The position numbers and the translations under genes were made by a program. Under the pieces are notes generated by a model. It did not search any database, was not told where the DNA came from, and saw nothing but the letters and a program-made list of their open reading frames with translations. Below are positions 1-64,000 of a stretch of 64,000 nt of DNA, piece after piece. Position 1 is the stretch's first letter; each line of letters opens with the position of its first letter. Origin of the DNA: Aquimarina sp. MMG016 (GTDB taxonomy: Bacteria; Bacteroidota; Bacteroidia; Flavobacteriales; Flavobacteriaceae); NCBI RefSeq assembly GCF_018100805.1, contig NZ_JAGJEA010000009.1:1-64000 (forward strand). Direction: 5' to 3'.

Positions 1-90
1 TTAAAAAAACAAAACCCCTAACTTCTCAATGAACTTGCAAAAAGAATCCCCCTTTTTGCGGGTGCAAACATACATGAAATTATAGGAACC
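1..90 (-). promoter_or_regulatory. promoter and leader of a leftward transcript leaving the window (rRNA-operon-like)
   Basis: Read on the minus strand, 72-65 is TATGTTTG, an exact Bacteroidota -7 element (TAnnTTTG). It is followed by CACCCGC, an 8-bp hairpin (GCAAAAAG at 37-44 with CTTTTTGC at 52-59), and GTTCATTGA at 34-26, which resembles the antitermination-like box in flavobacterial rRNA leaders. No open reading frame starts here before the window edge. I infer a promoter and leader for a highly expressed RNA, possibly an rRNA operon to the left. The rRNA assignment is from memory of leader style and is not proven by the window. Confidence 0.4.
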
Positions 91-405
91 GTGATATCTT
101 TTTTAGATTTTTTTTCAAGAAAAAAGAAACGTCTTGATTTTTAAAAAGATAGAAAACGAAGATACTAAAAATTAATCAAATCAAAGATGGTTTTTTTGTT
201 GTTTTTAACTTATAAACTATACTTCTTACCGAAAACTTGTTTTTTAATTGTATTAGGGATGGTAGTGACATCCTTTTACCTATCTCAATATTATTAAAAA
301 TATTATATTATAGGAGACAGTTATAATTATTATAAACTATCATCAATATTCATTGGTAAAAGATATAGCGGACAGCCCGACCGAGTTAGCGAGGGAATAC
401 CCAAA
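91..405. other. AT-rich non-coding stretch
   Basis: This intergenic stretch holds no convincing open reading frame. It is very AT-rich up to about 350. The only recognisable element is the REP-like sequence at 358-402, annotated separately. The stop codon of the DUF4294 gene follows at 406. Confidence 0.5.
358..402 (-). repeat. REP-like intergenic element, copy 1
   Basis: The plus strand starts with AAAAGATATAG, then GGACAGCCCGACCGA and a GC-richer end. A second copy lies inverted at 41658-41690; read in the same orientation it gives AAAAGATATAG, TTGAAAGCCTGCCCGAACGCCC. The shared parts are the 11-base start and an A-GCC-G-CCGA core. It lies directly behind the stop of the DUF4294 gene. It looks like a dispersed intergenic repeat; copy number genome-wide cannot be judged here. 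Confidence 0.5.
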
Positions 406-1119
406 TTACTTTTTTACTGAAGTTGTTTTTGCAGTATCTGACCACTTATTTCTTAAATCATAAAAACTAAAATCCAGAGCTGTTTTCTGTTCCTCGAGAA
501 TATTAGACTGAAAACTGCGCTGTAGTATATCTTCTATCCAGTAATCTTCCTCTACATTAATGGGATCATATTTTTCCTTTAATGATATATCAAAAAGTTT
601 AGCTGTACTATTATACCAAAATGCTTTCCAACCACTCCTGTATTCTTTAATCAACTCGAACATAGTTTTACCAGTTTGTCGATTAATGAGTTTTACCAAT
701 ATCTGACCTTCTGTACGCGTCATCTTTTTTAGTTCTGCCGTGAACTCTTCCTCCATATATTTCTGGAGTATTTTTATATATTTCTTTTTTCCTCTTTTGG
801 AATCAATATTTTCTAACCTTTCCCTCAGCGTGATCAATCGATCGGCTGCTAATTTAGCATAAGGATATACTTTCCTGGTTTTACGTCTTAGGATGAGATA
901 CTTTCTTCGAGCAAGTTTATCTTTGAACTTTAATCTCCCTAAAATAACAACCTCATCAAGATCTATTGCCTCATGAGGAATCGTATCTCCCTCTATAATA
1001 TAATATTGTACATAACGTGTACTATCTACTTTTGACGTATCTATCTTTTGCTCCCCCTTCTGAGCATAAACAAAAGATGTAAACATCAATAATAATATGT
1101 ATGATAATGGTCTAAACAT
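406..1119 (-). CDS. DUF4294 domain-containing exported protein
   Basis: A 237-residue protein of the DUF4294 family, which is widespread in Bacteroidota and has no defined function. Residues 1-19 form a signal peptide ending FVYAQ, so the protein is exported. The family core follows (about 35-210), with the motif IEGDTIPHEAIDLDEVVIL and a basic stretch DKLARRKYLILRRKTRKVYPYAK. The start is an ATG at 1119. It is divergent from the M42 peptidase (106 bp apart), so each has its own promoter. The tail is Lys/Thr-rich. Family assignment is by recognition; no role is claimed. Confidence 0.8.
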   Translation of the reverse strand: MFRPLSYILLLMFTSFVYAQKGEQKIDTSKVDSTRYVQYYIIEGDTIPHEAIDLDEVVILGRLKFKDKLARRKYLILRRKTRKVYPYAKLAADRLITLRERLENIDSKRGKKKYIKILQKYMEEEFTAELKKMTRTEGQILVKLINRQTGKTMFELIKEYRSGWKAFWYNSTAKLFDISLKEKYDPINVEEDYWIEDILQRSFQSNILEEQKTALDFSFYDLRNKWSDTAKTTSVKK

Positions 1120-1225
1120 GATAGATTAAAGCTCCTCTAAAATTGTTCCAAAATTAAGAATTAACCTATTGTAAACTGTAAAATGAATGTGAATATTATT
1201 ATTTTCGCATAAAACGACATATAAC

Positions 1226-2317
1226 ATGGCAAAAAAAAGCATTCTAAATAAAAAGTCTCTGACTTTTCTCGAAAAATATTTGAATAACCCTGCTCCCACA
1301 GGATATGAGTGGGAAGGTCAAAAAATATGGATGAGCTATTTAAAACCTTATGTTGATGACTTTATTACTGACACATACGGTACAGCTGTGGGTGTTATTA
1401 ATCCTAAAGCTAAATATAAGGTTGTTATAGAAGGGCATGCAGATGAGATTTCGTGGTATGTTAACTACATTACTGATAATGGTCTAATCTATGTAATAAG
1501 AAATGGAGGAAGTGATCATCAGATTGCTACTTCAAAGCGGGTTAATATACATACTAAGAAAGGAATTGTAAAAGGTGTTTTTGGATGGCCAGCTATTCAT
1601 ACACGAAATAAAGCTAAAGAAGAAGCTCCAAAATTAGATAACATATGTATTGATGTTGGATGCTCCACTAAAGAAGAAGTCCTTAAACTTGGAGTACACG
1701 TAGGATGTGTAATCACATATCCTGATGAGTTTTTTATTCTGAATAAAGACAAGTTTGTTTGTAGAGCTCTTGATAACCGAATGGGAGGTTTTATGATTGC
1801 TGAAGTTGCTCGTTTACTTAAAGAAAATAAAAAGAAGCTTCCTTTTGGGTTGTATATTACCAACTCTGTACAGGAAGAAATAGGATTAAGGGGTGCCGAA
1901 ATGATTACACATACCATCAAACCTAATGTAGCAATTGTGACTGATGTTTGCCATGATACCACTACACCAATGATCGAAAAGAAAACTCAGGGTGAAACTA
2001 AAATTGGTGACGGTCCAGTGATCTCATATGCTCCCGCAGTACAAAATAGACTTAGAGAATTACTTATTGATACTGCTGAAGATAAAAAGATACCTTTTCA
2101 GCGTATGGCATCTAGCAGAATGACTGGTACAGATACAGACGCCTTTGCTTATAGTAATGGCGGTGTAGCTTCTGCCTTGATTTCTTTACCTCTGCGATAT
2201 ATGCATACTACTGTCGAAATGGTACACAGAAACGATGTAGAAAATGTAATCAAATTAATTTATGAAAGTCTTCTAAATATTAAATCTGGAGAAACTTTTA
2301 GTTACTTTGGAAAGTAA
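1226..2317 (+). CDS. M42 family metallopeptidase (glutamyl aminopeptidase/endoglucanase-like)
   Basis: A 363-residue cytosolic co-catalytic zinc aminopeptidase of family M42, which trims peptides from the N-terminus. The metal ligands expected for the family are visible: His71 (GHADE), Asp183 (ALDNRMGG), the Glu217-Glu218 pair (VQEEIGLRG), Asp240 (VTDVCHD) and His327 (RYMHTTVE). No signal peptide is present. Length is normal for the family. A weak -7 element (TATTTTCG, 1200-1207) precedes the ATG at 1226. A strong terminator follows at 2340-2365, so the gene is probably monocistronic. Confidence 0.9.
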   Translation: MAKKSILNKKSLTFLEKYLNNPAPTGYEWEGQKIWMSYLKPYVDDFITDTYGTAVGVINPKAKYKVVIEGHADEISWYVNYITDNGLIYVIRNGGSDHQIATSKRVNIHTKKGIVKGVFGWPAIHTRNKAKEEAPKLDNICIDVGCSTKEEVLKLGVHVGCVITYPDEFFILNKDKFVCRALDNRMGGFMIAEVARLLKENKKKLPFGLYITNSVQEEIGLRGAEMITHTIKPNVAIVTDVCHDTTTPMIEKKTQGETKIGDGPVISYAPAVQNRLRELLIDTAEDKKIPFQRMASSRMTGTDTDAFAYSNGGVASALISLPLRYMHTTVEMVHRNDVENVIKLIYESLLNIKSGETFSYFGK

Positions 2318-2339
2318 TCTATAAAACAAAATGATATGA

Positions 2340-2365
2340 ATCCTGCCTTTTGGGCGGGATTTTTT
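2340..2365 (+). terminator. Rho-independent terminator after the M42 peptidase gene
   Basis: ATCCTGCC (2340-2347) pairs with GGCGGGAT (2353-2360) around a 5-base loop, with one G-T pair, followed by a run of T. It ends 11 bases before the start of the Nudix gene, so that gene probably depends on read-through or on a very short promoter. Confidence 0.8.
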
Positions 2366-2376
2366 ATTTTTAGATT

Positions 2377-2928
2377 ATGGCAGACGAACTTATAGATATT
2401 TTAGATAAATCAGGGAAATTAACAGGAGAGGTTAGATTAAAATCTGAAGCTCATCGATTAGGGTTATATCATGCCAGTGTACACATCTGGTTTTATAACA
2501 AGGAAGGAAAGATATTATTCCAAAAAAGGGCTGATGATAAAGATACTTTTCCAGGTTTTTGGGATGTGTCTGTCGCTGGACATATTAGTGCAGGAGAATC
2601 TCCTGAAGGTTCAGCAATTCGTGAAATTGAAGAAGAAATAGGTGTGTCAGTAACCCAAGAAGATCTTGAATTCATCGGAGTTTATTTAGCCGAAAAAACT
2701 CCTAAACCCAATCTTTTTGACAATGAGTTTCATCACATTTATACAGCAGAGCTAAAAGTCCCCTTGGAGAAACTTACACTTCAGGAGGAAGAAGTAGCTG
2801 ATATTAAATTGATTTCAGTTTCTGAATTAAAGAACAGGGTAGAAAATGCTATTCCTAAAGAATATGTTCCTCACGATACTGAATATTTCGAGCTCATTCT
2901 TAAAGAAATCACAAATCGACTGGCATAA
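2377..2928 (+). CDS. Nudix hydrolase
   Basis: A 183-residue cytosolic Nudix protein. The complete Nudix box G-x5-E-x7-RE-x-EE-x-G-V lies at residues 68-90 (from GHISAGE to REIEEEIGV), giving the Mg-binding Glu residues. The N-terminus (ELIDILDKSGKLTG, then HRLGLYHASVHIWFY) is that of the IPP-isomerase-like/YfcD branch, so the substrate may be a nucleotide or isoprenoid diphosphate. The sequence does not decide between them. The ATG at 2377 is used. It lies directly after a terminator hairpin. Confidence 0.88.
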   Translation: MADELIDILDKSGKLTGEVRLKSEAHRLGLYHASVHIWFYNKEGKILFQKRADDKDTFPGFWDVSVAGHISAGESPEGSAIREIEEEIGVSVTQEDLEFIGVYLAEKTPKPNLFDNEFHHIYTAELKVPLEKLTLQEEEVADIKLISVSELKNRVENAIPKEYVPHDTEYFELILKEITNRLA

Positions 2929-3021
2929 TACCCCTATCACAACTAACTATTGTAACTTCAAATCTCAGAGCTTAATTATAGTAATTTTGTATTAAAACAT
3001 AATAATCAATAAACAAAAACT

Positions 3022-3474
3022 ATGGTTAATTCTAATAAAAAAACAATAGAAGCACTAAATATATTATTATCAGATTATCATCTATATTATCAAAAACTTA
3101 GAAATTTTCATTGGAATATTACCGGGCCGCATTTTTTTGAGTTACACTTAAAATTTGAAGAGCTTTATGAAGATGCTAAGTTAAAAATTGACGAAATTGC
3201 AGAAAGAATATTGACTCTTAGAGGAAAACCTATAAGCAATTTCAGTTCATACATAAATACTTCGAATATTGAAGAGTCTGACACTAACTTAGTTGATCAC
3301 GAAATGGTTTCTGCAGTTCTTAAAGATCACGAAATGTTGTTAGATCAACTTAGAAAAGTAACAGAAAAAGCTGATGACGCTAAAGATGATGGTACTTTGG
3401 ATATTACTGGTACATATATTGGTGAGTTAGAAAAAACAAGTTGGATGCTAAATGCCTGGAATCAAAGAAACTAA
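3022..3474 (+). CDS. dps: Dps family ferritin-like DNA-protection protein
   Basis: A 150-residue Dps/ferritin-fold protein. The inter-subunit ferroxidase pattern H-x26-D-x3-E is intact: His30 (RNFHWN), Asp57 and Glu61 (IDEIAE). Family members form dodecamers that oxidise and store iron with peroxide and protect DNA in stationary phase or oxidative stress. The C-terminus (SWMLNAWNQRN) is short and lacks a long basic tail, so direct DNA binding is uncertain. The next gene starts inside its last 23 bases in another frame, which suggests translational coupling. Confidence 0.88.
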   Translation: MVNSNKKTIEALNILLSDYHLYYQKLRNFHWNITGPHFFELHLKFEELYEDAKLKIDEIAERILTLRGKPISNFSSYINTSNIEESDTNLVDHEMVSAVLKDHEMLLDQLRKVTEKADDAKDDGTLDITGTYIGELEKTSWMLNAWNQRN

Positions 3475-4327
3475 AATATCAAAAATTGCTTTCCTCATTT
3501 TTTTGGTAACTACTACTATTAGTTGTCAAAAAAATGAGGACACTAATTTAATTAAAATCAATTCTCTCCCCCACTCTATTCGAGAAGTGTCTGGAATTAC
3601 CATGTTGCCAGACAATCACATATATGCTATAAATGATTCTGGGAATGATAATACACTGTTTAGGCTAAATAAAAAAGGTGAAATCATAAACAAATTAACC
3701 GTTCCAAAAGCTAAAAATGTAGATTGGGAAGATTTGGCATATGATCAGGAAAACAATATATATATTGGTGATTTTGGCAATAACGGTAATGATAGAAAGA
3801 ATTTAAGAATCTATAAGGTTTCTGGTATCTTGTCTGACAGTATCGTGGTAACAAAAATTAAATTCTCTTTTGAAGATCAGAAGAAGTTTCCTCCTAAGAA
3901 AAAGAATTTCAATTTTGATGTAGAAGCTTTCATTTACCTAAAAGGAAATTTATATCTATTTACTAAAAACAGAGGATCTATAGCTGATGCGACTACTAAG
4001 CTTTATAAAATTCCGGCTACTCAAGGTAAACATACTGCAAAATTGATTGGATCTTTTAAAACTTGTGATGACAAATCAGATTGTCTTATTACAGCAGCTG
4101 CAATTAATTCATACGCAGATAAAATTGCACTATTGACTCACAACAAGGTTTTTTTACTCAGTAATTTTAAAAAAGATAATCTTTTTGGTGGTGATATTAA
4201 AAAGATAAAACTACATCATTACTCTCAAAAAGAAGGAATCTGTTTCAAAAATGATTCAATTCTTTACATAACGGATGAAGGTACTAAACATAAAAAAGCT
4301 GGCTTATACGAATACTCCCTAAACTAA
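3452..4327 (+). CDS. lipoprotein with predicted beta-propeller (SdiA-regulated-like)
   Basis: A 291-residue predicted lipoprotein. The N-terminus MPGIKETKISKIAFLIF is followed by VTTTISC, a lipobox placing the lipidated Cys at about residue 25. The mature part has propeller-like strands: HIYAINDSGNDNTLFRL, NIYIGDFGNNGNDRKNLRIYKV, SILYITDEGTKHKKAGLYEY. These fit an SdiA-regulated/NHL-type six-bladed propeller. No catalytic motif is seen. The only ATG is at 3452, inside the end of dps. The stop overlaps the stop region of the convergent acetyltransferase by 4 bases. Function unknown. Confidence 0.7.
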   Translation: MPGIKETKISKIAFLIFLVTTTISCQKNEDTNLIKINSLPHSIREVSGITMLPDNHIYAINDSGNDNTLFRLNKKGEIINKLTVPKAKNVDWEDLAYDQENNIYIGDFGNNGNDRKNLRIYKVSGILSDSIVVTKIKFSFEDQKKFPPKKKNFNFDVEAFIYLKGNLYLFTKNRGSIADATTKLYKIPATQGKHTAKLIGSFKTCDDKSDCLITAAAINSYADKIALLTHNKVFLLSNFKKDNLFGGDIKKIKLHHYSQKEGICFKNDSILYITDEGTKHKKAGLYEYSLN

Positions 4328-4857
4328 TCTTTTGTTTTATACCAATCTTCATCTAAGATGGCATACTCATAATTATCAGACCAACCAGATTTAAGAGGTA
4401 ATACTTTTCGTTTATTCCCTTCTCTTATCATCCCTACTTTTTCAAGTACCCTTATTGAACCTAAATTATTCACAGCACACCCAGCTTCAATACGATGTAA
4501 ATTCAATTCTTCAAAACCAAAATTTAATATTCCCATTAAAGCTTCTGTTGCATAACCTTTTCCCCAAAATTCTGGATTAATTTTATACCACACAGTAGCT
4601 ATCTTATACTTTGAGTTACCAATACGGATTGCAATAAGGCCTATAAAACTAGAATCCTTCTCTATAGCATAAACATATTCTCTTCGAAGACGAATTGACT
4701 CTAACCATTCATCAACAACAAACTCTGTAACCTGAATATTAGTAGGAATACCTAATGCATTATACTTATCTACTTCCGGGATAGAATGCAATTCATGAAT
4801 TTTTTTTAAATCCTCTTCTTTAATTACACGAAGCTGTAATCGATCTGTATATAACAT
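4324..4857 (-). CDS. GNAT family N-acetyltransferase (RimJ/RimL type)
   Basis: A GNAT acetyltransferase of the Acetyltransf_3 group, about 177 residues from the ATG at 4857. A TTG at 4869 would add four residues but is less likely, since MLYTDRLQLRVI is the normal start of the family. Acetyl-CoA-binding motif A is visible as WGKGYATEALMGILNFGF, followed by the conserved LHRIEAGCAVNNLGSIRVLEKVGM. The acceptor could be a ribosomal protein N-terminus or an antibiotic; the sequence does not say. The gene is convergent with the lipoprotein gene. Confidence 0.85.
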   Translation of the reverse strand: MLYTDRLQLRVIKEEDLKKIHELHSIPEVDKYNALGIPTNIQVTEFVVDEWLESIRLRREYVYAIEKDSSFIGLIAIRIGNSKYKIATVWYKINPEFWGKGYATEALMGILNFGFEELNLHRIEAGCAVNNLGSIRVLEKVGMIREGNKRKVLPLKSGWSDNYEYAILDEDWYKTKD

Positions 4858-5062
4858 CAAGTTTTTCAATTTAAAATTTAAAACAAACTAAAAAGTTATC
4901 AACCAAAACCACACTTAAACTTAAAAATAAGCTCTTAATCGATAAAAAACACATAATCAAATTATTAAGATATAATTTTTGTAATCTAAATCTTACTTAT
5001 TAACATTTTGATAGCATCTTATCACCAATATCACAATTATAACTATTTATTATTCATTAAAT

Positions 5063-5070
5063 TAGATTTG
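5063..5070 (+). promoter_or_regulatory. -7 promoter element of the small secreted protein gene
   Basis: TAGATTTG matches the Bacteroidota -7 consensus TAnnTTTG exactly and lies 45 bases before the ATG at 5116. No clear TTTG -33 element is found at the expected distance. Confidence 0.45.
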
Positions 5071-5115
5071 TTATTCAATTGAATACCCTCAAAATAACCC
5101 CCAAAAAAAATTATA

Positions 5116-5418
5116 ATGAAATTAGCCTCAAAACACTTTCTGTTAATTGCATTTCTATTATCTTCTTTTGCTTTTTACGGTCAAGAACAAGTTTATACTT
5201 CTAACTCCAAAAACACAACTATATTGGTTCACAAGCATTCTCAAAACCTTAAAAAAGATTTAAATAAAAACACTTTACTTTTAAAAGAAGAAATAAAAGA
5301 AAATATTTCATATAAAGGTAAAAAGAAAGAGCTTTCATTAAAAGCCAAAAAAAAATCCGAATTATCTTTAAAGACTACTGAAGTTTCTGTTCCCAGAACT
5401 ACAATAGACTTTTTTTAA
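5116..5418 (+). CDS. small lysine-rich exported protein, unknown function
   Basis: A 100-residue protein with a signal peptide (LLIAFLLSSFAFYGQ, cleavage near residue 22). The mature part is extremely Lys/Ser-rich and includes an imperfect tandem repeat (KKKELSLKA, KKKSELSLK). No known domain is recognised. Its own -7 element and a terminator-like hairpin (5457-5505) bracket it, which supports a real gene. It may be a surface or secreted basic peptide; no function is claimed. Confidence 0.6.
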   Translation: MKLASKHFLLIAFLLSSFAFYGQEQVYTSNSKNTTILVHKHSQNLKKDLNKNTLLLKEEIKENISYKGKKKELSLKAKKKSELSLKTTEVSVPRTTIDFF

Positions 5419-5456
5419 AACCCTTCTTTACACATATATTTTTATTGCTTTCTATC

Positions 5457-5505
5457 AAAAAGTTCCTGGTATCCAGAGCATCACGGTACGTGGAACTTTT
5501 TCTTT
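5457..5505. terminator. hairpin terminator between convergent genes
   Basis: AAAAAGTTCC (5457-5466) pairs perfectly with GGAACTTTTT (5492-5501) around a 25-base loop, with T-rich flanks. It could terminate both the small protein gene and the convergent metallophosphoesterase gene, whose stop is at 5505. Confidence 0.6.
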
Positions 5506-8500
5506 TAGAAGCTCATTCCTAAACCAAAAGTAAATCGAACACCATCATCACTATTGAATAACCCTAATTGCCCTGAGACGGAATCCACAGCATTTACCCA
5601 AAAACCTCCTCCTATTGAATCGTTCCATCGATCAGAATCGTCATCATCATACCATACTCTACCAATATCATAACCACCAAAGATTCCTAATTGTAACGGT
5701 AACAGACCTGTTTTAAATTTATTAAAACTATACCGGAGATCTCCACTAAATGCTAAAGCACTCTCACCAACAAATCTCTCCTCACGATATCCTCTTAATC
5801 CATTGGTTCCACCTAAACTGGCTCCTTGATAAAATTCAAAATTATCTCCAATATTGACTTCTGCTATTACATCTGTTTTTAATACCAACTTTCCATTTCT
5901 GGTAATCGCATTATAAAAACCAAGTTTAGAATTGATATATCCATAAGTTCTATCCGTATCCTCCACATTCATTGTGGCTCCAGTTTGTATATTAAATAAC
6001 ATCCCTCTCGTTGGATTAGCAGGATTATCATAACTCTCGAACTTATATTGAACATTAAGACTTGTAAAGTATTTTCTATCAAAAAAATCGGGATCTACAT
6101 TTACCAACTGAAGTCCGGAAGTAATAAATCTTCCTGGTGTATCTTGGACTTCGATTCCTTCAAACAAGGCATTGACAGATAACTCGCTTCCATAGAAGTT
6201 CTTCTTAGCTAATCCCAATCCAAAAGACCATATTCCAGTTTTTACACGATTAAAATCTAAACCAAGTGCATCATCCAAATTCAAAGTATTGTTTCCTAAT
6301 CCGAAAAAGTTTTGTGCAAAATTCTCACTTGTATACAAAGCGTTAACAAGGATGTTCCAATTTCCTATCGCATTCATAAATTCTCCTGCATATGACAACT
6401 CATATCCTTCAGTAGCAAAATAGTATGCTCCTCTAAACCTATGCTTGCTATGATATGGATCATTTTTAAATCCTTTAGTAGTAAAAACATCTGTAACATT
6501 AATATTCAAACCATCATCAGGATTGAAGCCAATAAAAGGGGTTATAACATTCGTCTTCTCGATGAATTTATTATAATCATATATATTATAATTATAGATA
6601 TTACTAAAAATAAATTTTGCCCCTCCTTTTTTATGTATTGTATTCGGTTTTGACTTATGGTCATAAACTTTGATTTTTCGCCCATTTTCTATGGTATACT
6701 CATCATTATTTTGTCCCCCAACAATTCGTATTTTAATTGGATTACTACCTTTTCCTTTTATTATAAATTTATCATCATCATCTAATCCATAAATCCATAT
6801 TTCTTTGGTTTCTTTAGCATCAAAAACTCTTTCGTAATAAGGATCTTTTACTTTCTCGTTTTTAATTCTTGAAACTTTTACGCTTGTTTTATTATCTCTT
6901 CTTACAATTTCAAAAAAATCATCTTTATCCGTTCCTTTTATAATTACATGGTTAGAAAGATAGTCATAATAGCTATCTGCAATATCAACTATATCATCTC
7001 TTCTGGTTTTTAGGTAGCTTTTTATTTTTTCTGAAGTTTCATCCAAAGTTTCCTTTGGAAGATGGTTAAACGCATTTTCAATAGCATCATCAGATAGATT
7101 TTCTTTAATATAATTTGCTTGTTGCAACCATTCTTCTCTTCCAGAACTCTGTGTTAATGCTTTGTCTAAACGTGTCCCAGATTGATTAATCCATCGTGTT
7201 TTCTTAAGTTCATCATCGTACACCTGAAATTTACGAGCTAGTGGAGCAACAAATTTTACGATACCAAGAATGACACCATCGTAATTACAAAATACCTGAT
7301 CACGATCCCTAGGAATTGGTCTATATGTTTTCTTTTGTTCTGTATCAAAACGTGCCCATCGCCACTGATCAGGATGACGATCCCAATCACCAAGGATCAT
7401 ATCAAAAAGCCTGGCTCTTATATAACTCTCTTCATCTATTTGATAGTCCTCATCTTTCCTGATTTTGCGCAGGAGATCATCTGTACTTTCTACATCATCA
7501 GGTTTACCAAAAGAAGTTAAATCATTATATTCTTTACTCGGGCGCTCTTCTAAGAAATATATTTCATCTCCAAAGGTTTCATTATACTCCCCCAAGGCAG
7601 GATGTTTGGGAATATAATATAGTTTAGGGTTTGCATGGTAAACCCCTATTGCATCTGCTAATGGGCCTACTGCCAAAAATGCATAAGGATAACTAGAGGT
7701 ATAAAAATCAGACAATACATCTTCAGTAAAGGTATCATCAAAGCTATCTTCTAGATAAGTAAATTTAAAAGCTCCTTTTTGTAAAAATTGAGTTACACTC
7801 TTTCGCATTGCTCTTAAACTATATTGCTTTCCGTCCTTATCAATAAGCCGTAGAGATCGCGTAACCTGTCCTCCTCCTTGTCTATCTATTGTGAAACCGC
7901 CCATTAGTGTATCCAAAGTTGCTACTGGGACTTTTATGTTTTTTCCATAAATGTTACGATAGTGATCTCCCCAAAGCCATTTATGAAATTTTGATTTTTC
8001 AACCTCTTCCTTTTCATAAATAGAAGCAGAAACTTCATTATCAAAAGAATTAGAGAGATTACTATAATCCAATATTTTTTTATTTTGATGAACTTTGGTT
8101 TGATATACCAACTTAGGGTTACCTTTTTCACTTCCATAAAAACGCACATTGGATGAACCATCTTTATAAACATCTAAAACTGCAAATCCCTGACCCGGAT
8201 AAGAGAACAACCCATCTTTACCTAAGGAGGCTGCTGAAACCTTAGACCCTGAACCTGATACAATTTGTTTTAAACCATCATTATCCAAATATTGTAACGA
8301 ATGTTCATGACCTGACACAAAGACTACCTTATCTAAACTTCTCGTCATAGTAGTCAACCTTCTCATTAATCTATTATAATGTGTGTTAGAAAGGTCTTGT
8401 GAAGTAACACCCCCTTGAGAACGAATTTGAGTCGCTATGGATCCTAAAATCGGTAACGGAATCTTCTTTTTTGAAGGGAAAATATGTTTATCAAAACTAA

Positions 8501-9209
8501 ATTTCCCACCATGAGGACCATTGGTAAACATTGGATGGTGTACCGCAATTATAATGGTCTTCTTACTATGCTTCTTTAATTCTCCTTCTATTTCAAGAAA
8601 GAATTTTTCTCGGGTCTTAATTTCACAATCATCATTTATAGTAGGGTTTTTATTCCAGTTAGCAAGATACCATTGCGTATCTAAAACCAATAAATGTATC
8701 TTATCACTAACTTTTACACTTTCCAGAGGGCATCCTTTAGCGGGTAAAAAAGCTTCTTTATCTTCAAGTTTTTTATTTACATATTTTTCTTCCCTTTTTA
8801 ATCCTTGTACTCCATCATTATACCAGTCATGGTTTCCGGGAATAAAAATAACATCCCCATCAAAATCCTTTACGGATTCTACTTGCGCATTTATCCTATG
8901 CTCTGACAGGGATCGCTCAGGAGCTTCTTTTTTAGGCATTCCTTTCGGGTAAATATTATCTCCTAAAAAAAGTACATAATCATTTTTTGAAGATACCGTA
9001 TCTAATACTTTTTTTAGTACCGTTAAACCATCGGTAGTCTCATCCTTACTAGCATAACCAGCATCGCCAACCAAATAAAACGTTTTTTCTATTTCACCCT
9101 TGGGTAATGTTTGTGCAAAATTTTCGACTTTATATCTAGGAGAGTATGTTGCACAAGAACTCAATAGTAGGACAGTGCAAATAGTTAGAATCTTATTATA
9201 TTTATTCAT
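5505..9209 (-). CDS. lipoprotein metallophosphoesterase fused to an Omp85-type outer-membrane barrel
   Basis: A 1234-residue two-part protein. It begins with a lipoprotein signal (LLLSSCATY, Cys19). Residues about 40-330 are a calcineurin-like phosphoesterase with all metal motifs: VGDAGY, GDNIYPKG, GNHDWY, VHHPMF and SGHEH. A middle region (about 390-870) has no recognised domain. The last 330 residues or so are a BamA/surface-antigen barrel, with GASLGGTNGLRGYREERF and a C-terminal aromatic strand ending FTFGLGMSF. I infer an outer-membrane enzyme that hydrolyses phosphoesters at the surface or in the periplasm. The substrate is unknown. The ATG at 9209 is divergent from the HD/PycTM gene. 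Confidence 0.82.
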   Translation of the reverse strand: MNKYNKILTICTVLLLSSCATYSPRYKVENFAQTLPKGEIEKTFYLVGDAGYASKDETTDGLTVLKKVLDTVSSKNDYVLFLGDNIYPKGMPKKEAPERSLSEHRINAQVESVKDFDGDVIFIPGNHDWYNDGVQGLKREEKYVNKKLEDKEAFLPAKGCPLESVKVSDKIHLLVLDTQWYLANWNKNPTINDDCEIKTREKFFLEIEGELKKHSKKTIIIAVHHPMFTNGPHGGKFSFDKHIFPSKKKIPLPILGSIATQIRSQGGVTSQDLSNTHYNRLMRRLTTMTRSLDKVVFVSGHEHSLQYLDNDGLKQIVSGSGSKVSAASLGKDGLFSYPGQGFAVLDVYKDGSSNVRFYGSEKGNPKLVYQTKVHQNKKILDYSNLSNSFDNEVSASIYEKEEVEKSKFHKWLWGDHYRNIYGKNIKVPVATLDTLMGGFTIDRQGGGQVTRSLRLIDKDGKQYSLRAMRKSVTQFLQKGAFKFTYLEDSFDDTFTEDVLSDFYTSSYPYAFLAVGPLADAIGVYHANPKLYYIPKHPALGEYNETFGDEIYFLEERPSKEYNDLTSFGKPDDVESTDDLLRKIRKDEDYQIDEESYIRARLFDMILGDWDRHPDQWRWARFDTEQKKTYRPIPRDRDQVFCNYDGVILGIVKFVAPLARKFQVYDDELKKTRWINQSGTRLDKALTQSSGREEWLQQANYIKENLSDDAIENAFNHLPKETLDETSEKIKSYLKTRRDDIVDIADSYYDYLSNHVIIKGTDKDDFFEIVRRDNKTSVKVSRIKNEKVKDPYYERVFDAKETKEIWIYGLDDDDKFIIKGKGSNPIKIRIVGGQNNDEYTIENGRKIKVYDHKSKPNTIHKKGGAKFIFSNIYNYNIYDYNKFIEKTNVITPFIGFNPDDGLNINVTDVFTTKGFKNDPYHSKHRFRGAYYFATEGYELSYAGEFMNAIGNWNILVNALYTSENFAQNFFGLGNNTLNLDDALGLDFNRVKTGIWSFGLGLAKKNFYGSELSVNALFEGIEVQDTPGRFITSGLQLVNVDPDFFDRKYFTSLNVQYKFESYDNPANPTRGMLFNIQTGATMNVEDTDRTYGYINSKLGFYNAITRNGKLVLKTDVIAEVNIGDNFEFYQGASLGGTNGLRGYREERFVGESALAFSGDLRYSFNKFKTGLLPLQLGIFGGYDIGRVWYDDDDSDRWNDSIGGGFWVNAVDSVSGQLGLFNSDDGVRFTFGLGMSF

Positions 9210-9266
9210 TGTTTGGAATACAGTCTCTTATTTTTTAGTTAATTTGAGTCTTGAAAAATCATAAAT

Positions 9267-10448
9267 ATGTCTTCTTTACTAGAAAAAACTGACAGTTTTG
9301 TTTCGGAACTTTTTGAAAAAGAACTTCCTAACACCTGTATTTATCATAATTACGATCATACAAAAAGAGTATTTAAAAGTACAAAAGAAATTATTGATAA
9401 CATCAAAATCTCTGATGAAGATAAAGAAGTATTATTATTAACCGCGTTATTACACGATACCGGTTATTCTAGAAGCTCAGAAAATCATGAGGAACATAGT
9501 GTAGCTATTGCAAAAGATTTTTTATCAGATCAGAAGGTTTCTCAAGAGGTTATAGATAAAGTTTCTAAACAAATTTTAGCCACCAAAATGGAACATACTC
9601 CTACTGATCTTATGGAAGAGATTATTAGGGATGCGGATGCATCACATTTTGCGAAAGATTATTATGGTGAGACTAGTGAGTTACTAAGACGCGAGTTTAA
9701 ACTTAATGATGTAAAAAAAATGAATACTGCTGATTGGCTAAAGGCAAACATTGATTTATTTCAAAATAAGCATCGTTTTTATACCGACTATGCAAAAGAG
9801 AATTGGGAACCTAAAAAAGAAGATAATTTAGCTAAAATGCTAGAAGAACAATCTAAGTTGAAGAAGCAAAGAAAAAAGGAAAAAGAAAAGCTAAAACAAA
9901 TGTATAAGGAGGAAAGCCCTGAAAAAGGTATCCAAACTTTATTTAGAGTTACATTAAGAAACCATCTAAAACTTAGTGATATTGCAGACACTAAAGCCAA
10001 TATCTTACTTTCGGTTAATGCAATAATCATCTCATTAGCACTTTCTAATCTTATTCCTAAGTTAGATAACCCTTCGAATCAATACTTGATATATCCTACC
10101 TTAATATTCGTGACCTTCTGTATTGCCTCTATTATTTTATCTGTATTGGCTACTCGTCCTAATATTACCAGTGGTGAATTTACACATAAAGAAGTTGAGG
10201 AGAAAAAAGTAAACTTACTTTTCTTTGGGAACTTTCATAAAATGCCTCTTAATGATTATAAATCTGCTATGAAAGACCTTATGAATGATAAAGATTATAT
10301 CTATGACACCATGATAAAAGACCTATATTTTCTTGGAAAAGTATTACATAAAAAGTACAAGATTTTACGTATAACTTACACTGTATTTATGATAGGGATT
10401 ATTACTTCTGCAATTAGTTTTTTAGTAGCTTTTAATACGTTACAATAG
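9267..10448 (+). CDS. HD phosphohydrolase fused to Pycsar effector-type transmembrane domain
   Basis: A 393-residue membrane protein. Residues about 20-180 are an HD domain with His27, the His63-Asp64 pair (LLHDTGYS), HEEHS near 74-78 and RDADASH near 121-127. A charged, Lys-rich coiled linker spans 186-215. Residues 225-393 match the PycTM (Pycsar effector) region, with the signature SDIADTKANILLSVNAIIIS and three predicted membrane helices (about 246-264, 275-296, 368-388). PycTM proteins are effectors of cCMP/cUMP anti-phage signalling. No cyclase gene is present in the window, so a defence role is unproven. The HD part could degrade or sense a nucleotide. Confidence 0.8.
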   Translation: MSSLLEKTDSFVSELFEKELPNTCIYHNYDHTKRVFKSTKEIIDNIKISDEDKEVLLLTALLHDTGYSRSSENHEEHSVAIAKDFLSDQKVSQEVIDKVSKQILATKMEHTPTDLMEEIIRDADASHFAKDYYGETSELLRREFKLNDVKKMNTADWLKANIDLFQNKHRFYTDYAKENWEPKKEDNLAKMLEEQSKLKKQRKKEKEKLKQMYKEESPEKGIQTLFRVTLRNHLKLSDIADTKANILLSVNAIIISLALSNLIPKLDNPSNQYLIYPTLIFVTFCIASIILSVLATRPNITSGEFTHKEVEEKKVNLLFFGNFHKMPLNDYKSAMKDLMNDKDYIYDTMIKDLYFLGKVLHKKYKILRITYTVFMIGIITSAISFLVAFNTLQ

Positions 10449-10451
10449 TTG

Positions 10452-12815
10452 CTAATTAATTTCTTTCATTAAATCTTCATACGTATAATACTCTTTATCT
10501 TCTTCTCCTTTATGATATAAGATGTTTACCCTTATAGCTCTAAGACCTGTAACTCCCTGGAGATCTTCTATATCAACAATTTCAATTTCTTCTTCTAAGT
10601 ATTTCTTAGATTGTAAAAAGTTTATGTACTTAACGTATTCTCTTTCATCAGAACTTTGAGAATATACAATTACCAGCTTCCCTTTTTCAGTAATTCGTTG
10701 ATCCGTTCCTTTGATTTTTGATTTATCTACTCTCTTTTTAACAACCTCATATCTGGCATTATAGGTTCCATCTACATCAAAACGTTTCTCATCCATTCTA
10801 AATCTCACGGATAAAGATGAATTAAACACTAACACCATAGATGCAACATCTAGTTCTACAGGAAGATCTTTCTTCATCAAGTAATATGCATTTTCCATCT
10901 CACACATTACCTGTAACTGCCACAATCGTAGGTTATATAGGTATATTTTATTAAAACTATCTTGTTTAGTAATGGATTCTCCAATATACATATTATGCTC
11001 TACTCCATCAGATTTAAAACGTTCGAAATAGTGGGGGTACATCCCTTGGGCTTCATCCTGTTTCTGATCCAATAATGCAGCCATCTTTTTATTGATAAGC
11101 ATAACAGAATCATCATATGCTTTGCGATGCTTATAAACTGTTTTAATATTGCTATCCAGCATTTCCTCATATCGATTGATGAGCACATCTAATTCATCAT
11201 TTTTTTTCTGTAGATGTCTAAAAAGCGGAGTGATTTCTTTTTTAATGAAACTAATAATCTTTTGTTCACTATCTACTTGCAATCGCTCATTGATAACATT
11301 AATAAAATTATCAGTTCTATATTTTAACTGTTCATATATAGGCAAAGGTTCTGTTTCCAGTAGTTTATCAATTATATCTGCAATACCTTTAAGCTGTAGA
11401 ACTAAATCTTTTTTTACCGCCTCATTACGTGCATCAGAAGACCCTTTTATATCTATTTGTCCATATAAAGGATATACATTTTCAAAAACCACTTCTCTAA
11501 ATGAAACTGGGTTTTCATCTACCATAGCACGCATAAAACGTTTAGCCTCTTGCCTAAATTTCCATTGAACACTTGGATGTATAGAAGTACATTCCTGTTG
11601 AATAATTAATTCTAGTTCATTTTCCGCTTTAGCCTTAGATCTAAGAACAGAATCCACCAAGTATGGCATAACATCTTGGAGCTTATTAGCATTAATAGTA
11701 TTTAATTCATGAACATTCGGTGATACAATTTCCAGAACTCCTAACATTTTACCTTCACTAACAATGGGAGCTATTATTGCGCTATTGATACCTTGAGCAA
11801 TAAGGTTTTTGTACATCTTTTCATCCGGAGTAGATTTTTGATATCTCTTTACATCAGAAATTGCAAAATATGTTGATTCCTCAAAAAGATAATAGTAGGT
11901 ACCTTTGCAAAGTGCAGCTTCGCAACTATCAGAAAATTGATCAAAAAGAATATAACTATCTATATCCTTAAAAGGTACTCTCTCGAACACCTTATCTTCT
12001 TCATTATAATTAGAAAAACCTACTTTAATTTCTCTCAGATTAAATATAGCTCTAAAAATATCTTGAAAGCTATCTACAAAATCTCCTTGTTTTTTATCAT
12101 ATCTAAGCAGACTAGTCTTAAAATCCGATAATGAAACATCTGTGGTAACATCAAAAAGATTAGCAATCACTACACCTTTAAATATCCAACTGTTCGGAGG
12201 AAATTTTTCTTTCCAAATTTCTACATTGTCAAAATTATCCAACAATTCAGCAACGTCTTCATCTGTAATATCCCTAGCTTTATCAGTCTTTTCTATTTCA
12301 ATAAAATCTCCATTGTACAAAATTCTATAATGCCTTGTAATACCATTTGCATCAGGAATATCATAAAAAAATGGTCTTCTAAAATCAATAGTATATCCAT
12401 AGTACTGGTTAAGAATAATACTACATCCCATTATAAAATAATGATCTTCATCTAAGTTTTTGATTTGTGGTTCAAAATCTACACCAGCATTTTTAACTAT
12501 ATTCTTATAGCGTTGTGAAGATTGTAATACTGTATTATTAAATGGTATCGTCGCAATTTTTATTTCATTTTGCTGTAAAATTTGAGCAAAAGAATCTTCT
12601 AATACCAGATGAATTTGTGGTAATAATTCCTTAACTCTTTCTTCTGTCTTAATACCATCTTCAAGTTCAGGATATGTTTTTGCGATTTTTAAAATCTTAT
12701 TGGCACGATCTCTTAATAGTTCATTATCACTTTTCTGAAATTTTCTGTAATGATCAAAAAACTTAGAAAAGCTTATCCATATATCAAGTGGAAAATCCTG
12801 CTCTAACACCTCCAT
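10452..12815 (-). CDS. GAF domain-containing protein, conserved in Flavobacteria
   Basis: A 787-residue cytosolic protein, no signal peptide. A GAF domain is visible at about residues 255-400 (SYILFDQFSDSCEAALCKG to GVLEIVSPNVHELN). The N-terminal third and the long helical C-terminal half have no recognised catalytic domain, although one stretch (KLVIVYSQSSDEREYVKYI) could be a receiver-like or Rossmann fold. No kinase, GGDEF or HTH motif is found. It is convergent with the HD/PycTM gene, with 3 bases between them. A ligand-sensing role is suggested by GAF only. Confidence 0.7.
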   Translation of the reverse strand: MEVLEQDFPLDIWISFSKFFDHYRKFQKSDNELLRDRANKILKIAKTYPELEDGIKTEERVKELLPQIHLVLEDSFAQILQQNEIKIATIPFNNTVLQSSQRYKNIVKNAGVDFEPQIKNLDEDHYFIMGCSIILNQYYGYTIDFRRPFFYDIPDANGITRHYRILYNGDFIEIEKTDKARDITDEDVAELLDNFDNVEIWKEKFPPNSWIFKGVVIANLFDVTTDVSLSDFKTSLLRYDKKQGDFVDSFQDIFRAIFNLREIKVGFSNYNEEDKVFERVPFKDIDSYILFDQFSDSCEAALCKGTYYYLFEESTYFAISDVKRYQKSTPDEKMYKNLIAQGINSAIIAPIVSEGKMLGVLEIVSPNVHELNTINANKLQDVMPYLVDSVLRSKAKAENELELIIQQECTSIHPSVQWKFRQEAKRFMRAMVDENPVSFREVVFENVYPLYGQIDIKGSSDARNEAVKKDLVLQLKGIADIIDKLLETEPLPIYEQLKYRTDNFINVINERLQVDSEQKIISFIKKEITPLFRHLQKKNDELDVLINRYEEMLDSNIKTVYKHRKAYDDSVMLINKKMAALLDQKQDEAQGMYPHYFERFKSDGVEHNMYIGESITKQDSFNKIYLYNLRLWQLQVMCEMENAYYLMKKDLPVELDVASMVLVFNSSLSVRFRMDEKRFDVDGTYNARYEVVKKRVDKSKIKGTDQRITEKGKLVIVYSQSSDEREYVKYINFLQSKKYLEEEIEIVDIEDLQGVTGLRAIRVNILYHKGEEDKEYYTYEDLMKEIN

Positions 12816-13126
12816 ATCAGCTTATTTATCGTGGTTATAACAAAAATACTACAAAAGCTATGCATTGCGTATTAAGATTAACAATTAATTAAATTAAAAA
12901 TCATGATTCACACATATCCATGACGATCACTACCATTATAATTGGACAGAGAAACCAGTAAATAATTACATTGTATATTAACTTAGACTATAAATCAAAC
13001 TATTTTGTTACATCTATCTATCAGTTTTCTTTGGTCTGCAGAAGAAATTTTAACAAATATTGATATCAAAAAGTTAATTTTTGGAGTTTATACCTTGGAT
13101 TCTTTATTTTTACCTCTTTACTAAAT
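12816..13126. other. divergent promoter region between the GAF and TlpA-like genes
   Basis: This 311-base AT-rich stretch separates two divergent genes. It carries a minus-strand -7 element (TATTTTTG, 12848-12841), 25 bases before the GAF protein start, and the TlpA promoter at 13080-13112. Nothing else was recognised in it; no small open reading frame or hairpin stands out. Confidence 0.5.
13080..13112 (+). promoter_or_regulatory. promoter of the TlpA-like thioredoxin gene
   Basis: TTTG at 13080-13083 and TATTTTTA at 13105-13112 form a Bacteroidota-type promoter (-33 TTTG, -7 TAnnTTTG) with 21 bases between, close to the usual spacing. Transcription would start near 13119, a few bases before the ATG at 13127. 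Confidence 0.5.
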
Positions 13127-14272
13127 ATGAATACCATGAAAAGAATTGCAATGCTGGCCTCAATTATTTTACTTGTTGCTTGTCAAAAAGAAGAAAAAGG
13201 ATATATCATATCTGCAGAAACAGAGGGTTTTGAAGATGGAACTATGGTTTACGTTAATGCTGTAAGTCAGTCCAACAGAGCTAGTATCATAGATTCTGCA
13301 AGTATAAACCAAGGAAAGTTTAAAATAGTGCTTCCGCCAGTAGAGACTAAAGATTTTAATTATCTGACTTTTAAAAATTTACCCGGAAATGTTTTGTATT
13401 TAGGAGAGAATAGTCCTATTAAAATGACTATTTATAAAGATAGTTTAAGGTCTTCTATTGTTAAAGGAGGTCCTGAGAATGAGCTATTTTTTAAATATCT
13501 CAATAAAATGAAAGCTTTTAATGAGAAAAGAATAAAGCTAAATAATGAATATCAATATGCTACCAGATTAAATCAACCTGAGAAAGCATTAAAAATAGGC
13601 ACACAGACTGAAGAACTAAAAAGTAAGGAACAAACTATTCGCAAAGAATATGCTCAAAACAACCCTCAGTCTTTAGTTTCTGTAATGGCACTTACAGATC
13701 TTATCAATTTAAAAGCATTACCTATTAAAGAAGTTCAAGAGATTTATAATACTATTGATGATTCTCTTAAAACAAGTCGTTTAGGTAAAAACCTAAGTTT
13801 ATTGATTAATAATGCAGTTGTGCAGTCACAACAGAAAAAAATTGATATTGGTAGTGAAGCTGCGGATTTTTCAGCTCCCAATCCTGATGGTAAACTTTTA
13901 TCTCTTAAAGAATCTTTAGGCAAAGTTACTATTATAGATTTTTGGGCGTCATGGTGTAAACCTTGTAGAATGGAAAACCCTAATGTAGTAAGAGTCTACA
14001 ATAAATATCATGATAAAGGACTTAATATTATTGGAGTATCACTTGATAAAAGACAAGAGTCCTGGACAAAAGCTATTGCAGCTGATAATTTAAACTGGAA
14101 TCACGTATCTAATCTAAAATATTGGCAAGAACCTATTGCAAAAGTATACGGAGTAAGGTCCATTCCTGCCACATTTATATTAGATGAAAAGGGTAATGTG
14201 ATTGCAAAAAACCTAAGAGGCCCAGCTTTAGAAAATAAAATCTCAGAGTTACTAGGAGAAAAAGCGCTTTAG
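13127..14272 (+). CDS. TlpA-family thioredoxin lipoprotein with DUF4369 N-terminus
   Basis: A 381-residue periplasm-facing lipoprotein: the signal MKRIAMLASIILLVAC ends in a lipobox Cys. Residues about 25-150 are a DUF4369 domain typical of Bacteroidota. The thioredoxin fold follows, with active site WCKPC at residues 276-280 in DFWASWCKPCRMENPN and the cis-Pro loop VRSIPATFILD. It should act as a thiol-disulfide reductase, for example in cytochrome maturation or cell-envelope thiol repair. The gene is monocistronic: own promoter in front, terminator at 14297-14327 behind. Confidence 0.87.
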   Translation: MNTMKRIAMLASIILLVACQKEEKGYIISAETEGFEDGTMVYVNAVSQSNRASIIDSASINQGKFKIVLPPVETKDFNYLTFKNLPGNVLYLGENSPIKMTIYKDSLRSSIVKGGPENELFFKYLNKMKAFNEKRIKLNNEYQYATRLNQPEKALKIGTQTEELKSKEQTIRKEYAQNNPQSLVSVMALTDLINLKALPIKEVQEIYNTIDDSLKTSRLGKNLSLLINNAVVQSQQKKIDIGSEAADFSAPNPDGKLLSLKESLGKVTIIDFWASWCKPCRMENPNVVRVYNKYHDKGLNIIGVSLDKRQESWTKAIAADNLNWNHVSNLKYWQEPIAKVYGVRSIPATFILDEKGNVIAKNLRGPALENKISELLGEKAL

Positions 14273-14296
14273 ATTAAACTCAAAATATAGTATAAC

Positions 14297-14327
14297 AAAA
14301 AACGATCTAATAAAGGTCGTTTTTTTG
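14297..14327 (+). terminator. Rho-independent terminator after the TlpA-like gene
   Basis: AACGATC (14301-14307) pairs with GGTCGTT (14315-14321), with one G-T pair and A/T extension of the stem, and is followed by a run of seven T. The convergent MORN-type gene ends at 14347, so the A-rich left arm could also serve that strand. Confidence 0.7.
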
Positions 14328-14346
14328 TTTTATAAGCTTAGCTTAC

Positions 14347-15300
14347 TTAATTTGAACAGCTTTTAATGGTTTCATAAAAGCTTCTATACTCCTCATAAGT
14401 TACTAGCTTTCCTTTTTTATCTAAAACAATTTCATTACTCTGAAGAAATTCTTGAAAAGAAATTATTTTCCTGGCATAATCATCAATCACAATCTCCAAC
14501 TGACTATTTTCTGTAATTTTACTTTTATCTAATTGCATACTAAATGTCCCATCAAAACTAGTATACGCGTATATACATTCAGAGTCATTTAGAGTTAATT
14601 TAATGGCTACCAGAGAAATCGAAGTATTATCTGGCTTCAATACCTTACCCTTTACTGTACCAATATCTTCGGTTTTGGTTCTTTCTTCTATTTCTATATT
14701 TTCATTGTTTTCTTCCGCTCCTTCAGAAGCTATTGCCGAAAGATCTTCTATAGTCCAATCATCGGTTTTTTCATCATTCTTATACCCACCTTTAACAATA
14801 ACTCCGGATTTATCTCTCCTCCAGTATTCCCCATGTTTTTTACCATTACGGTACTCTATTTTCTCAAGCGCTCCGTTTTTAGTGATACTCCAAGATCCTG
14901 TTTTTTCACCATTCTTATAATATCCTTCTTCACTAAAATCTGTACTACTATCAGCATTATAATAATATCCTTCTTTTTCTCCATTATCATAATTTTCTAT
15001 AGTAGCCAAATCAAGATCACCCTCCGAAAATGATTGAAAATGTAACCACTCGCCTTGTCTTTTTCCTCTGTCATATTCTACCCTGCTAATTTTGGTTAAC
15101 TTCCCTTCAGTATAATATTTTATGTAATATTTACCTTCAAGATCACTTTCTTTATTCTCTTCTACCAATTTTTCATACCCTTCTTGCATTAGCCTAACAT
15201 AACCATCTTTAGCAGGATCCTGGGCATTAAGATTAAGGCAGAAAATTAAACACGGTACTAAAAATAATAGTATATTCTTTATGATGATATTCAATTTCAT
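14347..15300 (-). CDS. exported MORN/YwqK-like repeat protein with carboxypeptidase-regulatory-like end
   Basis: A 317-residue exported protein with a signal peptide (about 1-26, ending LNLNAQ). Residues about 60-190 hold MORN/YwqK-type repeats built on GxxxGxW/Y, such as DRGKRQGEWLHF, NGEKEGYYYN, NGEKTGSWSITKNG and NGKKHGEYWR. Residues about 215-300 look like a carboxypeptidase-regulatory-like sandwich (GTVKGKVLKPDNTSISLVAI, YTSFDGTFSMQL). Such proteins sit at the envelope and probably bind partners rather than catalyse. The YwqK antitoxin label sometimes given to this repeat family is not supported by any toxin gene here. Confidence 0.7.
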   Translation of the reverse strand: MKLNIIIKNILLFLVPCLIFCLNLNAQDPAKDGYVRLMQEGYEKLVEENKESDLEGKYYIKYYTEGKLTKISRVEYDRGKRQGEWLHFQSFSEGDLDLATIENYDNGEKEGYYYNADSSTDFSEEGYYKNGEKTGSWSITKNGALEKIEYRNGKKHGEYWRRDKSGVIVKGGYKNDEKTDDWTIEDLSAIASEGAEENNENIEIEERTKTEDIGTVKGKVLKPDNTSISLVAIKLTLNDSECIYAYTSFDGTFSMQLDKSKITENSQLEIVIDDYARKIISFQEFLQSNEIVLDKKGKLVTYEEYRSFYETIKSCSN

Positions 15301-15466
15301 GTATTGGTTTTTTTGTGGTTAAGAGCTTTAAAATATAATCCTCATACATACATATCGAATTACAGTATGATTTATTGTCAAAACTATATTTTGATTGTAT
15401 AATAAAAATAAGGAAAAACAATAATATGATGCTTAATCTCAGAAAATATAAGTTAGTAAACTTATA

Positions 15467-16117
15467 TCAAAGCTTACCTAGTCTTTGTAAAATAAAAAGT
15501 ATGATTATAGGTATTGCCAACAGTATTATCATCAATAAGTTCTGCTCAAACAAATACGGTGCAAAAATCAAAGTGATCACATAACCTCCTACTGCTCCAC
15601 CAAAGTGAGCATCATGACCAATATTTCCTGTTCTGGTTTTCATACCATAAATAGAGTATAATAAATAAACTATACCAAAAATATATGCCGGTATGGGGAT
15701 TGGAATAAACATTAAATACAAACTCATCCCTGGCTGAAATAATATACCTGAATAAATTATGCCAGAAACTGCGCCACTGGCGCCAACAGCACTGTAATGA
15801 TACTCGTCTTTATGAAAAAAAACAGAGAATAAGTTACCTATAAGTAAACTTCCTACATAAACTACCAAAAACTTGATATTTCCAAGAAAAGTTAACACAA
15901 CTGGTGCAAAAAAATAGAGGGTAAACATATTGAAAAATAAATGCATCATATCAACATGTAAAAATGCTGAAGAAAACATTCGTATTTGCTCTCCTCTGCG
16001 GATTCCTCCTATATTAAACTTATATTTTTCAAAAAAAGAAAAATCATTAAACCCCATTAAAGAAACAATGACGTTAATAGCAATAATTACTATTACAACA
16101 ATGTCCAGATTTATCAT
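15467..16117 (-). CDS. rhomboid family intramembrane serine protease
   Basis: A 216-residue polytopic membrane protease. The rhomboid signatures are complete: HVDMMHLFFNM (His54, His59, Asn63), the nucleophile motif GASGA (Ser115) and the second catalytic residue His171 in HDAHFGG. Six hydrophobic helices are visible. It should cleave membrane-anchored substrates inside the bilayer. There is no N-terminal extension or extra domain. The ATG is at 16117. The gene is monocistronic and divergent from the first acyltransferase gene, 136 bp away. Confidence 0.9.
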   Translation of the reverse strand: MINLDIVVIVIIAINVIVSLMGFNDFSFFEKYKFNIGGIRRGEQIRMFSSAFLHVDMMHLFFNMFTLYFFAPVVLTFLGNIKFLVVYVGSLLIGNLFSVFFHKDEYHYSAVGASGAVSGIIYSGILFQPGMSLYLMFIPIPIPAYIFGIVYLLYSIYGMKTRTGNIGHDAHFGGAVGGYVITLIFAPYLFEQNLLMIILLAIPIIILFILQRLGKL

Positions 16118-16223
16118 ATTCAGTAAATTTTGATCAAATATACCATATATTTTATTTCAGAAAACCACCTGATTAAGACTTTCTTATTAGTAAAAGTTTA
16201 AGACAAAAAAAATCGAATACTTT

Positions 16224-16231
16224 TATCTTTG
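16224..16231 (+). promoter_or_regulatory. -7 element of the first tandem acyltransferase gene
   Basis: TATCTTTG matches the Bacteroidota -7 consensus exactly, 22 bases before the ATG at 16254. Related sequences precede the two paralogs at almost the same distance: TATTTTCG at 17240-17247 and TATCTTTA at 18243-18250. Confidence 0.5.
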
Positions 16232-16253
16232 TATGCTTTAATTGATTCAGTTA

Positions 16254-17153
16254 ATGCAGTTATTAGTATACCGTCTTATCTATCCGATGCTGTGGTGTAT
16301 TTCGAAATTACCATGGAGAATATTTTATGTTTTTTCAACCTGTCTCTACATAGTAACTTATTATATAATTAGATATCGAAAAAAAATAGTTACTGAGAAT
16401 TTGACCTTAGTTTTTCCTAGAAAATCAAAACAAGAAATTTATGGAATCCGCAAAGCTTTCTATAGACATATGTGCGATATGTTTTTAGAAATGATAAAAA
16501 CGATGTCTATTTCTGAGAAAGAGCTAAGCAAACGTTTCAAGATCACTAACCCCGAGGTTTTAACAACTATTGAATCTAAAAATAAAAGCATTATAGTATT
16601 AATTGCTCATTATGCTAGTTATGAATGGTCGATTGCAGTACAATTTCTTGGTGGTTTTCCTATAGTTGGAGTATATAAAAAACTGAAGAATGAACATTTT
16701 GATAAGCTCATACACCAGATAAGAGGTCGTTTTGATGCTAGATTAATATCTAAACACAACACTATTAGAGCAATTACTAGAGATAAAGTACAAGGTAAGC
16801 TATGTGCTTATGGTTTTGTTACTGATCAATCTCCCAGGCTAAAAAATTCTATGTATTGGACTAATTTTATGGATATCAAAGTACCTATTTACCTTGGTGG
16901 AGAAAAAATTGCAAAACGAATGAACTTACCAGTTGTATACCTAAAAGTAGATAAAGCAAAGAGAGGTTACTATGAAGCGGAATTTATTCTTATTACAGAA
17001 AATCCTGAAGAATGTGATGATTATTATATTACTAAAGAATATCTAAAACTTGTTGAATCACAAATCCGTACTAAACCGGAGCATTATCTCTGGACACATA
17101 AAAGATGGAAATATCGTAATGCTAAAATCCCTAAAGGAGCTATTGTTGACTAA
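16254..17153 (+). CDS. LpxL/HtrB-like lysophospholipid acyltransferase, paralog 1
   Basis: A 299-residue membrane-associated acyltransferase of the LpxL/HtrB family, which adds secondary acyl chains to lipid A or related lipids. The catalytic H-x4-E motif is His119-Glu124 (AHYASYEW). A hydrophobic N-terminal anchor is present. I place the start at the ATG at 16254 (MQLLVYRLIYP), not at the upstream TTG at 16242, because both downstream paralogs begin identically. It is the first of three tandem paralogs, each with its own -7-like element and intergenic gaps of about 110 bp. Confidence 0.85.
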   Translation: MQLLVYRLIYPMLWCISKLPWRIFYVFSTCLYIVTYYIIRYRKKIVTENLTLVFPRKSKQEIYGIRKAFYRHMCDMFLEMIKTMSISEKELSKRFKITNPEVLTTIESKNKSIIVLIAHYASYEWSIAVQFLGGFPIVGVYKKLKNEHFDKLIHQIRGRFDARLISKHNTIRAITRDKVQGKLCAYGFVTDQSPRLKNSMYWTNFMDIKVPIYLGGEKIAKRMNLPVVYLKVDKAKRGYYEAEFILITENPEECDDYYITKEYLKLVESQIRTKPEHYLWTHKRWKYRNAKIPKGAIVD

Positions 17154-17268
17154 GCCATAGTTAACATTTAATTTTCATCTACAATTATACTCTGCTAAAT
17201 TCTTTGTTAAGTTTTTATTAAGGTTTAATTAAATCCATGTATTTTCGTCCCAAAAGCAATAATACTGC

Positions 17269-18168
17269 ATGCAATTAATTATCTACAGAATTGTTTATCC
17301 TTTATTATGGATAGTTTCTAAATTGCCATGGAAACTCTTTTATGCATTTTCGTCCACTATTTTCTTTCTGATTTATTATATCATTCGCTATAGAAGAAAT
17401 GCAGTTACAGAAAATCTTCAATTAGCTTTTCCGGATAAATCATTAGATGAGATTAAAAAGATCAGGAAAGAATTTTATAAACATCTGTGTGATATGTTTC
17501 TGGAAATGATTCGGTCTATCTCTATTTCTAATGAAGAGATGATGGAGCGTTTTACTGTTACTAATCTTGATATGATTAGAGAATTAGAAGCAAAAGGAGA
17601 AAACATTATGGTATTCATAGCACATTATGCTAGTTATGAATGGTCCAATGTTATTGATATACAAACAGGTTTCCAGGCAGTTGGTATATATAAACCTATC
17701 GGTAACATTTACTTTGATCGACTGGTACACAGAATTCGTGCAAGGTTTGGCTCACGTGTGGTTCCGAACAGAGATGCTATGAGAGTAATAACAGAAGATC
17801 AAACTGATGACAGCTTATCTATGTATGGGCTTGCAGCTGATCAATCTCCCAAATTATACAAAGCGATGTATTGGACTAATTTTATGGGGATAAAAGTACC
17901 TGTATTCTTAGGAGGTGAAGTACTTGCTAAACGTTTTGACCTTAATGTATATTATCTAAAGGTTGAAAAGATCAAAAGAGGTTACTATGAAGCTACTTTT
18001 GTACCTATAAGTGAAGATTCTAAGAATGCTGAAGATTATACTATTACTAAAGATTATCTAAGATGCATAGAGAATCAGATTCGCAATAAGCCTCAATATT
18101 ACCTTTGGACTCACAAACGATGGAAGCATCGTAATGCACAAATTCCTGAAGGTGCTACCATAGATTAA
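17269..18168 (+). CDS. LpxL/HtrB-like lysophospholipid acyltransferase, paralog 2
   Basis: A 299-residue paralog of the preceding protein; the two align without gaps through residue 124. The catalytic His119-Glu124 (AHYASYEW) is kept, as are the downstream DQSPKLYKAMYWTNFMGI block and the C-terminal LWTHKRWKHRNAQIP. The acyl chain or acceptor cannot be read from sequence. A -7-like element TATTTTCG (17240-17247) suggests separate transcription from paralog 1. Confidence 0.85.
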   Translation: MQLIIYRIVYPLLWIVSKLPWKLFYAFSSTIFFLIYYIIRYRRNAVTENLQLAFPDKSLDEIKKIRKEFYKHLCDMFLEMIRSISISNEEMMERFTVTNLDMIRELEAKGENIMVFIAHYASYEWSNVIDIQTGFQAVGIYKPIGNIYFDRLVHRIRARFGSRVVPNRDAMRVITEDQTDDSLSMYGLAADQSPKLYKAMYWTNFMGIKVPVFLGGEVLAKRFDLNVYYLKVEKIKRGYYEATFVPISEDSKNAEDYTITKDYLRCIENQIRNKPQYYLWTHKRWKHRNAQIPEGATID

Positions 18169-18276
18169 TGATAACTTATCGAAACAATTCGGCACATTGA
18201 TAAAAACAGTGTTAATCTAACCTTAATAACAGTTTTTAGAAGTATCTTTAGCACTTTTTGATTTAAAAATCATGTT

Positions 18277-19182
18277 ATGCAATTACTAGTTTACCGTTTA
18301 GTATATCCTATATTATGGATGATTTCGAAATTACCCTGGAGACTATTTTACATGTTTTCTACTGGTGTTTACATCCTTATATATTATATAATAGGGTATA
18401 GAAAAAAGACAGTAAATGAAAATCTAACTCTTGTTTTTCCTGAAAAAACTCCAAAAGAAATCAAAAAAATAGCCAAGGGTTCTTATAAACATATGTGTGA
18501 TATGTTTTTGGAAATGATCAAATCTATCTCTATAACAGAAACGGAAATAACAAAGCGTTTTGAAATCACAAATATGGATAAGCTTAAAGAGCTAGAGATC
18601 AAAAACAAAAGTGTTATTATAATGATGGGGCATTATAATAGCTATGAATGGACTAATTCAATAGATATTATTTCAAAATTTAGATGTGTTGGCATCTATA
18701 AGCCCGTAAAAAATAAATATTTTGACAGATTAGCACATCGTATTAGAGGAAGATTTGGTGCTCGTTTAATACCTAGCGCCAAGGTGTTTAGAGAAATGAC
18801 TAAAGATCACAATAAAGAAAATCCAGAATTAAGCATTTATGGATTAATTTCTGACCAGTCTCCAAAATTAAATAAGGCTATGTTCTGGACAGATTTTATG
18901 GGTATAAAAGTCCCTGCTGTTATGGGGGGAGAAGTATTAGCTAAGCGATTAGATATGAGTATATTTTATCTACATGTAGAAAAAGTAAAAAGAGGATATT
19001 ATCAAGCGACACTCATACCTATCTCAGAAGATTCTAAAAATTCTGAAGACTATGATATTACCAAACAATTTATAAAACTTTTAGAAAAACAAATACGCAA
19101 TAAGCCAGAAAATTATTTATGGAGTCATAAACGTTGGAAACACCGTAATGCAGAGATTCCTAAAGGTGCTGTTGTAAGCTAG
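18277..19182 (+). CDS. LpxL/HtrB-like lysophospholipid acyltransferase, paralog 3
   Basis: A 301-residue third tandem paralog. The H-x4-E pair is conserved at 119 and 124, but the motif reads GHYNSYEW instead of AHYASYEW, so residues around the catalytic His have diverged. A two-residue insertion lies in the middle part (HNKENPELSIYG) compared with its neighbours. The C-terminal LWSHKRWKHRNAEIP block is kept. The divergence suggests a changed acyl or acceptor preference, but this is inference. A hairpin follows at 19191-19213. Confidence 0.85.
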   Translation: MQLLVYRLVYPILWMISKLPWRLFYMFSTGVYILIYYIIGYRKKTVNENLTLVFPEKTPKEIKKIAKGSYKHMCDMFLEMIKSISITETEITKRFEITNMDKLKELEIKNKSVIIMMGHYNSYEWTNSIDIISKFRCVGIYKPVKNKYFDRLAHRIRGRFGARLIPSAKVFREMTKDHNKENPELSIYGLISDQSPKLNKAMFWTDFMGIKVPAVMGGEVLAKRLDMSIFYLHVEKVKRGYYQATLIPISEDSKNSEDYDITKQFIKLLEKQIRNKPENYLWSHKRWKHRNAEIPKGAVVS

Positions 19183-19190
19183 CACAAACT

Positions 19191-19213
19191 TACCAGGTTA
19201 TAAAAACCTGGTA
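19191..19213. terminator. hairpin between convergent acyltransferase and mutase genes
   Basis: TACCAGGTT (19191-19199) pairs perfectly with AACCTGGTA (19205-19213) around a 5-base loop, and outer GCAC/GTGC bases can extend it. There is no long T run, so it is a weaker terminator candidate, but the position between convergent genes fits. Confidence 0.5.
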
Positions 19214-19231
19214 AATAAGTGTGCTTAAAAA

Positions 19232-20620
19232 TTAAATTCCTGCAATTTCTTTTAGCGTAGTAATGGTATCTTTGGCTAATTGGTCAGCTTTCTCTTGACT
19301 CAATGCTTCAGTATAAATTCTAATAATTGGTTCTGTATTACTCTTACGCAGATGAACCCAGCAATCAGCAAAATCAACTTTTACACCATCAATAGTAGTT
19401 ACTTCTTCTGACTTATGTTTCTTATGAAATCCATCCAGAATAGCATCAACATCCAACTCAGGTGTCAACTGAATTTTGTTTTTACTCATAAAATAAGATG
19501 GATAACTATTTCTCAATTCACTTACACTACATTTTTTCTCTGCCAAATGTGTCAGGAATAATGCAACTCCTACCAAAGAATCTCTTCCATAATGTGATTC
19601 CGGGTAAATAATTCCTCCATTACCTTCTCCACCAATCACGGCTTTATTGGCTTTCATCTTTTCTACTACATTCACCTCTCCTACTGCACTGGCTTCATAA
19701 CTACCATTATGTTTTTCAGTAACATCTCTAAGCGCTCTACTAGAAGATAGATTAGAAACAGTATTACCTGGAGTCTTACTTAACACAAAATCTGCGCAAG
19801 CCACCAAAGTATATTCCTCTCCAAACATTTCTCCATCTTCACTCATAAAGGCCAAACGATCCACATCAGGGTCAACTGTAAGACCTAAATGTGCCTTCTC
19901 TTTAACAACTAGTTCTGATAGATCAGTTAAATGTTCTTTAAGAGGTTCTGGATTATGCGGAAAGTGACCATTAGGTTCACAATACAACTCCACAACTTCT
20001 ACTCCCATTTTTTTAAGTAATCTTGGTATTGCAATTCCTCCTGTAGAGTTTACAGCATCAACAACTACTTTAAAACCAGCTTTTTTTACAATATCCGAAT
20101 CAACCAAAGATAAATTCAATACTTCTTCAATATGTTTATCAATGTAAGTGTCATTTACCCTAATATTACCCAAATCATCCACTTCTGAGAAACTATAATC
20201 ATCACTTTCTGCTATATCAAGGATTTTCTTTCCGTTTTCGGCATTAAGAAATTCTCCTTTTCCATTCAATAGTTTTAATGCATTCCATTGTTTAGGGTTA
20301 TGGCTCGCCGTTAAAATAATTCCTCCATCAGCTTTTTCTAATGGAACGGCAACTTCTACTGTGGGTGTTGTAGAAAGTCCTAAATCTATTACTTCTACCC
20401 CTAACCCTATCAAACTATTCATTACCAACTGCTGAATCATAGAACCTGATATTCTCGCATCTCTGCCTACAACTACTATTGGATGTTCTTTATTTGTTTC
20501 TTTTTTTAACCAGCTTCCATATGCAGAAGCAAATTTAACTGCGTCAACAGGTGTTAGATTATCACCTACTCCCCCTCCTATGGTTCCTCTAATTCCTGAA
20601 ATTGATTTGATCAGTGTCAT
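19232..20620 (-). CDS. glmM: phosphoglucosamine mutase / phosphomannomutase family
   Basis: A 462-residue alpha-D-phosphohexomutase. The phosphoserine loop is TASHNP (Ser106), the Mg loop is DPDVDRLAF, the sugar-binding loop is EGNGGIIYP, and a phosphate-binding loop (RKSNTEPIIRIY) ends the protein. It should interconvert glucosamine 6-phosphate and 1-phosphate for UDP-GlcNAc and peptidoglycan synthesis. Closely related phosphomannomutases share these motifs, so the exact sugar is less certain than the family. The start is ATG at 20620. It is transcribed alone. Confidence 0.85.
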   Translation of the reverse strand: MTLIKSISGIRGTIGGGVGDNLTPVDAVKFASAYGSWLKKETNKEHPIVVVGRDARISGSMIQQLVMNSLIGLGVEVIDLGLSTTPTVEVAVPLEKADGGIILTASHNPKQWNALKLLNGKGEFLNAENGKKILDIAESDDYSFSEVDDLGNIRVNDTYIDKHIEEVLNLSLVDSDIVKKAGFKVVVDAVNSTGGIAIPRLLKKMGVEVVELYCEPNGHFPHNPEPLKEHLTDLSELVVKEKAHLGLTVDPDVDRLAFMSEDGEMFGEEYTLVACADFVLSKTPGNTVSNLSSSRALRDVTEKHNGSYEASAVGEVNVVEKMKANKAVIGGEGNGGIIYPESHYGRDSLVGVALFLTHLAEKKCSVSELRNSYPSYFMSKNKIQLTPELDVDAILDGFHKKHKSEEVTTIDGVKVDFADCWVHLRKSNTEPIIRIYTEALSQEKADQLAKDTITTLKEIAGI

Positions 20621-20742
20621 ATATTGTATTGATTGTATGATTTTGAGGACAAATGTACATTCTACAACCCATTACGACAACTTTACCATTAAAGTTTATA
20701 TAAAAACAATACTAACATTACTAAAAATTGTAAATTGACCTA

Positions 20743-21327
20743 ATGAATTTCCTAGCTCACATCTACCTTTCCGGAGACGATCCGGAGCTTAAAATAGGCA
20801 ATTTTATTGCCGATTCCGTTAAAGGAAAAAAAGTTCTAGAATACCCTGATCGCATTCGACAAGGGATCACACTTCATCGCAAAATAGATCATTATACTGA
20901 TAGTCACGAAACCGTAAGAAAAAGTGTATCTCGTTTGTTTCCCAGGTATGGTCATTACAGCACCGTAATTGTTGATATACTATATGATCATTTTCTAGCT
21001 GCCAACTGGAGTGAATATTCTAAAGAACCTTTGGAACAATATGTTAATGATTTTTATCTTTTACTTCAAGACAATTTTGATGTTTTGCCAAAACGTGTTC
21101 AGAACTTTATGCCTTATATGCTAAGAGATAATTGGCTACTAAGTTATGAGTCTATTCCTGGAATTGGCAGAATTTTATATCAAATGAATCATAGAACTAA
21201 AAATCGATCTAAGATGAACTTTGCTGTAATCGAATTAGAGCAATATTATGCTGAATTTGATAGCGAGTTTCGATCTTTTTTTGAAGAATTAGAGCTATTT
21301 ACAAAAAATGAAATGAGAACATTATGA
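20743..21327 (+). CDS. acpH: acyl carrier protein phosphodiesterase (AcpH family)
   Basis: A 194-residue AcpH/DUF479 protein, expected to release 4-phosphopantetheine from holo-ACP. The family start MNFLAHIYLSGDDPELKIGN is intact. The family has an HD-like fold with metal-binding His/Asp residues, seen here in FIADSVKG and ITLHRKIDHYTDSHE. Length is normal. Its stop overlaps the ATG of the gamma-glutamyltransferase gene by 4 bases (ATGA), so the two are translationally coupled, and alkD follows 10 bases further. Confidence 0.85.
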   Translation: MNFLAHIYLSGDDPELKIGNFIADSVKGKKVLEYPDRIRQGITLHRKIDHYTDSHETVRKSVSRLFPRYGHYSTVIVDILYDHFLAANWSEYSKEPLEQYVNDFYLLLQDNFDVLPKRVQNFMPYMLRDNWLLSYESIPGIGRILYQMNHRTKNRSKMNFAVIELEQYYAEFDSEFRSFFEELELFTKNEMRTL

Positions 21328-23018
21328 AGCAATTACTTTTCTTTTTACTTCTTCTACTAAGCTTTTCTTGCAAAACATCTACCCATGAAAAACCTGCACC
21401 TGTCAAAGGTTTAATTACTCAAAATGCAATGGTAGTTTCTGCCAGACAGGAAGCCTCTAAAATTGGAACAGATATTATGAAAAATGGAGGTAATGCTTTT
21501 GATGCTATGGTAGCTACAGAAATGGCTCTTGCCGTTTCATACCCTTATGCAGGAAATCTTGGCGGTGGTGGTTTTATGGTATACCGAGAATCAAATGGGC
21601 GAATTGGAGCACTGGACTACAGAGAAAAAGCTCCTTTAGCATCTACAAAAGACATGTATCTGGATGAAAATGGCGAGGTTATATCTAAAAAAAGTCAATT
21701 AGGTGCTATGGCTGTTGGAGTTCCGGGAACAATTGCCGGAATCTTTGAAGTTTATAAAAAATTTGGCTCTCTACCTATTGAAGATCTTTTAACCCCTGTG
21801 GCGGATCTTGCGAGAAATGGTATTATAATTACTAAAAAACAGGAAGCACGTTTTGAAAAATACAAGGACCTGTTCTTTGAAGCGAATGGAGATACCATTC
21901 CAATAACTAGTGGATATAAAGCTTCTGACACCCTTAAAAACCCAAAACTAGCGGAAACTCTAGAAAGAATTATTAAAAATGGCGTTGATGAGTTCTATCG
22001 CGGTGAAACCGCAGAAAAACTTGTAAACTTTCTTCAATCCAGAGGCGGAATAATTACGATGGAGGATCTCGCAAAGTATGAAGCTAAATGGCGTGAACCT
22101 GTTCAGTTTAAGTATAAAGATCTAAATATAATATCTATGTCTCCACCTTCTAGTGGTGGAGTATGCTTAGGTCAGATCATGAAAATGATCGAACCCTATG
22201 ATTTGAAGCAATATGGACATAATCAACTCGAAACAATTCAGATATTAACCGAAGCAGAACGCAGAGCTTATGCCGATCGTAGTTTTTATCTTGGGGATCC
22301 GGATTTTGTAGAAATTCCTATAGATACATTAATCAGCAAAGAATATTTAAACTATAGAATGGAAGGTTTTAGCTTAGATCAAGCTACACTTTCTTCTACT
22401 ATTAATTGTGGCATAATACCTGGGTACGAAAGTGATGAAACCACACACTATTCTATTGTTGATGAATATGGCAATGCTATTTCTGTGACCACAACACTTA
22501 ATGGCGCATATGGTTCTAAGCTATATGTTCCCGAACTTGGTTTTTTTCTAAATAATGAAATGGATGATTTCAGTGCTAAACCCGGAGAACCTAATATGTT
22601 TGGGTTAATTGGTGCAGAAGCCAATGCAATAGCACCTGAAAAAAGAATGTTAAGTTCTATGACGCCAACAATTATCGAAAAAGATGATAAATTATGGATG
22701 TCCATAGGTACACCAGGAGGTTCAACAATTATCACTTCCGTTTTACAAACTATCCTCAATGTAAAAGAATTTGGGATGACTATGCAGGATGCTGTAAATG
22801 CTCCACGTTTTCATCATCAATGGTTACCGGATTCCATATATTTTGAACCAAATAAGTTTGATCAAAAGCTTTTTAAAGAATTAGAAGCTAAGGGATATAA
22901 CATAAGTGAAAAGGAATCTAAAATTTCGAGTAAGGTGAATAGTATTTTAGTCTATCCTAACGGAACAATGGAAGGAGGAGCAGATAAACGTGGTGATGAT
23001 ACTGCTGTGGGTTATTAA
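21324..23018 (+). CDS. ggt: gamma-glutamyltransferase lipoprotein
   Basis: A 564-residue gamma-glutamyltranspeptidase that would hydrolyse glutathione and transfer gamma-glutamyl groups in the periplasm. The autoprocessing nucleophile Thr is in DETTHYSIVDEYGN, and the glycine-rich GTPGGSTIITSV block of the small subunit is present. The N-terminus (LLLLLSFSCKTS) has a lipobox, so the precursor is probably lipid-anchored. The gene is full length. It overlaps acpH by 4 bases and lies 10 bases upstream of alkD, forming a three-gene operon. Confidence 0.92.
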   Translation: MKQLLFFLLLLLSFSCKTSTHEKPAPVKGLITQNAMVVSARQEASKIGTDIMKNGGNAFDAMVATEMALAVSYPYAGNLGGGGFMVYRESNGRIGALDYREKAPLASTKDMYLDENGEVISKKSQLGAMAVGVPGTIAGIFEVYKKFGSLPIEDLLTPVADLARNGIIITKKQEARFEKYKDLFFEANGDTIPITSGYKASDTLKNPKLAETLERIIKNGVDEFYRGETAEKLVNFLQSRGGIITMEDLAKYEAKWREPVQFKYKDLNIISMSPPSSGGVCLGQIMKMIEPYDLKQYGHNQLETIQILTEAERRAYADRSFYLGDPDFVEIPIDTLISKEYLNYRMEGFSLDQATLSSTINCGIIPGYESDETTHYSIVDEYGNAISVTTTLNGAYGSKLYVPELGFFLNNEMDDFSAKPGEPNMFGLIGAEANAIAPEKRMLSSMTPTIIEKDDKLWMSIGTPGGSTIITSVLQTILNVKEFGMTMQDAVNAPRFHHQWLPDSIYFEPNKFDQKLFKELEAKGYNISEKESKISSKVNSILVYPNGTMEGGADKRGDDTAVGY

Positions 23019-23028
23019 CAAATAAATC

Positions 23029-23700
23029 ATGGAATTTGTTTTAGTTTTAAAATCCAAATTAGAACGTAATGCTAATGCAGAAGAAGCAAGAGCAATGGAG
23101 GCTTATATGAAAGACCTTTTCACTTATTATGGAATAAAAGCTCCTAAAAGAAAAATTTTATTAAAAGAAACGATCAATGAATTTAAAGGGGAGTTGACAC
23201 GAGACAATGTTATAAAAGTTTCCAATACATTATATCAAGACCTTCATCGAGAACTTCATTATTGCGCTATTGAAATTGTGGATCGTTTTCTTAGGAAAAA
23301 GTATACGGTTAATGATATTCAATTCATTGAAAAACTAATTGTAACTAATTCTTGGTGGGATTCTGTGGACTTTATCGCAAAACATATTTTAGGAAACTAT
23401 TTACTGCAGCATCCCGATCAGATTCAAGAAGTGATAAGCAAATTTTCTTCATCAAAAAATATGTGGTTGAACCGAAGTGCTATTTTATTCCAATTAGGAT
23501 ATAAAGAGAAAACTGATGCGCAATTATTGTTTTCACTATGTGAGAAACATAAATCTTCTGATGATTTTTTTATAAAAAAAGCAATTGGCTGGGCTCTAAG
23601 AGAATATTCTAAAGTTAACCCAGAAGCAATATTGTCATTTGTATCTAAAACAAAACTTAAACCTTTGTCAGAAAGAGAAGCTTTAAAAAGAATCCAATAA
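23029..23700 (+). CDS. DNA alkylation repair protein, AlkD family
   Basis: A 223-residue HEAT-like-repeat DNA glycosylase of the AlkC/AlkD family, which removes bulky or positively charged alkylated bases. Family features are the helical repeats and TNSWWDSVDFIAKHILG, holding the Trp-Asp residues that contact the damaged site, with GWALREYSK near the end. The start ATG at 23029 lies 10 bases after ggt. The gene ends directly at a strong terminator (23701-23731). Confidence 0.88.
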   Translation: MEFVLVLKSKLERNANAEEARAMEAYMKDLFTYYGIKAPKRKILLKETINEFKGELTRDNVIKVSNTLYQDLHRELHYCAIEIVDRFLRKKYTVNDIQFIEKLIVTNSWWDSVDFIAKHILGNYLLQHPDQIQEVISKFSSSKNMWLNRSAILFQLGYKEKTDAQLLFSLCEKHKSSDDFFIKKAIGWALREYSKVNPEAILSFVSKTKLKPLSEREALKRIQ

Positions 23701-23731
23701 AAAAATGCGCAGCTTTTGACTGCGCATTTTT
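23701..23731. terminator. bidirectional terminator between alkD and dnaK
   Basis: AAAAATGCGCAG (23701-23712) and CTGCGCATTTTT (23720-23731) form a perfect 12-bp stem with a 7-base loop. The symmetrical A and T tails allow termination on both strands between these convergent genes. Confidence 0.88.
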
Positions 23732-23748
23732 AAATATATAATTAAGAT

Positions 23749-25662
23749 TTACTTCACTTCTTCGAAGTCTACATCTTCTACATCACTTCCTTCTGATCCA
23801 CCATCAGCTGATTGGTCAGCTCCGGCATCTGGTCCAGGTTGTCCGTTTTGTTGTGCTTCTGCTTGAGCTTTGTACATCTCTTCACTAGCTACTTTCCAAG
23901 CTTCATTGATTTTATCAAGAGCTGGTTGGATAACCGCAAGATCTTTAGACTCATAAGCCTTCTTCAATTCTTCCAAAGCCTCTTCAATTGGTTTTTTCTT
24001 ATCATCAGATAACTTATCACCAAATTCTTTTAGTTGCTTTTCAGTCTGGAAAATCATTCCGTCAGCTTCATTCAACTTATCTGCAGTTTCTTTAGCCGCT
24101 TTATCAGCTTCAGCATTTGCTTCAGCTTCTTGCTTCATTTTCTCGATTTCTTCTTCTGTCAATCCTGAAGAAGCTTCGATACGAATATCCTGAGACTTAT
24201 TAGTAGCTTTATCTGTAGCAGATACCTTAATAATACCATTGGCATCAATGTCAAAAGTTACCTCGATCTGTGGTGTTCCTCTCTGTGCTGGTGGAATTCC
24301 ATCTAAGTGGAAACGACCGATAGTCTTATTATCTGCAGCCATAGGACGCTCTCCTTGCAACACGTGGATCTCTACTGATGGTTGATTATCTGCTGCTGTA
24401 GAGAAAATCTGTGATTTCTTAGTTGGGATAGTAGTATTAGCTTCGATAAGCTTAGTCATTACATTACCCATTGTCTCAATACCAAGAGAAAGTGGTGTAA
24501 CATCTAATAGTAATACATCTTTTACATCTCCGGTTAATACACCTCCTTGGATTGCAGCTCCAACAGCTACAACTTCATCTGGATTTACACCTTTACTTGG
24601 TGATTTTCCAAAGAATTTTTCTACTGCCTCCTGTACTGCAGGAATACGTGTAGAACCACCTACTAATATAATTTCATCAATATCACTAGTTGATAACCCT
24701 GCTGCTTTAAGAGCAGTACGACAAGGCTCAACAGTTCTTTTTACTAAATCATCAATTAATTGATCAAATTTAGATCTTGTTAATGATCTTACTAAGTGTT
24801 TTGGTCCACTAGCAGTCGCTGTTACATAAGGTAAATTGATTTCTGTCTGTGAAGAAGAAGACAATTCTATTTTAGCCTTTTCAGCAGCTTCTTTAAGACG
24901 CTGTAATGCCATTGGGTCTTGTCTAAGGTCCATATTCTCATCAGCCTTAAACTCTTCTGCTAACCAATCTATAATTTTTTGATCTACATCGTCACCTCCT
25001 AAGTGTGTATCTCCATCTGTAGATAATACTTCGAATACACCATCTCCTAGTTCTAAGATAGATACATCATGAGTACCACCACCAAAGTCAAATACTACGA
25101 TCTTCTGATCAGTTCCTTTTTTATCCAAACCATAAGCCAATGCTGCTGCGGTAGGCTCATTGATAATTCTTTCTACTTTAAGACCTGCAATTTCTCCAGC
25201 TTCTTTAGTTGCCTGACGCTGAGCATCATTAAAATAAGCTGGCACAGTAATTACAGCTCTAGAAACGTCTTGTCCAAGATAATCTTCTGCTGTTTTCTTC
25301 ATTTTCTGAAGTGTCATAGCAGATAATTCCTGTGGTGTATATAAACGTCCATCAATATCTACACGTGGCGTATCGTTATCTCCTTTTACTACTTTATAAG
25401 CTGCTCTTTCCGCTTCTTTTGCAGATTCAGAGAATTTATTCCCCATAAATCTTTTAATAGACGAGATAGTCTTAGTCGGATTCGTAACCGCCTGACGCTT
25501 TGCAGGATCCCCTACTTTAATTTCTCCACCTTCTACAAAAGCAATTACAGAAGGAGTTGTTCTTTTACCTTCGGCATTAGGGATTACTACAGGCTCATTA
25601 CCTTCCATTACAGAAACACAAGAGTTGGTTGTCCCTAAGTCTATACCTATTATCTTACTCAT
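23749..25662 (-). CDS. dnaK: molecular chaperone DnaK (Hsp70)
   Basis: A 637-residue Hsp70, full length. The nucleotide-binding domain begins [18 protein letters not shown] and carries the phosphate and adenosine motifs [18 protein letters not shown] and [13 protein letters not shown]. The substrate-binding domain ([16 protein letters not shown]) and helical lid follow, and the tail is Gly/Asp/Glu-rich, ending in EDVDFEEVK. It folds and refolds proteins with DnaJ and GrpE, neither of which is encoded next to it. No CIRCE element was found in the 231 bases upstream. Confidence 0.98.
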
Positions 25663-25893
25663 ATTTATATTAAATTGTTATTGTGTTTTCAAAAAAATAT
25701 TCAATCCATTTAGGTCAATGATTATGCCACGACAATTTAACTGACATGATGTCACAATACCCTTTAACATCTTTGGTTTTATTCGTCTTAAAAATTACAA
25801 TAAATGACACAAATAACTAATTCACAAAAAGAAGGTTTCTTTATTACCAAAAACCTATATTTACCACCTAAATCATCTCAATAATTACGAATA

Positions 25894-27318
25894 ATGGAAT
25901 GTATTAGTGTTTTTGATATGCTAAAAATAGGTGTTGGACCATCAAGTTCACACACATTAGGTCCCTGGAGAGCTGCACGTAGATGGATTGCTGAATTAAA
26001 AAAGAATGGTCAATTTCAATCCGTGACATCAATTAAGGTAGATCTTTATGGCTCATTATCCTTAACAGGAAAAGGACATGCTACTGACATTGCAGTGATA
26101 TTGGGCCTTTGTGGGTATGACCCACAGACTATTGACACTTCTGCCATTAATAGCATAATTAGTAAAATTACTGACAAAAAGGAGATTTCTTTTAATCATG
26201 AGCTTTCAATTTCTTTTGATCCAAAAACACAAATTATTTTTAATAGAGAGTTTAAAGACTTTCATCCCAATGCAATTACATTTCAAGCTACATTAAAAGA
26301 TAACCAAAAGATCTCTTCCTCATTCTACTCGATTGGCGGAGGATTTGTAATAAAAGAAGAACGAAAAAGAAAAGAGAAAAAGTTATCAGCATTTAAGGGA
26401 TTTCCGTTGCCAATTCAGAAAGCAACGGATTTATTAGAATATTGCCAAATACGGCAAAAAAAAGTTTCGGAAATAGTCCTAGAAAACGAACGATCATTAC
26501 TTAGTGATAAAGAGATTGATGAGCGGATTGCTCAAATATGGCGCGTGATGCTAGATTCTATGTATGATGGTTGTCATACAGAAGGTATATTACCCGGAGG
26601 ATTAAATGTAAGACGAAGAGCCTATGACACTCATAAAAAACTAATTGGTGGTGCTTCTTATAATAATCCAACAGAATGGATAGAAGCAATTAGAGATACC
26701 GAGGTGAAATTTCGTCAGATATTAAAATGGGTATCGTGTTTTGCTTTGTCAGTAAATGAAGTCAATGCTTCATTAGGAAGAGTAGTTACTGCACCAACTA
26801 ACGGAAGTGCAGGAGTCATTCCTGCAGTTATGATGTATTATATGGTGATTGAAAACCACGATGCGAATTTTGAAGACGTCAAACAATTTATGTTAGTCGC
26901 CGGAGAAATTGGCAGCCTTTTTAAAAAAGGAGCAACCATATCTGCTGCCATGGGGGGATGTCAGGCAGAAATAGGGGTTTCATCAGCTATGGCTGCCGGA
27001 GCCTTAACAGAATTAATGGGTGGCACTCCTGAACAGGTTCTAATGGCCAGCGAAATTGCTATGGAACATCATCTAGGTCTTACCTGTGATCCAATAGCCG
27101 GTTTGGTTCAAGTTCCTTGTATCGAACGAAATGCCATGGGTGCTGTCAAAGCAATCAATGCTTGCGAAATGGCGCTGGATACAGATGCTTCAAACGCTAA
27201 AGTCCCTCTGGATAAAGTAATAGAAACCATGTGGGAAACAGCTCAGGATATGAATACTAAATACAAAGAAACTAGTGAAGGTGGTCTAGCCGTTAAAGTG
27301 AGTTTGAGTGATTGTTAA
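25894..27318 (+). CDS. sdaA: L-serine ammonia-lyase, single-chain iron-sulfur type
   Basis: A 474-residue L-serine dehydratase that converts serine to pyruvate and ammonia in the cytosol. The N-terminal beta domain has the serine-binding GVGPSSSHTLGPWRAA. The alpha domain holds the Cys residues for the [4Fe-4S] cluster in MGGCQAEIGVSSAMAAGA, LTCDPIAGL and VQVPCIERNAMGAV. The single-chain form combines what some Firmicutes split in two. A weak -7-like TATATTTA lies at 25856-25863. Monocistronic. Confidence 0.93.
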   Translation: MECISVFDMLKIGVGPSSSHTLGPWRAARRWIAELKKNGQFQSVTSIKVDLYGSLSLTGKGHATDIAVILGLCGYDPQTIDTSAINSIISKITDKKEISFNHELSISFDPKTQIIFNREFKDFHPNAITFQATLKDNQKISSSFYSIGGGFVIKEERKRKEKKLSAFKGFPLPIQKATDLLEYCQIRQKKVSEIVLENERSLLSDKEIDERIAQIWRVMLDSMYDGCHTEGILPGGLNVRRRAYDTHKKLIGGASYNNPTEWIEAIRDTEVKFRQILKWVSCFALSVNEVNASLGRVVTAPTNGSAGVIPAVMMYYMVIENHDANFEDVKQFMLVAGEIGSLFKKGATISAAMGGCQAEIGVSSAMAAGALTELMGGTPEQVLMASEIAMEHHLGLTCDPIAGLVQVPCIERNAMGAVKAINACEMALDTDASNAKVPLDKVIETMWETAQDMNTKYKETSEGGLAVKVSLSDC

Positions 27319-27327
27319 TATAGTTTG

Positions 27328-27356
27328 GGAGTATATGAGTATGTGAGCTTTTGAGG
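27328..27356 (+). repeat. TGAG-type degenerate intergenic repeat, block A
   Basis: The segment reads as three to four units of about 8 bases based on TGAGTAT, including the 12-mer TGAGTATGTGAG. Similar blocks lie at 39053-39085, 39512-39546 (minus) and 41611-41660. It sits between the convergent sdaA and NTF2-like genes. Confidence 0.5.
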
Positions 27357-27401
27357 CAATCTTTACTTGAAATCAAGCCCAAACTTGTCATAAACTCACC
27401 T

Positions 27402-27893
27402 CTACTTACATCCTTCTCGTTTCCTGGTATCTGCTATGGATATGATTTTCCACGACTCTCCATCATTGTATAATTGAAAAGTGTTTACACCACAATGACT
27501 AAAATTATCATTTACATAAAATTCATAAGGAGTCCAGGCTTGAGCAATGCCTTCATTAGCTACAATAGTAAAATCCAATAATTTTTCGTTCCATTTTTGT
27601 TCTGCAGGTCTACTGCCTATTGCTGTCACAAATTTTTGAACATCTGTCGTAATTGCTTTTTTACCCCCTGATTTTGTCTTAGTAATGGTCAGCAAGACCA
27701 TATTATGATCCATAGTATTTTTCATTTTGATAGTGTCTCCAGAATGAAACCCATCAAAAAACTCTTCAATAGTTTGTTTTACTTCGTCTTGATAGGTATT
27801 CATTTCAGATTTTGAAGTATCTTCTTGTGAAAAAGCACTAAAAGAAATAAATAAAACAACTAAAATGGATAGCTTTTGCATAATACTTTTCAT
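27402..27893 (-). CDS. exported NTF2/SnoaL-like (DUF4440) protein
   Basis: A 163-residue protein with a signal peptide (LSILVVLFISFSAFSQ) followed by one NTF2-like cone fold: EFFDGFHSGDTIKMKNTMDHNMVLL near the N-terminus, AWTPYEFYVNDNFSHCGVNTFQ and SWKIISIADTRKREGC at the end. The fold often serves as a small-molecule pocket or scaffold; no catalytic pair can be assigned. It has three distant relatives at 54222-57686 in this window. Transcribed alone. Confidence 0.78.
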   Translation of the reverse strand: MKSIMQKLSILVVLFISFSAFSQEDTSKSEMNTYQDEVKQTIEEFFDGFHSGDTIKMKNTMDHNMVLLTITKTKSGGKKAITTDVQKFVTAIGSRPAEQKWNEKLLDFTIVANEGIAQAWTPYEFYVNDNFSHCGVNTFQLYNDGESWKIISIADTRKREGCK

Positions 27894-28010
27894 TTTTTAA
27901 TTTGTTTAAAAATAAGATTTTAAATATTAAATCATATTATTAATTTTTTAAAGCTAAAAAATATGATTAATCAAAAATAACATTCACTTGTTACGATATT
28001 GGTAAATGAT

Positions 28011-28018
28011 TACTTTTA
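28011..28018 (+). promoter_or_regulatory. -7 element of panB
   Basis: TACTTTTA resembles the -7 consensus TAnnTTTG (7 of 8 positions), 21 bases before the panB ATG at 28040. A CTTG at 27987-27990 lies 20 bases further up, near the usual -33 position. Confidence 0.4.
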
Positions 28019-28039
28019 CATCTCTAAAAACAACTGAAA

Positions 28040-28858
28040 ATGTCAACAGCAAAAAAAGATTACAAGCGGGTTACTGTAAAATCTCTGGTAGAGATGAAAT
28101 CTAACGGAGAAAAAATATCCATGTTAACAGCCTATGATTATACTATGGCTAAGATTGTTGATGGTGCTGGAATAGATGTAATTCTTGTTGGTGATTCTGC
28201 TTCTAACGTAATGGCTGGTCATGAAACGACATTACCGATTACATTAGATCAAATGATTTATCATGCATCTTCTGTAATAAGAGCTATTGATCGTGCATTA
28301 ATTGTTGTTGATATACCTTTTGGAAGTTATCAAAGTGACCCTAAAGAGGCTTTGAGATCTGCCATTAGAATTATGAAAGAGTCCGGAGCACATGCTGTAA
28401 AAATGGAAGGAGGAAAAGAAGTTAAAGAATCTATCAAAAGAACTCTTAATGCGGGAATTCCGGTAATGGGTCATCTTGGTTTAACACCTCAATCTATATA
28501 TAAATTTGGAACATATACTGTACGTGCTAAAGAAGAAGAAGAAGCTCAAAAACTAAAAGAAGATGCCTTAATGCTGGAAAAAGCTGGATGTTTCGCCGTG
28601 GTATTAGAAAAAGTTCCTGCCAAACTAGCTAAGGAAGTAGCAGAAAGTCTTACCATACCTATTATTGGTATTGGTGCTGGTAATGGGGTTGATGGCCAGG
28701 TACTGGTAACACACGATATGCTAGGTATGACACACGAGTTTAATCCACGTTTTCTAAGACGTTATCTTGATCTTTATACAGAAATGACTAATGCTTTTAA
28801 ACAATATGTTACTGACGTAAAAAATGTTGATTTTCCTAACGAAAATGAGCAGTATTAA
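28040..28858 (+). CDS. panB: 3-methyl-2-oxobutanoate hydroxymethyltransferase
   Basis: A 272-residue ketopantoate hydroxymethyltransferase, the first step of pantothenate and CoA synthesis, using 5,10-methylene-tetrahydrofolate. Recognised by [21 protein letters not shown], the Mg-binding [37 protein letters not shown] and [20 protein letters not shown]. Length is typical. A pseudouridine synthase gene follows after a short gap and may be co-transcribed. panC and panD are not in the window. Confidence 0.96.
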
Positions 28859-28909
28859 ATAGTACTTAGTTGTTAGTTGAGCATATTCAATTATTTTATT
28901 TCTAAAAAT

Positions 28910-29608
28910 TTGTCTTTAAAAATTCTATCCAATAAATCCAATCTACAAGTTCTTTATGAAGACAATCACATCATTATTGTCAATAAACGCCCTGGAGATA
29001 TTGTACAAGGAGACAAAACCAGAGATAAACCGCTTAGCGAAATAGTCAAAGAATATATAGCAGAAAAATATAACAAACCGGGAGCAGTATACCTGGGAGT
29101 AGTTCATAGACTAGATCGTCCCACAAGTGGCATTGTGGTTTTTGCTCGTACAAGTAAAGCCTTACCAAGACTAAATAAGTTATTTGCTAATAAGGAAGCT
29201 CAAAAAACATATTGGGCAGTGGTAAAAAACAAACCTCCAAGAGGAAAGGATACACTGACACATTGGCTTAAGAGAAACCCAAAACAAAACAAATCTTACG
29301 CTCATAAAAATGAAGTCCCTGATAGTAAAAAAGCCATTTTAGATTATACATTGATAAAAAAACTTGATAACTATTATCTGTTAGAAATTGATCTACATAC
29401 AGGACGTCATCATCAAATACGTTCTCAGTTATCAAGTATCGGATGTGTAATCAAAGGTGATCTCAAATATGGAGCCGATCGAAGCAATAAAAATGGAAGT
29501 ATTCATTTACACGCAAGAAAATTAACTTTTATACATCCTGTCAAAAAAGAACAATTAAATATTATTGCTCCTCCTCCATCTGATCCTGTTTGGGATGATT
29601 GTTTATAA
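28910..29608 (+). CDS. RluA family pseudouridine synthase
   Basis: An RluA-type synthase that isomerises uridine in rRNA or tRNA. The catalytic Asp lies in HRLDRPTSGIVVFART, and the RluA motif LHTGRHHQIRSQLSSIG is intact. No S4 domain precedes it. No in-frame ATG exists before the conserved start: a TTG at 28910 gives SLKILSNKSNLQVLYEDN, matching the usual family start, while a TTG at 28877 would add 11 residues. The short gap to panB suggests co-transcription. Confidence 0.85.
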   Translation: MSLKILSNKSNLQVLYEDNHIIIVNKRPGDIVQGDKTRDKPLSEIVKEYIAEKYNKPGAVYLGVVHRLDRPTSGIVVFARTSKALPRLNKLFANKEAQKTYWAVVKNKPPRGKDTLTHWLKRNPKQNKSYAHKNEVPDSKKAILDYTLIKKLDNYYLLEIDLHTGRHHQIRSQLSSIGCVIKGDLKYGADRSNKNGSIHLHARKLTFIHPVKKEQLNIIAPPPSDPVWDDCL

Positions 29609-29611
29609 AAG

Positions 29612-30469
29612 TTATTTATAGGATCTAACACTTTCAATTACTACTGATGTTAAAATCAATGCTCCTCCAATAATTGTGGAGAACACTGGAATTTCTCCTA
29701 AAAAAATAACGCCAATAATAATACCATACACTGGCTGTACACTACTAATAATGCTAGCCGTCGTAATTGAAAAACGTTTAAAACTGCCTAAGAACATAGT
29801 ATGACCTATGGCAGTTGTCAATAAAGCTAAGGTCAACGTCGGTAACCACTGTTCAGTAATTCCTGAACTATCCATAATAAACAAAAACGGAAGTAAACAA
29901 ATACTAATTACCACCAATTGATACCACATCAGTATGGATCCATTATAATTACCTACTTTGGTTTTCATGATAATATTTCGGAGTGAATAACATAACGCAG
30001 AGATAATTCCTAAGATTACTGCTTTTGTATAAGAATTGCTAAAATCTAAATCAGGAACGAGAAAATAGATTCCTATCAAAACCAAAAACGCCAATAATAT
30101 ATGTACTTTCTGGAATTTGGTTTTTAACAAAATAGGTTCTAAAAGAGCTGTGATCACCGGATATGTAAATATCGACAACATACCAATCGCTACATTAGAC
30201 AACTTTAAAGAATAGAAATAAGTAATCCAATGCAATCCCATCAACACTCCACTTAAGATAATCGTCGGCCGATCCTTACTGCTTGCACTAAAAGAAATAC
30301 ATTTCCATTTACAGTATATGAATAATAAGATACAAGCCATTATGGCCCTAAAACCTATAATCACTGGAACTGGCATATCAATATATCTTCCTAAAGCACC
30401 AGAAGTACTTATAAAAAGCATAGCAAGATTAAGCTCCAAAATGTTGCGCAAGTGTATGTTCTTTTGCAT
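29612..30469 (-). CDS. EamA/DMT family transporter
   Basis: A 285-residue inner-membrane protein with ten predicted helices arranged as two EamA repeats (about 10-140 and 150-280). Typical marks are GFRAIMACILLFIY and GLHWITYFYSLKLSNVAIGM in repeat 1, and ALLTTAIGHTMFLGSFKRF followed by QPVYGIIIGVIFLGE in repeat 2. Such carriers export metabolites or amino acids; the substrate cannot be told. It follows the helical-repeat gene by 10 bases on the same strand and is almost certainly in its operon. Confidence 0.87.
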   Translation of the reverse strand: MQKNIHLRNILELNLAMLFISTSGALGRYIDMPVPVIIGFRAIMACILLFIYCKWKCISFSASSKDRPTIILSGVLMGLHWITYFYSLKLSNVAIGMLSIFTYPVITALLEPILLKTKFQKVHILLAFLVLIGIYFLVPDLDFSNSYTKAVILGIISALCYSLRNIIMKTKVGNYNGSILMWYQLVVISICLLPFLFIMDSSGITEQWLPTLTLALLTTAIGHTMFLGSFKRFSITTASIISSVQPVYGIIIGVIFLGEIPVFSTIIGGALILTSVVIESVRSYK

Positions 30470-30479
30470 ATAAAAAGTA

Positions 30480-32024
30480 TTATCGAGCCAATTTTTCAGA
30501 TTTTTCCTTAATAATATCTGCTACTGGTCTTCCCTCAATATTACTTTCTAGCCATGAGAGGATATCTAAGTATAAAAACGCTCTCTTTTCATAAGGATGA
30601 TCTTCATACTGTTTTAGTGTTTTATGTAACTTCCTAAACTCATCTTTGATCTGATGAGGAAAAATATCTCCAAGATTCTTCAGGAATTTGATCATTTCTT
30701 TTTGAACTTCATGCAAGTCATTCATCTTAAGTAAAAATCGATATGTTTCCTTTAATTGAGTTTCTAGATAGTAATCCATTCCAGCTTCATAATGTGCAAC
30801 TAGGCTTAATACTCTAGAAAAACACATAAGGTCTTCTCGCATTTTTAAGGATTTGTTTGTGATAATCTTAGCTAAATATTCAATACATTTTTTATGATTA
30901 GCCATCCCAAAATATAGACATCCTATTTTATAATACAACACCATAATATGATGGTCATCTAATCGATTTTTGAATTCAGCAATACCTTTGAGAATTTCAT
31001 CGACTAAATATTCCCCTTCATCAAATGTACCTTCCAAAAAGTGAACATTCAATTTATTATTATAAATAAACTGAAACGATAGTACCTCAATATTGTCATC
31101 CTTAGGAAATGTTTTATCAGATATAGCTTCTTCAAATTGTATTAAAGTAGATTTTAACTGTGTCTTATCCTTTATTAAAAACAAAGATTCTAACAGATAG
31201 TGATTCCCTCTAAGAAAGAACACTGGATTCAATGCAATCATTTTTGGGTTTTCGTAAAAAAGATCAACCCATTTCTTTGAATATTTATAACAAGACAAAA
31301 AATCTTGAACAATAAAACTATACCAAAGATGCGCTTTATACAGCCATAGTTTTTCCCTAAACCCTAATAAATTCCATTCATATTTTGGCAATTTGCTATG
31401 AAAATAATTAGAAATCACCTTATGCTCTTCATCATTTCTAACATACCCACTTTTAAGCATCAAACCATATAATTGAAGAGATAAGTTTGACAACCTGCTA
31501 GTAAGTACATTTTTCATACTAAGCATTTTTGCTTCTATGGTCAACTCATCAGCTCTACTATTTATACTTCTGGTTATATATTGAGTTTCAATTATCTTTT
31601 CCAGCTCTACAATCTCATAGGCGATATTATGCTCTTCGTTTTCCTTTGCAAGAGCTTTAGCCTTTTCTAATATCTTCAAACTCTGTTTATATAAGCCTTT
31701 GTGATACAGAATTGATGCAAAATCCAATTGTTCTCGTATCTGGGAACGAACATTTTGGTGCAAAGGACTTAATCTCAGACTAATCAAAATTTGTTTATAA
31801 AGGTGCGCCTTGAGGTTAGAAAGCTGTAATTTGGTTACAATACCTTTTTTGACAATAAGATCTTCGTCTAAAGCATCACTTTTATCTAAATGATTAAAAA
31901 GTGCAAGGAATTTAGAATCGGTATTCACTCCTAAACGACCTACATATACCTTAAATTGTCGTTTTTCAGACTTAGAAAGCGACTTTACTAAAACAAACAA
32001 AGGATCTTTTTGATCATTAGTCAT
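30480..32024 (-). CDS. alpha-helical (TPR-like) cytosolic protein, conserved in Bacteroidota
   Basis: A 514-residue soluble protein with no signal peptide or catalytic motif. It starts MTNDQKDPLFVLVKSLSKSE, KRQFKVYVG, a conserved Bacteroidota N-terminus, and consists almost wholly of helical pairs like TPR repeats (for example DFASILYHKGLYKQSLKILEKAK broken over helices, and KIGCLYFGMANHKKCIEYLAK). A scaffold or regulatory role is plausible but unproven. It is upstream of and co-transcribed with the EamA transporter gene. Divergent from leuA, 210 bp away. Confidence 0.65.
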   Translation of the reverse strand: MTNDQKDPLFVLVKSLSKSEKRQFKVYVGRLGVNTDSKFLALFNHLDKSDALDEDLIVKKGIVTKLQLSNLKAHLYKQILISLRLSPLHQNVRSQIREQLDFASILYHKGLYKQSLKILEKAKALAKENEEHNIAYEIVELEKIIETQYITRSINSRADELTIEAKMLSMKNVLTSRLSNLSLQLYGLMLKSGYVRNDEEHKVISNYFHSKLPKYEWNLLGFREKLWLYKAHLWYSFIVQDFLSCYKYSKKWVDLFYENPKMIALNPVFFLRGNHYLLESLFLIKDKTQLKSTLIQFEEAISDKTFPKDDNIEVLSFQFIYNNKLNVHFLEGTFDEGEYLVDEILKGIAEFKNRLDDHHIMVLYYKIGCLYFGMANHKKCIEYLAKIITNKSLKMREDLMCFSRVLSLVAHYEAGMDYYLETQLKETYRFLLKMNDLHEVQKEMIKFLKNLGDIFPHQIKDEFRKLHKTLKQYEDHPYEKRAFLYLDILSWLESNIEGRPVADIIKEKSEKLAR

Positions 32025-32234
32025 TGTAAGAAAACTTATTATAATTAACTGATTAAAAGAAAGTTATGTTTTCATCAAAACTTTTTAGCATTGTAAAAAC
32101 CACCACAAAACACTTCCCTTTTGAATTCCCAAAATATAAATTCGTAAGAGATTTAGAAAACTTCTTGTTAAGAATATTTTAAAAAAGATGTTTTTCAAAA
32201 CAAGCGCTAAAAACTGATAACTCAAAGAATTTAT

Positions 32235-33407
32235 ATGAGCAATAATAAAGTCCAAATATTTGACACAACTTTAAGAGACGGAGAACAGGTCCCTGGATGT
32301 AAACTAAACACCAAACAGAAATTGGTTATCGCTCAACAACTTGACCTTCTTGGCGTAGATGTGATTGAAGCAGGTTTTCCGGTTTCTAGCCCAGGAGATT
32401 TTGGTTCCGTAAATGAAATTGCAAAAATTGTAAAGAATGCTACTGTTTGTGGTCTAACCAGAGCTGTTGAAAATGATATCAAAGTTGCTGCCGAAGCTCT
32501 AAAATATGCTAAGAAACCAAGGATTCATACCGGAATAGGTACTTCTGAATCTCATATAAAATATAAGTTCAACTCTACACAAGACAAAGTTATTGAAAGA
32601 GGTATTGCTGCTGTGAAATATGCAAAATCTTTTGTTGAAGATGTAGAATTTTATGCAGAAGATGCCGGTCGCACCGATAATGAGTTCTTAGCACGAGTTT
32701 GTGAAGCTATGATCAAAGCCGGAGCGACCGTTCTTAATATACCCGATACTACTGGTTATTGCCTACCAGAAGAATATGGTGCCAAAATCAAATACCTTAA
32801 AGAAAATGTAAAAGGTATTGATAACGTTATTATTTCTTGTCACTGCCATAATGATCTAGGCTTAGCAACAGCTAATTCAATAGCTGGCGCAATCAATGGA
32901 GCTCGACAAATCGAATGTACCATTAACGGAATTGGAGAACGTGCTGGTAATACATCATTAGAAGAAGTAGTGATGATCATGAAACAACATCCTTATCTTA
33001 ATCTTAATACGGATATCAATTCTAAGTTATTGTACGAAACTAGTTTAATGGTATCTGATAAAATGGGGATGATGGTACAACCTAACAAGGCTATTGTAGG
33101 TGCCAATGCATTTGCTCATAGTTCTGGAATCCATCAGGATGGAGTGATCAAAAATCGTGAAACATATGAAATTATCGATCCAGCTGAGGTTGGTGTAACA
33201 GAATCAGCCATTGTTCTCACAGCCAGAAGCGGTCGTGCAGCATTAGCATATAGAGCGAAGAAGGTTGGGTACGAATTAACCAAACTTCAGCTGGACGATG
33301 TATATCAAGAATTCTTAAAATTTGCAGATAGCAAAAAAGAAGTGGTAGATGAAGATATTCATTTAATTATGAAAAATACTAATGTAGAGGCTGCAATATT
33401 AGCCTAA
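32235..33407 (+). CDS. leuA: 2-isopropylmalate synthase, short form
   Basis: A 390-residue acyltransferase that condenses acetyl-CoA with 2-oxoisovalerate, the committed step of leucine synthesis. The TIM-barrel signatures [16 protein letters not shown] and [14 protein letters not shown] are intact, as is HSSGIHQDG. The protein is some 120 residues shorter than typical LeuA (about 510) and lacks the C-terminal LeuA regulatory domain that binds leucine. It may therefore be insensitive to leucine, or the related homocitrate/citramalate-type enzymes must be considered. The leuCDB genes behind it support LeuA. Confidence 0.9.
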
Positions 33408-33422
33408 TATTTATTAAAACAT

Positions 33423-33460
33423 ACCTACCATATTCATTATGAAACCTGGTAGGTTTTTTT
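33423..33460 (+). terminator. terminator-like hairpin between leuA and leuC
   Basis: ACCTACCA (33423-33430) pairs perfectly with TGGTAGGT (33447-33454) around a 16-base loop, and T fills 33454-33460. The leuC ATG at 33465 begins only 4 bases after this T run. It has the form of an intrinsic terminator or attenuator that would cut transcription between leuA and leuC. Confidence 0.65.
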
Positions 33461-33464
33461 GTAT

Positions 33465-34847
33465 ATGAAAAAAACATTATTCGATAAAGTTTGGGATGCT
33501 CATGTCGTCAAAAAAATACAAGACGGTCCACAAATTTTATATATAGACAAACATTTGATCCACGAAGTTACTAGTCCGCAAGCCTTTGGAGAACTAGAAC
33601 AACGTGGAATCCCTGTTTTTAGACCTAATCAAATTGTAGCAACAGCTGATCACAATACTCCGACAATAGATCAACACCTACCAGTAAAAGATCCTTTGTC
33701 TAGAAATCAACTACAACAGCTAACTATTAACTGCCAAAAGAACAACATCACTCTTTATGGCTTAGGACACAAATACAACGGTATCGTCCATGTAATGGCT
33801 CCAGAATTAGGTATTACTCAACCTGGAATGACAATGGTTTGTGGTGATAGCCACACCTCTACTCACGGAGCATTTGGAACCATTGCTTTTGGTATAGGAA
33901 CCAGTCAGGTTGCACAAGTATTCGCCAGTCAATGTCTTTTATTACAGAAGCCAAAAAGTCTTAGAGTTAATGTCACCGGAAAACTAAAACCTGGTGTTTT
34001 ACCAAAAGATGTCATTTTATATATCATTGCTAAACTAGGAACCAATGCCGGCACCGGATACTTTTGTGAGTATGCCGGTAATGTATTCGAAGAAATGTCT
34101 ATGGAAGGTCGTATGACTGTTTGTAATATGAGTATCGAGATGGGTGCTCGTGGTGGTATGATTGCTCCTGACGAAACGACTTTTGAATATGTAAAAGGAA
34201 GAGAATTTGCTCCTAAAGGAAAGGAATTTGACAAAAAAGTTACCTATTGGAAAACATTACCTACAGATGAAGGTGCTGTTTTTGATAAAGAATATCATTT
34301 TGATGCTGAGGATATCGAACCCATGATTACCTATGGTACTAACCCTGGAATGGGAATCAAAATCAATGAAAATATACCAACTGAAAATAATGCTTCTTTC
34401 GAAAAGTCATTACGTTATATGAATTTCGAAAAAGGGCAATCACTTATTGACCAAAAGATTAATTACGTTTTTATAGGAAGTTGCACCAACAGTAGAATTG
34501 AAGATTTCCGAGTGGCGGCTGGCTTTATAAAAGGAAAGAAAAAGGCTGATAATGTAACCGCTTGGTTTGTCCCGGGATCGCAGAAAGTAGCAGAACAAAT
34601 CATTGAAGAAGGCTTGAATGAAGTTTTTGAGGATGCCGGATTTAAATTACGTCAACCCGGTTGTTCCGCTTGCTTAGCAATGAACGACGATAAAATCCCT
34701 GAAGGCGAGTATTGTGTATCTACATCCAATCGTAATTTTGAAGGAAGACAAGGTCAAGGCGCCAGAACTATTTTAGCAAGTCCTCTCATTGCAGCTGCAA
34801 CGGCTATCGAAGGAAAAATTATTGATATTACTAAACAATTGAATTAA
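33465..34847 (+). CDS. leuC: 3-isopropylmalate dehydratase large subunit
   Basis: A 460-residue aconitase-superfamily subunit carrying the [4Fe-4S] cluster. Cluster ligands are in [12 protein letters not shown] and [25 protein letters not shown] is the conserved substrate loop. With LeuD it isomerises 2- to 3-isopropylmalate. I place the start at the ATG at 33465 ([13 protein letters not shown], the family start) rather than at a TTG at 33459 inside the T run of the preceding hairpin. leuD follows after 2 bases. Confidence 0.95.
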
Positions 34848-34849
34848 TC

Positions 34850-35437
34850 ATGGATAAGTTTACTAAACTCAAATCCTCAGCTATACCGCTATCCATAGAA
34901 AATGTGGATACAGACCAGATTATACCGGCTCGTTTCTTAAAAGTTACTAGTCGTGATGGTTTTGGAGAAAATTTATTCAGAGATTGGCGTTATCATAAGG
35001 ACGGAAGTCCAAATTTAGATTTTGTAATGAATAATGCCACATATAGTGGAAGTGTTCTGGTTGCAGGAGACAATTTTGGCTGCGGATCTAGTAGAGAGCA
35101 TGCTGCATGGGCCATTCATGATTATGGATTTAAAGTTGTAGTATCTAGTTTTTTTGCAGATATTTTTAAAGGAAATGCTCTAAATAATGGAGTATTACCA
35201 GTTCAAGTATCTCCAGAATATTTGAAAGAACTTTTTACACAAATAAAAAAAGATCCGAAAACCCAGATTGAAGTTGATTTGGAAAACCAAAAAATAACTA
35301 TCCTATCTACGGGTTCATCTTCAAGTTTTGAAATTAATAGTTATAAAAAAACTTGTTTGATCAATGGATACGATGATATAGATTTCTTAATCAGTAATAA
35401 AACTGAGATAGAAGCATTTGAAAACGAAAGAGTATAA
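34850..35437 (+). CDS. leuD: 3-isopropylmalate dehydratase small subunit
   Basis: A 195-residue partner of LeuC. Family marks are [19 protein letters not shown] and the swivel-domain loop [20 protein letters not shown], which closes over the active site. Length is normal. The ATG lies 2 bases after the leuC stop, so the two subunits are translated together. leuB follows after 85 bases. Confidence 0.95.
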
Positions 35438-35522
35438 ATTTAGGAAAACAGACAATAGAAAAAAGAAAGTAGATCTTTAAATCAGCCTACATTCTTTCTC
35501 TTCTCTCCGCAAAAAAAAGAAT

Positions 35523-36638
35523 ATGAAACTAGACATCGCTGTATTATCAGGAGATGGCATCGGTCCTGAAGTGACTGCGCAAGCCATCAAGGCACTAGAA
35601 GCTGTAGCGCATAGCTTCGATCATAACTTTATTTTCAAAGAAGCTTTGGTAGGTGCAATTGCAATTGACAAAACCGGAAATCCATTGCCTAATGAAACGC
35701 TAGAGCTTTGTGCTAATACTGATGCTGTATTGTTTGGTGCCATTGGCGATCCAAAATATGATAACAATCCTAGTGCTCCTGTTCGTCCTGAGCAAGGGTT
35801 ATTAAAATTGCGTAAAGAACTTGGTTTATACGCTAACATTCGTCCTGTAAAGGCATATGATACTCTGATTGATAAATCTCCGCTCAAACGTGAGATTATT
35901 GAAGGTACTGATATTTCCATATACCGAGAACTTACAGGTGGTATTTATTTTGGTAAAAAAGAGCTAAGCGATGATGGTACAGTTGCCTCAGATTTATGCG
36001 AATATTCTCAGGCAGAAATTGAGCGTATTGCACATTTAGCTTTTAAGGCAGCTCAAAAGCGCAGAAAAAAATTGACTCTAGTTGATAAAGCTAATGTTTT
36101 AGAATCTTCTAGACTATGGAGGAAAGTAGTTACGGAAATAGCCAAAGGATATGACGATGTGACTATAGACTTTCTTTTCGTGGATAATGCTGCCATGCAA
36201 ATGATCCTAAATCCTAGCCAGTTCGATGTGATTCTAACAGAAAACATGTTTGGAGATATTATTTCTGATGAAGCAAGTGTAATTGGTGGTTCTATTGGTT
36301 TATTAGCATCAGCATCTGTTGGAGACACATGTTGTATGTTTGAACCTATTCATGGATCATATCCTCAAGCTACAGGAAAAGGAATTGCTAATCCTATTGC
36401 AGCTATATTATCCGCAGCAATGTTATTAGAACATTTTGACTTAATTAATGAAGCTAATGCTATAAAAGCAGCTGTAGAAAAAGCTTTAGAGTTAAATCTT
36501 ACTACTCCTGATCTAAATAATAATAATCCTTTAACTACTGAAAAAGTTGGAGATTTTATAACAGATTATATTTTAAACCCGGAAGATTCAAATCTTAATT
36601 TCGAAAATATACACGTAGGCCAATCTACGATTATCTAA
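35523..36638 (+). CDS. leuB: 3-isopropylmalate dehydrogenase
   Basis: A 371-residue NAD-dependent oxidative decarboxylase, the third leucine-pathway step, giving 2-oxoisocaproate. Signatures are VLSGDGIGPEVTAQAI, VLFGAIGDPKYDNNP, the catalytic Tyr region ELTGGIYFG, the Lys/Asp region KANVLESSRLWR, NMFGDIISDEASVIGGSIG and the NAD loop EPIHGSYPQATGKGIANPIA. Last gene of the leu operon; a perfect 15-bp terminator follows. Confidence 0.96.
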   Translation: MKLDIAVLSGDGIGPEVTAQAIKALEAVAHSFDHNFIFKEALVGAIAIDKTGNPLPNETLELCANTDAVLFGAIGDPKYDNNPSAPVRPEQGLLKLRKELGLYANIRPVKAYDTLIDKSPLKREIIEGTDISIYRELTGGIYFGKKELSDDGTVASDLCEYSQAEIERIAHLAFKAAQKRRKKLTLVDKANVLESSRLWRKVVTEIAKGYDDVTIDFLFVDNAAMQMILNPSQFDVILTENMFGDIISDEASVIGGSIGLLASASVGDTCCMFEPIHGSYPQATGKGIANPIAAILSAAMLLEHFDLINEANAIKAAVEKALELNLTTPDLNNNNPLTTEKVGDFITDYILNPEDSNLNFENIHVGQSTII

Positions 36639-36660
36639 GATATATAACTTTTGTTTATAG

Positions 36661-36697
36661 AAAAAGCAACCAAAAACAAGATTTTGGTTGCTTTTTT
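36661..36697 (+). terminator. Rho-independent terminator of the leu operon
   Basis: AAAAAGCAACCAAAA (36661-36675) and TTTTGGTTGCTTTTT (36682-36696) form a perfect 15-bp stem with a 6-base loop and a T tail. It lies 23 bases after the leuB stop. Confidence 0.9.
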
Positions 36698-36759
36698 AAG
36701 TTTCCATCATAGTAAAACAAAATAATAGTTTACTTTAGAATCAAAATAGCTTTAATACT

Positions 36760-37614
36760 ATGAGTAACTCATATGCATTTTTGATTTTTTGTTTTATTAT
36801 GAATTTAGTTTCTGCTCAAGAAATTATTTGTTCTGCGGAAGATAAAAATATTTTTAATTCCAAAATCGCAGAACTAAAGCATTTAACTTCTTCAGAAAAT
36901 AAAACCGGTAAAAACATAGTCATTGTCGGAAAAAGCTTTCTCAATGTACCTTATGTTGCCAACACCCTCGAAGTTGGAACAACAGAATCTTTGGTGGTAA
37001 ACTTACAAGGACTAGATTGTACGACCTTCGTTGAAAATGTTTTAGCTTTTAGCTTATTACTTAAAAATGAAACCAAAGATATCGATAGCTACACCCAACT
37101 CTTAGAAAAAATACGATATCGAGATGGTAAATTATCCGGGTACTCATCACGGTTACACTATTTCTCAGATTGGATTACTAATAACGAAAAGAAAGGGTTG
37201 CTAAGAGATATTACTTCTGAAATTGGTGGTCAAGAAATCAATAAAGAAATTAATTTCATGAGTACTCATCGGGACTTGTATCGTTTCTTAAAAGATAATG
37301 ATCAAAATTTTGAAGGAATCAAAATTTCAGAAACCCAACTTAATCAAGAAAAACTATGCTTTCTTCCCCAAGATCGGATTAAGGATAATGAGCATTTAAT
37401 TCGATCTGGCGATATTATTGCATTAACTACAAGCATAAAAGGTTTAGATATTACTCATACAGGTATTGCAACAAGAGAAAGTAATGGTCGTATACACTTA
37501 CTCCATGCATCCACCTCCGGAAAAGTTGTTGTTTCTAAACTTCCATTAGTAGACTATTTAAAAAAGATTAAAAACAATACAGGGATTATGATAGCTAGGG
37601 CTATATCCAAATAA
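36760..37614 (+). CDS. DUF1460 exported protein (NlpC/P60-like amidase)
   Basis: A 284-residue protein with a signal peptide (FLIFCFIMNLVSAQ). DUF1460 members have a papain-like NlpC/P60 fold and act on peptidoglycan peptides or N-acetylmuramoyl-L-alanine bonds. The catalytic Cys is in GLDCTTFVENV (residues about 86-96), and the catalytic His in DITHTGIATRES near residue 230, with LLHASTSGKVV after it. A periplasmic murein hydrolase or recycling role is the best reading. Its own transcription starts after the leu terminator. Confidence 0.85.
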   Translation: MSNSYAFLIFCFIMNLVSAQEIICSAEDKNIFNSKIAELKHLTSSENKTGKNIVIVGKSFLNVPYVANTLEVGTTESLVVNLQGLDCTTFVENVLAFSLLLKNETKDIDSYTQLLEKIRYRDGKLSGYSSRLHYFSDWITNNEKKGLLRDITSEIGGQEINKEINFMSTHRDLYRFLKDNDQNFEGIKISETQLNQEKLCFLPQDRIKDNEHLIRSGDIIALTTSIKGLDITHTGIATRESNGRIHLLHASTSGKVVVSKLPLVDYLKKIKNNTGIMIARAISK

Positions 37615-37673
37615 GAATAAAATGTAGTGATTTTTTTCTTTAAAGATCATCCGCTTTTTTGTACTTTCTAAAA

Positions 37674-38099
37674 ATGAAAATTTCAGCTTTCTTAATTATA
37701 TTTTTCCCTTCTCTAATGCTTTCACAAAGCCTCGAAAAGCATTTATGGAAAGATCGTGTACTTTTAATTATTGCTGATTCGTATGACTATTTATTAGTAC
37801 AACAACAGCTTCAGGAATTATCTTCAAACAGAAGAAGTCTGGAGGAAAGAAAACTAGTAATATACCAAGTCACTCCTACTTCATATCGTTTTGGAATAAC
37901 AGATGATGAAACCAATAAGAATCAAATACTTTATAAAAACTATAATCCTTCAAAAGATCCCTTTATAATTTTACTGCTGGGATTAGATGGAGGTGTCAAA
38001 ATGAGTTCAAACAAATTGTTAAGTTCAAAGCAAATCTTTAAACATATTGATCAAATGCCAATGCGCATACAGGAACTGAGATCAAAAAAGAAATCATAA
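37674..38099 (+). CDS. DUF4174 exported protein
   Basis: A 141-residue exported protein. I start it at the ATG at 37674 ([18 protein letters not shown], a signal peptide) rather than the TTG at 37659. The remainder, [16 protein letters not shown] and a C-terminal [20 protein letters not shown], is typical DUF4174, a thioredoxin-like fold without the CxxC pair. Function unknown. It follows the DUF1460 gene by 59 bases and overlaps the convergent purC end by 6 bases. Confidence 0.75.
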
Positions 38100-39044
38100 C
38101 ATCCTTAAATACCCAATTACATTCTCCTCAATCCTTTTTTCGATAGCGGTAACATCCCCTTTTTCAAAATCAGATCCTGTTATATTTTCATAGAGTTCAA
38201 TATAACGTTCAGATACTGAAGTAATATATTCATCCGTCATTTCCGGAACTTGTTGTCCTTCTAATCCTTGAAAACCATTACTGATCAACCACTGACGCAC
38301 AAATTCTTTGGATAATTGTTTCTGTGCTTCTCCTTTATTTTGACGTTCTTCGTAACCCTCAGCATAAAAATAACGAGAAGAATCCGGAGTATGAATCTCA
38401 TCAATTAATACTATTTTTCCGTCTTTGGTTTTACCAAATTCATATTTAGTATCCACTAAAATCAAACCACGTTCGGCTGCAATTTCAGTTCCTCTTTGAA
38501 ATAACTTTCTAGTATAATCTTCCAGAATTATATAATCTTCTTCAGAAACGATTCCTTTTGCCAAAATATCTTCTCTAGAAATGTCTTCATCATGATCCCC
38601 TTTTTCTGCTTTGGTGGCTGGAGTAATTATAGGTTCAGGAAATTTATCGTTTTCAATCATACCTTCAGGCATAGGTACTCCACATAAGCTTCGCTTTCCA
38701 GCTTTATATTCTCTAGCAGCGTGACCGGATAAGTATCCTCTAATTACCATCTCCACTTTAAAAGGTTCGCATAAATGCCCCACCGCAACATTAGGATCAG
38801 GAGTAGCAATCAACCAGTTTGGCACAAGGTCTTCTGTCGCTTTCATCATTTGAGTAGCAATCTGATTAAGGATTTGACCTTTAAACGGAATTCCTTTTGG
38901 CATCACTACATCAAATGCTGACAAACGATCGGTAGCGATCATTACCAACAATTCATCATTAATATTATATACTTCTCTTACTTTCCCTTTATAAACTGAT
39001 TTCTGTCCTGGAAAGTTGTAGTTTGTATCTGTTATGGTATTCAT
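38094..39044 (-). CDS. purC: phosphoribosylaminoimidazole-succinocarboxamide synthase
   Basis: A 316-residue SAICAR synthetase of purine synthesis, which joins aspartate to CAIR using ATP. Marks are [25 protein letters not shown] in part ([17 protein letters not shown]), [27 protein letters not shown] and [14 protein letters not shown]. The length is that of the longer eukaryote-like bacterial form. It overlaps the DUF4174 gene end. A four-helix-bundle gene separates it from phoH on the same strand. Confidence 0.95.
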
Positions 39045-39052
39045 TTTAGTTT

Positions 39053-39085
39053 ATGAGTATTTTAGAGGTGAGTAAGTGAGTAGTT
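39053..39085 (+). repeat. TGAG-type degenerate intergenic repeat, block B
   Basis: Contains TGAGTAT, AGAGG and TGAGTAAGTGAG at about 8-base spacing. It fills the gap between the purC start and the stop of the four-helix-bundle gene, so the repeat lies directly on one side of that gene; block C lies on the other. Confidence 0.5.
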
Positions 39086-39463
39086 TTATTTATTATGTTT
39101 GGATGCTAAATGTTTTTTAAATGAAGTAATCATCTTAGATATTTCTGTAATATCAGCTCTATTTTTCTCATTTAATTCTTCAGATATAAAACCACGCAAT
39201 CTTGCTTTCGTACTACAAACAATACACTCATGAGCGCTATCCCAAGCCATTTGAAGATATCTATTAAACTGTGCGTTTGAACTCGCTGAACCCTCTGCTA
39301 TATTTAAAGCAATAGAATCCGCTGCTCTTATAAATTGAGAAGACAATCTATATATTTCTTCTTTTGGAAAATTTATTATTTGATCATTAACCGATTCACC
39401 AAACTCAATGGCTTTATTATAAATAATCAAATCTTCAAACTTAAAATGATATTTACTTCTCAA
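39086..39463 (-). CDS. four-helix-bundle protein (23S rRNA intervening-sequence protein family)
   Basis: A 125-residue protein of the family first described from 23S rRNA intervening sequences (S23 fold). The core RAADSIALNIAEGSASSNAQ and the start KYHFKFEDLIIYNKAIEFGE are characteristic. No ATG is in frame before this start, and an upstream in-frame stop excludes a longer form, so a TTG at 39463 is used. Proteins of this family are found scattered in Bacteroidota genomes; function is unknown. It lies between phoH and purC and is bracketed by TGAG-type repeats. Confidence 0.8.
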   Translation of the reverse strand: MRSKYHFKFEDLIIYNKAIEFGESVNDQIINFPKEEIYRLSSQFIRAADSIALNIAEGSASSNAQFNRYLQMAWDSAHECIVCSTKARLRGFISEELNEKNRADITEISKMITSFKKHLASKHNK

Positions 39464-39511
39464 TATATTTAACTTTTAACCCTTATTGAGTTTTGCATGA
39501 TCTCCGAAACC

Positions 39512-39546
39512 CTCTCACATACTAACATACTCAAAAACTCAAATAC
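39512..39546 (-). repeat. TGAG-type degenerate intergenic repeat, block C
   Basis: On the minus strand it reads TTGAGTTTTTGAGTATG then TTAGTATGTGAGAGG, the same unit as block A (TGAGTATGTGAG). It lies between the phoH stop and the start of the four-helix-bundle gene, opposite block B. Confidence 0.5.
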
Positions 39547-39551
39547 GATAT

Positions 39552-40508
39552 TTATCCATTTCTATTTTCAATTTCCTTATAAGCGGCAATTACTTTTTTG
39601 ACTAGTTTATGACGTATCACATCCTTATCATCAAGATAAATCATACCTATTCCTTGAATATTTTTTAACACTAAAAGAGCTTCTTTAAGACCTGAAGTTA
39701 CTCTACGTGGTAAATCAATCTGTCCTGGGTCTCCCGTTATTATAAATTTAGCATTTTTACCCATACGAGTCAGGAACATCTTCATCTGGGCATGAGTAGT
39801 ATTCTGTGCTTCATCCAAAATTACAAAAGCATTATCCAGTGTACGACCGCGCATAAATGCCATTGGAGCGATTTGGATAATTCCTTTTTCAATAAAACTA
39901 TCTAATTTTTCTGCTGGAATCATATCCCTCAGAGCATCATACAAAGGCTGCATATATGGATCTAGCTTTTCTTTGAGGTCTCCTGGTAAAAATCCCAGGT
40001 TTTCACCCGCTTCAACAGCTGGACGAGTAAGAATAATTCTTCGTACCTGTTTTTCTTTTAAAGCTTTTACTGCCAGTGCTACCCCAGTATACGTTTTACC
40101 CGTTCCTGCAGGACCAATAGCAAAAACCATATCGTTTTTATTTGAAGACTCTACTAATTTACGCTGATTAGCAGTCTGAGCTTTGATCAACTTCCCCCCT
40201 ACACCATGAACTAAAGTCTCACCACTAATGGCAGAAGTTTCATAATCAGCCTTACTTTCACTGGTCAATACTCGTTCAATTACATTTTCATCCAGTTTGT
40301 TGTACTTACCAAAATGATCTAACAGCATATTAAGACGGGTGTCAAACTCTTCTAGCATCTCTTCATCGCCATATACTTTCATTTTGCTACCTCTAGCTAC
40401 GATTTTTAACTTAGGGAAATATTTTTTTAGTAGTTGAATATTACCATTCTGAAGTCCAAAAAACTCCCTGGGATTAATTTCTGTTAGTTCAATTATAAGT
40501 TCGTTCAA
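39552..40508 (-). CDS. phoH: PhoH family ATPase
   Basis: A 318-residue P-loop protein of the PhoH/PhoL group. Walker A is GPAGTGKTYTG, Walker B is AFVILDEAQNT, and the sensor-like stretch IITGDPGQIDLPRR is conserved. The N-terminal 100 residues or so form the small domain typical of PhoL. Family members are linked to RNA metabolism and helicase/nuclease activity; the exact role is unsettled. A TTG at 40508 (encoding NELIIELTEI next) is the only plausible start. Divergent from the SAM-hydrolase gene, 265 bp away. Confidence 0.92.
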   Translation of the reverse strand: MNELIIELTEINPREFFGLQNGNIQLLKKYFPKLKIVARGSKMKVYGDEEMLEEFDTRLNMLLDHFGKYNKLDENVIERVLTSESKADYETSAISGETLVHGVGGKLIKAQTANQRKLVESSNKNDMVFAIGPAGTGKTYTGVALAVKALKEKQVRRIILTRPAVEAGENLGFLPGDLKEKLDPYMQPLYDALRDMIPAEKLDSFIEKGIIQIAPMAFMRGRTLDNAFVILDEAQNTTHAQMKMFLTRMGKNAKFIITGDPGQIDLPRRVTSGLKEALLVLKNIQGIGMIYLDDKDVIRHKLVKKVIAAYKEIENRNG

Positions 40509-40773
40509 AAGCTATAGAAATTTTAGTATGATTTGTTTTTAGGATTGACTAAGTTTGCTGAAGTTATTTTGCAGTTTTTAGAGGGAAAACAAATTGTAAA
40601 ACGCAACCAGGAATACTTTTTAAGATTTAATATATTTTTATTACTAAAAAAATACCTGAATATTAGGTTTTATACATCAACTTATTGTCAGAACAAAAAC
40701 TTTGAATAACTTCTAAGCAAATTTACATATTTTTAAGTGCTTACAATTAAAAGATATTAACAATTCGTTATAG

Positions 40774-41604
40774 ATGCCAATAATAACATTAACTACAGAT
40801 TTCGGAATCAAAGATCACTTTGTATCTGCTGTTAAAGGAGCAATCTATACAGAACTACCAGATGCCAGGGTTGTTGATATTTCACATGAAATATCGCCTT
40901 TTCATATTACAGAGGCGGCCTATATTATCCAAAACGCTTATAAGAGTTTTCCCAAAGGAAGTATTCATATAGTCGGAATTGATAGTGAATTACACCCTGA
41001 AAATAAACATATTGCAGTAAAACTAGACGATCATTATTTTATATGCGCTAATAACGGCTTGATATCATTAATTGCTTCAGAATTTAATCCCGAAAAAGTA
41101 GTAGAAATTAATATTCATGACGCAATTGTCACTAATTTTCCGGTATTAGATGTTTTTGTAACAGTGGCCTGTCATATTGCACGTGGAGGAACATTAGAAG
41201 TCATTGGTAAAAAGATACCAGAAATTAAAATGATCAAAGGCATCACTCCTATTGTTAATGTGGGAGACAAACAAATTGTCGGAAGTATTATCTATATAGA
41301 CAATTACGGAAATTTAATCACTAATATTACTCGTAAACTATTTGAAGAAGTAGGAAAAGGAAGAAAGTTTAAGATTACGGCACGCAATGCAGTATTCGAA
41401 AATATTTATAACAGATATAGCGATGCCATTAATTTTGAGATAGAAAAAAGTAAACGCGAAGAAGATGGTAAAAAATTGGCTGTTTTTAATTCATCAGGAT
41501 ATTTAGAATTAGCCATTTATAAAAGTAATCCTAAAACTGTCGGAGGAGCTTCCAGTTTATTTGGGTTACATTTCAGAGATACAGTGAGTATTAGCTTTGA
41601 GTGA
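40774..41604 (+). CDS. SAM hydroxide adenosyltransferase (DUF62)
   Basis: A 276-residue protein of the DUF62 family, related to fluorinases, which hydrolyse S-adenosylmethionine to adenosine and methionine. Family motifs are TLTTDFGIKDHFVSAVKGAI at the N-terminus, VVDISHEISPF, GSIHIVGIDSELHPE, CANNGLISL and IDNYGNLITNITR. It is soluble with no signal peptide. Length is normal. An intergenic region with repeats follows. Confidence 0.92.
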   Translation: MPIITLTTDFGIKDHFVSAVKGAIYTELPDARVVDISHEISPFHITEAAYIIQNAYKSFPKGSIHIVGIDSELHPENKHIAVKLDDHYFICANNGLISLIASEFNPEKVVEINIHDAIVTNFPVLDVFVTVACHIARGGTLEVIGKKIPEIKMIKGITPIVNVGDKQIVGSIIYIDNYGNLITNITRKLFEEVGKGRKFKITARNAVFENIYNRYSDAINFEIEKSKREEDGKKLAVFNSSGYLELAIYKSNPKTVGGASSLFGLHFRDTVSISFE

Positions 41605-41610
41605 AATAGT

Positions 41611-41660
41611 TCGAGAGTCTTTGAGCAGGTGAGTTAATGAGTAATTAGTTGGTTAATGGG
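41611..41660 (+). repeat. TGAG-type degenerate intergenic repeat, block D
   Basis: Units at about 8-base spacing include GAGAGTCT, TTGAGCAGG, TGAGTTAA, TGAGTAAT and TAGTTGGT; the core TGAGTTAATGAG matches blocks A to C. It runs straight into copy 2 of the REP-like element. Confidence 0.45.
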
Positions 41661-41690
41661 CGTTCGGGCAGGCTTTCAACTATATCTTTT
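41658..41690 (+). repeat. REP-like intergenic element, copy 2
   Basis: Begins GGGCGTTCGGGCAGGC and ends CTATATCTTTT. It is the inverse of copy 1 (358-402), sharing the CTATATCTTTT end and a TCGG-C-GGCT core. It runs into a perfect inverted repeat at 41686-41727. Confidence 0.5.
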
Positions 41691-41727
41691 TATGTACTCT
41701 CGAGTGAAGTCGAGAGTACATAAAAAG
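41686..41727. repeat. perfect 18-bp inverted repeat
   Basis: CTTTTTATGTACTCTCGA (41686-41703) is the exact reverse complement of 41710-41727, around the loop GTGAAG. It could act as a terminator-like hairpin after the SAM-hydrolase gene, but it ends 72 bases before the next gene and abuts a REP-like element, so it may belong to that repeat unit. Confidence 0.75.
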
Positions 41728-41799
41728 GATGTCGTTTCAATCCTTAACGCAAAAAAAAACTTTGTAGCTTTGCCTCTTTGAAACTTAGCAACTAGAAAA

Positions 41800-42096
41800 A
41801 TGATCATTAGAATTGTAAAAATGGGCTTTATCCCAGAGGAGATAGATGCTTTCTTAGAGAACTTTGAAAAAAACAAAAACAAGATCCGAAATTTTAAAGG
41901 TTGTAGACATCTGAAACTCATAAGAGATATTCATAACCCTAATCAATTCTTTACATATAGTCATTGGGAATCTGAAGCACATCTCAATAACTACAGAAAC
42001 TCTGCGTTATTCAAAGGGGTTTGGGCAAATACCAAAAATAAGTTTAATCAAAAGCCAGAAGCCTGGAGTGTAGAACAAGTTTGGGGTTCAGAATAA
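41800..42096 (+). CDS. antibiotic biosynthesis monooxygenase (ABM) domain protein
   Basis: A 98-residue ferredoxin-like-fold protein of the ABM family. The pattern IIRIVKMGFIPEEIDAFLENF, GCRHLKLIRDIHNPNQFFTYSHW and HLNNYRNSALF is typical. Family members are small monooxygenases or quinol- and heme-related enzymes acting as dimers; the substrate is unknown. It lies 34 bases upstream of the fused gldF-gldG gene and may be co-transcribed. Confidence 0.82.
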   Translation: MIIRIVKMGFIPEEIDAFLENFEKNKNKIRNFKGCRHLKLIRDIHNPNQFFTYSHWESEAHLNNYRNSALFKGVWANTKNKFNQKPEAWSVEQVWGSE

Positions 42097-42130
42097 TAAA
42101 TTCATTTTTACCATATAATTTCAAAAAAGA

Positions 42131-44521
42131 ATGTTAGCAATCATACGAAAAGAGATCAATACTTTTTTTTCATCAGCTGTTGGATATCTGGTTATTGCCA
42201 TTTTTCTAATTCTTAGCGGTTTATTTTTGTGGGTGTTCAAAGGGCAATTTAATATTCTGGATAGCGGTTTTGCAGACCTTTCCCCTTTCTTTCAGATTGC
42301 ACCGTGGATTCTATTGTTTTTGATCCCGGCAGTAACGATGCGAAGCATTTCTGAGGAGAAGAAACAAGGAACTTTAGAATTGTTATTAACAAAACCAATA
42401 CAACATTGGCAGCTTATTTTTGGAAAATATTTGGGTGCTCTACTTTTAATTTTAATGGCATTGTTACCTTCAATATTATATATCATCACTATATATCAAT
42501 TAGGAAATACTGAAGGTAATCTGGATATTGGAAGTACTTTTGGGTCTTATATTTCACTATTACTGCTATGCGCAGCCTATGTATCTATAGGGATCTTTGC
42601 TTCTTCAATAACTAATAATCAAATTGTAGCTTTTCTTACTGCACTATTCTTATGTTTTTTAGTTTATTATGGATTTAGCGGTTTAGCTAATTATTCCTTA
42701 TTTGGGTCATCAGACTATTTTCTAGAACAACTAGGAATGAAGTTACATTATGAACGTATAAGTCAAGGCGTAATAGATACTCGTGATGTCTTATATTTTC
42801 TGAGCATTATTGCACTTTTTGTTTCATTAACTGTTATAATCCTCAGAAAAGGCAATGCAAAACAAAAACTTAGACCTTTAGGTATTGTGGTTATAGGAGT
42901 TGTTATTATAAATTTGATAGGCAACTCTGTATATGACCGATTTGACCTTACTAATGATAAAAGATTTACACTTTCTGAGGCAACAGAAAACCTAATCCTC
43001 GAAGCTGAAGTCCGAATTGCAATCGATGTGTTATTAGAAGGTGATTTTCCTTCAGAATTTAGAAAATTACAGGTTGAAACTAAACAATTACTCGAAGAAT
43101 TCAATGCCATTAATCCAAATGTGCAGTATGTTTTTACTAATCCTCTGGAAGAGGAAGAGTTCAGAAGAGAAACCATACAAGAATTACAAAAATTTGGTTT
43201 AACTCCTATGGAGGTTAGCGTTCAGGAAAGCGGTAAAACAGAGATTGAAACCGTTGTTCCCTGGGCAATTATGAATTATCAGAATAGAAGCGTCAAAATT
43301 CCTTTAGTCAAAAACACTATGGGTGCTACTTCAGAAGAGCGGGTCAACAATTCTATTCAACAATTAGAATATACTTTTGCCGATGGTTTAAAAAAATTAA
43401 TTCATCCTAAAAAACATAAAATTGCAGTTTTAAAAGGTAATGGTCAATTACCAGATGTTAAGATTGCTGACTTTATTAAAACACTTCAGGAATATTACTT
43501 TGTTGGAGCATTTACTTTAGATTCTGTAGCTACTAACCCCTCTAAAACACTAGAAGGTTTACAAAAATTTGATATGATCATCAATGCAAAACCTACAGAA
43601 GCTTTTACTGAGAAAGAAAAATACGTTCTTGATCAGTTTATCATGGATGGTGGTAAATCTCTCTGGTTAGTAGAATCTGTAGCTATGGAGATTGATAGTT
43701 TATTTAATCCAGAAGGTGTTTCTCTGGCCACTATAAGAGATTTAAGACTAGGAGATGCTTTATTTTCTTATGGTGTTCGTATTAATCCTGTTCTCATAAA
43801 TGATCTATATTCAGCTCCTTTGGTTTTAGCTTCAGGACGAGGTGATAATACTCAATTCACTCCGTATAAATGGTTTTATGCTTCTTTGACTCAAAATAAT
43901 ACCAATCACCCTATTGTAAAGAACACAGAGTCTGTACGGTTTGAATTTTCAAATCAAATAGATACTCTTAAGAACGATATCAAAAAAACAATTTTACTAA
44001 CAAGTTCTGAAAGAACTAAGATTGAAGGTGTTCCAAAACCTGTACGATTAGGAGTAATTCATGAGAAACCAGATATAAATAGTTATAATCAGGGGTCACA
44101 AAATCTTGCGGTGTTACTGGAAGGTAGTTTTAAATCTGTATACAAAGATCGCATTAAACCATTATCTATTGAAAATCAAAAAGACAATAGCTTAAACACC
44201 AAAATGGTTGTTGTTGCCGATGGAGATATTATCAAAAATGGTACTCGAAAAGGAAAACCAATCGAATTAGGACTTGATCCATATCTCAATATCAAATATG
44301 GAAATAAAGAATTCTTACTCAATACGATAAATTATCTTCTTGACGATTCCGGTTTGATAGCAGTACGAGGTAAAGAAATTAATATTCCATTTTTGAATAT
44401 CGAAAAGGTGGTCAATAATAGAACTTTTTGGCAAGTAATAAATATTTTGTCCCCCCTACTAATTCTTGGAATTTTTGGATTTATATTTTCGTTTCTAAGA
44501 AAGCGAAAATATCAGAAATAA
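42131..44521 (+). CDS. gldF-gldG: fused GldF-GldG gliding-motility ABC transporter protein
   Basis: A 796-residue inner-membrane protein. Residues 1-240 match GldF, an ABC-2 permease of about six helices (VTMRSISEEKKQGTLELLLTK in the cytoplasmic loop). Residues about 245-796 match GldG: a first helix, YDRFDLTNDKRFTLS, a large periplasmic domain, and a C-terminal helix followed by FLRKRKYQK. In Flavobacterium johnsoniae these are separate genes (about 240 and 560 residues), so this reads as a fusion with no stop between. With the ATPase GldA, not in the window, it is required for gliding in that species. Confidence 0.85.
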   Translation: MLAIIRKEINTFFSSAVGYLVIAIFLILSGLFLWVFKGQFNILDSGFADLSPFFQIAPWILLFLIPAVTMRSISEEKKQGTLELLLTKPIQHWQLIFGKYLGALLLILMALLPSILYIITIYQLGNTEGNLDIGSTFGSYISLLLLCAAYVSIGIFASSITNNQIVAFLTALFLCFLVYYGFSGLANYSLFGSSDYFLEQLGMKLHYERISQGVIDTRDVLYFLSIIALFVSLTVIILRKGNAKQKLRPLGIVVIGVVIINLIGNSVYDRFDLTNDKRFTLSEATENLILEAEVRIAIDVLLEGDFPSEFRKLQVETKQLLEEFNAINPNVQYVFTNPLEEEEFRRETIQELQKFGLTPMEVSVQESGKTEIETVVPWAIMNYQNRSVKIPLVKNTMGATSEERVNNSIQQLEYTFADGLKKLIHPKKHKIAVLKGNGQLPDVKIADFIKTLQEYYFVGAFTLDSVATNPSKTLEGLQKFDMIINAKPTEAFTEKEKYVLDQFIMDGGKSLWLVESVAMEIDSLFNPEGVSLATIRDLRLGDALFSYGVRINPVLINDLYSAPLVLASGRGDNTQFTPYKWFYASLTQNNTNHPIVKNTESVRFEFSNQIDTLKNDIKKTILLTSSERTKIEGVPKPVRLGVIHEKPDINSYNQGSQNLAVLLEGSFKSVYKDRIKPLSIENQKDNSLNTKMVVVADGDIIKNGTRKGKPIELGLDPYLNIKYGNKEFLLNTINYLLDDSGLIAVRGKEINIPFLNIEKVVNNRTFWQVINILSPLLILGIFGFIFSFLRKRKYQK

Positions 44522-44569
44522 TGACATTTCTGTCTAATTTTTATTTTTAACAAGTTAAATAGAAATTTT

Positions 44570-45091
44570 ATGAAAGAGTATCAGTCATTTGAAACAGAAA
44601 GGCTACTACTTAAACCAACTTCTGAAGAGGACGCCTCATTTATAGTAGAATTGTTTAATACTCCTAAATGGATAAAAAACATTGGAGATAGAGATGTTAA
44701 GTCAATAGATGATGCTATTGAATATATTAAAAGTAAAATGACTCCTCAATTAAAAAAGCTTGGCTATTCAAATTATACTGTAATTAGAAAATCTGATGGG
44801 GTTAAATTAGGTACTTGTGGGTTATATGATAGAGATGGATTGGATGGGATTGATATTGGATTTGCTTTTCTTCCACAATATGAGAAAAAAGGTTACGCCT
44901 TCGAAAGCGCCAGTAAAATATTAGAAGTAGGGATTAATATTTTTAGAATAAAGTGAATAAGCGCCATTACGATTAAAGAGAATGTAGCTTCTCAAAAATT
45001 AATAGAAAAATTAGGGCTTCAGTATATAAATGTTATAAATTTTCCTGATGATGACGAAGATTTATTATTGTACAAACTACAGGTATCATAA
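44570..45091 (+). pseudogene. GNAT acetyltransferase broken by an in-frame TGA
   Basis: The first 128 codons encode a GNAT start (FETERLLLKPTSEEDASF), acetyl-CoA-loop residues and FAFLPQYEKKGYAFESASK. A TGA at 44954-44956 stops it at FRIK. Reading on in the same frame to the TAA at 45089-45091 restores the rest of the fold: ISAITIKENVASQKLIEKLG and a normal end, LLLYKLQVS. One substitution (for example AGA to TGA) would explain it. The truncated product lacks the last helix and strand of the fold and is probably inactive. A sequencing error remains possible. Confidence 0.82.
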
Positions 45092-45127
45092 AGTGGATTG
45101 TCGTATCTTTATTATAAACTTCTATAA

Positions 45128-45706
45128 ATGAATTCAACTGAATATATAAAGGGTACAAAAAAGCAGTTTTTATATTATAAATCTATTGCTGAAAAAACTT
45201 TTGACACACTAACTGATGAACAAATATTCTGGCAATACAATGACACAAGCAATAGCATAGCTATGATTGTAAAACACCTTTGGGGAAATATGATGTCGCG
45301 ATGGACAAATTTCCTTACTGAAGATGGAGAAAAGACTTGGAGAAAGCGTGATGCAGAATTTGAAAATGATATCAAATCCAGAGCAGAAGTATTACAAAAA
45401 TGGAACGAAGGATGGCAGTGTTTGTTTGACGCTTTAGATAGCGTTAACGATACTAATTTTAATCAACCGATCTATATTAGAAATGTAGAACATAGTATCC
45501 AGGATGCTGTTAACCGTCAACTAGCACATTATCCATACCACATAGGTCAAATTATCTTTATCGGAAAAATGATTCAGGATAATAAATGGCAAAGTTTATC
45601 AATTCCTAAAGGAGAATCTGCAACATATAACAAAAAAAGATTTGCCCAACCAAAACATAAAGCGCACTATACAGACGATCTTATGTATGATCCTCATAAA
45701 TCTTAA
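45128..45706 (+). CDS. DUF1572 DinB-like protein
   Basis: A 192-residue four-helix DinB/YfiT-like protein of DUF1572. The three metal-ligand His positions of such folds appear in MIVKHLWGNMMSRWTNFL, VNRQLAHYPYHIGQIIFI (two of them). Members are thiol-transferase- or hydrolase-like; no substrate can be named. It lies between the broken acetyltransferase and dnaN, and seems transcribed alone or with that remnant. Confidence 0.83.
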   Translation: MNSTEYIKGTKKQFLYYKSIAEKTFDTLTDEQIFWQYNDTSNSIAMIVKHLWGNMMSRWTNFLTEDGEKTWRKRDAEFENDIKSRAEVLQKWNEGWQCLFDALDSVNDTNFNQPIYIRNVEHSIQDAVNRQLAHYPYHIGQIIFIGKMIQDNKWQSLSIPKGESATYNKKRFAQPKHKAHYTDDLMYDPHKS

Positions 45707-45795
45707 TTTCTTAATTCATTCATATAGTCAATAACTCCTTATGGTTTGTTAATAACTAACGTTTTTGGCATAACAAAATCCTAATAGATTACAAT

Positions 45796-45803
45796 TATAT
45801 TTG
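45796..45803 (+). promoter_or_regulatory. -7 element of dnaN
   Basis: TATATTTG is an exact match to the Bacteroidota -7 consensus TAnnTTTG, 31 bases before the dnaN ATG. No matching TTTG was found at the usual -33 distance. Confidence 0.5.
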
Positions 45804-45834
45804 CCTAAACTGTACATAAACGAGTCACACACAT

Positions 45835-46953
45835 ATGAAATTTATAGTATCTAGTTCTTACTTACTAAAACAACTTCAGGTATTAGGTGGTGTTATTAGC
45901 AATAGTAATACTTTACCTATTTTAGATAACTTCCTATTCGAATTAGACAATAACACATTAATGGTTTCTGCATCAGATTTAGAAACTACAATGTCTGCCA
46001 AATTAGAAGTAGAATCTTCTGATCAAGGAGTAATTGCGGTACCGGCAAAACTATTATTAGAAACACTAAAAACCTTTCCGGAACAGCCTTTAACTTTTGT
46101 TGCAGGAGATAGTAATACTGTAGAGATTAGTTCTAATCACGGTAAATATGCTTTGGCATATGCTGATGGAGAAGAATTTCCTAAAGCCGTAGAGTTAGAA
46201 GATCCTAGTTCCACAAACATACTTGGTGATATTTTGGCTACAGCAATTGGAAAAACCATTTTCGCAACTGGTAATGATGATTTAAGACCTGTGATGAGCG
46301 GTGTGTTTTTTCAATTCTCTACAGAGGGTTTAACTTTTGTTGCTACAGATGCTCATAAATTGGTGAAATATTCCAGAGAAGATGTAAAAGCTTCTCAGGC
46401 GGCAGAATTTATTATGCCAAAGAAACCTCTAAATCTGCTAAAAGGAATTTTAGCTGGAAGTGATAGTGAAGTTACTATTGAGTATAATGAGTCTAACGCT
46501 AAATTCACTTTTGATGAAACTCAGTTAATCTGTAGATTAATTGATGGAAAATATCCAAACTATGAAGCTGTAATCCCAAAAGAAAATCCTAATAAACTAA
46601 CCATTGCTCGTACTCAGTTTTCAAACTCAGTGCGTAGGGTTTCTATTTTCTCTAACAAAACTACACATCAGATCCGTCTTAAAGTTGCCGGAGCAGAATT
46701 AAATATCTCTGCAGAGGATATTGATTATTCTAACAAAGCAGAAGAAAGATTAACCTGTGATTATCAAGGCGATGACATGCAAATTGGTTTTAACTCTCGT
46801 TTCTTAAGCGAGATGTTAAACAACCTAAGTGCGGATGAGGTACAATTAGAAATGTCGTTACCAAACCGTGCCGGGATATTGACTCCAATCGATGGTTTAG
46901 ATGAAGGCGAAAATGTAACAATGCTAGTAATGCCTGTGATGCTGAATAGCTAA
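45835..46953 (+). CDS. dnaN: DNA polymerase III sliding clamp (beta subunit)
   Basis: A 372-residue beta clamp of three similar domains that rings DNA and tethers polymerase III. Recognised by MKFIVSSSYLLKQLQVLGGV, SASDLETTMSA, RPVMSGVFFQ, VATDAHKLVKYSRE, LICRLIDGKYPNYEAVIP and the C-terminal LVMPVMLNS, close to the canonical clamp end. Length is normal. In this family dnaN often lies near gldG; here the broken acetyltransferase and a DinB-like gene intervene. No dnaA is nearby, so this is not an origin region by itself. Confidence 0.97.
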   Translation: MKFIVSSSYLLKQLQVLGGVISNSNTLPILDNFLFELDNNTLMVSASDLETTMSAKLEVESSDQGVIAVPAKLLLETLKTFPEQPLTFVAGDSNTVEISSNHGKYALAYADGEEFPKAVELEDPSSTNILGDILATAIGKTIFATGNDDLRPVMSGVFFQFSTEGLTFVATDAHKLVKYSREDVKASQAAEFIMPKKPLNLLKGILAGSDSEVTIEYNESNAKFTFDETQLICRLIDGKYPNYEAVIPKENPNKLTIARTQFSNSVRRVSIFSNKTTHQIRLKVAGAELNISAEDIDYSNKAEERLTCDYQGDDMQIGFNSRFLSEMLNNLSADEVQLEMSLPNRAGILTPIDGLDEGENVTMLVMPVMLNS

Positions 46954-46977
46954 TATTAAGCATTAAATATGATATAT

Positions 46978-47014
46978 AAATCCAACCACTTTGCAGTAGT
47001 TGGATTTGTTTTTT
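46978..47014 (+). terminator. Rho-independent terminator after dnaN
   Basis: AAATCCAACCACT (46978-46990) pairs with AGTAGTTGGATTT (46995-47007) with one C-A mismatch, a short loop and a following T run. It lies 24 bases after the dnaN stop. Confidence 0.82.
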
Positions 47015-47122
47015 ATGCTTAAATTGTTAAATATCTAAAACAATTATATTGCCTTGCACAAACCCTTTCTTTGACTTAGAAAACAAATAATAACAAATTA
47101 AACCAACATAATATATTTACAC

Positions 47123-47521
47123 ATGAAAATCTCTTTAGAACAAGCAGAAAAAATTATAGCTGCTGCCAAAAAAAAGTCAATTGCTTTAGACACTAAAATG
47201 AATATCTCTGTAGTAGATGCAGGAGCTAATCTTTTGGCTTTTGCCAGAATGGATGGAGCTTGGTTAGGTTCAGCTGACATATCATTGAAGAAAGCAAAAA
47301 CAGCTCGTTTCTTTGATATGAATACTGGTACTATTGGAGAACTATCTCAACCTGGAGGCTCTTTATATAATATAGAACATTCTAACGGAGGTCTAATAAC
47401 ATTCCCTGGTGGGGTACCTATCAAAAATGGAAACGGTGAAATCATCGGTGCTATTGGAGTAAGTGGTAGTACTGTAGAGAATGATCATGCGGTGGCAGAA
47501 GCTGGCGCTACAGCATTGTAA
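47123..47521 (+). CDS. GlcG/HbpS family heme-binding-like protein
   Basis: A 132-residue small protein of the GlcG/HbpS family (DUF336). Typical stretches are [52 protein letters not shown] and the end VAEAGATAL. The family includes heme-binding HbpS and proteins linked to glycolate use; neither role can be assigned. Soluble, no signal peptide. A terminator follows. Confidence 0.85.
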
Positions 47522-47532
47522 CGATTTTATAT

Positions 47533-47585
47533 AAAACGTGTGGATTATCAAGATTTTATATAGCATAATCTACACGTTTTTTAAT
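47533..47585 (+). terminator. Rho-independent terminator after the GlcG-like gene
   Basis: AAAACGTGTGGATTAT (47533-47548) pairs with ATAATCTACACGTTTT (47565-47580) with one G-T wobble, around a 16-base loop, followed by T. Confidence 0.78.
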
Positions 47586-47628
47586 AGTAGTTTTACTCCC
47601 ATTCATGGCTACTAGCAACACCAGAAAT

Positions 47629-48270
47629 ATGAAAAAAATCGTTAGTTACATTTGGCCACTTACCAAAAAAATTCAGTCTAAAATTAACGGAACGTTGGAA
47701 ATTACCTGGATGAATGGTAAAAAGGTGTTGGATAGTGAAACAGCCAATTATTCTTACGGTTCGTTACAGCGGGTTTTAGATTATGGATTATCTAAAATAT
47801 ACTTTGATAGTAAAGCAAGCATCCTTTTGTTAGGAATGGGTGGAGGAAGTGTTATAGATACATTAAGAAATAGATATAACCACAGGGGTCATATTACTGC
47901 CATAGAAATTGATCCGATAATTATTCAATTGGCAAAAGATGAATTCTATATCACAGAAAATAAAAACTTAAAGATTATTGCTGAAGATGCACATCGTTTT
48001 GTAATTAATTGTAAAAACACTTATGACCTGATCATCATGGATCTCTTTATTGATCTAAAAGTACCTGAAGAATTCTACAAAATTGAATTTTGGGATCAAC
48101 TTATTAAATTAATGAAACCAAAAGGGAATGTGCTTTTTAATGCAGGTATTCAACTGGATGACGATTCTGATCTACAATCTCTCATAGCAAATTACCCTAA
48201 AGAGATAGAATTTCATCTACACGATAATGTTCACGGGACAAACACCCTGCTTATCGGAAGAAAAAAATAG
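47629..48270 (+). CDS. spermidine-synthase-like SAM-dependent methyltransferase
   Basis: A class I SAM-dependent methyltransferase of the spermidine synthase-like type, 213 residues from the ATG at 47629. SAM motif I is ILLLGMGGGSVIDTLR, the acidic ribose-binding residue is in HITAIEIDP, and NTYDLIIMDLF is motif III/IV. An ATG at 47605 would add 8 residues but would lie only about 3 bases from the start predicted from the -7 element TAGTTTTA (47588-47595). The enzyme lacks the N-terminal beta-domain of true spermidine synthases, so polyamine synthesis is not assured. Confidence 0.8.
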   Translation: MKKIVSYIWPLTKKIQSKINGTLEITWMNGKKVLDSETANYSYGSLQRVLDYGLSKIYFDSKASILLLGMGGGSVIDTLRNRYNHRGHITAIEIDPIIIQLAKDEFYITENKNLKIIAEDAHRFVINCKNTYDLIIMDLFIDLKVPEEFYKIEFWDQLIKLMKPKGNVLFNAGIQLDDDSDLQSLIANYPKEIEFHLHDNVHGTNTLLIGRKK

Positions 48271-48302
48271 TATCTTCGTGAGTGATTTTTACTACCGTAC
48301 TT

Positions 48303-49238
48303 ATGAACGCAAAAAGTCTTACTGGTACTGCCCAAACCATAGCATCTTATATTCATAGAACACCGGTGTTAACCTCCAGACTTCTCAATGAAATTGCAGG
48401 AGCAAAACTGTATTTCAAATGTGAAAACTTTCAGCGAATGGGGGCGTTTAAAATGCGTGGTGCCACACACGCTATTCTTCAATTATCTGATGAGCAAAAA
48501 GCTAAAGGTGTCGTTACACACTCTTCGGGTAATTTTGCACAAGCCCTATCACTTGCCGCTCAGAGTTTAGGAGTTAAAGCATACATTGTGATGCCATCAA
48601 ACGCTCCTCAGGTGAAAAAAGATGCGGTAGCTGATTACGGCGGACATATTATAGAGTGTCCTCCTACTCATAAAGATCGCGAAGAAACAGCAAATAGGAT
48701 TCAAACTGAAAAAGGAGCAACTTTCTTACATCCTTATAACGACCATAATGTTATATTAGGACAAGGTACTGCAGCTTTAGAGTTATTAGAAGATTATCCT
48801 GATTTGAAATATATATTCGCTCCTGTGGGTGGAGGCGGTTTAATCGCTGGTACGGCACTGGCAGCACACTTTTTTGGCAACAACTGTAAAGTCATTGGTG
48901 GAGAACCTTTTGAAGTTGATGATGCGTATCGAGCAGTACAAAGCGGTAAACTAGAAATTAATGAAACTACTAATACAGCCGCTGATGGACTGAAAATGCC
49001 ATTGGGTGATCTTACCTTTCCTATCATACAAAAATATGTCTCAGAAATTATCCGGGTAGATGAAAAAGAAATTATATCGGCTATGCGATTGATTTGGGAA
49101 CGCATGAAAATTATTATAGAACCTTCTTGCGCTGTTCCTTTTGCTGCTTTATTAAGAGAAAAAGAACATTTTCAAGATAAAAAAATTGGAATAATTCTCT
49201 CTGGTGGAAACGTTGATTTGGGTAATTTACCATTTTAA
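48303..49238 (+). CDS. PLP-dependent serine/threonine dehydratase or serine racemase
   Basis: A 311-residue fold-type II PLP enzyme. The Schiff-base Lys is in MGAFKMRGA, the phosphate loop is APVGGGGLIAGT, and HSSGNFAQALSLAAQ contacts the substrate carboxylate. It should dehydrate threonine or serine, or racemise serine. No C-terminal regulatory ACT domain is present, so it is a catabolic-type enzyme. The ATG at 48303 (MNAKSLTGTAQ) is preferred over a GTG at 48282. It follows the methyltransferase gene by 32 bases. Confidence 0.88.
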   Translation: MNAKSLTGTAQTIASYIHRTPVLTSRLLNEIAGAKLYFKCENFQRMGAFKMRGATHAILQLSDEQKAKGVVTHSSGNFAQALSLAAQSLGVKAYIVMPSNAPQVKKDAVADYGGHIIECPPTHKDREETANRIQTEKGATFLHPYNDHNVILGQGTAALELLEDYPDLKYIFAPVGGGGLIAGTALAAHFFGNNCKVIGGEPFEVDDAYRAVQSGKLEINETTNTAADGLKMPLGDLTFPIIQKYVSEIIRVDEKEIISAMRLIWERMKIIIEPSCAVPFAALLREKEHFQDKKIGIILSGGNVDLGNLPF

Positions 49239-49248
49239 AAAAAACACT

Positions 49249-50541
49249 TCAACCATTTATCACGTTAAAATATACGCTCAATCTATGTAATAATTGTTGT
49301 ATAGATATCCATACCCCTAATTCTACCACACTATCAGGTTTCATAGATGGTATAACTTCTTTAATGATAGAGTCATTAATTTCCGCAGGACTATTGGATA
49401 TTGCCTTTGTTAACATTATGGTTGCAGCTTCTTCTTTGGTTAGACAAGTATTAGAAAATAAATTGGTAAGCAATTTTTTGCAGGATGATGTATCAATTGG
49501 AGTAGCTTGTCTTCCTATTCTTTTTATACCCTCTAAAGTGTCTATTCCAATATCCGGGATTAATTTTAAAATAATCACTTCAGCTTCTTTGGCAAGTGCT
49601 TTGTTTTGAATTGTCAAATAGTACACAAGACTGGAAAGATATTTAACCCTTAAACCTAATTCAGTTGTTACCGGATCAAGGTTACTTTTCAATACAAAGG
49701 TCAATGTCTTAATAACTCGTTTACTTTTTATGTTTTTCAAAAAAGGAAAAGTATATCCTGTATATTTTTCAAGGTATACCTTTGATTGTTCATAATTATC
49801 CGGCACACCTTTGGTCCAACGTTTTTCCATCATAACAGCCCAGGGAGCATATCTAAGAATACGCAAGTAGGTTAGAAAATTATCTTTTTTTATTGGTTTT
49901 GTATTAATCTCAGATAAATCAATATTCGATTCACTATGTTTTCCGGGATCCCAACCAATCGATAATAGCAGCTTACCTACATCTTGTATAGAACCTGTTT
50001 CAAGTTCAATTCCCACAGCATCCATAAATTTATTCAGGAACCCCATTAAACCAATAGAAAATATTATTTTATCTATTTCTTCCCCAGTCAAGTAAGAAGT
50101 CAACTTACTATAATTTTCTTTAGTTAATTGAGAAGGAATTGTTGACATTCCTTTGGCTAGACTTACTACTGCTTCTTCTAATTCTGTATACTCACGCTCA
50201 CCAGAAATAACTTTTGAATCCAAGCCTCTACGCAGGGCAAAAGAACAACAATGTGCTGTACAGTATTGACAGCCTGCTTCTTTACTAGCTGTATACATTG
50301 CTAATCCCATTAATTGTTTCAATAATTTTCCTTTCCATAAAGAATTAGGTAAACCCAACAAATTAGGGACCAAAATATTATATGTTCTGAATCCTGTAGG
50401 CCAAATTTCAAGGATGGGATCAGCATTAGGTATTACTCCTATCAATTCATTGACTAATGAAAGCATAGGATGATAATTCTTATGTAAAGTCTCAAAATTT
50501 ATTGCACAGGGCTGCAGTTGTTGAGCAAGAGTAGGTACCAT
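49249..50541 (-). CDS. carboxymuconolactone decarboxylase (AhpD-like) protein, duplicated domain
   Basis: A 430-residue soluble protein built from two CMD/AhpD-like halves. The N-terminal half has the redox pair and His in EAGCQYCTAHCC (residues about 90-100) and ends IGLMGFLNKFMDAVGIELE. The C-terminal half ends in a similar helix (VELGVWISIQQLLHRLSVYF) but has no Cys pair. Such proteins are peroxidase partners or gamma-carboxymuconolactone decarboxylases; the role here is unclear. The ATG is at 50541, divergent from the BlaI gene. Confidence 0.75.
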   Translation of the reverse strand: MVPTLAQQLQPCAINFETLHKNYHPMLSLVNELIGVIPNADPILEIWPTGFRTYNILVPNLLGLPNSLWKGKLLKQLMGLAMYTASKEAGCQYCTAHCCSFALRRGLDSKVISGEREYTELEEAVVSLAKGMSTIPSQLTKENYSKLTSYLTGEEIDKIIFSIGLMGFLNKFMDAVGIELETGSIQDVGKLLLSIGWDPGKHSESNIDLSEINTKPIKKDNFLTYLRILRYAPWAVMMEKRWTKGVPDNYEQSKVYLEKYTGYTFPFLKNIKSKRVIKTLTFVLKSNLDPVTTELGLRVKYLSSLVYYLTIQNKALAKEAEVIILKLIPDIGIDTLEGIKRIGRQATPIDTSSCKKLLTNLFSNTCLTKEEAATIMLTKAISNSPAEINDSIIKEVIPSMKPDSVVELGVWISIQQLLHRLSVYFNVING

Positions 50542-50635
50542 TATGTAAAGAGTTGGTTAATATGCATACAATTTAAAAAATGTTTGTGTCATTTCTAAAT
50601 TATTAACCATCAATATAAACATTACAAACCTTAAA

Positions 50636-50689
50636 ACTAATCAATTAGTTAAAATACTAATAAATTAGTTGTAAAACTAAAATATTAGT
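50636..50689. promoter_or_regulatory. three phased BlaI-type operator palindromes
   Basis: Three 14-bp copies of ACTAAT-NN-ATTAGT lie at 50636-50649, 50656-50669 and 50676-50689; the third has ACTAAA as its left arm. They start exactly 20 bp apart. The third ends 2 bases before the -7 element of the BlaI/M56 operon, so bound repressor would cover the promoter. I infer BlaI binding from position and from the dyad symmetry BlaI/MecI operators require; the sequence differs from the classic TACA/TGTA core. Confidence 0.75.
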
Positions 50690-50691
50690 AG

Positions 50692-50699
50692 TATGTTTG
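50692..50699 (+). promoter_or_regulatory. -7 element of the BlaI/M56 operon
   Basis: TATGTTTG is an exact -7 consensus, 18 bases before the BlaI ATG at 50718. The expected -33 position falls inside the second operator (ends 50669), which contains TTAGTTG rather than TTTG. Confidence 0.6.
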
Positions 50700-50717
50700 T
50701 TTTGTAAAATTGATATA

Positions 50718-51077
50718 ATGCAAAAGTTAGCCAAAAGAGAAGAACAAATCATGCAAAGTTTATGGAAGCTCGACAAAGCTTTCATAAAAGAAATTATTGA
50801 AGAACTCCCAGAACCAAAACCACATTATAATACAACTGCCACTATTGTTAAAATCTTAGAAGAAAAAGGTTTTATTAGTCACGTAGCTTATGGAAATAGT
50901 TTTCAGTATTACCCACTAGTCTCTAAGGATGAATATCAGAAAGAGGTATTAGGAGAAGTAGTTAATAATTACTTTGACAACTCTCCTATGGCTTTGGTAA
51001 AGTTCTTTGCTAAGGAAGAAAAAATCAATACACAAGAATTAGAAGAAATCATTCAATTGATAAAAAACAAAAAGTAA
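50718..51077 (+). CDS. BlaI/MecI/CopY family transcriptional repressor
   Basis: A winged-helix repressor of about 119 residues from the ATG at 50718 (MQKLAKREEQIMQSLWK, the family start); a TTG at 50697 would add seven residues but overlaps the promoter. HTH features are AFIKEIIEELPEPKPHYNTTATIVKILEEKGFI, split over helices 2-3, and the wing VAYGNSFQYYPLVSKDEY. The C-terminal helices dimerise and carry the peptide bond normally cut upon induction. The stop overlaps the M56 ATG by one base. It should repress this operon through the three operators upstream. Confidence 0.92.
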   Translation: MQKLAKREEQIMQSLWKLDKAFIKEIIEELPEPKPHYNTTATIVKILEEKGFISHVAYGNSFQYYPLVSKDEYQKEVLGEVVNNYFDNSPMALVKFFAKEEKINTQELEEIIQLIKNKK

Positions 51078-53809
51078 TGGATTATATCATTCATAGCTCA
51101 GCCTTAATAGGATTATCATATATTGTATATAAGTTTTTCCTTTCGAAAGAAACTTTTTACCATTTAAATAGATGGGTTCTTTTATCTTTAATTGTGCTCT
51201 CCTTTACTTTACCGTTTATAACTATCCCAGAAAGTTTGTCCTTTAAAAGTGTGGTAGTTGAGGAATCAACTGTTATAACAAAGAGTCCACCAGTTTCAGT
51301 TATAGAAACTCCTCAAAATACTGCAGTTATTGATGAAGTATCAACTAATGATTCACCATCAATTACTACAAGCCATATCAGTACTAATTTAGATTGGAAA
51401 ACAATCCTTGTATACATTTATGTATTAGGAATTATGGTATTCGGTGTACATTTTCTAATCCAATTAGGAGTTTTATTATACCGAATCATAAAATATCCAA
51501 CTATAGAAGTTGATGACTATAAAATCATCGAAACCAATAAAAAACATGCCCCCTACTCTTTCTGGAATCGAATATTCATGAATCCCAGCCAATATAACCC
51601 AGACACTTATTTGCAGATTCTAAAACATGAACAAATGCATATCAAAGGAAAACACAGTATTGATATGCTTTTAGTTGAGTGTTTAGTGATGTTACAATGG
51701 TTCAATCCTTTTGCTTGGTTATATCGAAAAGCTATTGATAACAATCTTGAATATTTGACCGATGAAAGTATGCTTACTATTGGTGAGGATAAAGAGGTCT
51801 ATCAAATGAATCTTTTAAAAGTCTCAACTCCTAATATGCCTACAGGCTTGGCAACAAGTTACAATCAATCATTTCTCAAAAAACGAATACTTATGATGAA
51901 TTCTAAAAAATCGACAGCAAAATCAGGATGGAAATACCTAATCATTATTCCATTACTAGCACTTACGGTATTTTCTTTTAATCCGGTTAAACCAAGTACC
52001 TCTCTTGTAGTAGCTAATGAAAAAGAACCCGAAAACATGATCCTAAACCCTGAAAAACAAAATATAGTTTCTGAAGCCGATGGAGATTTTACCAGAGGGG
52101 TTTGGGATGCTGAAGTTGGTGGCGGAAAATTATGTATAATGTTTAGAAGTGCAGAACCTCTGAAAAGAAATTTCTGGTCTACGACAAGATGTTATGATCC
52201 TTCGTTTTTTGCCAATTTCCCAAAAGGAGATAAACAAAAGTTAGAGATCACCAGAGATGCTGGTACCATGACACTCATTGGTGAGTTTGATGGCAAAATT
52301 GGTGACGGGCGATATACATTTACTCCTAATACTAATTTTATCACTTCTTTGAAAAACTATGGTTTAAACGCTGATAACAATGACTTAGCACATTGCTTCT
52401 TAACTGATTTTGATACTACATACCTTGCCTATCTAAAAAAAGAAAACCTTTCCATAAATCAAGATGATTTTGAAGATATTATTCATAAATCATTATCTCT
52501 TGATAAACTAAAAATATACCGAAAAGAGTTAGCCAGGTTAGGGTACAACAGTTATACTATGGAAGAAGTTGCAAAGCTTAATCTATTTGATGTTGATGTT
52601 GCTTATATCTCTTTTATCAATAAAGTTAACAGTTCCAAAACATCATTGAAGAAAATCACCAAAGCCAAAATTCATAATCTCACTCCAGAGTTTATCAACT
52701 CATACAAAGACAATGGTTATGGTAGCATGTCCCTGGATGATTATATGAAGCTAAAAATTCATAATGTAACTCCGGATTATATAGCATCTTTTAAGAAAGA
52801 AGGATATACAAATATCTCTGTAAAAGACGCTAAGAATCTAAAAATCCATAATGTATCACCAAAATACATTCAGTCTTGGAAAAGTATCGGATATAATAAT
52901 ATTACACTTAAAGAAGCCAAAGAATTAAAAATTCATAATGTTACACCAGGATACATTAACAGCTTTAAAAAAATAGGATACCCAAACATAACACTACAGG
53001 AAGCGAAAAAACTGAAAATTCATAATGTAACTGCGGAACTCATTACATCATACAAAAATGCCGGACAAACTAATCTTTCATTAAAAGAGGCGATTAAGTT
53101 AAAAATTCACAATGTAACTCCAGGTCAAGTTAAAGCAACTTCTGGTTATTCTTCTAGCTCTACTAGTAACTCAGGAAAAGGCTATCAAGAAACTCAGCAA
53201 ACACCCAATGATTTCATAAAAGCATTTAAAGCCCTTGGGTATGAAAATATTGAAGTAGATGATATCATCTCTCTTAAAATTCATAATGTAACACCAGAAT
53301 TCATAAAAAGATATCACAATGCAGGATACAAAAACATTCCTTTAGATGATGTCGTAGGATTAAAAATTCATAATGTAACACCAGATTTTATTGATACTTT
53401 CAAAAAGGCAGGATATAAGAACATTTCCTTAGAAGATGCTATGTCTTTAAAAATTCATAATGTTTCTCCCGACACAGCTTCAGCATATACTAAAATTGGA
53501 TATAACAACCTTACTATAGACGATCTAATGTCTCTAAAGATTCATAACGTATCACCAGAATTCATAAAAGAATTTAAGAAGACTCGGTTTGGCAATCTTC
53601 CATTAGATGATATTATATCGTTTAAAATTCATAATGTAACTCCAGGGTTTGTGAAGCCTTTTGAAGATTTAGGATACAAAAATATTACAGCGGATCAAGC
53701 TATGAGTCTTAAAATTCATAATGTAACTCCAGAATTTGTAAAATCTTTAAAAGATCAGGATCCAGATATATCGCTTGAGCAAGCAACCAGAATAAAAATT
53801 CATTTTTAA
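51077..53809 (+). CDS. M56 (BlaR1-like) membrane metallopeptidase with KIHNVTP repeat tail
   Basis: A 910-residue membrane protein. Residues 1-302 are an M56 peptidase with helices at about 5-20, 32-50, 110-138 and 285-302, and the zinc motif HEQMH (184-188) with NLEYLTDE supplying a third ligand. M56 proteins sense a signal and cut BlaI-type repressors. Residues about 335-530 are soluble; from 531 to 910 follow about 12 copies of a 29-residue repeat based on KIHNVTPxFIxxFKxxGY, NIxLDDAxxL, one copy interrupted by a Ser/Gly-rich linker. The tail is predicted to be periplasmic and could be the sensor. It overlaps BlaI by one base. Confidence 0.88.
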   Translation: MDYIIHSSALIGLSYIVYKFFLSKETFYHLNRWVLLSLIVLSFTLPFITIPESLSFKSVVVEESTVITKSPPVSVIETPQNTAVIDEVSTNDSPSITTSHISTNLDWKTILVYIYVLGIMVFGVHFLIQLGVLLYRIIKYPTIEVDDYKIIETNKKHAPYSFWNRIFMNPSQYNPDTYLQILKHEQMHIKGKHSIDMLLVECLVMLQWFNPFAWLYRKAIDNNLEYLTDESMLTIGEDKEVYQMNLLKVSTPNMPTGLATSYNQSFLKKRILMMNSKKSTAKSGWKYLIIIPLLALTVFSFNPVKPSTSLVVANEKEPENMILNPEKQNIVSEADGDFTRGVWDAEVGGGKLCIMFRSAEPLKRNFWSTTRCYDPSFFANFPKGDKQKLEITRDAGTMTLIGEFDGKIGDGRYTFTPNTNFITSLKNYGLNADNNDLAHCFLTDFDTTYLAYLKKENLSINQDDFEDIIHKSLSLDKLKIYRKELARLGYNSYTMEEVAKLNLFDVDVAYISFINKVNSSKTSLKKITKAKIHNLTPEFINSYKDNGYGSMSLDDYMKLKIHNVTPDYIASFKKEGYTNISVKDAKNLKIHNVSPKYIQSWKSIGYNNITLKEAKELKIHNVTPGYINSFKKIGYPNITLQEAKKLKIHNVTAELITSYKNAGQTNLSLKEAIKLKIHNVTPGQVKATSGYSSSSTSNSGKGYQETQQTPNDFIKAFKALGYENIEVDDIISLKIHNVTPEFIKRYHNAGYKNIPLDDVVGLKIHNVTPDFIDTFKKAGYKNISLEDAMSLKIHNVSPDTASAYTKIGYNNLTIDDLMSLKIHNVSPEFIKEFKKTRFGNLPLDDIISFKIHNVTPGFVKPFEDLGYKNITADQAMSLKIHNVTPEFVKSLKDQDPDISLEQATRIKIHF
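52667..53806 (+). repeat. coding tandem repeats, 87-bp period
   Basis: This DNA encodes the KIHNVTP repeats of the M56 protein. The 87-bp unit starts with AAAATTCATAATGT in most copies; thirteen starts are countable, the last (KIHF) truncated by the stop. The sixth unit is longer because of an inserted linker at about 53140-53210. Nucleotide similarity between units suggests recent duplication or homogenisation. Confidence 0.85.
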
Positions 53810-53837
53810 AAACTAATTAATACATATTCATCAATCA

Positions 53838-53873
53838 AAAAAACCTGCAATTTTGAAAGTTGCAGGTTTTTTT
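53838..53873. terminator. bidirectional terminator between M56 gene and leader-peptide gene
   Basis: AAACCTGCAA (53841-53850) pairs perfectly with TTGCAGGTTT (53860-53869), loop of 9, with A and T tails on the two sides. It lies between the convergent M56 gene and small peptide gene and can serve both. Confidence 0.82.
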
Positions 53874-53890
53874 GATTAATAAACAGTATT

Positions 53891-54076
53891 CTAGCATGCT
53901 AGCATCTGATCTAAAATAATACCTATAACTCCTTCTCTAGCGTCATCAGTCATGTTCAGACTATTAGCTTTTACAATTTGTTTTTGAAACTTCCTTATAC
54001 ACCTATTTCTTCCACCACCATTTAATGAAACAAGTTCGTTTCTTGTCAATTTTTTCATTCCCTTTAAATCTATCAT
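53891..54076 (-). CDS. double-glycine leader peptide (bacteriocin/RiPP-like precursor)
   Basis: A 61-residue peptide. The N-terminus MKKLTRNELVSLNGG fits the class of leader peptides cleaved after Gly-Gly by C39-peptidase transporters (hydrophobic and ELxxL spacing before GG). The predicted mature part is about 40 residues with two Cys (RNRCIRKF and LAC at the very end), so a disulfide is possible. ATG at 54076 or, more likely for the leader, ATG at 54058. No transporter or modification enzyme is next to it. Bacteroidota carry many such orphan precursors; function is unknown. Confidence 0.6.
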   Translation of the reverse strand: MIDLKGMKKLTRNELVSLNGGGRNRCIRKFQKQIVKANSLNMTDDAREGVIGIILDQMLAC

Positions 54077-54100
54077 AACTTTGTTTTAAATATTGAGCAG

Positions 54101-54145
54101 CTAAATTAGAGAATAGGATTACTTCCTTTCCTACCCGAAATGGGT
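54101..54145 (-). promoter_or_regulatory. candidate promoter and palindrome of the leader-peptide gene
   Basis: On the minus strand, TAATTTAG (54108-54101) resembles a -7 element. ACCC-N5-GGGT (54133-54145) is an inverted repeat centred about 44 bases upstream of the inferred start, a usual place for an activator site. On the plus strand it is followed by six T, but no upstream gene needs a terminator here. Confidence 0.4.
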
Positions 54146-54221
54146 GTTTTTTAAACTATAAAATCAAATTATTAATATATTACTCCACAAATATTCATAA
54201 ACCAATAAAAAGGTTGTTTCG

Positions 54222-55124
54222 TTATTTATGCAACCCTATTTGTCGATGTATTCTGAGTGAATTATCTTTTTCTCTACGCCAATATGAAATGCCGGTTCCT
54301 GCAGCATTTCCGGAAAATCCAGAAGCTGTCCATTCTACATAGAATCCACCATATTTGATGTAACCATCTCCTACTTTATCATATGCATAGGTCATCAACT
54401 CCAGAGCATCTATTTTTGCCGGATTATGATAATATGCTTTATAGTGATCTAACAAAACAGACTTTCCTGTTTTAATCGTATCTGCAAATGGCAAGTACAT
54501 TGCATCATCTGTATATGCATCAGCGGTTTTTTCGGGGATTCTTGCAAATACGTTACTCTTACCCAAAGTTGAGTAGGCATCTAATTCTCTTGGAATTGTA
54601 ATAGCTTTAGGTTCAGCGATACTAGCCTCTGAGACAAAGAGCAAAGTAGGATCATCGATACGCTTTAAATATCCAAATGCTTCTGCACGTATGGTTAGTT
54701 TTCCGGTTACATTCTTTTTCCAAACATTAAGATATTTACCTTCTAATTTTTCTGAGTTTTCAAAAACCTTGGTAAACAATCCTATCTCAATAATTTTGTC
54801 AGTAAATTCTAAAATATCTACGGTTTGCCTATGATATTCTTTGATATTCTGTCTGGCAAATATGGTATCATAGTATATTTTAATATTATCATTATTTACT
54901 ATTAGCGGATTGTAATCTGTCATTAACAAAGATTCTTGATCATAAAGATCACGTATGGTTTCAAACGATCTTGTCTTTGCTGCATTACTTATTTTTTGAT
55001 TGTATTGAAGTAAAAGGTCTTCTACTGTTTCTGATTGTTCAACTTTATCAACTTTATTACTTTTTGAGTTTTCGCAAGCTAATAGTGTTATTAATACAAT
55101 CGCTAAGAATATATATTGCTTCAT
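54222..55124 (-). CDS. lipoprotein with two NTF2/SnoaL-like domains
   Basis: A 300-residue predicted lipoprotein (lipobox LITLLAC). Two NTF2-like cones can be discerned, about 40-150 and 180-300. They share a layout with the protein at 56748-57686: LLLQYNQKISNAAKTRSFETIRDLYDQES, a middle segment GKYLNVWKK, and a C-terminal GTGISYWRREKDNSLRIHRQIG. No catalytic pair is evident. It is the last gene of a leftward operon (57686 to 54222). The likely location is the periplasmic face of a membrane. Role unknown. Confidence 0.75.
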   Translation of the reverse strand: MKQYIFLAIVLITLLACENSKSNKVDKVEQSETVEDLLLQYNQKISNAAKTRSFETIRDLYDQESLLMTDYNPLIVNNDNIKIYYDTIFARQNIKEYHRQTVDILEFTDKIIEIGLFTKVFENSEKLEGKYLNVWKKNVTGKLTIRAEAFGYLKRIDDPTLLFVSEASIAEPKAITIPRELDAYSTLGKSNVFARIPEKTADAYTDDAMYLPFADTIKTGKSVLLDHYKAYYHNPAKIDALELMTYAYDKVGDGYIKYGGFYVEWTASGFSGNAAGTGISYWRREKDNSLRIHRQIGLHK

Positions 55125-55155
55125 TATTTTACTATTTTTAAATTCTGAATTTTGT

Positions 55156-55623
55156 TTAAGAAGTCATATTAAAAATCACTTTCCAGATTTTCAAAGAATT
55201 ATCTTCCATCCTTCTGAAAACAAATAGATTTTTGGTTTCAAACCTATTGAATGCATTGTTATTAATGGGATAAAAGGTCCCTGTCACTTTACCATGCATC
55301 ACCACAACCTTTTCAAAAGAATGCATTTCAACTATTTCGTGCTTCATATCGACACATCCGTATTGCTTTTCGTTATTGATATGTTCTATCAATTCAGTTT
55401 TATTAGTAATTGCAGAATGATTAGGCGCCATATGAACTAAATCATCAACCCAAACCTCCATTTTATCTTCGGTTGATACGGTAACGTCATCCAATACTTC
55501 TAAAACCATCTGCACTAATTTTTCATCTTGTTCTTTAGAATAATTGTTGGTTTCTAAATGATTTTTACATTGTATGCATAGTAACATAGTTGTTATAACT
55601 ACAGAGAGATGTCTAACTTTCAT
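55156..55623 (-). CDS. single-domain NTF2/DUF4440-like lipoprotein
   Basis: A 155-residue lipoprotein (signal ending LLCIQC). One NTF2-like domain is visible with VLDDVTVSTEDKMEVWVDDLVHMAPNH near the start and NLFVFRRMEDNSLKIWKVIFNM at the end, a pattern also seen in its operon neighbours. 22 bases separate it from the upstream esterase-like gene, and 31 bases from the downstream gene. No catalytic residues can be assigned. Confidence 0.75.
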   Translation of the reverse strand: MKVRHLSVVITTMLLCIQCKNHLETNNYSKEQDEKLVQMVLEVLDDVTVSTEDKMEVWVDDLVHMAPNHSAITNKTELIEHINNEKQYGCVDMKHEIVEMHSFEKVVVMHGKVTGTFYPINNNAFNRFETKNLFVFRRMEDNSLKIWKVIFNMTS

Positions 55624-55645
55624 TTTCTTGTGATTTAATAGCTAG

Positions 55646-56731
55646 TTAAAACTTCAGGTGCTCGTTTAAAAATGGCAGGACTCTTTTGGCAATACGTCCG
55701 TCTTCTCCCCAATATTTATTCCAGGGATCTCCAACAAATTCCTCACCTATGTGCTCCACACCTATATCCATTAATTTTTTACTAAATCTGCGATTAGAAA
55801 TCACATGTGCCTGTGTTTGATCAAATCTGGCCCAGTCAAATGCAATTGCTTTTAGGTTTCTTAAATTATCGGCGTATTCATCTAGTCTTTCATCTAAATG
55901 AAACCCTTTTTGTTCCTTTCTAACATTTTTTGGGTTCAGTTTTAATGTACCATTTTCATCCTTTTCGAATAAAAAATCGCAATACAATGGAGGTCTATTA
56001 GAGTTTGGTAAAAATGCTTGACAAACACCGGTAAAAATTTTTGCCATCACATTTTCATTTATATCTTCATAAGACTTGGCAGCGTGTATCTTCTGCCAAT
56101 CAATGTCTAACGAAACTCTTGGCAGATAACCAGAACCTGTAGCTACCGGATGCAGTGCATACACTACACTAAAAATATTGGGATACTGCATTCCTACTGC
56201 TAATGCTCCTCGCCCACCCATAAAATGGCCTATAACAGCCCTACTACTCTTATCAGGAATTGTTCTATAATTTTGATCAATATATGCTACCAATTCCTTG
56301 CTTATAAAATCTAACCAATGACCACTAGTGCTAGAGTTTTCGAAAAAACTTCCTATAGTGGGAGATGTAAAATCTGCAACTACAAAAATGAACTCTTTGG
56401 ATCGGTTTTCAGAAATACTTTTATCTATAATTTCTGGTGTTTTATGATCAGAAACTATGTGATTTGGATTTTCAAATAAGCTATGTAAATAATAGACGAC
56501 CGGATACTTATTTTTTGATTGAGAATAACCTGGAGGAAGATAAATTTTGATGTTTCGTTTTGTATCTAAGTCTATTTTATTATTTGCTAAAATTTTGGAT
56601 TCTATGGTGTCACTAATTATTGTTCCTTTTATGGTATACTGGGCATACGTATTAGTAATAGAGAATATCATAAGAAAACATAGCAATGATACTCTGAATA
56701 ATAAAGTTGAATATTTGATGGAGTATTTCAT
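55646..56731 (-). CDS. exported alpha/beta-hydrolase-fold (esterase D-like) protein lacking the nucleophile Ser
   Basis: A 361-residue exported protein (signal ending NTYAQ) of the putative esterase family. The start IKIYLPPGYSQSKNKYPVVYYLHS and the surroundings of the nucleophile elbow are typical. But the elbow reads GHFMGG, not GHSMGG: residue 170 is Phe (codon TTT, 56224-56222). A single C-to-T change from TCT would give this. The C-terminal segment (EFVGDPWNKYWGEDGR) shows no obvious Gly-His pair. The enzyme is probably inactive as a serine esterase. It lies inside the NTF2-like operon. Confidence 0.8.
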   Translation of the reverse strand: MKYSIKYSTLLFRVSLLCFLMIFSITNTYAQYTIKGTIISDTIESKILANNKIDLDTKRNIKIYLPPGYSQSKNKYPVVYYLHSLFENPNHIVSDHKTPEIIDKSISENRSKEFIFVVADFTSPTIGSFFENSSTSGHWLDFISKELVAYIDQNYRTIPDKSSRAVIGHFMGGRGALAVGMQYPNIFSVVYALHPVATGSGYLPRVSLDIDWQKIHAAKSYEDINENVMAKIFTGVCQAFLPNSNRPPLYCDFLFEKDENGTLKLNPKNVRKEQKGFHLDERLDEYADNLRNLKAIAFDWARFDQTQAHVISNRRFSKKLMDIGVEHIGEEFVGDPWNKYWGEDGRIAKRVLPFLNEHLKF

Positions 56732-56747
56732 TTTATCGAATATTAGG

Positions 56748-57686
56748 TTAATAGTTATAATCGTAAGTAGCGATTTGTCTTATGATTTTAAGTGACCCAT
56801 TGGGTTCTCTTCTCCAAATCTTAATACCTTTTCCTGTGCTTATTCCTGAATATTCGTCATTGCGCCAATTGGCTATATGACTGGCATAATTCACAACATA
56901 TGTCCCTAAATCATCAATATGGTCGTTCCTGATATCTAATTTCTCGAAAATTGGTAGTTCGGCAACATGTGCTTCCAGAAATGTATCCAATGATTTTTTA
57001 TCTCTATATATTGGTTTGTAACTAAACATTGCAATAACATCATTCGCATATAGTTGTGACCATATTTTATGATCACCTTGTGAAATGAACTCTTCCATGA
57101 ATTGATTCAACGCTGCCAGTTCAAAACGTATGTCATTGTCAACTGGTAGATGTCCCTGATACGCCAGAACAGTACCAGGAACGTTATCGAATTTTAGGTG
57201 TTCGGTTAGGTCTGTATGATGATTATAATTCCATATTTCTGAAATTAAAGAAAGTGATTCTCCTTCTTTCTTCCAGATGTCGATGTATTTCCCTTTGAGT
57301 TCTTCTATTTGTACTGAATTCTTCAACCTAACTTTCATACTAAAAGTTCCTAAGACACAAAGCTGAGCGCCCAAATCCAGTGTTTCTATCTGTCCTCTTT
57401 TATATTCCAAAATATCAAATCGATCAAAAAATGCTTTATGATAGATGGTTGCGTTCTCTTTTCCTAAAAGTGTTTTTTGAAAAGCCGGCATTAACCGAAT
57501 ATCTTTATCATAATACTTTACAAAAAGTTGGGGATCTGCATCCTGTATTCCTTTATTATAATCAACAATGAATTTATTAAGGTATGCTTCAATTTCATTA
57601 GGTATTGATTTCGTTTGAGCGACAACACTCTGCATACTCGCGAAAATTAAAGTTAGCAGGAGAAAGTGGTTTCTAATATATCTCAT
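56748..57686 (-). CDS. exported protein with two NTF2/SnoaL-like domains
   Basis: A 312-residue exported protein (signal ending MQSVVAQT). Two NTF2-like cones (about 30-145 and 185-305) are seen, with the repeated elements LKGKYIDIWKKEGESLSLISEIW and STGKGIKIWRREPNGSLKIIRQIA. It begins the leftward operon; the esterase-like gene follows after 16 bases. It resembles the protein at 54222-55124 in both halves, so they are probably paralogs. Divergent from the histidine kinase gene across a region with LytTR-like repeats. Confidence 0.75.
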   Translation of the reverse strand: MRYIRNHFLLLTLIFASMQSVVAQTKSIPNEIEAYLNKFIVDYNKGIQDADPQLFVKYYDKDIRLMPAFQKTLLGKENATIYHKAFFDRFDILEYKRGQIETLDLGAQLCVLGTFSMKVRLKNSVQIEELKGKYIDIWKKEGESLSLISEIWNYNHHTDLTEHLKFDNVPGTVLAYQGHLPVDNDIRFELAALNQFMEEFISQGDHKIWSQLYANDVIAMFSYKPIYRDKKSLDTFLEAHVAELPIFEKLDIRNDHIDDLGTYVVNYASHIANWRNDEYSGISTGKGIKIWRREPNGSLKIIRQIATYDYNY

Positions 57687-57830
57687 AGGTTCATTTTTAG
57701 TGGTTTTTCAACTAAAATATTCTGAAAACAAAGACATTAATGATTAGAATTGATAAAACTCAGACTACAATTGATGATCCGCAAAATTTTAATACTTACA
57801 GCTATAATTCTGAATAAAGTCGGATCTAGA

Positions 57831-57890
57831 GTGGTTCGTCAATAATTTGAATATGTTCGTCAATAAATCAAGGGGATCGTATCCGTTTAA
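57831..57890. promoter_or_regulatory. LytTR/AlgR-like direct repeats in the divergent promoter region
   Basis: GTTCGTCAATAA occurs twice, at 57834-57845 and 57855-57866. The two 9-mers GTGGTTCGT (57831-57839) and TATGTTCGT (57852-57860) are 12 bases apart, 21 bp start to start, the spacing known for LytTR direct repeats, and they resemble the AlgR core CCGTTCGTC. A weaker third copy, TCCGTTTAA, is at 57882-57890. I infer binding by the LytTR regulator at 59104-59838, acting on its own operon and perhaps on the divergent one. Confidence 0.65.
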
Positions 57891-57932
57891 AAACTATTTT
57901 GTTATTTTACTAAGTCTTAAGTAATACGTTTT

Positions 57933-59093
57933 ATGCAGATAGCATTGGATACTATCAAAAGTTCTAAGATACTTGTCGGTCTCTACCGGTACAAAGCACA
58001 TCACCTCTTATTTTGGTTTGTGTATCACTATATGTGGTGGGCCATTGGGATTGGTAGTGCTAAAGAAGCTGCAATCAATATTTTCTTTTCGCCATATACT
58101 ACTAAATTTCTATTCTATTTTATTTTTCAGGCGGCGGCTGTTTATTTCAATTTATATTATTTGATTCCAAAGTATTTAGAGAAAAGAAAATACCTTACCT
58201 ATCTGTTTTTTTTCGGTTTAACTATATTAATTACCGTATTAATTATTACTTCCGGATATTTCGTTACGGCTTACGTTGCTAATGCTACAGTTACCGAATT
58301 ATTTGGTGATCAAACTTTTATGAAGTTGGTAAAATCTAGCCCTTTGTCATCTACATTAGCAAGTATGACACTAGCAATGAGCATCAAACTGGCCAAAAAC
58401 TGGATTAAATCGCAACAAAGACAGCAGTTATTAGAAAAGGAAAAGGTAGAAACTGAACTAAAATTTTTGAGATCTCAATTCAATCCTCACTTTTTATTCA
58501 ATACGATCAATTCGATTTTTGTATTGATTCATAAAAACCCGGATATGGCTTCAGAATCTCTTGCCAATTTTTCGGATCTTATGCGTTATCAGTTATATGA
58601 ATGTAATGAAGCAAAAATTCCTCTGAATAAGGAAATTAATTACCTAAAAAACTTTATTGAGCTAGGAAAACTCAGACTTGATAACACTGTCAAAGTTACT
58701 ACTAACATTGAGGAGCAAATCTATGGTGATGTTTCTATAGCGCCTTTTATTTTGATGCCTTTTGTAGAAAATGCTTTTAAACACGTATCACAAAATCAAG
58801 ATCAAAAAAATTGGATTTCTATACATTTACGTTTTTCTGAAGAAAAAGTTGTATTCAAAGTAGAGAATACTGTAATTAAACACACCGAAAATAATGTTGA
58901 TGATCTTATGAAGGACAGTGGAATAGGTTTAAAAAATGTACAAAGAAGGTTGGATCTAGTATATCCTGATCAGTATGAGCTATTCATTGAAAAAACTAGA
59001 GAGATATACAAAATAAAGCTTGAATTACAATTAAATGCAATTCCAGTTTTAACCGAACAACCTATTGTTCCTGTAACCTCATTACAATCTTAA
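57933..59093 (+). CDS. LytS-type sensor histidine kinase
   Basis: A 386-residue inner-membrane kinase of the His_kinase/HATPase LytS class. About four helices (30-150: residues near 25-40, 58-78, 88-115, 138-155) precede the kinase region. The phospho-acceptor is His186 in FNPHFLFNTINSI; the ATP-binding N box is FILMPFVENAFKHV, and the G box is SGIGLKNVQRRLDLVYP. No extracytoplasmic sensor domain is present, so it senses in or near the membrane. The response-regulator gene follows after 10 bases. Confidence 0.92.
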   Translation: MQIALDTIKSSKILVGLYRYKAHHLLFWFVYHYMWWAIGIGSAKEAAINIFFSPYTTKFLFYFIFQAAAVYFNLYYLIPKYLEKRKYLTYLFFFGLTILITVLIITSGYFVTAYVANATVTELFGDQTFMKLVKSSPLSSTLASMTLAMSIKLAKNWIKSQQRQQLLEKEKVETELKFLRSQFNPHFLFNTINSIFVLIHKNPDMASESLANFSDLMRYQLYECNEAKIPLNKEINYLKNFIELGKLRLDNTVKVTTNIEEQIYGDVSIAPFILMPFVENAFKHVSQNQDQKNWISIHLRFSEEKVVFKVENTVIKHTENNVDDLMKDSGIGLKNVQRRLDLVYPDQYELFIEKTREIYKIKLELQLNAIPVLTEQPIVPVTSLQS

Positions 59094-59103
59094 AAAGAAG
59101 ATC

Positions 59104-59838
59104 ATGGTTTTAAAATGTATTGTAATTGATGACGAGCCTTTAGCCAGAGAATGTATTTCTAATTACATCAAAGAAGTGGATTTTCTGGAACTGCAAGGAT
59201 CTTGTAACAATCCTTTAGAGATTACAAAAATTAAAAATTCGCATGAGGCAGATCTTCTTTTTTTAGACATACAAATGCCTAGAATGAATGGTATTGAATT
59301 TTTAAAATCTATGAAATCAAAACCGATGGTAGTTATTACCACTGCTTTTCCGAACTATGCTTTGGATGGTTTTGATTTGGATGTTATGGATTATCTGTTA
59401 AAGCCTATTACGTTTACACGTTTTTTTAAAGCAGTTTGCAAAGTAAAAGAACAGCATCTTTTGATACAAAACAAACCTGGAGTTACTCAAAATCAAGAGA
59501 ATTCGAAACCAGATCATGTGTTTATAAAATGCGAGAATACGTATAAAAAAATATATTTTGATGATATTCTATTTATCAAGTCTATGCAAAACTATGTTGG
59601 TTTTCACACTACCGATGGAAAGAAGCACCTATCCTTAATTCCGCTTAAGGAAGTAGCTAAACAACTAGATTCAGAAATTTTTATGCAAGTTCACAAGTCA
59701 TTTATTGTTTGTATTCCTAAAATTGAAGCCGTTGAAAAAGAAGGAATAATCATTGGTTCTCATTACATTCCGTTAGGTCGTAATTATAGAACATCCATTA
59801 TGAAAAAAATAGTCAATGATAGAATACTGAAGCGGTAA
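59104..59838 (+). CDS. LytTR-type response regulator
   Basis: A 244-residue regulator. Residues 1-120 are a receiver domain with acid pocket DDE (9-11), phospho-acceptor Asp55 in FLDIQMP and Lys100 in YLLKPI. Residues about 145-244 are a LytTR DNA-binding domain (FIKCENTYKKIYFDDILFIKS, MQNYVGFHTTDG, VHKSFIVCIPKIEAV, IPLGRNYR). It should act with the LytS-like kinase directly upstream. Candidate binding sites lie in the divergent promoter region at 57831-57890. Confidence 0.93.
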   Translation: MVLKCIVIDDEPLARECISNYIKEVDFLELQGSCNNPLEITKIKNSHEADLLFLDIQMPRMNGIEFLKSMKSKPMVVITTAFPNYALDGFDLDVMDYLLKPITFTRFFKAVCKVKEQHLLIQNKPGVTQNQENSKPDHVFIKCENTYKKIYFDDILFIKSMQNYVGFHTTDGKKHLSLIPLKEVAKQLDSEIFMQVHKSFIVCIPKIEAVEKEGIIIGSHYIPLGRNYRTSIMKKIVNDRILKR

Positions 59839-59887
59839 TTTTTCAAACTATAATCTACTATTTAATGAATATGTGATTAAGAAAATA

Positions 59888-59922
59888 AAAAGGCCGCTAA
59901 CTCCCATTTTTAGCGGCCTTTT
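59888..59922. terminator. bidirectional terminator between the LytTR and gltD genes
   Basis: AAAAGGCCGCTAA (59888-59900) and TTAGCGGCCTTTT (59910-59922) form a perfect 13-bp stem with a 9-base loop. The symmetrical A/T tails fit termination of both convergent genes. Confidence 0.88.
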
Positions 59923-59961
59923 ATTAACACCTAATATTAAATACTAGATCACATTAACTAA

Positions 59962-61425
59962 TTAAATTCTTGGTAAATCTCCTTCTCCTTTAAGTGGTAG
60001 ATTAGAACTACCCATTAAATATGTATCTACGTGATGAGCTGCTTGTCTACCTTCGGCAATTGCCCACACGATTAATGATTGTCCTCTTCGTGTATCTCCT
60101 GCTGCAAAAACACCTTTTACATTAGTAGCATAATTATCCTCTGTAGCTTTGATATTGGTTCTGGCATCCATATCGATCCCTAATTGTTCTGCAATAGTAG
60201 GTTCTGAACCCGTAAATCCAAGTGCTAATAAAGCTAACTCACACTTCCACTCTTTCTCAGTATCTGGGATTTCTTTTAAAGTAAAACGACCATTTTCTTT
60301 TACCCATTCTACTTGAGAAGTTATCAGTCCTCTAAGGTTACCGTTTTCGTCTCCTAAAAATTCTTTCGTAGAAATACTCCAATTACGCTTTACTCCTTCT
60401 TGATGAGAAGAACTGGTACGCAAACGCATTGGCCAGAATGGCCAAGGCTGGTTAGCCGGACGTTCCGTAGTACCTTTTCCCATAATTTCGAAATTGGTTA
60501 CAGAAGTAGCACCATGACGTACTGAAGTACCAATACAATCTGATCCTGTATCTCCACCACCTATTACAATCACATCTTTGTCAGTTGCCAAAATCTCTTC
60601 TCCCAAATCCTTAATTCCGTCTACTCTTCGGTTGTTCTGTGGTAGAAAATCCATTGCCTGTACCACGCCCTTAAGATCAGATCCTTTTACTGGCAAGTTA
60701 CGACGAACAGTAGCTCCTGTACACAATACTACAGCATCAAAATCTGTTTTAAGCTGATCCGCTTTGATATCTTTTCCTATAGCAGTATTTGTTTTAAAAA
60801 CAATTCCTTCCTCTTCTAAAACTGCCACACGACGATCGATTACATGTTTTTCCATCTTAAAATCAGGAATTCCATAACGTAACAATCCACCAACTTTTTC
60901 ATCTCTTTCAAAAACCGTTACCAGATGTCCTGCGCGGTTTAATTGTTGCGCGGTTGCCAATCCAGCAGGTCCAGATCCAATTACTGCAACAGTTTTTCCT
61001 GTTCTACTTGCTGGAGGGTTAGCTTTTACCCAACCATTCTTAAAAGCTTGCTCTACAATATTTTTCTCAATATTCTCTATCGTTACAGGATCTTCATTAA
61101 TTCCTAAAACACAAGCTTCTTCACAAGGAGCAGGACATAATCTACCGGTAAATTCCGGAAAATTATTAGTAGAATGCAAGATACTTGCCGCCTTCTCCCA
61201 TTTACCGCGATATACGGCATCATTAAAATCAGGAATCAAATTACCTAATGGACATCCACTGTGACAAAATGGAATACCACAATCCATACAACGCGCTCCC
61301 TGATTCTTGAGTTTTTTCTCCGGCATTTCTACCGTAAACTCATTATAATCTTTTATACGATCTTTAACAGGCTGGTACTGTTCCGTTTCTCTCTCAAATT
61401 CTAAAAATCCAGTTATCTTTCCCAT
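59962..61425 (-). CDS. gltD: glutamate synthase small subunit
   Basis: A 487-residue NADPH-dependent flavoprotein. The N-terminus has the Cys-rich iron-sulfur motif CMDCGIPFCHSGCPLGN and CPAPCEEACVLGI. Two Rossmann motifs follow: VAVIGSGPAGLATAQQL for FAD and VIVIGGGDTGSDCIG for NADPH. It feeds electrons to GltB to make glutamate from glutamine and 2-oxoglutarate. I start it at the ATG at 61425 (MGKITGFLEFER) rather than at a TTG at 61431. The gltB stop lies 13 bases upstream, so the two form an operon. Confidence 0.96.
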   Translation of the reverse strand: MGKITGFLEFERETEQYQPVKDRIKDYNEFTVEMPEKKLKNQGARCMDCGIPFCHSGCPLGNLIPDFNDAVYRGKWEKAASILHSTNNFPEFTGRLCPAPCEEACVLGINEDPVTIENIEKNIVEQAFKNGWVKANPPASRTGKTVAVIGSGPAGLATAQQLNRAGHLVTVFERDEKVGGLLRYGIPDFKMEKHVIDRRVAVLEEEGIVFKTNTAIGKDIKADQLKTDFDAVVLCTGATVRRNLPVKGSDLKGVVQAMDFLPQNNRRVDGIKDLGEEILATDKDVIVIGGGDTGSDCIGTSVRHGATSVTNFEIMGKGTTERPANQPWPFWPMRLRTSSSHQEGVKRNWSISTKEFLGDENGNLRGLITSQVEWVKENGRFTLKEIPDTEKEWKCELALLALGFTGSEPTIAEQLGIDMDARTNIKATEDNYATNVKGVFAAGDTRRGQSLIVWAIAEGRQAAHHVDTYLMGSSNLPLKGEGDLPRI

Positions 61426-61438
61426 GTTCAATATCGTT

Positions 61439-64000
61439 TTATGCTTGTGCTAATTTTTCTTCTTCTAATCGTTTTAAGGCTTGCTTGTACTCTTCTGGGA
61501 AGATTTTAATGAATTTTGGTAATTCATTTTCCCAGTTTTCCAGAATTCTTTGTGCCAAAGGACTCAAAGTAGCATTGTAATGATTTTCGATCAGTTCTTT
61601 TAATTCATCAATATCCTTTTGTCCTATGACCGGATCAAGGTTCAACGCTTCTTTGTTACAATGTGCTTCAAAGGTCTTTTTATCATCATATATATAGGCA
61701 ATACCTCCTGACATTCCTGCTCCAAAGTTTCTACCAACTTCTCCAAGGATCACTGCAACACCTCCGGTCATATATTCACATCCGTGGTCTCCGATACCTT
61801 CTACAACCGCTTTAGCTCCAGAGTTACGAACACAGAATCGCTCACCTGCTTTACCATTGATATATACTTCTCCAGCCGTTGCACCATATAAAGTAACATT
61901 ACCAGTGATAATATTTTCTTCAGGAACAATAGTTGCTTCATCAGGTACCTTGATTACCAATTTGGCACCAGAAAGGCCCTTCCCCAAATAATCGTTAGTA
62001 TTACCATTAACCACCATTGTTAATCCCTTAGTAGCAAAAGCTCCAAAACTTTGTCCAGCTGCTCCGGTAAAGTTTAATTTTAAGGTGCTATCTGGTAATC
62101 CCTGAGCTCCATATATTTTAGAAATCTCATTACTTAATATAGCTCCGACAGCTCTATCCGTATTGGTAATATCAAAATCCAATGTTGTCTTCTCCTTACG
62201 GAATAGCGCCGGGTGTGCTTGTTCTATAATTTCGAAATCAATAGACTTTCCTAAACCGTGATCCTGTTTTTCGGTATTATAAACTGCTACCCCTTCTGGA
62301 GCTTCTACCTGATGTAAAATTGGTGTAAGATCTATACCGGCAGCTTTATAATGTTCAATCGCTTTTTTATGATCTAGTTTTTGTACTTGCCCAACCATTT
62401 CATTTACAGTACGGAAACCAAGCTGAGCCATAATCTCACGTAATTCTTGTGCAATGAAATACATATAGTTAACTACATGTTCCGGCTTACCTTTAAACTT
62501 TTTACGAAGTTCAGGGTTCTGAGTTGCGATACCAACCGGACAAGTATTTAGATGACATACCCTCATCATAATACATCCTGATGCTACTAATGGTGCAGTC
62601 GCAAAACCAAACTCTTCTGCTCCTAAAAGGCAAGCTACTGCGACATCACGCCCTGTTTTTAACTGCCCGTCACATTCCAGTACAATTCTACTACGAAGAT
62701 TATTACCGACAAGCGTTTGTTGTGCTTCTGCGATACCTAATTCCCAAGGTAATCCTGCGTGTTTTAACGAAGTCAATGGTGACGCACCTGTTCCTCCATC
62801 AAATCCGGAAACTAAAACAACATCGGCTTTAGCTTTTGCTACCCCAGCAGCTACAGTACCTACTCCGACTTCAGATACTAATTTTACATTTATCCTTGCA
62901 TCTCTATTTGCTGATTTTAAATCAAAAATCAACTGTGACAAATCTTCAATAGAATAAATATCGTGATGTGGTGGTGGTGAAATCAATCCTACATAGGGTG
63001 TAGAATTACGGGTTTTAGCAATTTCAGGATTTACTTTAGGTCCTGGTAACTGTCCTCCTTCTCCTGGTTTTGCCCCTTGAGCCATTTTTATCTGAATCTC
63101 AGCAGCATTAGTTAAATAGTTTGAAGAAACTCCAAATCGTCCTGAAGCAACCTGCTTGATTGCACTATTCTTCCAGTCACCGTTTACATCCTTATAAAAA
63201 CGTAGTGGATTCTCTCCTCCTTCTCCAGAGTTACTTTTTCCTCCGATACGATTCATTGCTATGGCAAGATTCTCGTGTGCTTCCTGACTTATTGATCCAT
63301 AAGACATCGCTCCTGTTTTGAACCTTTTCACAATCTCTGTCCATGGTTCTACCTCATCAATCGGAATCGGATCATAATTAGAGAATTCTAATAATCCGCG
63401 AATTGTCATTAATGATTTAGATTGTTCATTGATTAATTCTGCATATTCCTTATAAGTCTTTGGATCATTATCTCTTACAGATTTTTGTAATTTTGCTACA
63501 GACAATGGGTTAAACTGATGTTTTTCTCCATTACGTCTCCATCTGTATTGTCCTCCAATTTCTAAATCAAGATTAGCATCAACTTCTCTTTCTGTGTAAG
63601 CTCTTTTGTGTCTTTTGGAGATCTCTTTTTCAATCTCATATAAGCCAATTCCTTCAATACGGGTAGCTGTATTAGGAAAATATTGATCTACAACTTTCGT
63701 ATTGATACCAATACATTCGAATAACTGAGAGCTTCTATAAGAATTTAAAGTAGAGATACCAATCTTATTCATCACCTTCAGTACCCCTTTACCAACAGCT
63801 TTGTTATAATTATTGACTGCATCTTCAAAAGTAAGCTCGGTAATATTATTTTCAGTGATCTCTTCTCCTATAATTTCATTTACCATATATGGGTTAATGG
63901 CACTTGCACCATATCCAAATAGTAACGCAAAATGATGTACCTCTCTAGGCTCTGCAGACTCTATAATAAGGCTAACTTTAGAGCGTTTACCAAGTTTTTG
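61439..64000 (-). CDS. gltB: glutamate synthase large subunit, cut by the window edge
   Basis: The C-terminal 850 residues or so of the GltB subunit; the reading frame stays open through the right edge of the window (beyond an internal Met at 63886, the residues [19 protein letters not shown] precede it). Visible parts are the FMN/synthase domain ([46 protein letters not shown]), the [3Fe-4S] Cys region ([20 protein letters not shown]), and the C-terminal beta-helix of GXXG repeats ([24 protein letters not shown]). The N-terminal glutaminase domain lies outside. Confidence 0.96.

Follow-up and report, generated by a model that had tools for sequence, protein, structure and literature searches.

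A putative exported ligand-binding module with a pseudo-esterase beside a LytS/LytTR pair in a marine bacterium

The window, a 64,000-nucleotide stretch of DNA, carries a leftward operon and a divergent two-gene operon with two repeat pairs in the spacer between them:

54222..55124, minus strand: N3, exported lipoprotein-like protein with two NTF2/DUF4440 domains
55156..55623, minus strand: N2, one NTF2/SnoaL-like domain and a conserved N-terminal Cys; profile match weak by itself
55646..56731, minus strand: EST, exported CE1-fold pseudo-esterase (carbohydrate-esterase-1 fold)
56748..57686, minus strand: N1, exported, two NTF2/DUF4440 domains; opens the operon
57749..57778, minus strand: cargo-side repeat pair ATCATCAAT-N12-TTTATCAAT, reading towards N1; present in 11/11 orthologous spacers
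57835..57864, plus strand: kinase-side repeat pair TTCGTCAAT-N12-TTCGTCAAT, directed at the kinase gene
57933..59093, plus strand: LytS-type sensor histidine kinase
59104..59838, plus strand: LytTR response regulator

All six open reading frames named in the preliminary description were found where it had placed them, and its layout of a leftward operon (57686–54222, minus strand) divergent from a LytS-type kinase and a LytTR regulator was borne out. The intergenic gaps within the leftward operon measured 16, 22 and 31 bp, and the divergent spacer between N1 and the kinase gene spanned 246 bp. No transporter gene was present within the N1-EST-N2-N3 operon, which we counted against a ligand-binding role. 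The BlaI/BlaR1 genes (50697–53809) were rejected as members: BlaR1 lay 3′ of gltD in 10 of 16 gltD regions, which were read over the first eight ORFs per locus in genomes that lack the block there.

Exported NTF2/SnoaL-like proteins and LytS/LytTR pairs without an assigned role are common in Bacteroidota. The kinase matched His_kinase PF06580 (E 1.1e-22) and the regulator Response_reg (1.2e-18) and LytTR (4.8e-15). A PF06580 kinase gene thus adjoins a receiver-LytTR regulator gene, the arrangement of a LytS/LytTR system. The E. coli examples BtsS/BtsR and YpdA/YpdB, as named in an excerpt of PMC5552118, share with this locus the PF06580 kinase, the receiver-LytTR regulator and LytTR-spaced repeats at the target promoter, but here a two-sided operator precedes an NTF2/pseudo-esterase operon. 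The regulator scored 118.5 bits against the BtsR profile, whose cut-off is 246, indicating only distant likeness. In a LytTR Regulatory System (LRS), a regulator that lacks a receiver domain pairs with a non-kinase membrane protein. The present locus was not assigned to this class, because both a kinase and a receiver domain are present. HdrRM and BrsRM are LRS gene pairs (PMC6193735). In them, as here, repeats of the LytTR type lie at the promoter of the regulator itself, a feature that suggests autoregulation.

The preliminary description had noted a LytTR-like site in the spacer. This site was confirmed, and it proved to consist of two pairs of 9-bp repeats in opposed orientation, each with a gap of 12 bp and hence a period of 21 bp; in most published LytTR repeats the distance is 12 bp as well (PMC6193735). 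The cargo-side pair was followed by TATTTT at 29 bp in 11/11 orthologous spacers. The strict kinase-side pair was found in 10 of the 11 (not in G440), followed by TATTTT at 30 bp in nine and at 31 bp in G410. When periods of 14–30 were scanned, 21 alone reached at least 10/11 matching bases in orthologues, namely in 7/11 spacers, although these spacers are related and hence not independent. The exact kinase-side pair occurred once in the 5.35 Mb genome. A wide regulon sharing the operator motif was rejected, since there was this one exact site and a search allowing up to 2 mismatches gave 18 matches versus 9 for a reversed-pattern control.

Beyond the orthologues the picture was mixed. The NTF2-linked spacers of G459 (two spacers), G211, G350 and L032 yielded no 21-bp pair at the 9-of-11 level, which counts against the proposed reading, and neither did the spacers of G397, G400 and the second copy of G410. 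The distant spacers of G218 and G416 reached 9 of 11 with other letters, and those of G452, G401, G402, G439 and the second copy of G441 reached 9–11 of 11. The strict TCAAT pair of G452, G401, G402 and G439 was confined to the kinase side; G452 and G402 additionally showed a reversed pair of weaker match. The two-sided operator is thus claimed for the 11 orthologues only.

For the orthologues, the assumption of a shared promoter region can be stated more precisely as a conserved, predicted two-sided LytTR-type operator common to both units, which also supports the earlier proposal of one regulated module. We envisage, by analogy to the respective families, that the membrane kinase would sense a cue and phosphorylate the LytTR regulator, which would bind both of the mirrored repeat pairs between the two units and activate its own operon as well as N1-EST-N2-N3. 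That the predicted LytTR switch drives both units is well supported by the sequence and appears probable to us.

The preliminary description had assigned export or lipoprotein signals to all four leftward products. Judged by eye, this assignment holds: N1 and EST possess hydrophobic N-termini ending in VVAQ and TYAQ, respectively, and N3 shows a lipobox-like [AG]C in 8/8 block-type N3 rows of alignment A2. In N2, a Cys closes the hydrophobic start in 10/10 sequences shown, but the lipobox is atypical because Gln often precedes the Cys. N1 matched the DUF4440 profile in two stretches (E 5e-12) and N3 in one (E 1e-5), both passing the Pfam cut-off; N2 by itself scored below the cut-off (SnoaL_2, E 0.046), while a fused relative scored 2.9e-4. 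The proposed structure prediction for the NTF2 proteins, carried out for N3, yielded a model with two NTF2 domains (pLDDT 90.1). Both halves of the model matched solved NTF2 folds, the best being the ketosteroid-isomerase-like 3hx8 (Z 17.8, rmsd 2.3, 123 residues). The likeness to this family consists in the fold and the DUF4440 profile; unlike ordinary NTF2-like/DUF4440 domains, those described here are arranged in tandem, exported, linked in an operon to a pseudo-esterase and placed under a LytTR pair. The Foldseek list for N3 was headed by 7c5x, for which reason an iota-carbonic anhydrase was considered; a second look gave Z 14.8 at an rmsd of 18.2. The hallmark of iota-carbonic anhydrases is an HHHSS motif; N1 and N3 do not contain it, as judged by eye, and this identity was rejected.

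NTF2 folds are often enzymes such as ketosteroid isomerase and epoxide hydrolase, which speaks against a binding role. The NTF2 domains might be enzymes that convert a small molecule outside the cell, as isomerases, cyclases or hydrolases, while EST would be a partner or hold the substrate. Such a reading would fit the resemblance of each N3 half to ketosteroid-isomerase-like folds and the fact that MonBI and Lsd19, both tandem epoxide hydrolases, rank among the best Foldseek E-values for N3. However, whole-length matches of N3 to tandem enzymes reached TM-scores of only 0.30–0.36, and the five invariant columns of A2 (G115, Y131, W135, G276, R294) displayed no evident catalytic pair by eye. 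We regard a set of enzymes as rather unlikely, and grant a binding module in its place slightly less than an even chance.

EST matched the Esterase profile PF00756 (E 7.4e-23), and its model has the alpha/beta-hydrolase fold. It resembled the soil esterase 8z91 (phmmer E 3.7e-38, TM-score 0.70; pLDDT of the EST model 70.1). To CE1/PF00756 proteins, which include 8z91 and the Bacteroides feruloyl esterases 7xrt and 5vol, EST is similar in fold and overall sequence, but whereas CE1 enzymes have a Ser-His-Asp triad, the EST clade has lost Ser and His in every copy. In EST, Phe170 occupies the position of the nucleophile Ser and Pro336/Trp337 that of the catalytic His, while Asp304 is retained. 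The nucleophile Ser (replaced by Phe) and the catalytic His were absent from 12/12 aligned EST copies. In a phylum search, both residues were retained in 13/13 complete homologous loci from 12 other genomes; other CE1 homologues retained Ser in 7/7, with His seen in 6/7 (L013 aligns badly around His). The median dN/dS of EST was 0.108 over 43 pairs (of 45; pairs with dS ≥ 3 were left out), so that EST is strongly conserved. From the regulator comparison the row of G409 was dropped on account of an erroneous start coordinate, not of a damaged gene. An active esterase was rejected in view of the missing Ser and His, and this residue loss confirms, at the level of sequence, the earlier notion of a hydrolase that is catalytically dead.

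A double-NTF2 match occurred in 6/397 sampled genomes of the family, one of which (G317) lacked the kinase; the module is rare. In the genus, 11/66 genomes contained an N1-type block, and kinases of at least 75% identity were found in exactly these 11. The question whether the LytTR pair is kept beside the homologues found a divided answer. We read 23 double-NTF2 loci from four genera and one MAG contig, and the kinase was adjacent or one gene away in 17; the six loci without it, from five genomes of g128 and from G698, belong to a separate double-NTF2 subfamily. From the phylum genomes with roughly a one-domain profile match, 14 of 21 were left out of this reading, and of the kinase matches below 44% identity nine loci, a minority, were read. 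In the other direction the link is not obligatory: nine members of this kinase clade accompany different cargo or no cargo at all. Beside the kinase of G397, a tblastn search for cargo remnants at 0.01 matched only the kinase's own start.

One could assume that the exported NTF2/EST proteins act as a co-receptor that binds a signal and presents it to the kinase, i.e., as part of the sensor and not as output. The tight linkage in the 11 N1-type genomes, the two-sided operator and the proximity of exported binding folds to a kinase in which no large extracellular domain is obvious by eye would agree with this. The nine same-clade kinases devoid of NTF2 cargo argue against it, and so does G415, where N3 and ACC, a CBM20-like protein, lie inside the operon of a different LytTR kinase clade that itself occurs without N3/ACC in G430 and on contig C3 of the studied genome. 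We consider a co-receptor improbable; given the nine kinases with other cargo or none, the NTF2/EST proteins look like output that would not be obligatory to sensing, as the cargo swaps suggest.

The cargo itself varied. EST was absent from the loci of G455, G211, G218, G350 and G415, and ACC occupied its place in G455; N3 was missing from the blocks of G445 and G177. In G459, G218, G350 and G211, ACC formed fusions with N2- or N3-like domains; in G426 and G403 it had no kinase close by. The earlier idea of a scaffold around a dead hydrolase was not supported, since EST is exchangeable by its absence from five loci and the NTF2 proteins form the constant part. Such variable content, the solitary ACC genes and the unrelated genes beside related kinases could also mean that independent exported genes without a shared function merely neighbour a locally acting LytTR pair. 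This seems very improbable to us, as other genera show these parts again, newly combined and fused, and N3 and ACC stay together within the different LytTR operon of G415. The regulator and its operator might rather serve as a chassis for loading different exported cargo.

Several exported pocket-forming proteins combined with a conserved dead esterase suggest that the module is dedicated to binding a ligand outside the cell membrane. On this view all four products would be exported, among them N3 and probably also N2 in the form of lipoproteins; a ligand or ligand class outside the cytoplasm would be bound by the NTF2 pockets and by the dead CE1-fold protein EST, a subunit that would bind without hydrolysing. 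By a weak hint, the module is possibly glycan-related, its ligand being perhaps a carbohydrate or an ester linked to one. On sequence evidence, we see an even chance that the locus as a whole represents an exported ligand-binding module that includes a pseudo-esterase and is controlled by the LytTR switch. More speculatively, and rather doubtfully, an inactivated CE clade might have turned into a conserved receptor that does not hydrolyse, or might have gained a new chemistry. Together with lipoproteins of tandem NTF2 domains and with CBM20/lipocalin-like proteins that can replace one another, it would constitute a modular, transporter-free capture system at the cell surface whose parts are swapped between LytTR-controlled promoters. 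In the titles and abstract openings of open-access full-text literature, preprints excluded, no description was found of a Bacteroidota locus that combines a LytTR pair, NTF2/DUF4440 proteins and a pseudo-esterase. The locus joins exported NTF2 proteins to a LytS/LytTR pair via a predicted operator precise enough for a one-experiment test.

The EST clade, dead by its sequence, and its presumably active sister clade provide a clean pair for comparison. In G699, the dead EST is distributed over two contig pieces, each holding about half, with no kinase or NTF2 gene nearby on them, which counts against the proposed module; a CE1-like gene neighbours the dead EST in this genome.

In the orthologous loci, the regulator, a two-sided operator and a presumably exported, pocket-rich cargo form one unit. 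Its individual parts are of known kinds, and no description of the combination of a LytTR pair, NTF2 proteins and a pseudo-esterase was found in the open-access literature. Open reading frames lie at the positions that the preliminary description had assigned to six genes of the window, and a domain search returned the domain names proposed there:

56748-57686, minus strand: N1, two NTF2/DUF4440 domains
55646-56731, minus strand: EST, CE1-fold pseudo-esterase
55156-55623, minus strand: N2, one NTF2-like domain
54222-55124, minus strand: N3, two NTF2/DUF4440 domains
57933-59093, plus strand: LytS-type kinase
59104-59838, plus strand: LytTR regulator

The six reading frames are real genes: identity to orthologues in the genus is 63-84% for N1, 66-79% for EST and 75-85% for the kinase. 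Median dN/dS of the module's genes ranged from 0.05 (regulator) to 0.22 (N2), with gltD as control at 0.034. A terminator-like inverted repeat, recognized by eye at window 59885-59925 (AAAAGGCCGCTAA / TTAGCGGCCTTTT), separates the regulator from the convergent gltD. On the other side, window 50697-53809 (plus strand) encodes a BlaI-type repressor and then a BlaR1/M56 protein of 910 aa; a unit like LKIHNVTPEFIxxYKxxGYxNI is repeated many times in the C-terminal half of the latter.

Among 66 genomes of the genus, those with the N1-type block and those encoding a kinase of at least 75% identity are one and the same set of 11. The genome containing the window comprises 5.35 Mb on 33 contigs. Since BlaR1 directly follows gltD in genome G403 (contig L180, 1-5843), where the module would sit, the position next to gltD is a presence/absence site. 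Among 397 sampled genomes of the family, six including the window's own gave a double-NTF2 match, both by single-protein query and by 25-row profile; one of them, G317, lacks a kinase beside the gene. The phylum search reached 1e-12 in 21 of 395 genomes, 14 of them matching over about one domain only.

We read 23 double-NTF2 loci. A LytS-type kinase adjoined the cargo or stood one gene off in 17 (window, G443, G420, G440, G428, G445, G177, G409, G441, G410, G455, G459, G415, G211, G350, G218 and the MAG contig L032, which ends within the kinase, beyond which the regulator would lie). In G415 the kinase and N3 are separated by an amylase gene, and in G459 EST separates the kinase from the NTF2 genes. 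The kinase/regulator pair was not found at the other six loci (G317, G759, G669, G619, G653, G698), the last five of which encode proteins resembling that of G317. N3 is missing from the blocks of G445 and G177; in G445 its place is taken by ACC, a CBM20-like protein that occupies the EST position in G455.

In a tree of 34 kinases, which contains several long branches (L032, G400, G218), a supported group (100/99) of 25 comprised 16 NTF2-linked kinases and nine others, the latter being every further match of the kinase search down to 44% identity and including second copies from G441 and G410. The NTF2-linked label required 4 changes, compared to 11.7 after shuffling, and this establishes no more than a clustering of NTF2 linkage on the tree. 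The G397 kinase has no cargo, with flanking genes like those of G459, and that of G400 adjoins a TonB-receptor-like gene (both by eye); those of G416, G452, G401, G402 and G439 adjoin small exported-looking proteins. Because kinases of the same clade thus occur with other cargo, we read the cargo as output. In other genomes of the genus, kinases of this clade stand divergent to a small, unrelated protein of 171-194 aa that looks exported (L154 10702-11286; L155 8654-9172; L156 8555-9070; L157 8399-8917).

Alignment of 11 orthologous spacers revealed two conserved blocks, each a repeat pair of 21-bp period (9 + 12), in opposite orientations. The 12-bp spacing rule for LytTR repeats comes from PMC6193735. 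When periods of 14-30 were tried, at least 10 of 11 matching bases occurred at 21 only, in 7 of the 11 spacers; among 15 spacers of relatives this level was reached at 21 in four and at 28 in one. TATTTT follows the cargo-side pair by 29 bp in 11/11 spacers and the kinase-side pair by 30 bp in 9/11 (31 bp in G410); the strict kinase-side pair was not found in the G440 spacer. The exact kinase-side pattern occurs once genome-wide, and up to two mismatches gave 18 matches versus 9 for the control, the cargo-side pair falling among the two-mismatch matches. Two observations count against the operator: in relatives with other cargo (G452, G401, G402, G439) only the kinase side has the strict pair, and in the spacers of several distant NTF2 loci no 21-bp pair was found at the 9-of-11 level. 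We infer that transcription is activated through the repeat pairs.

EST belongs to PF00756 by domain search, with the soil esterase 8z91 as nearest relative. In 12/12 copies the nucleophile position is Phe (context GxFxGG), and the catalytic-His position is Pro or Trp according to where the gaps are set. The model sets Phe170 between strand 164-169 and helix 171-182 (pLDDT only 70.1), where it would occupy the customary nucleophile place. Other CE1 homologues keep Ser in 7/7 and visibly keep His in 6/7. EST matches were found in 14 of 395 genomes of the phylum. Besides EST's own genome, these are 12 genomes in which each of the 13 complete loci retains Ser and His, and G699, whose relative is split over two contig pieces (L202 1-504 and L203 11068-12935). 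The G699 relative has lost both residues and has the FENSSTSG and VATGSG motifs in common with EST. As the EST copies and the G699 relative have lost Ser and His and 13 loci keep both, the sequences point to a dead clade next to an active one. No kinase or NTF2 gene was seen beside the G699 gene, which lies directly upstream of one for a 406-aa protein with a weak EST-profile match. The median dN/dS of EST (0.108; 43 pairs, 10 sequences) argues against decay. Dead yet constrained, and swapped in place for a CBM20-like protein, EST is read as a binding subunit, whose ligand would perhaps be a glycan or glycan ester.

In G415, N3 and ACC sit within an amylase-PfkB operon that belongs to a different kinase clade, which is an extra, weak hint of a glycan ligand. 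The corresponding operon contains ACC without N3 in G439, and neither in G430 or on contig C3 of the window's genome. These genes belong to a second LytS/LytTR locus, in which a cyclomaltodextrinase-like amylase and a PfkB-type kinase are divergent from the regulatory pair; it lies at:

L068, 5149-11732
L227, 6551-12263
L167, 7705-12477
L164, 5402-10178

The N3 model (pLDDT 90.1) leaves binder versus enzyme undecided: 3hx8 (Z 17.8) and designed vitamin-D binders (Z 17.0-17.1) matched its halves, as did many folds resembling cyclases and isomerases, and the top Foldseek rows were tandem proteins (iota-carbonic anhydrase, polyether epoxide hydrolases; TM-scores 0.30-0.36).

ACC also occurs in fusions, with an N2-like domain in G459, G218 and G350 and with an N3-like pair in G211. 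In its longer form, the N-terminal part has a likeness to CBM20 that fell short of Pfam's cut-off (E 0.0019) and was seen in 1/8 members. The second part carries the motif NPFxKFxGEWTLKDDxW and matched no Pfam family; we presume a likeness to lipocalin-like DUF1579 proteins. A 188-aa form (L225 8270-8836; L226 8044-8640) lies within runs of small same-strand genes, and in L225 repeated sequences between the nearby reading frames recall an integron-like cassette array.
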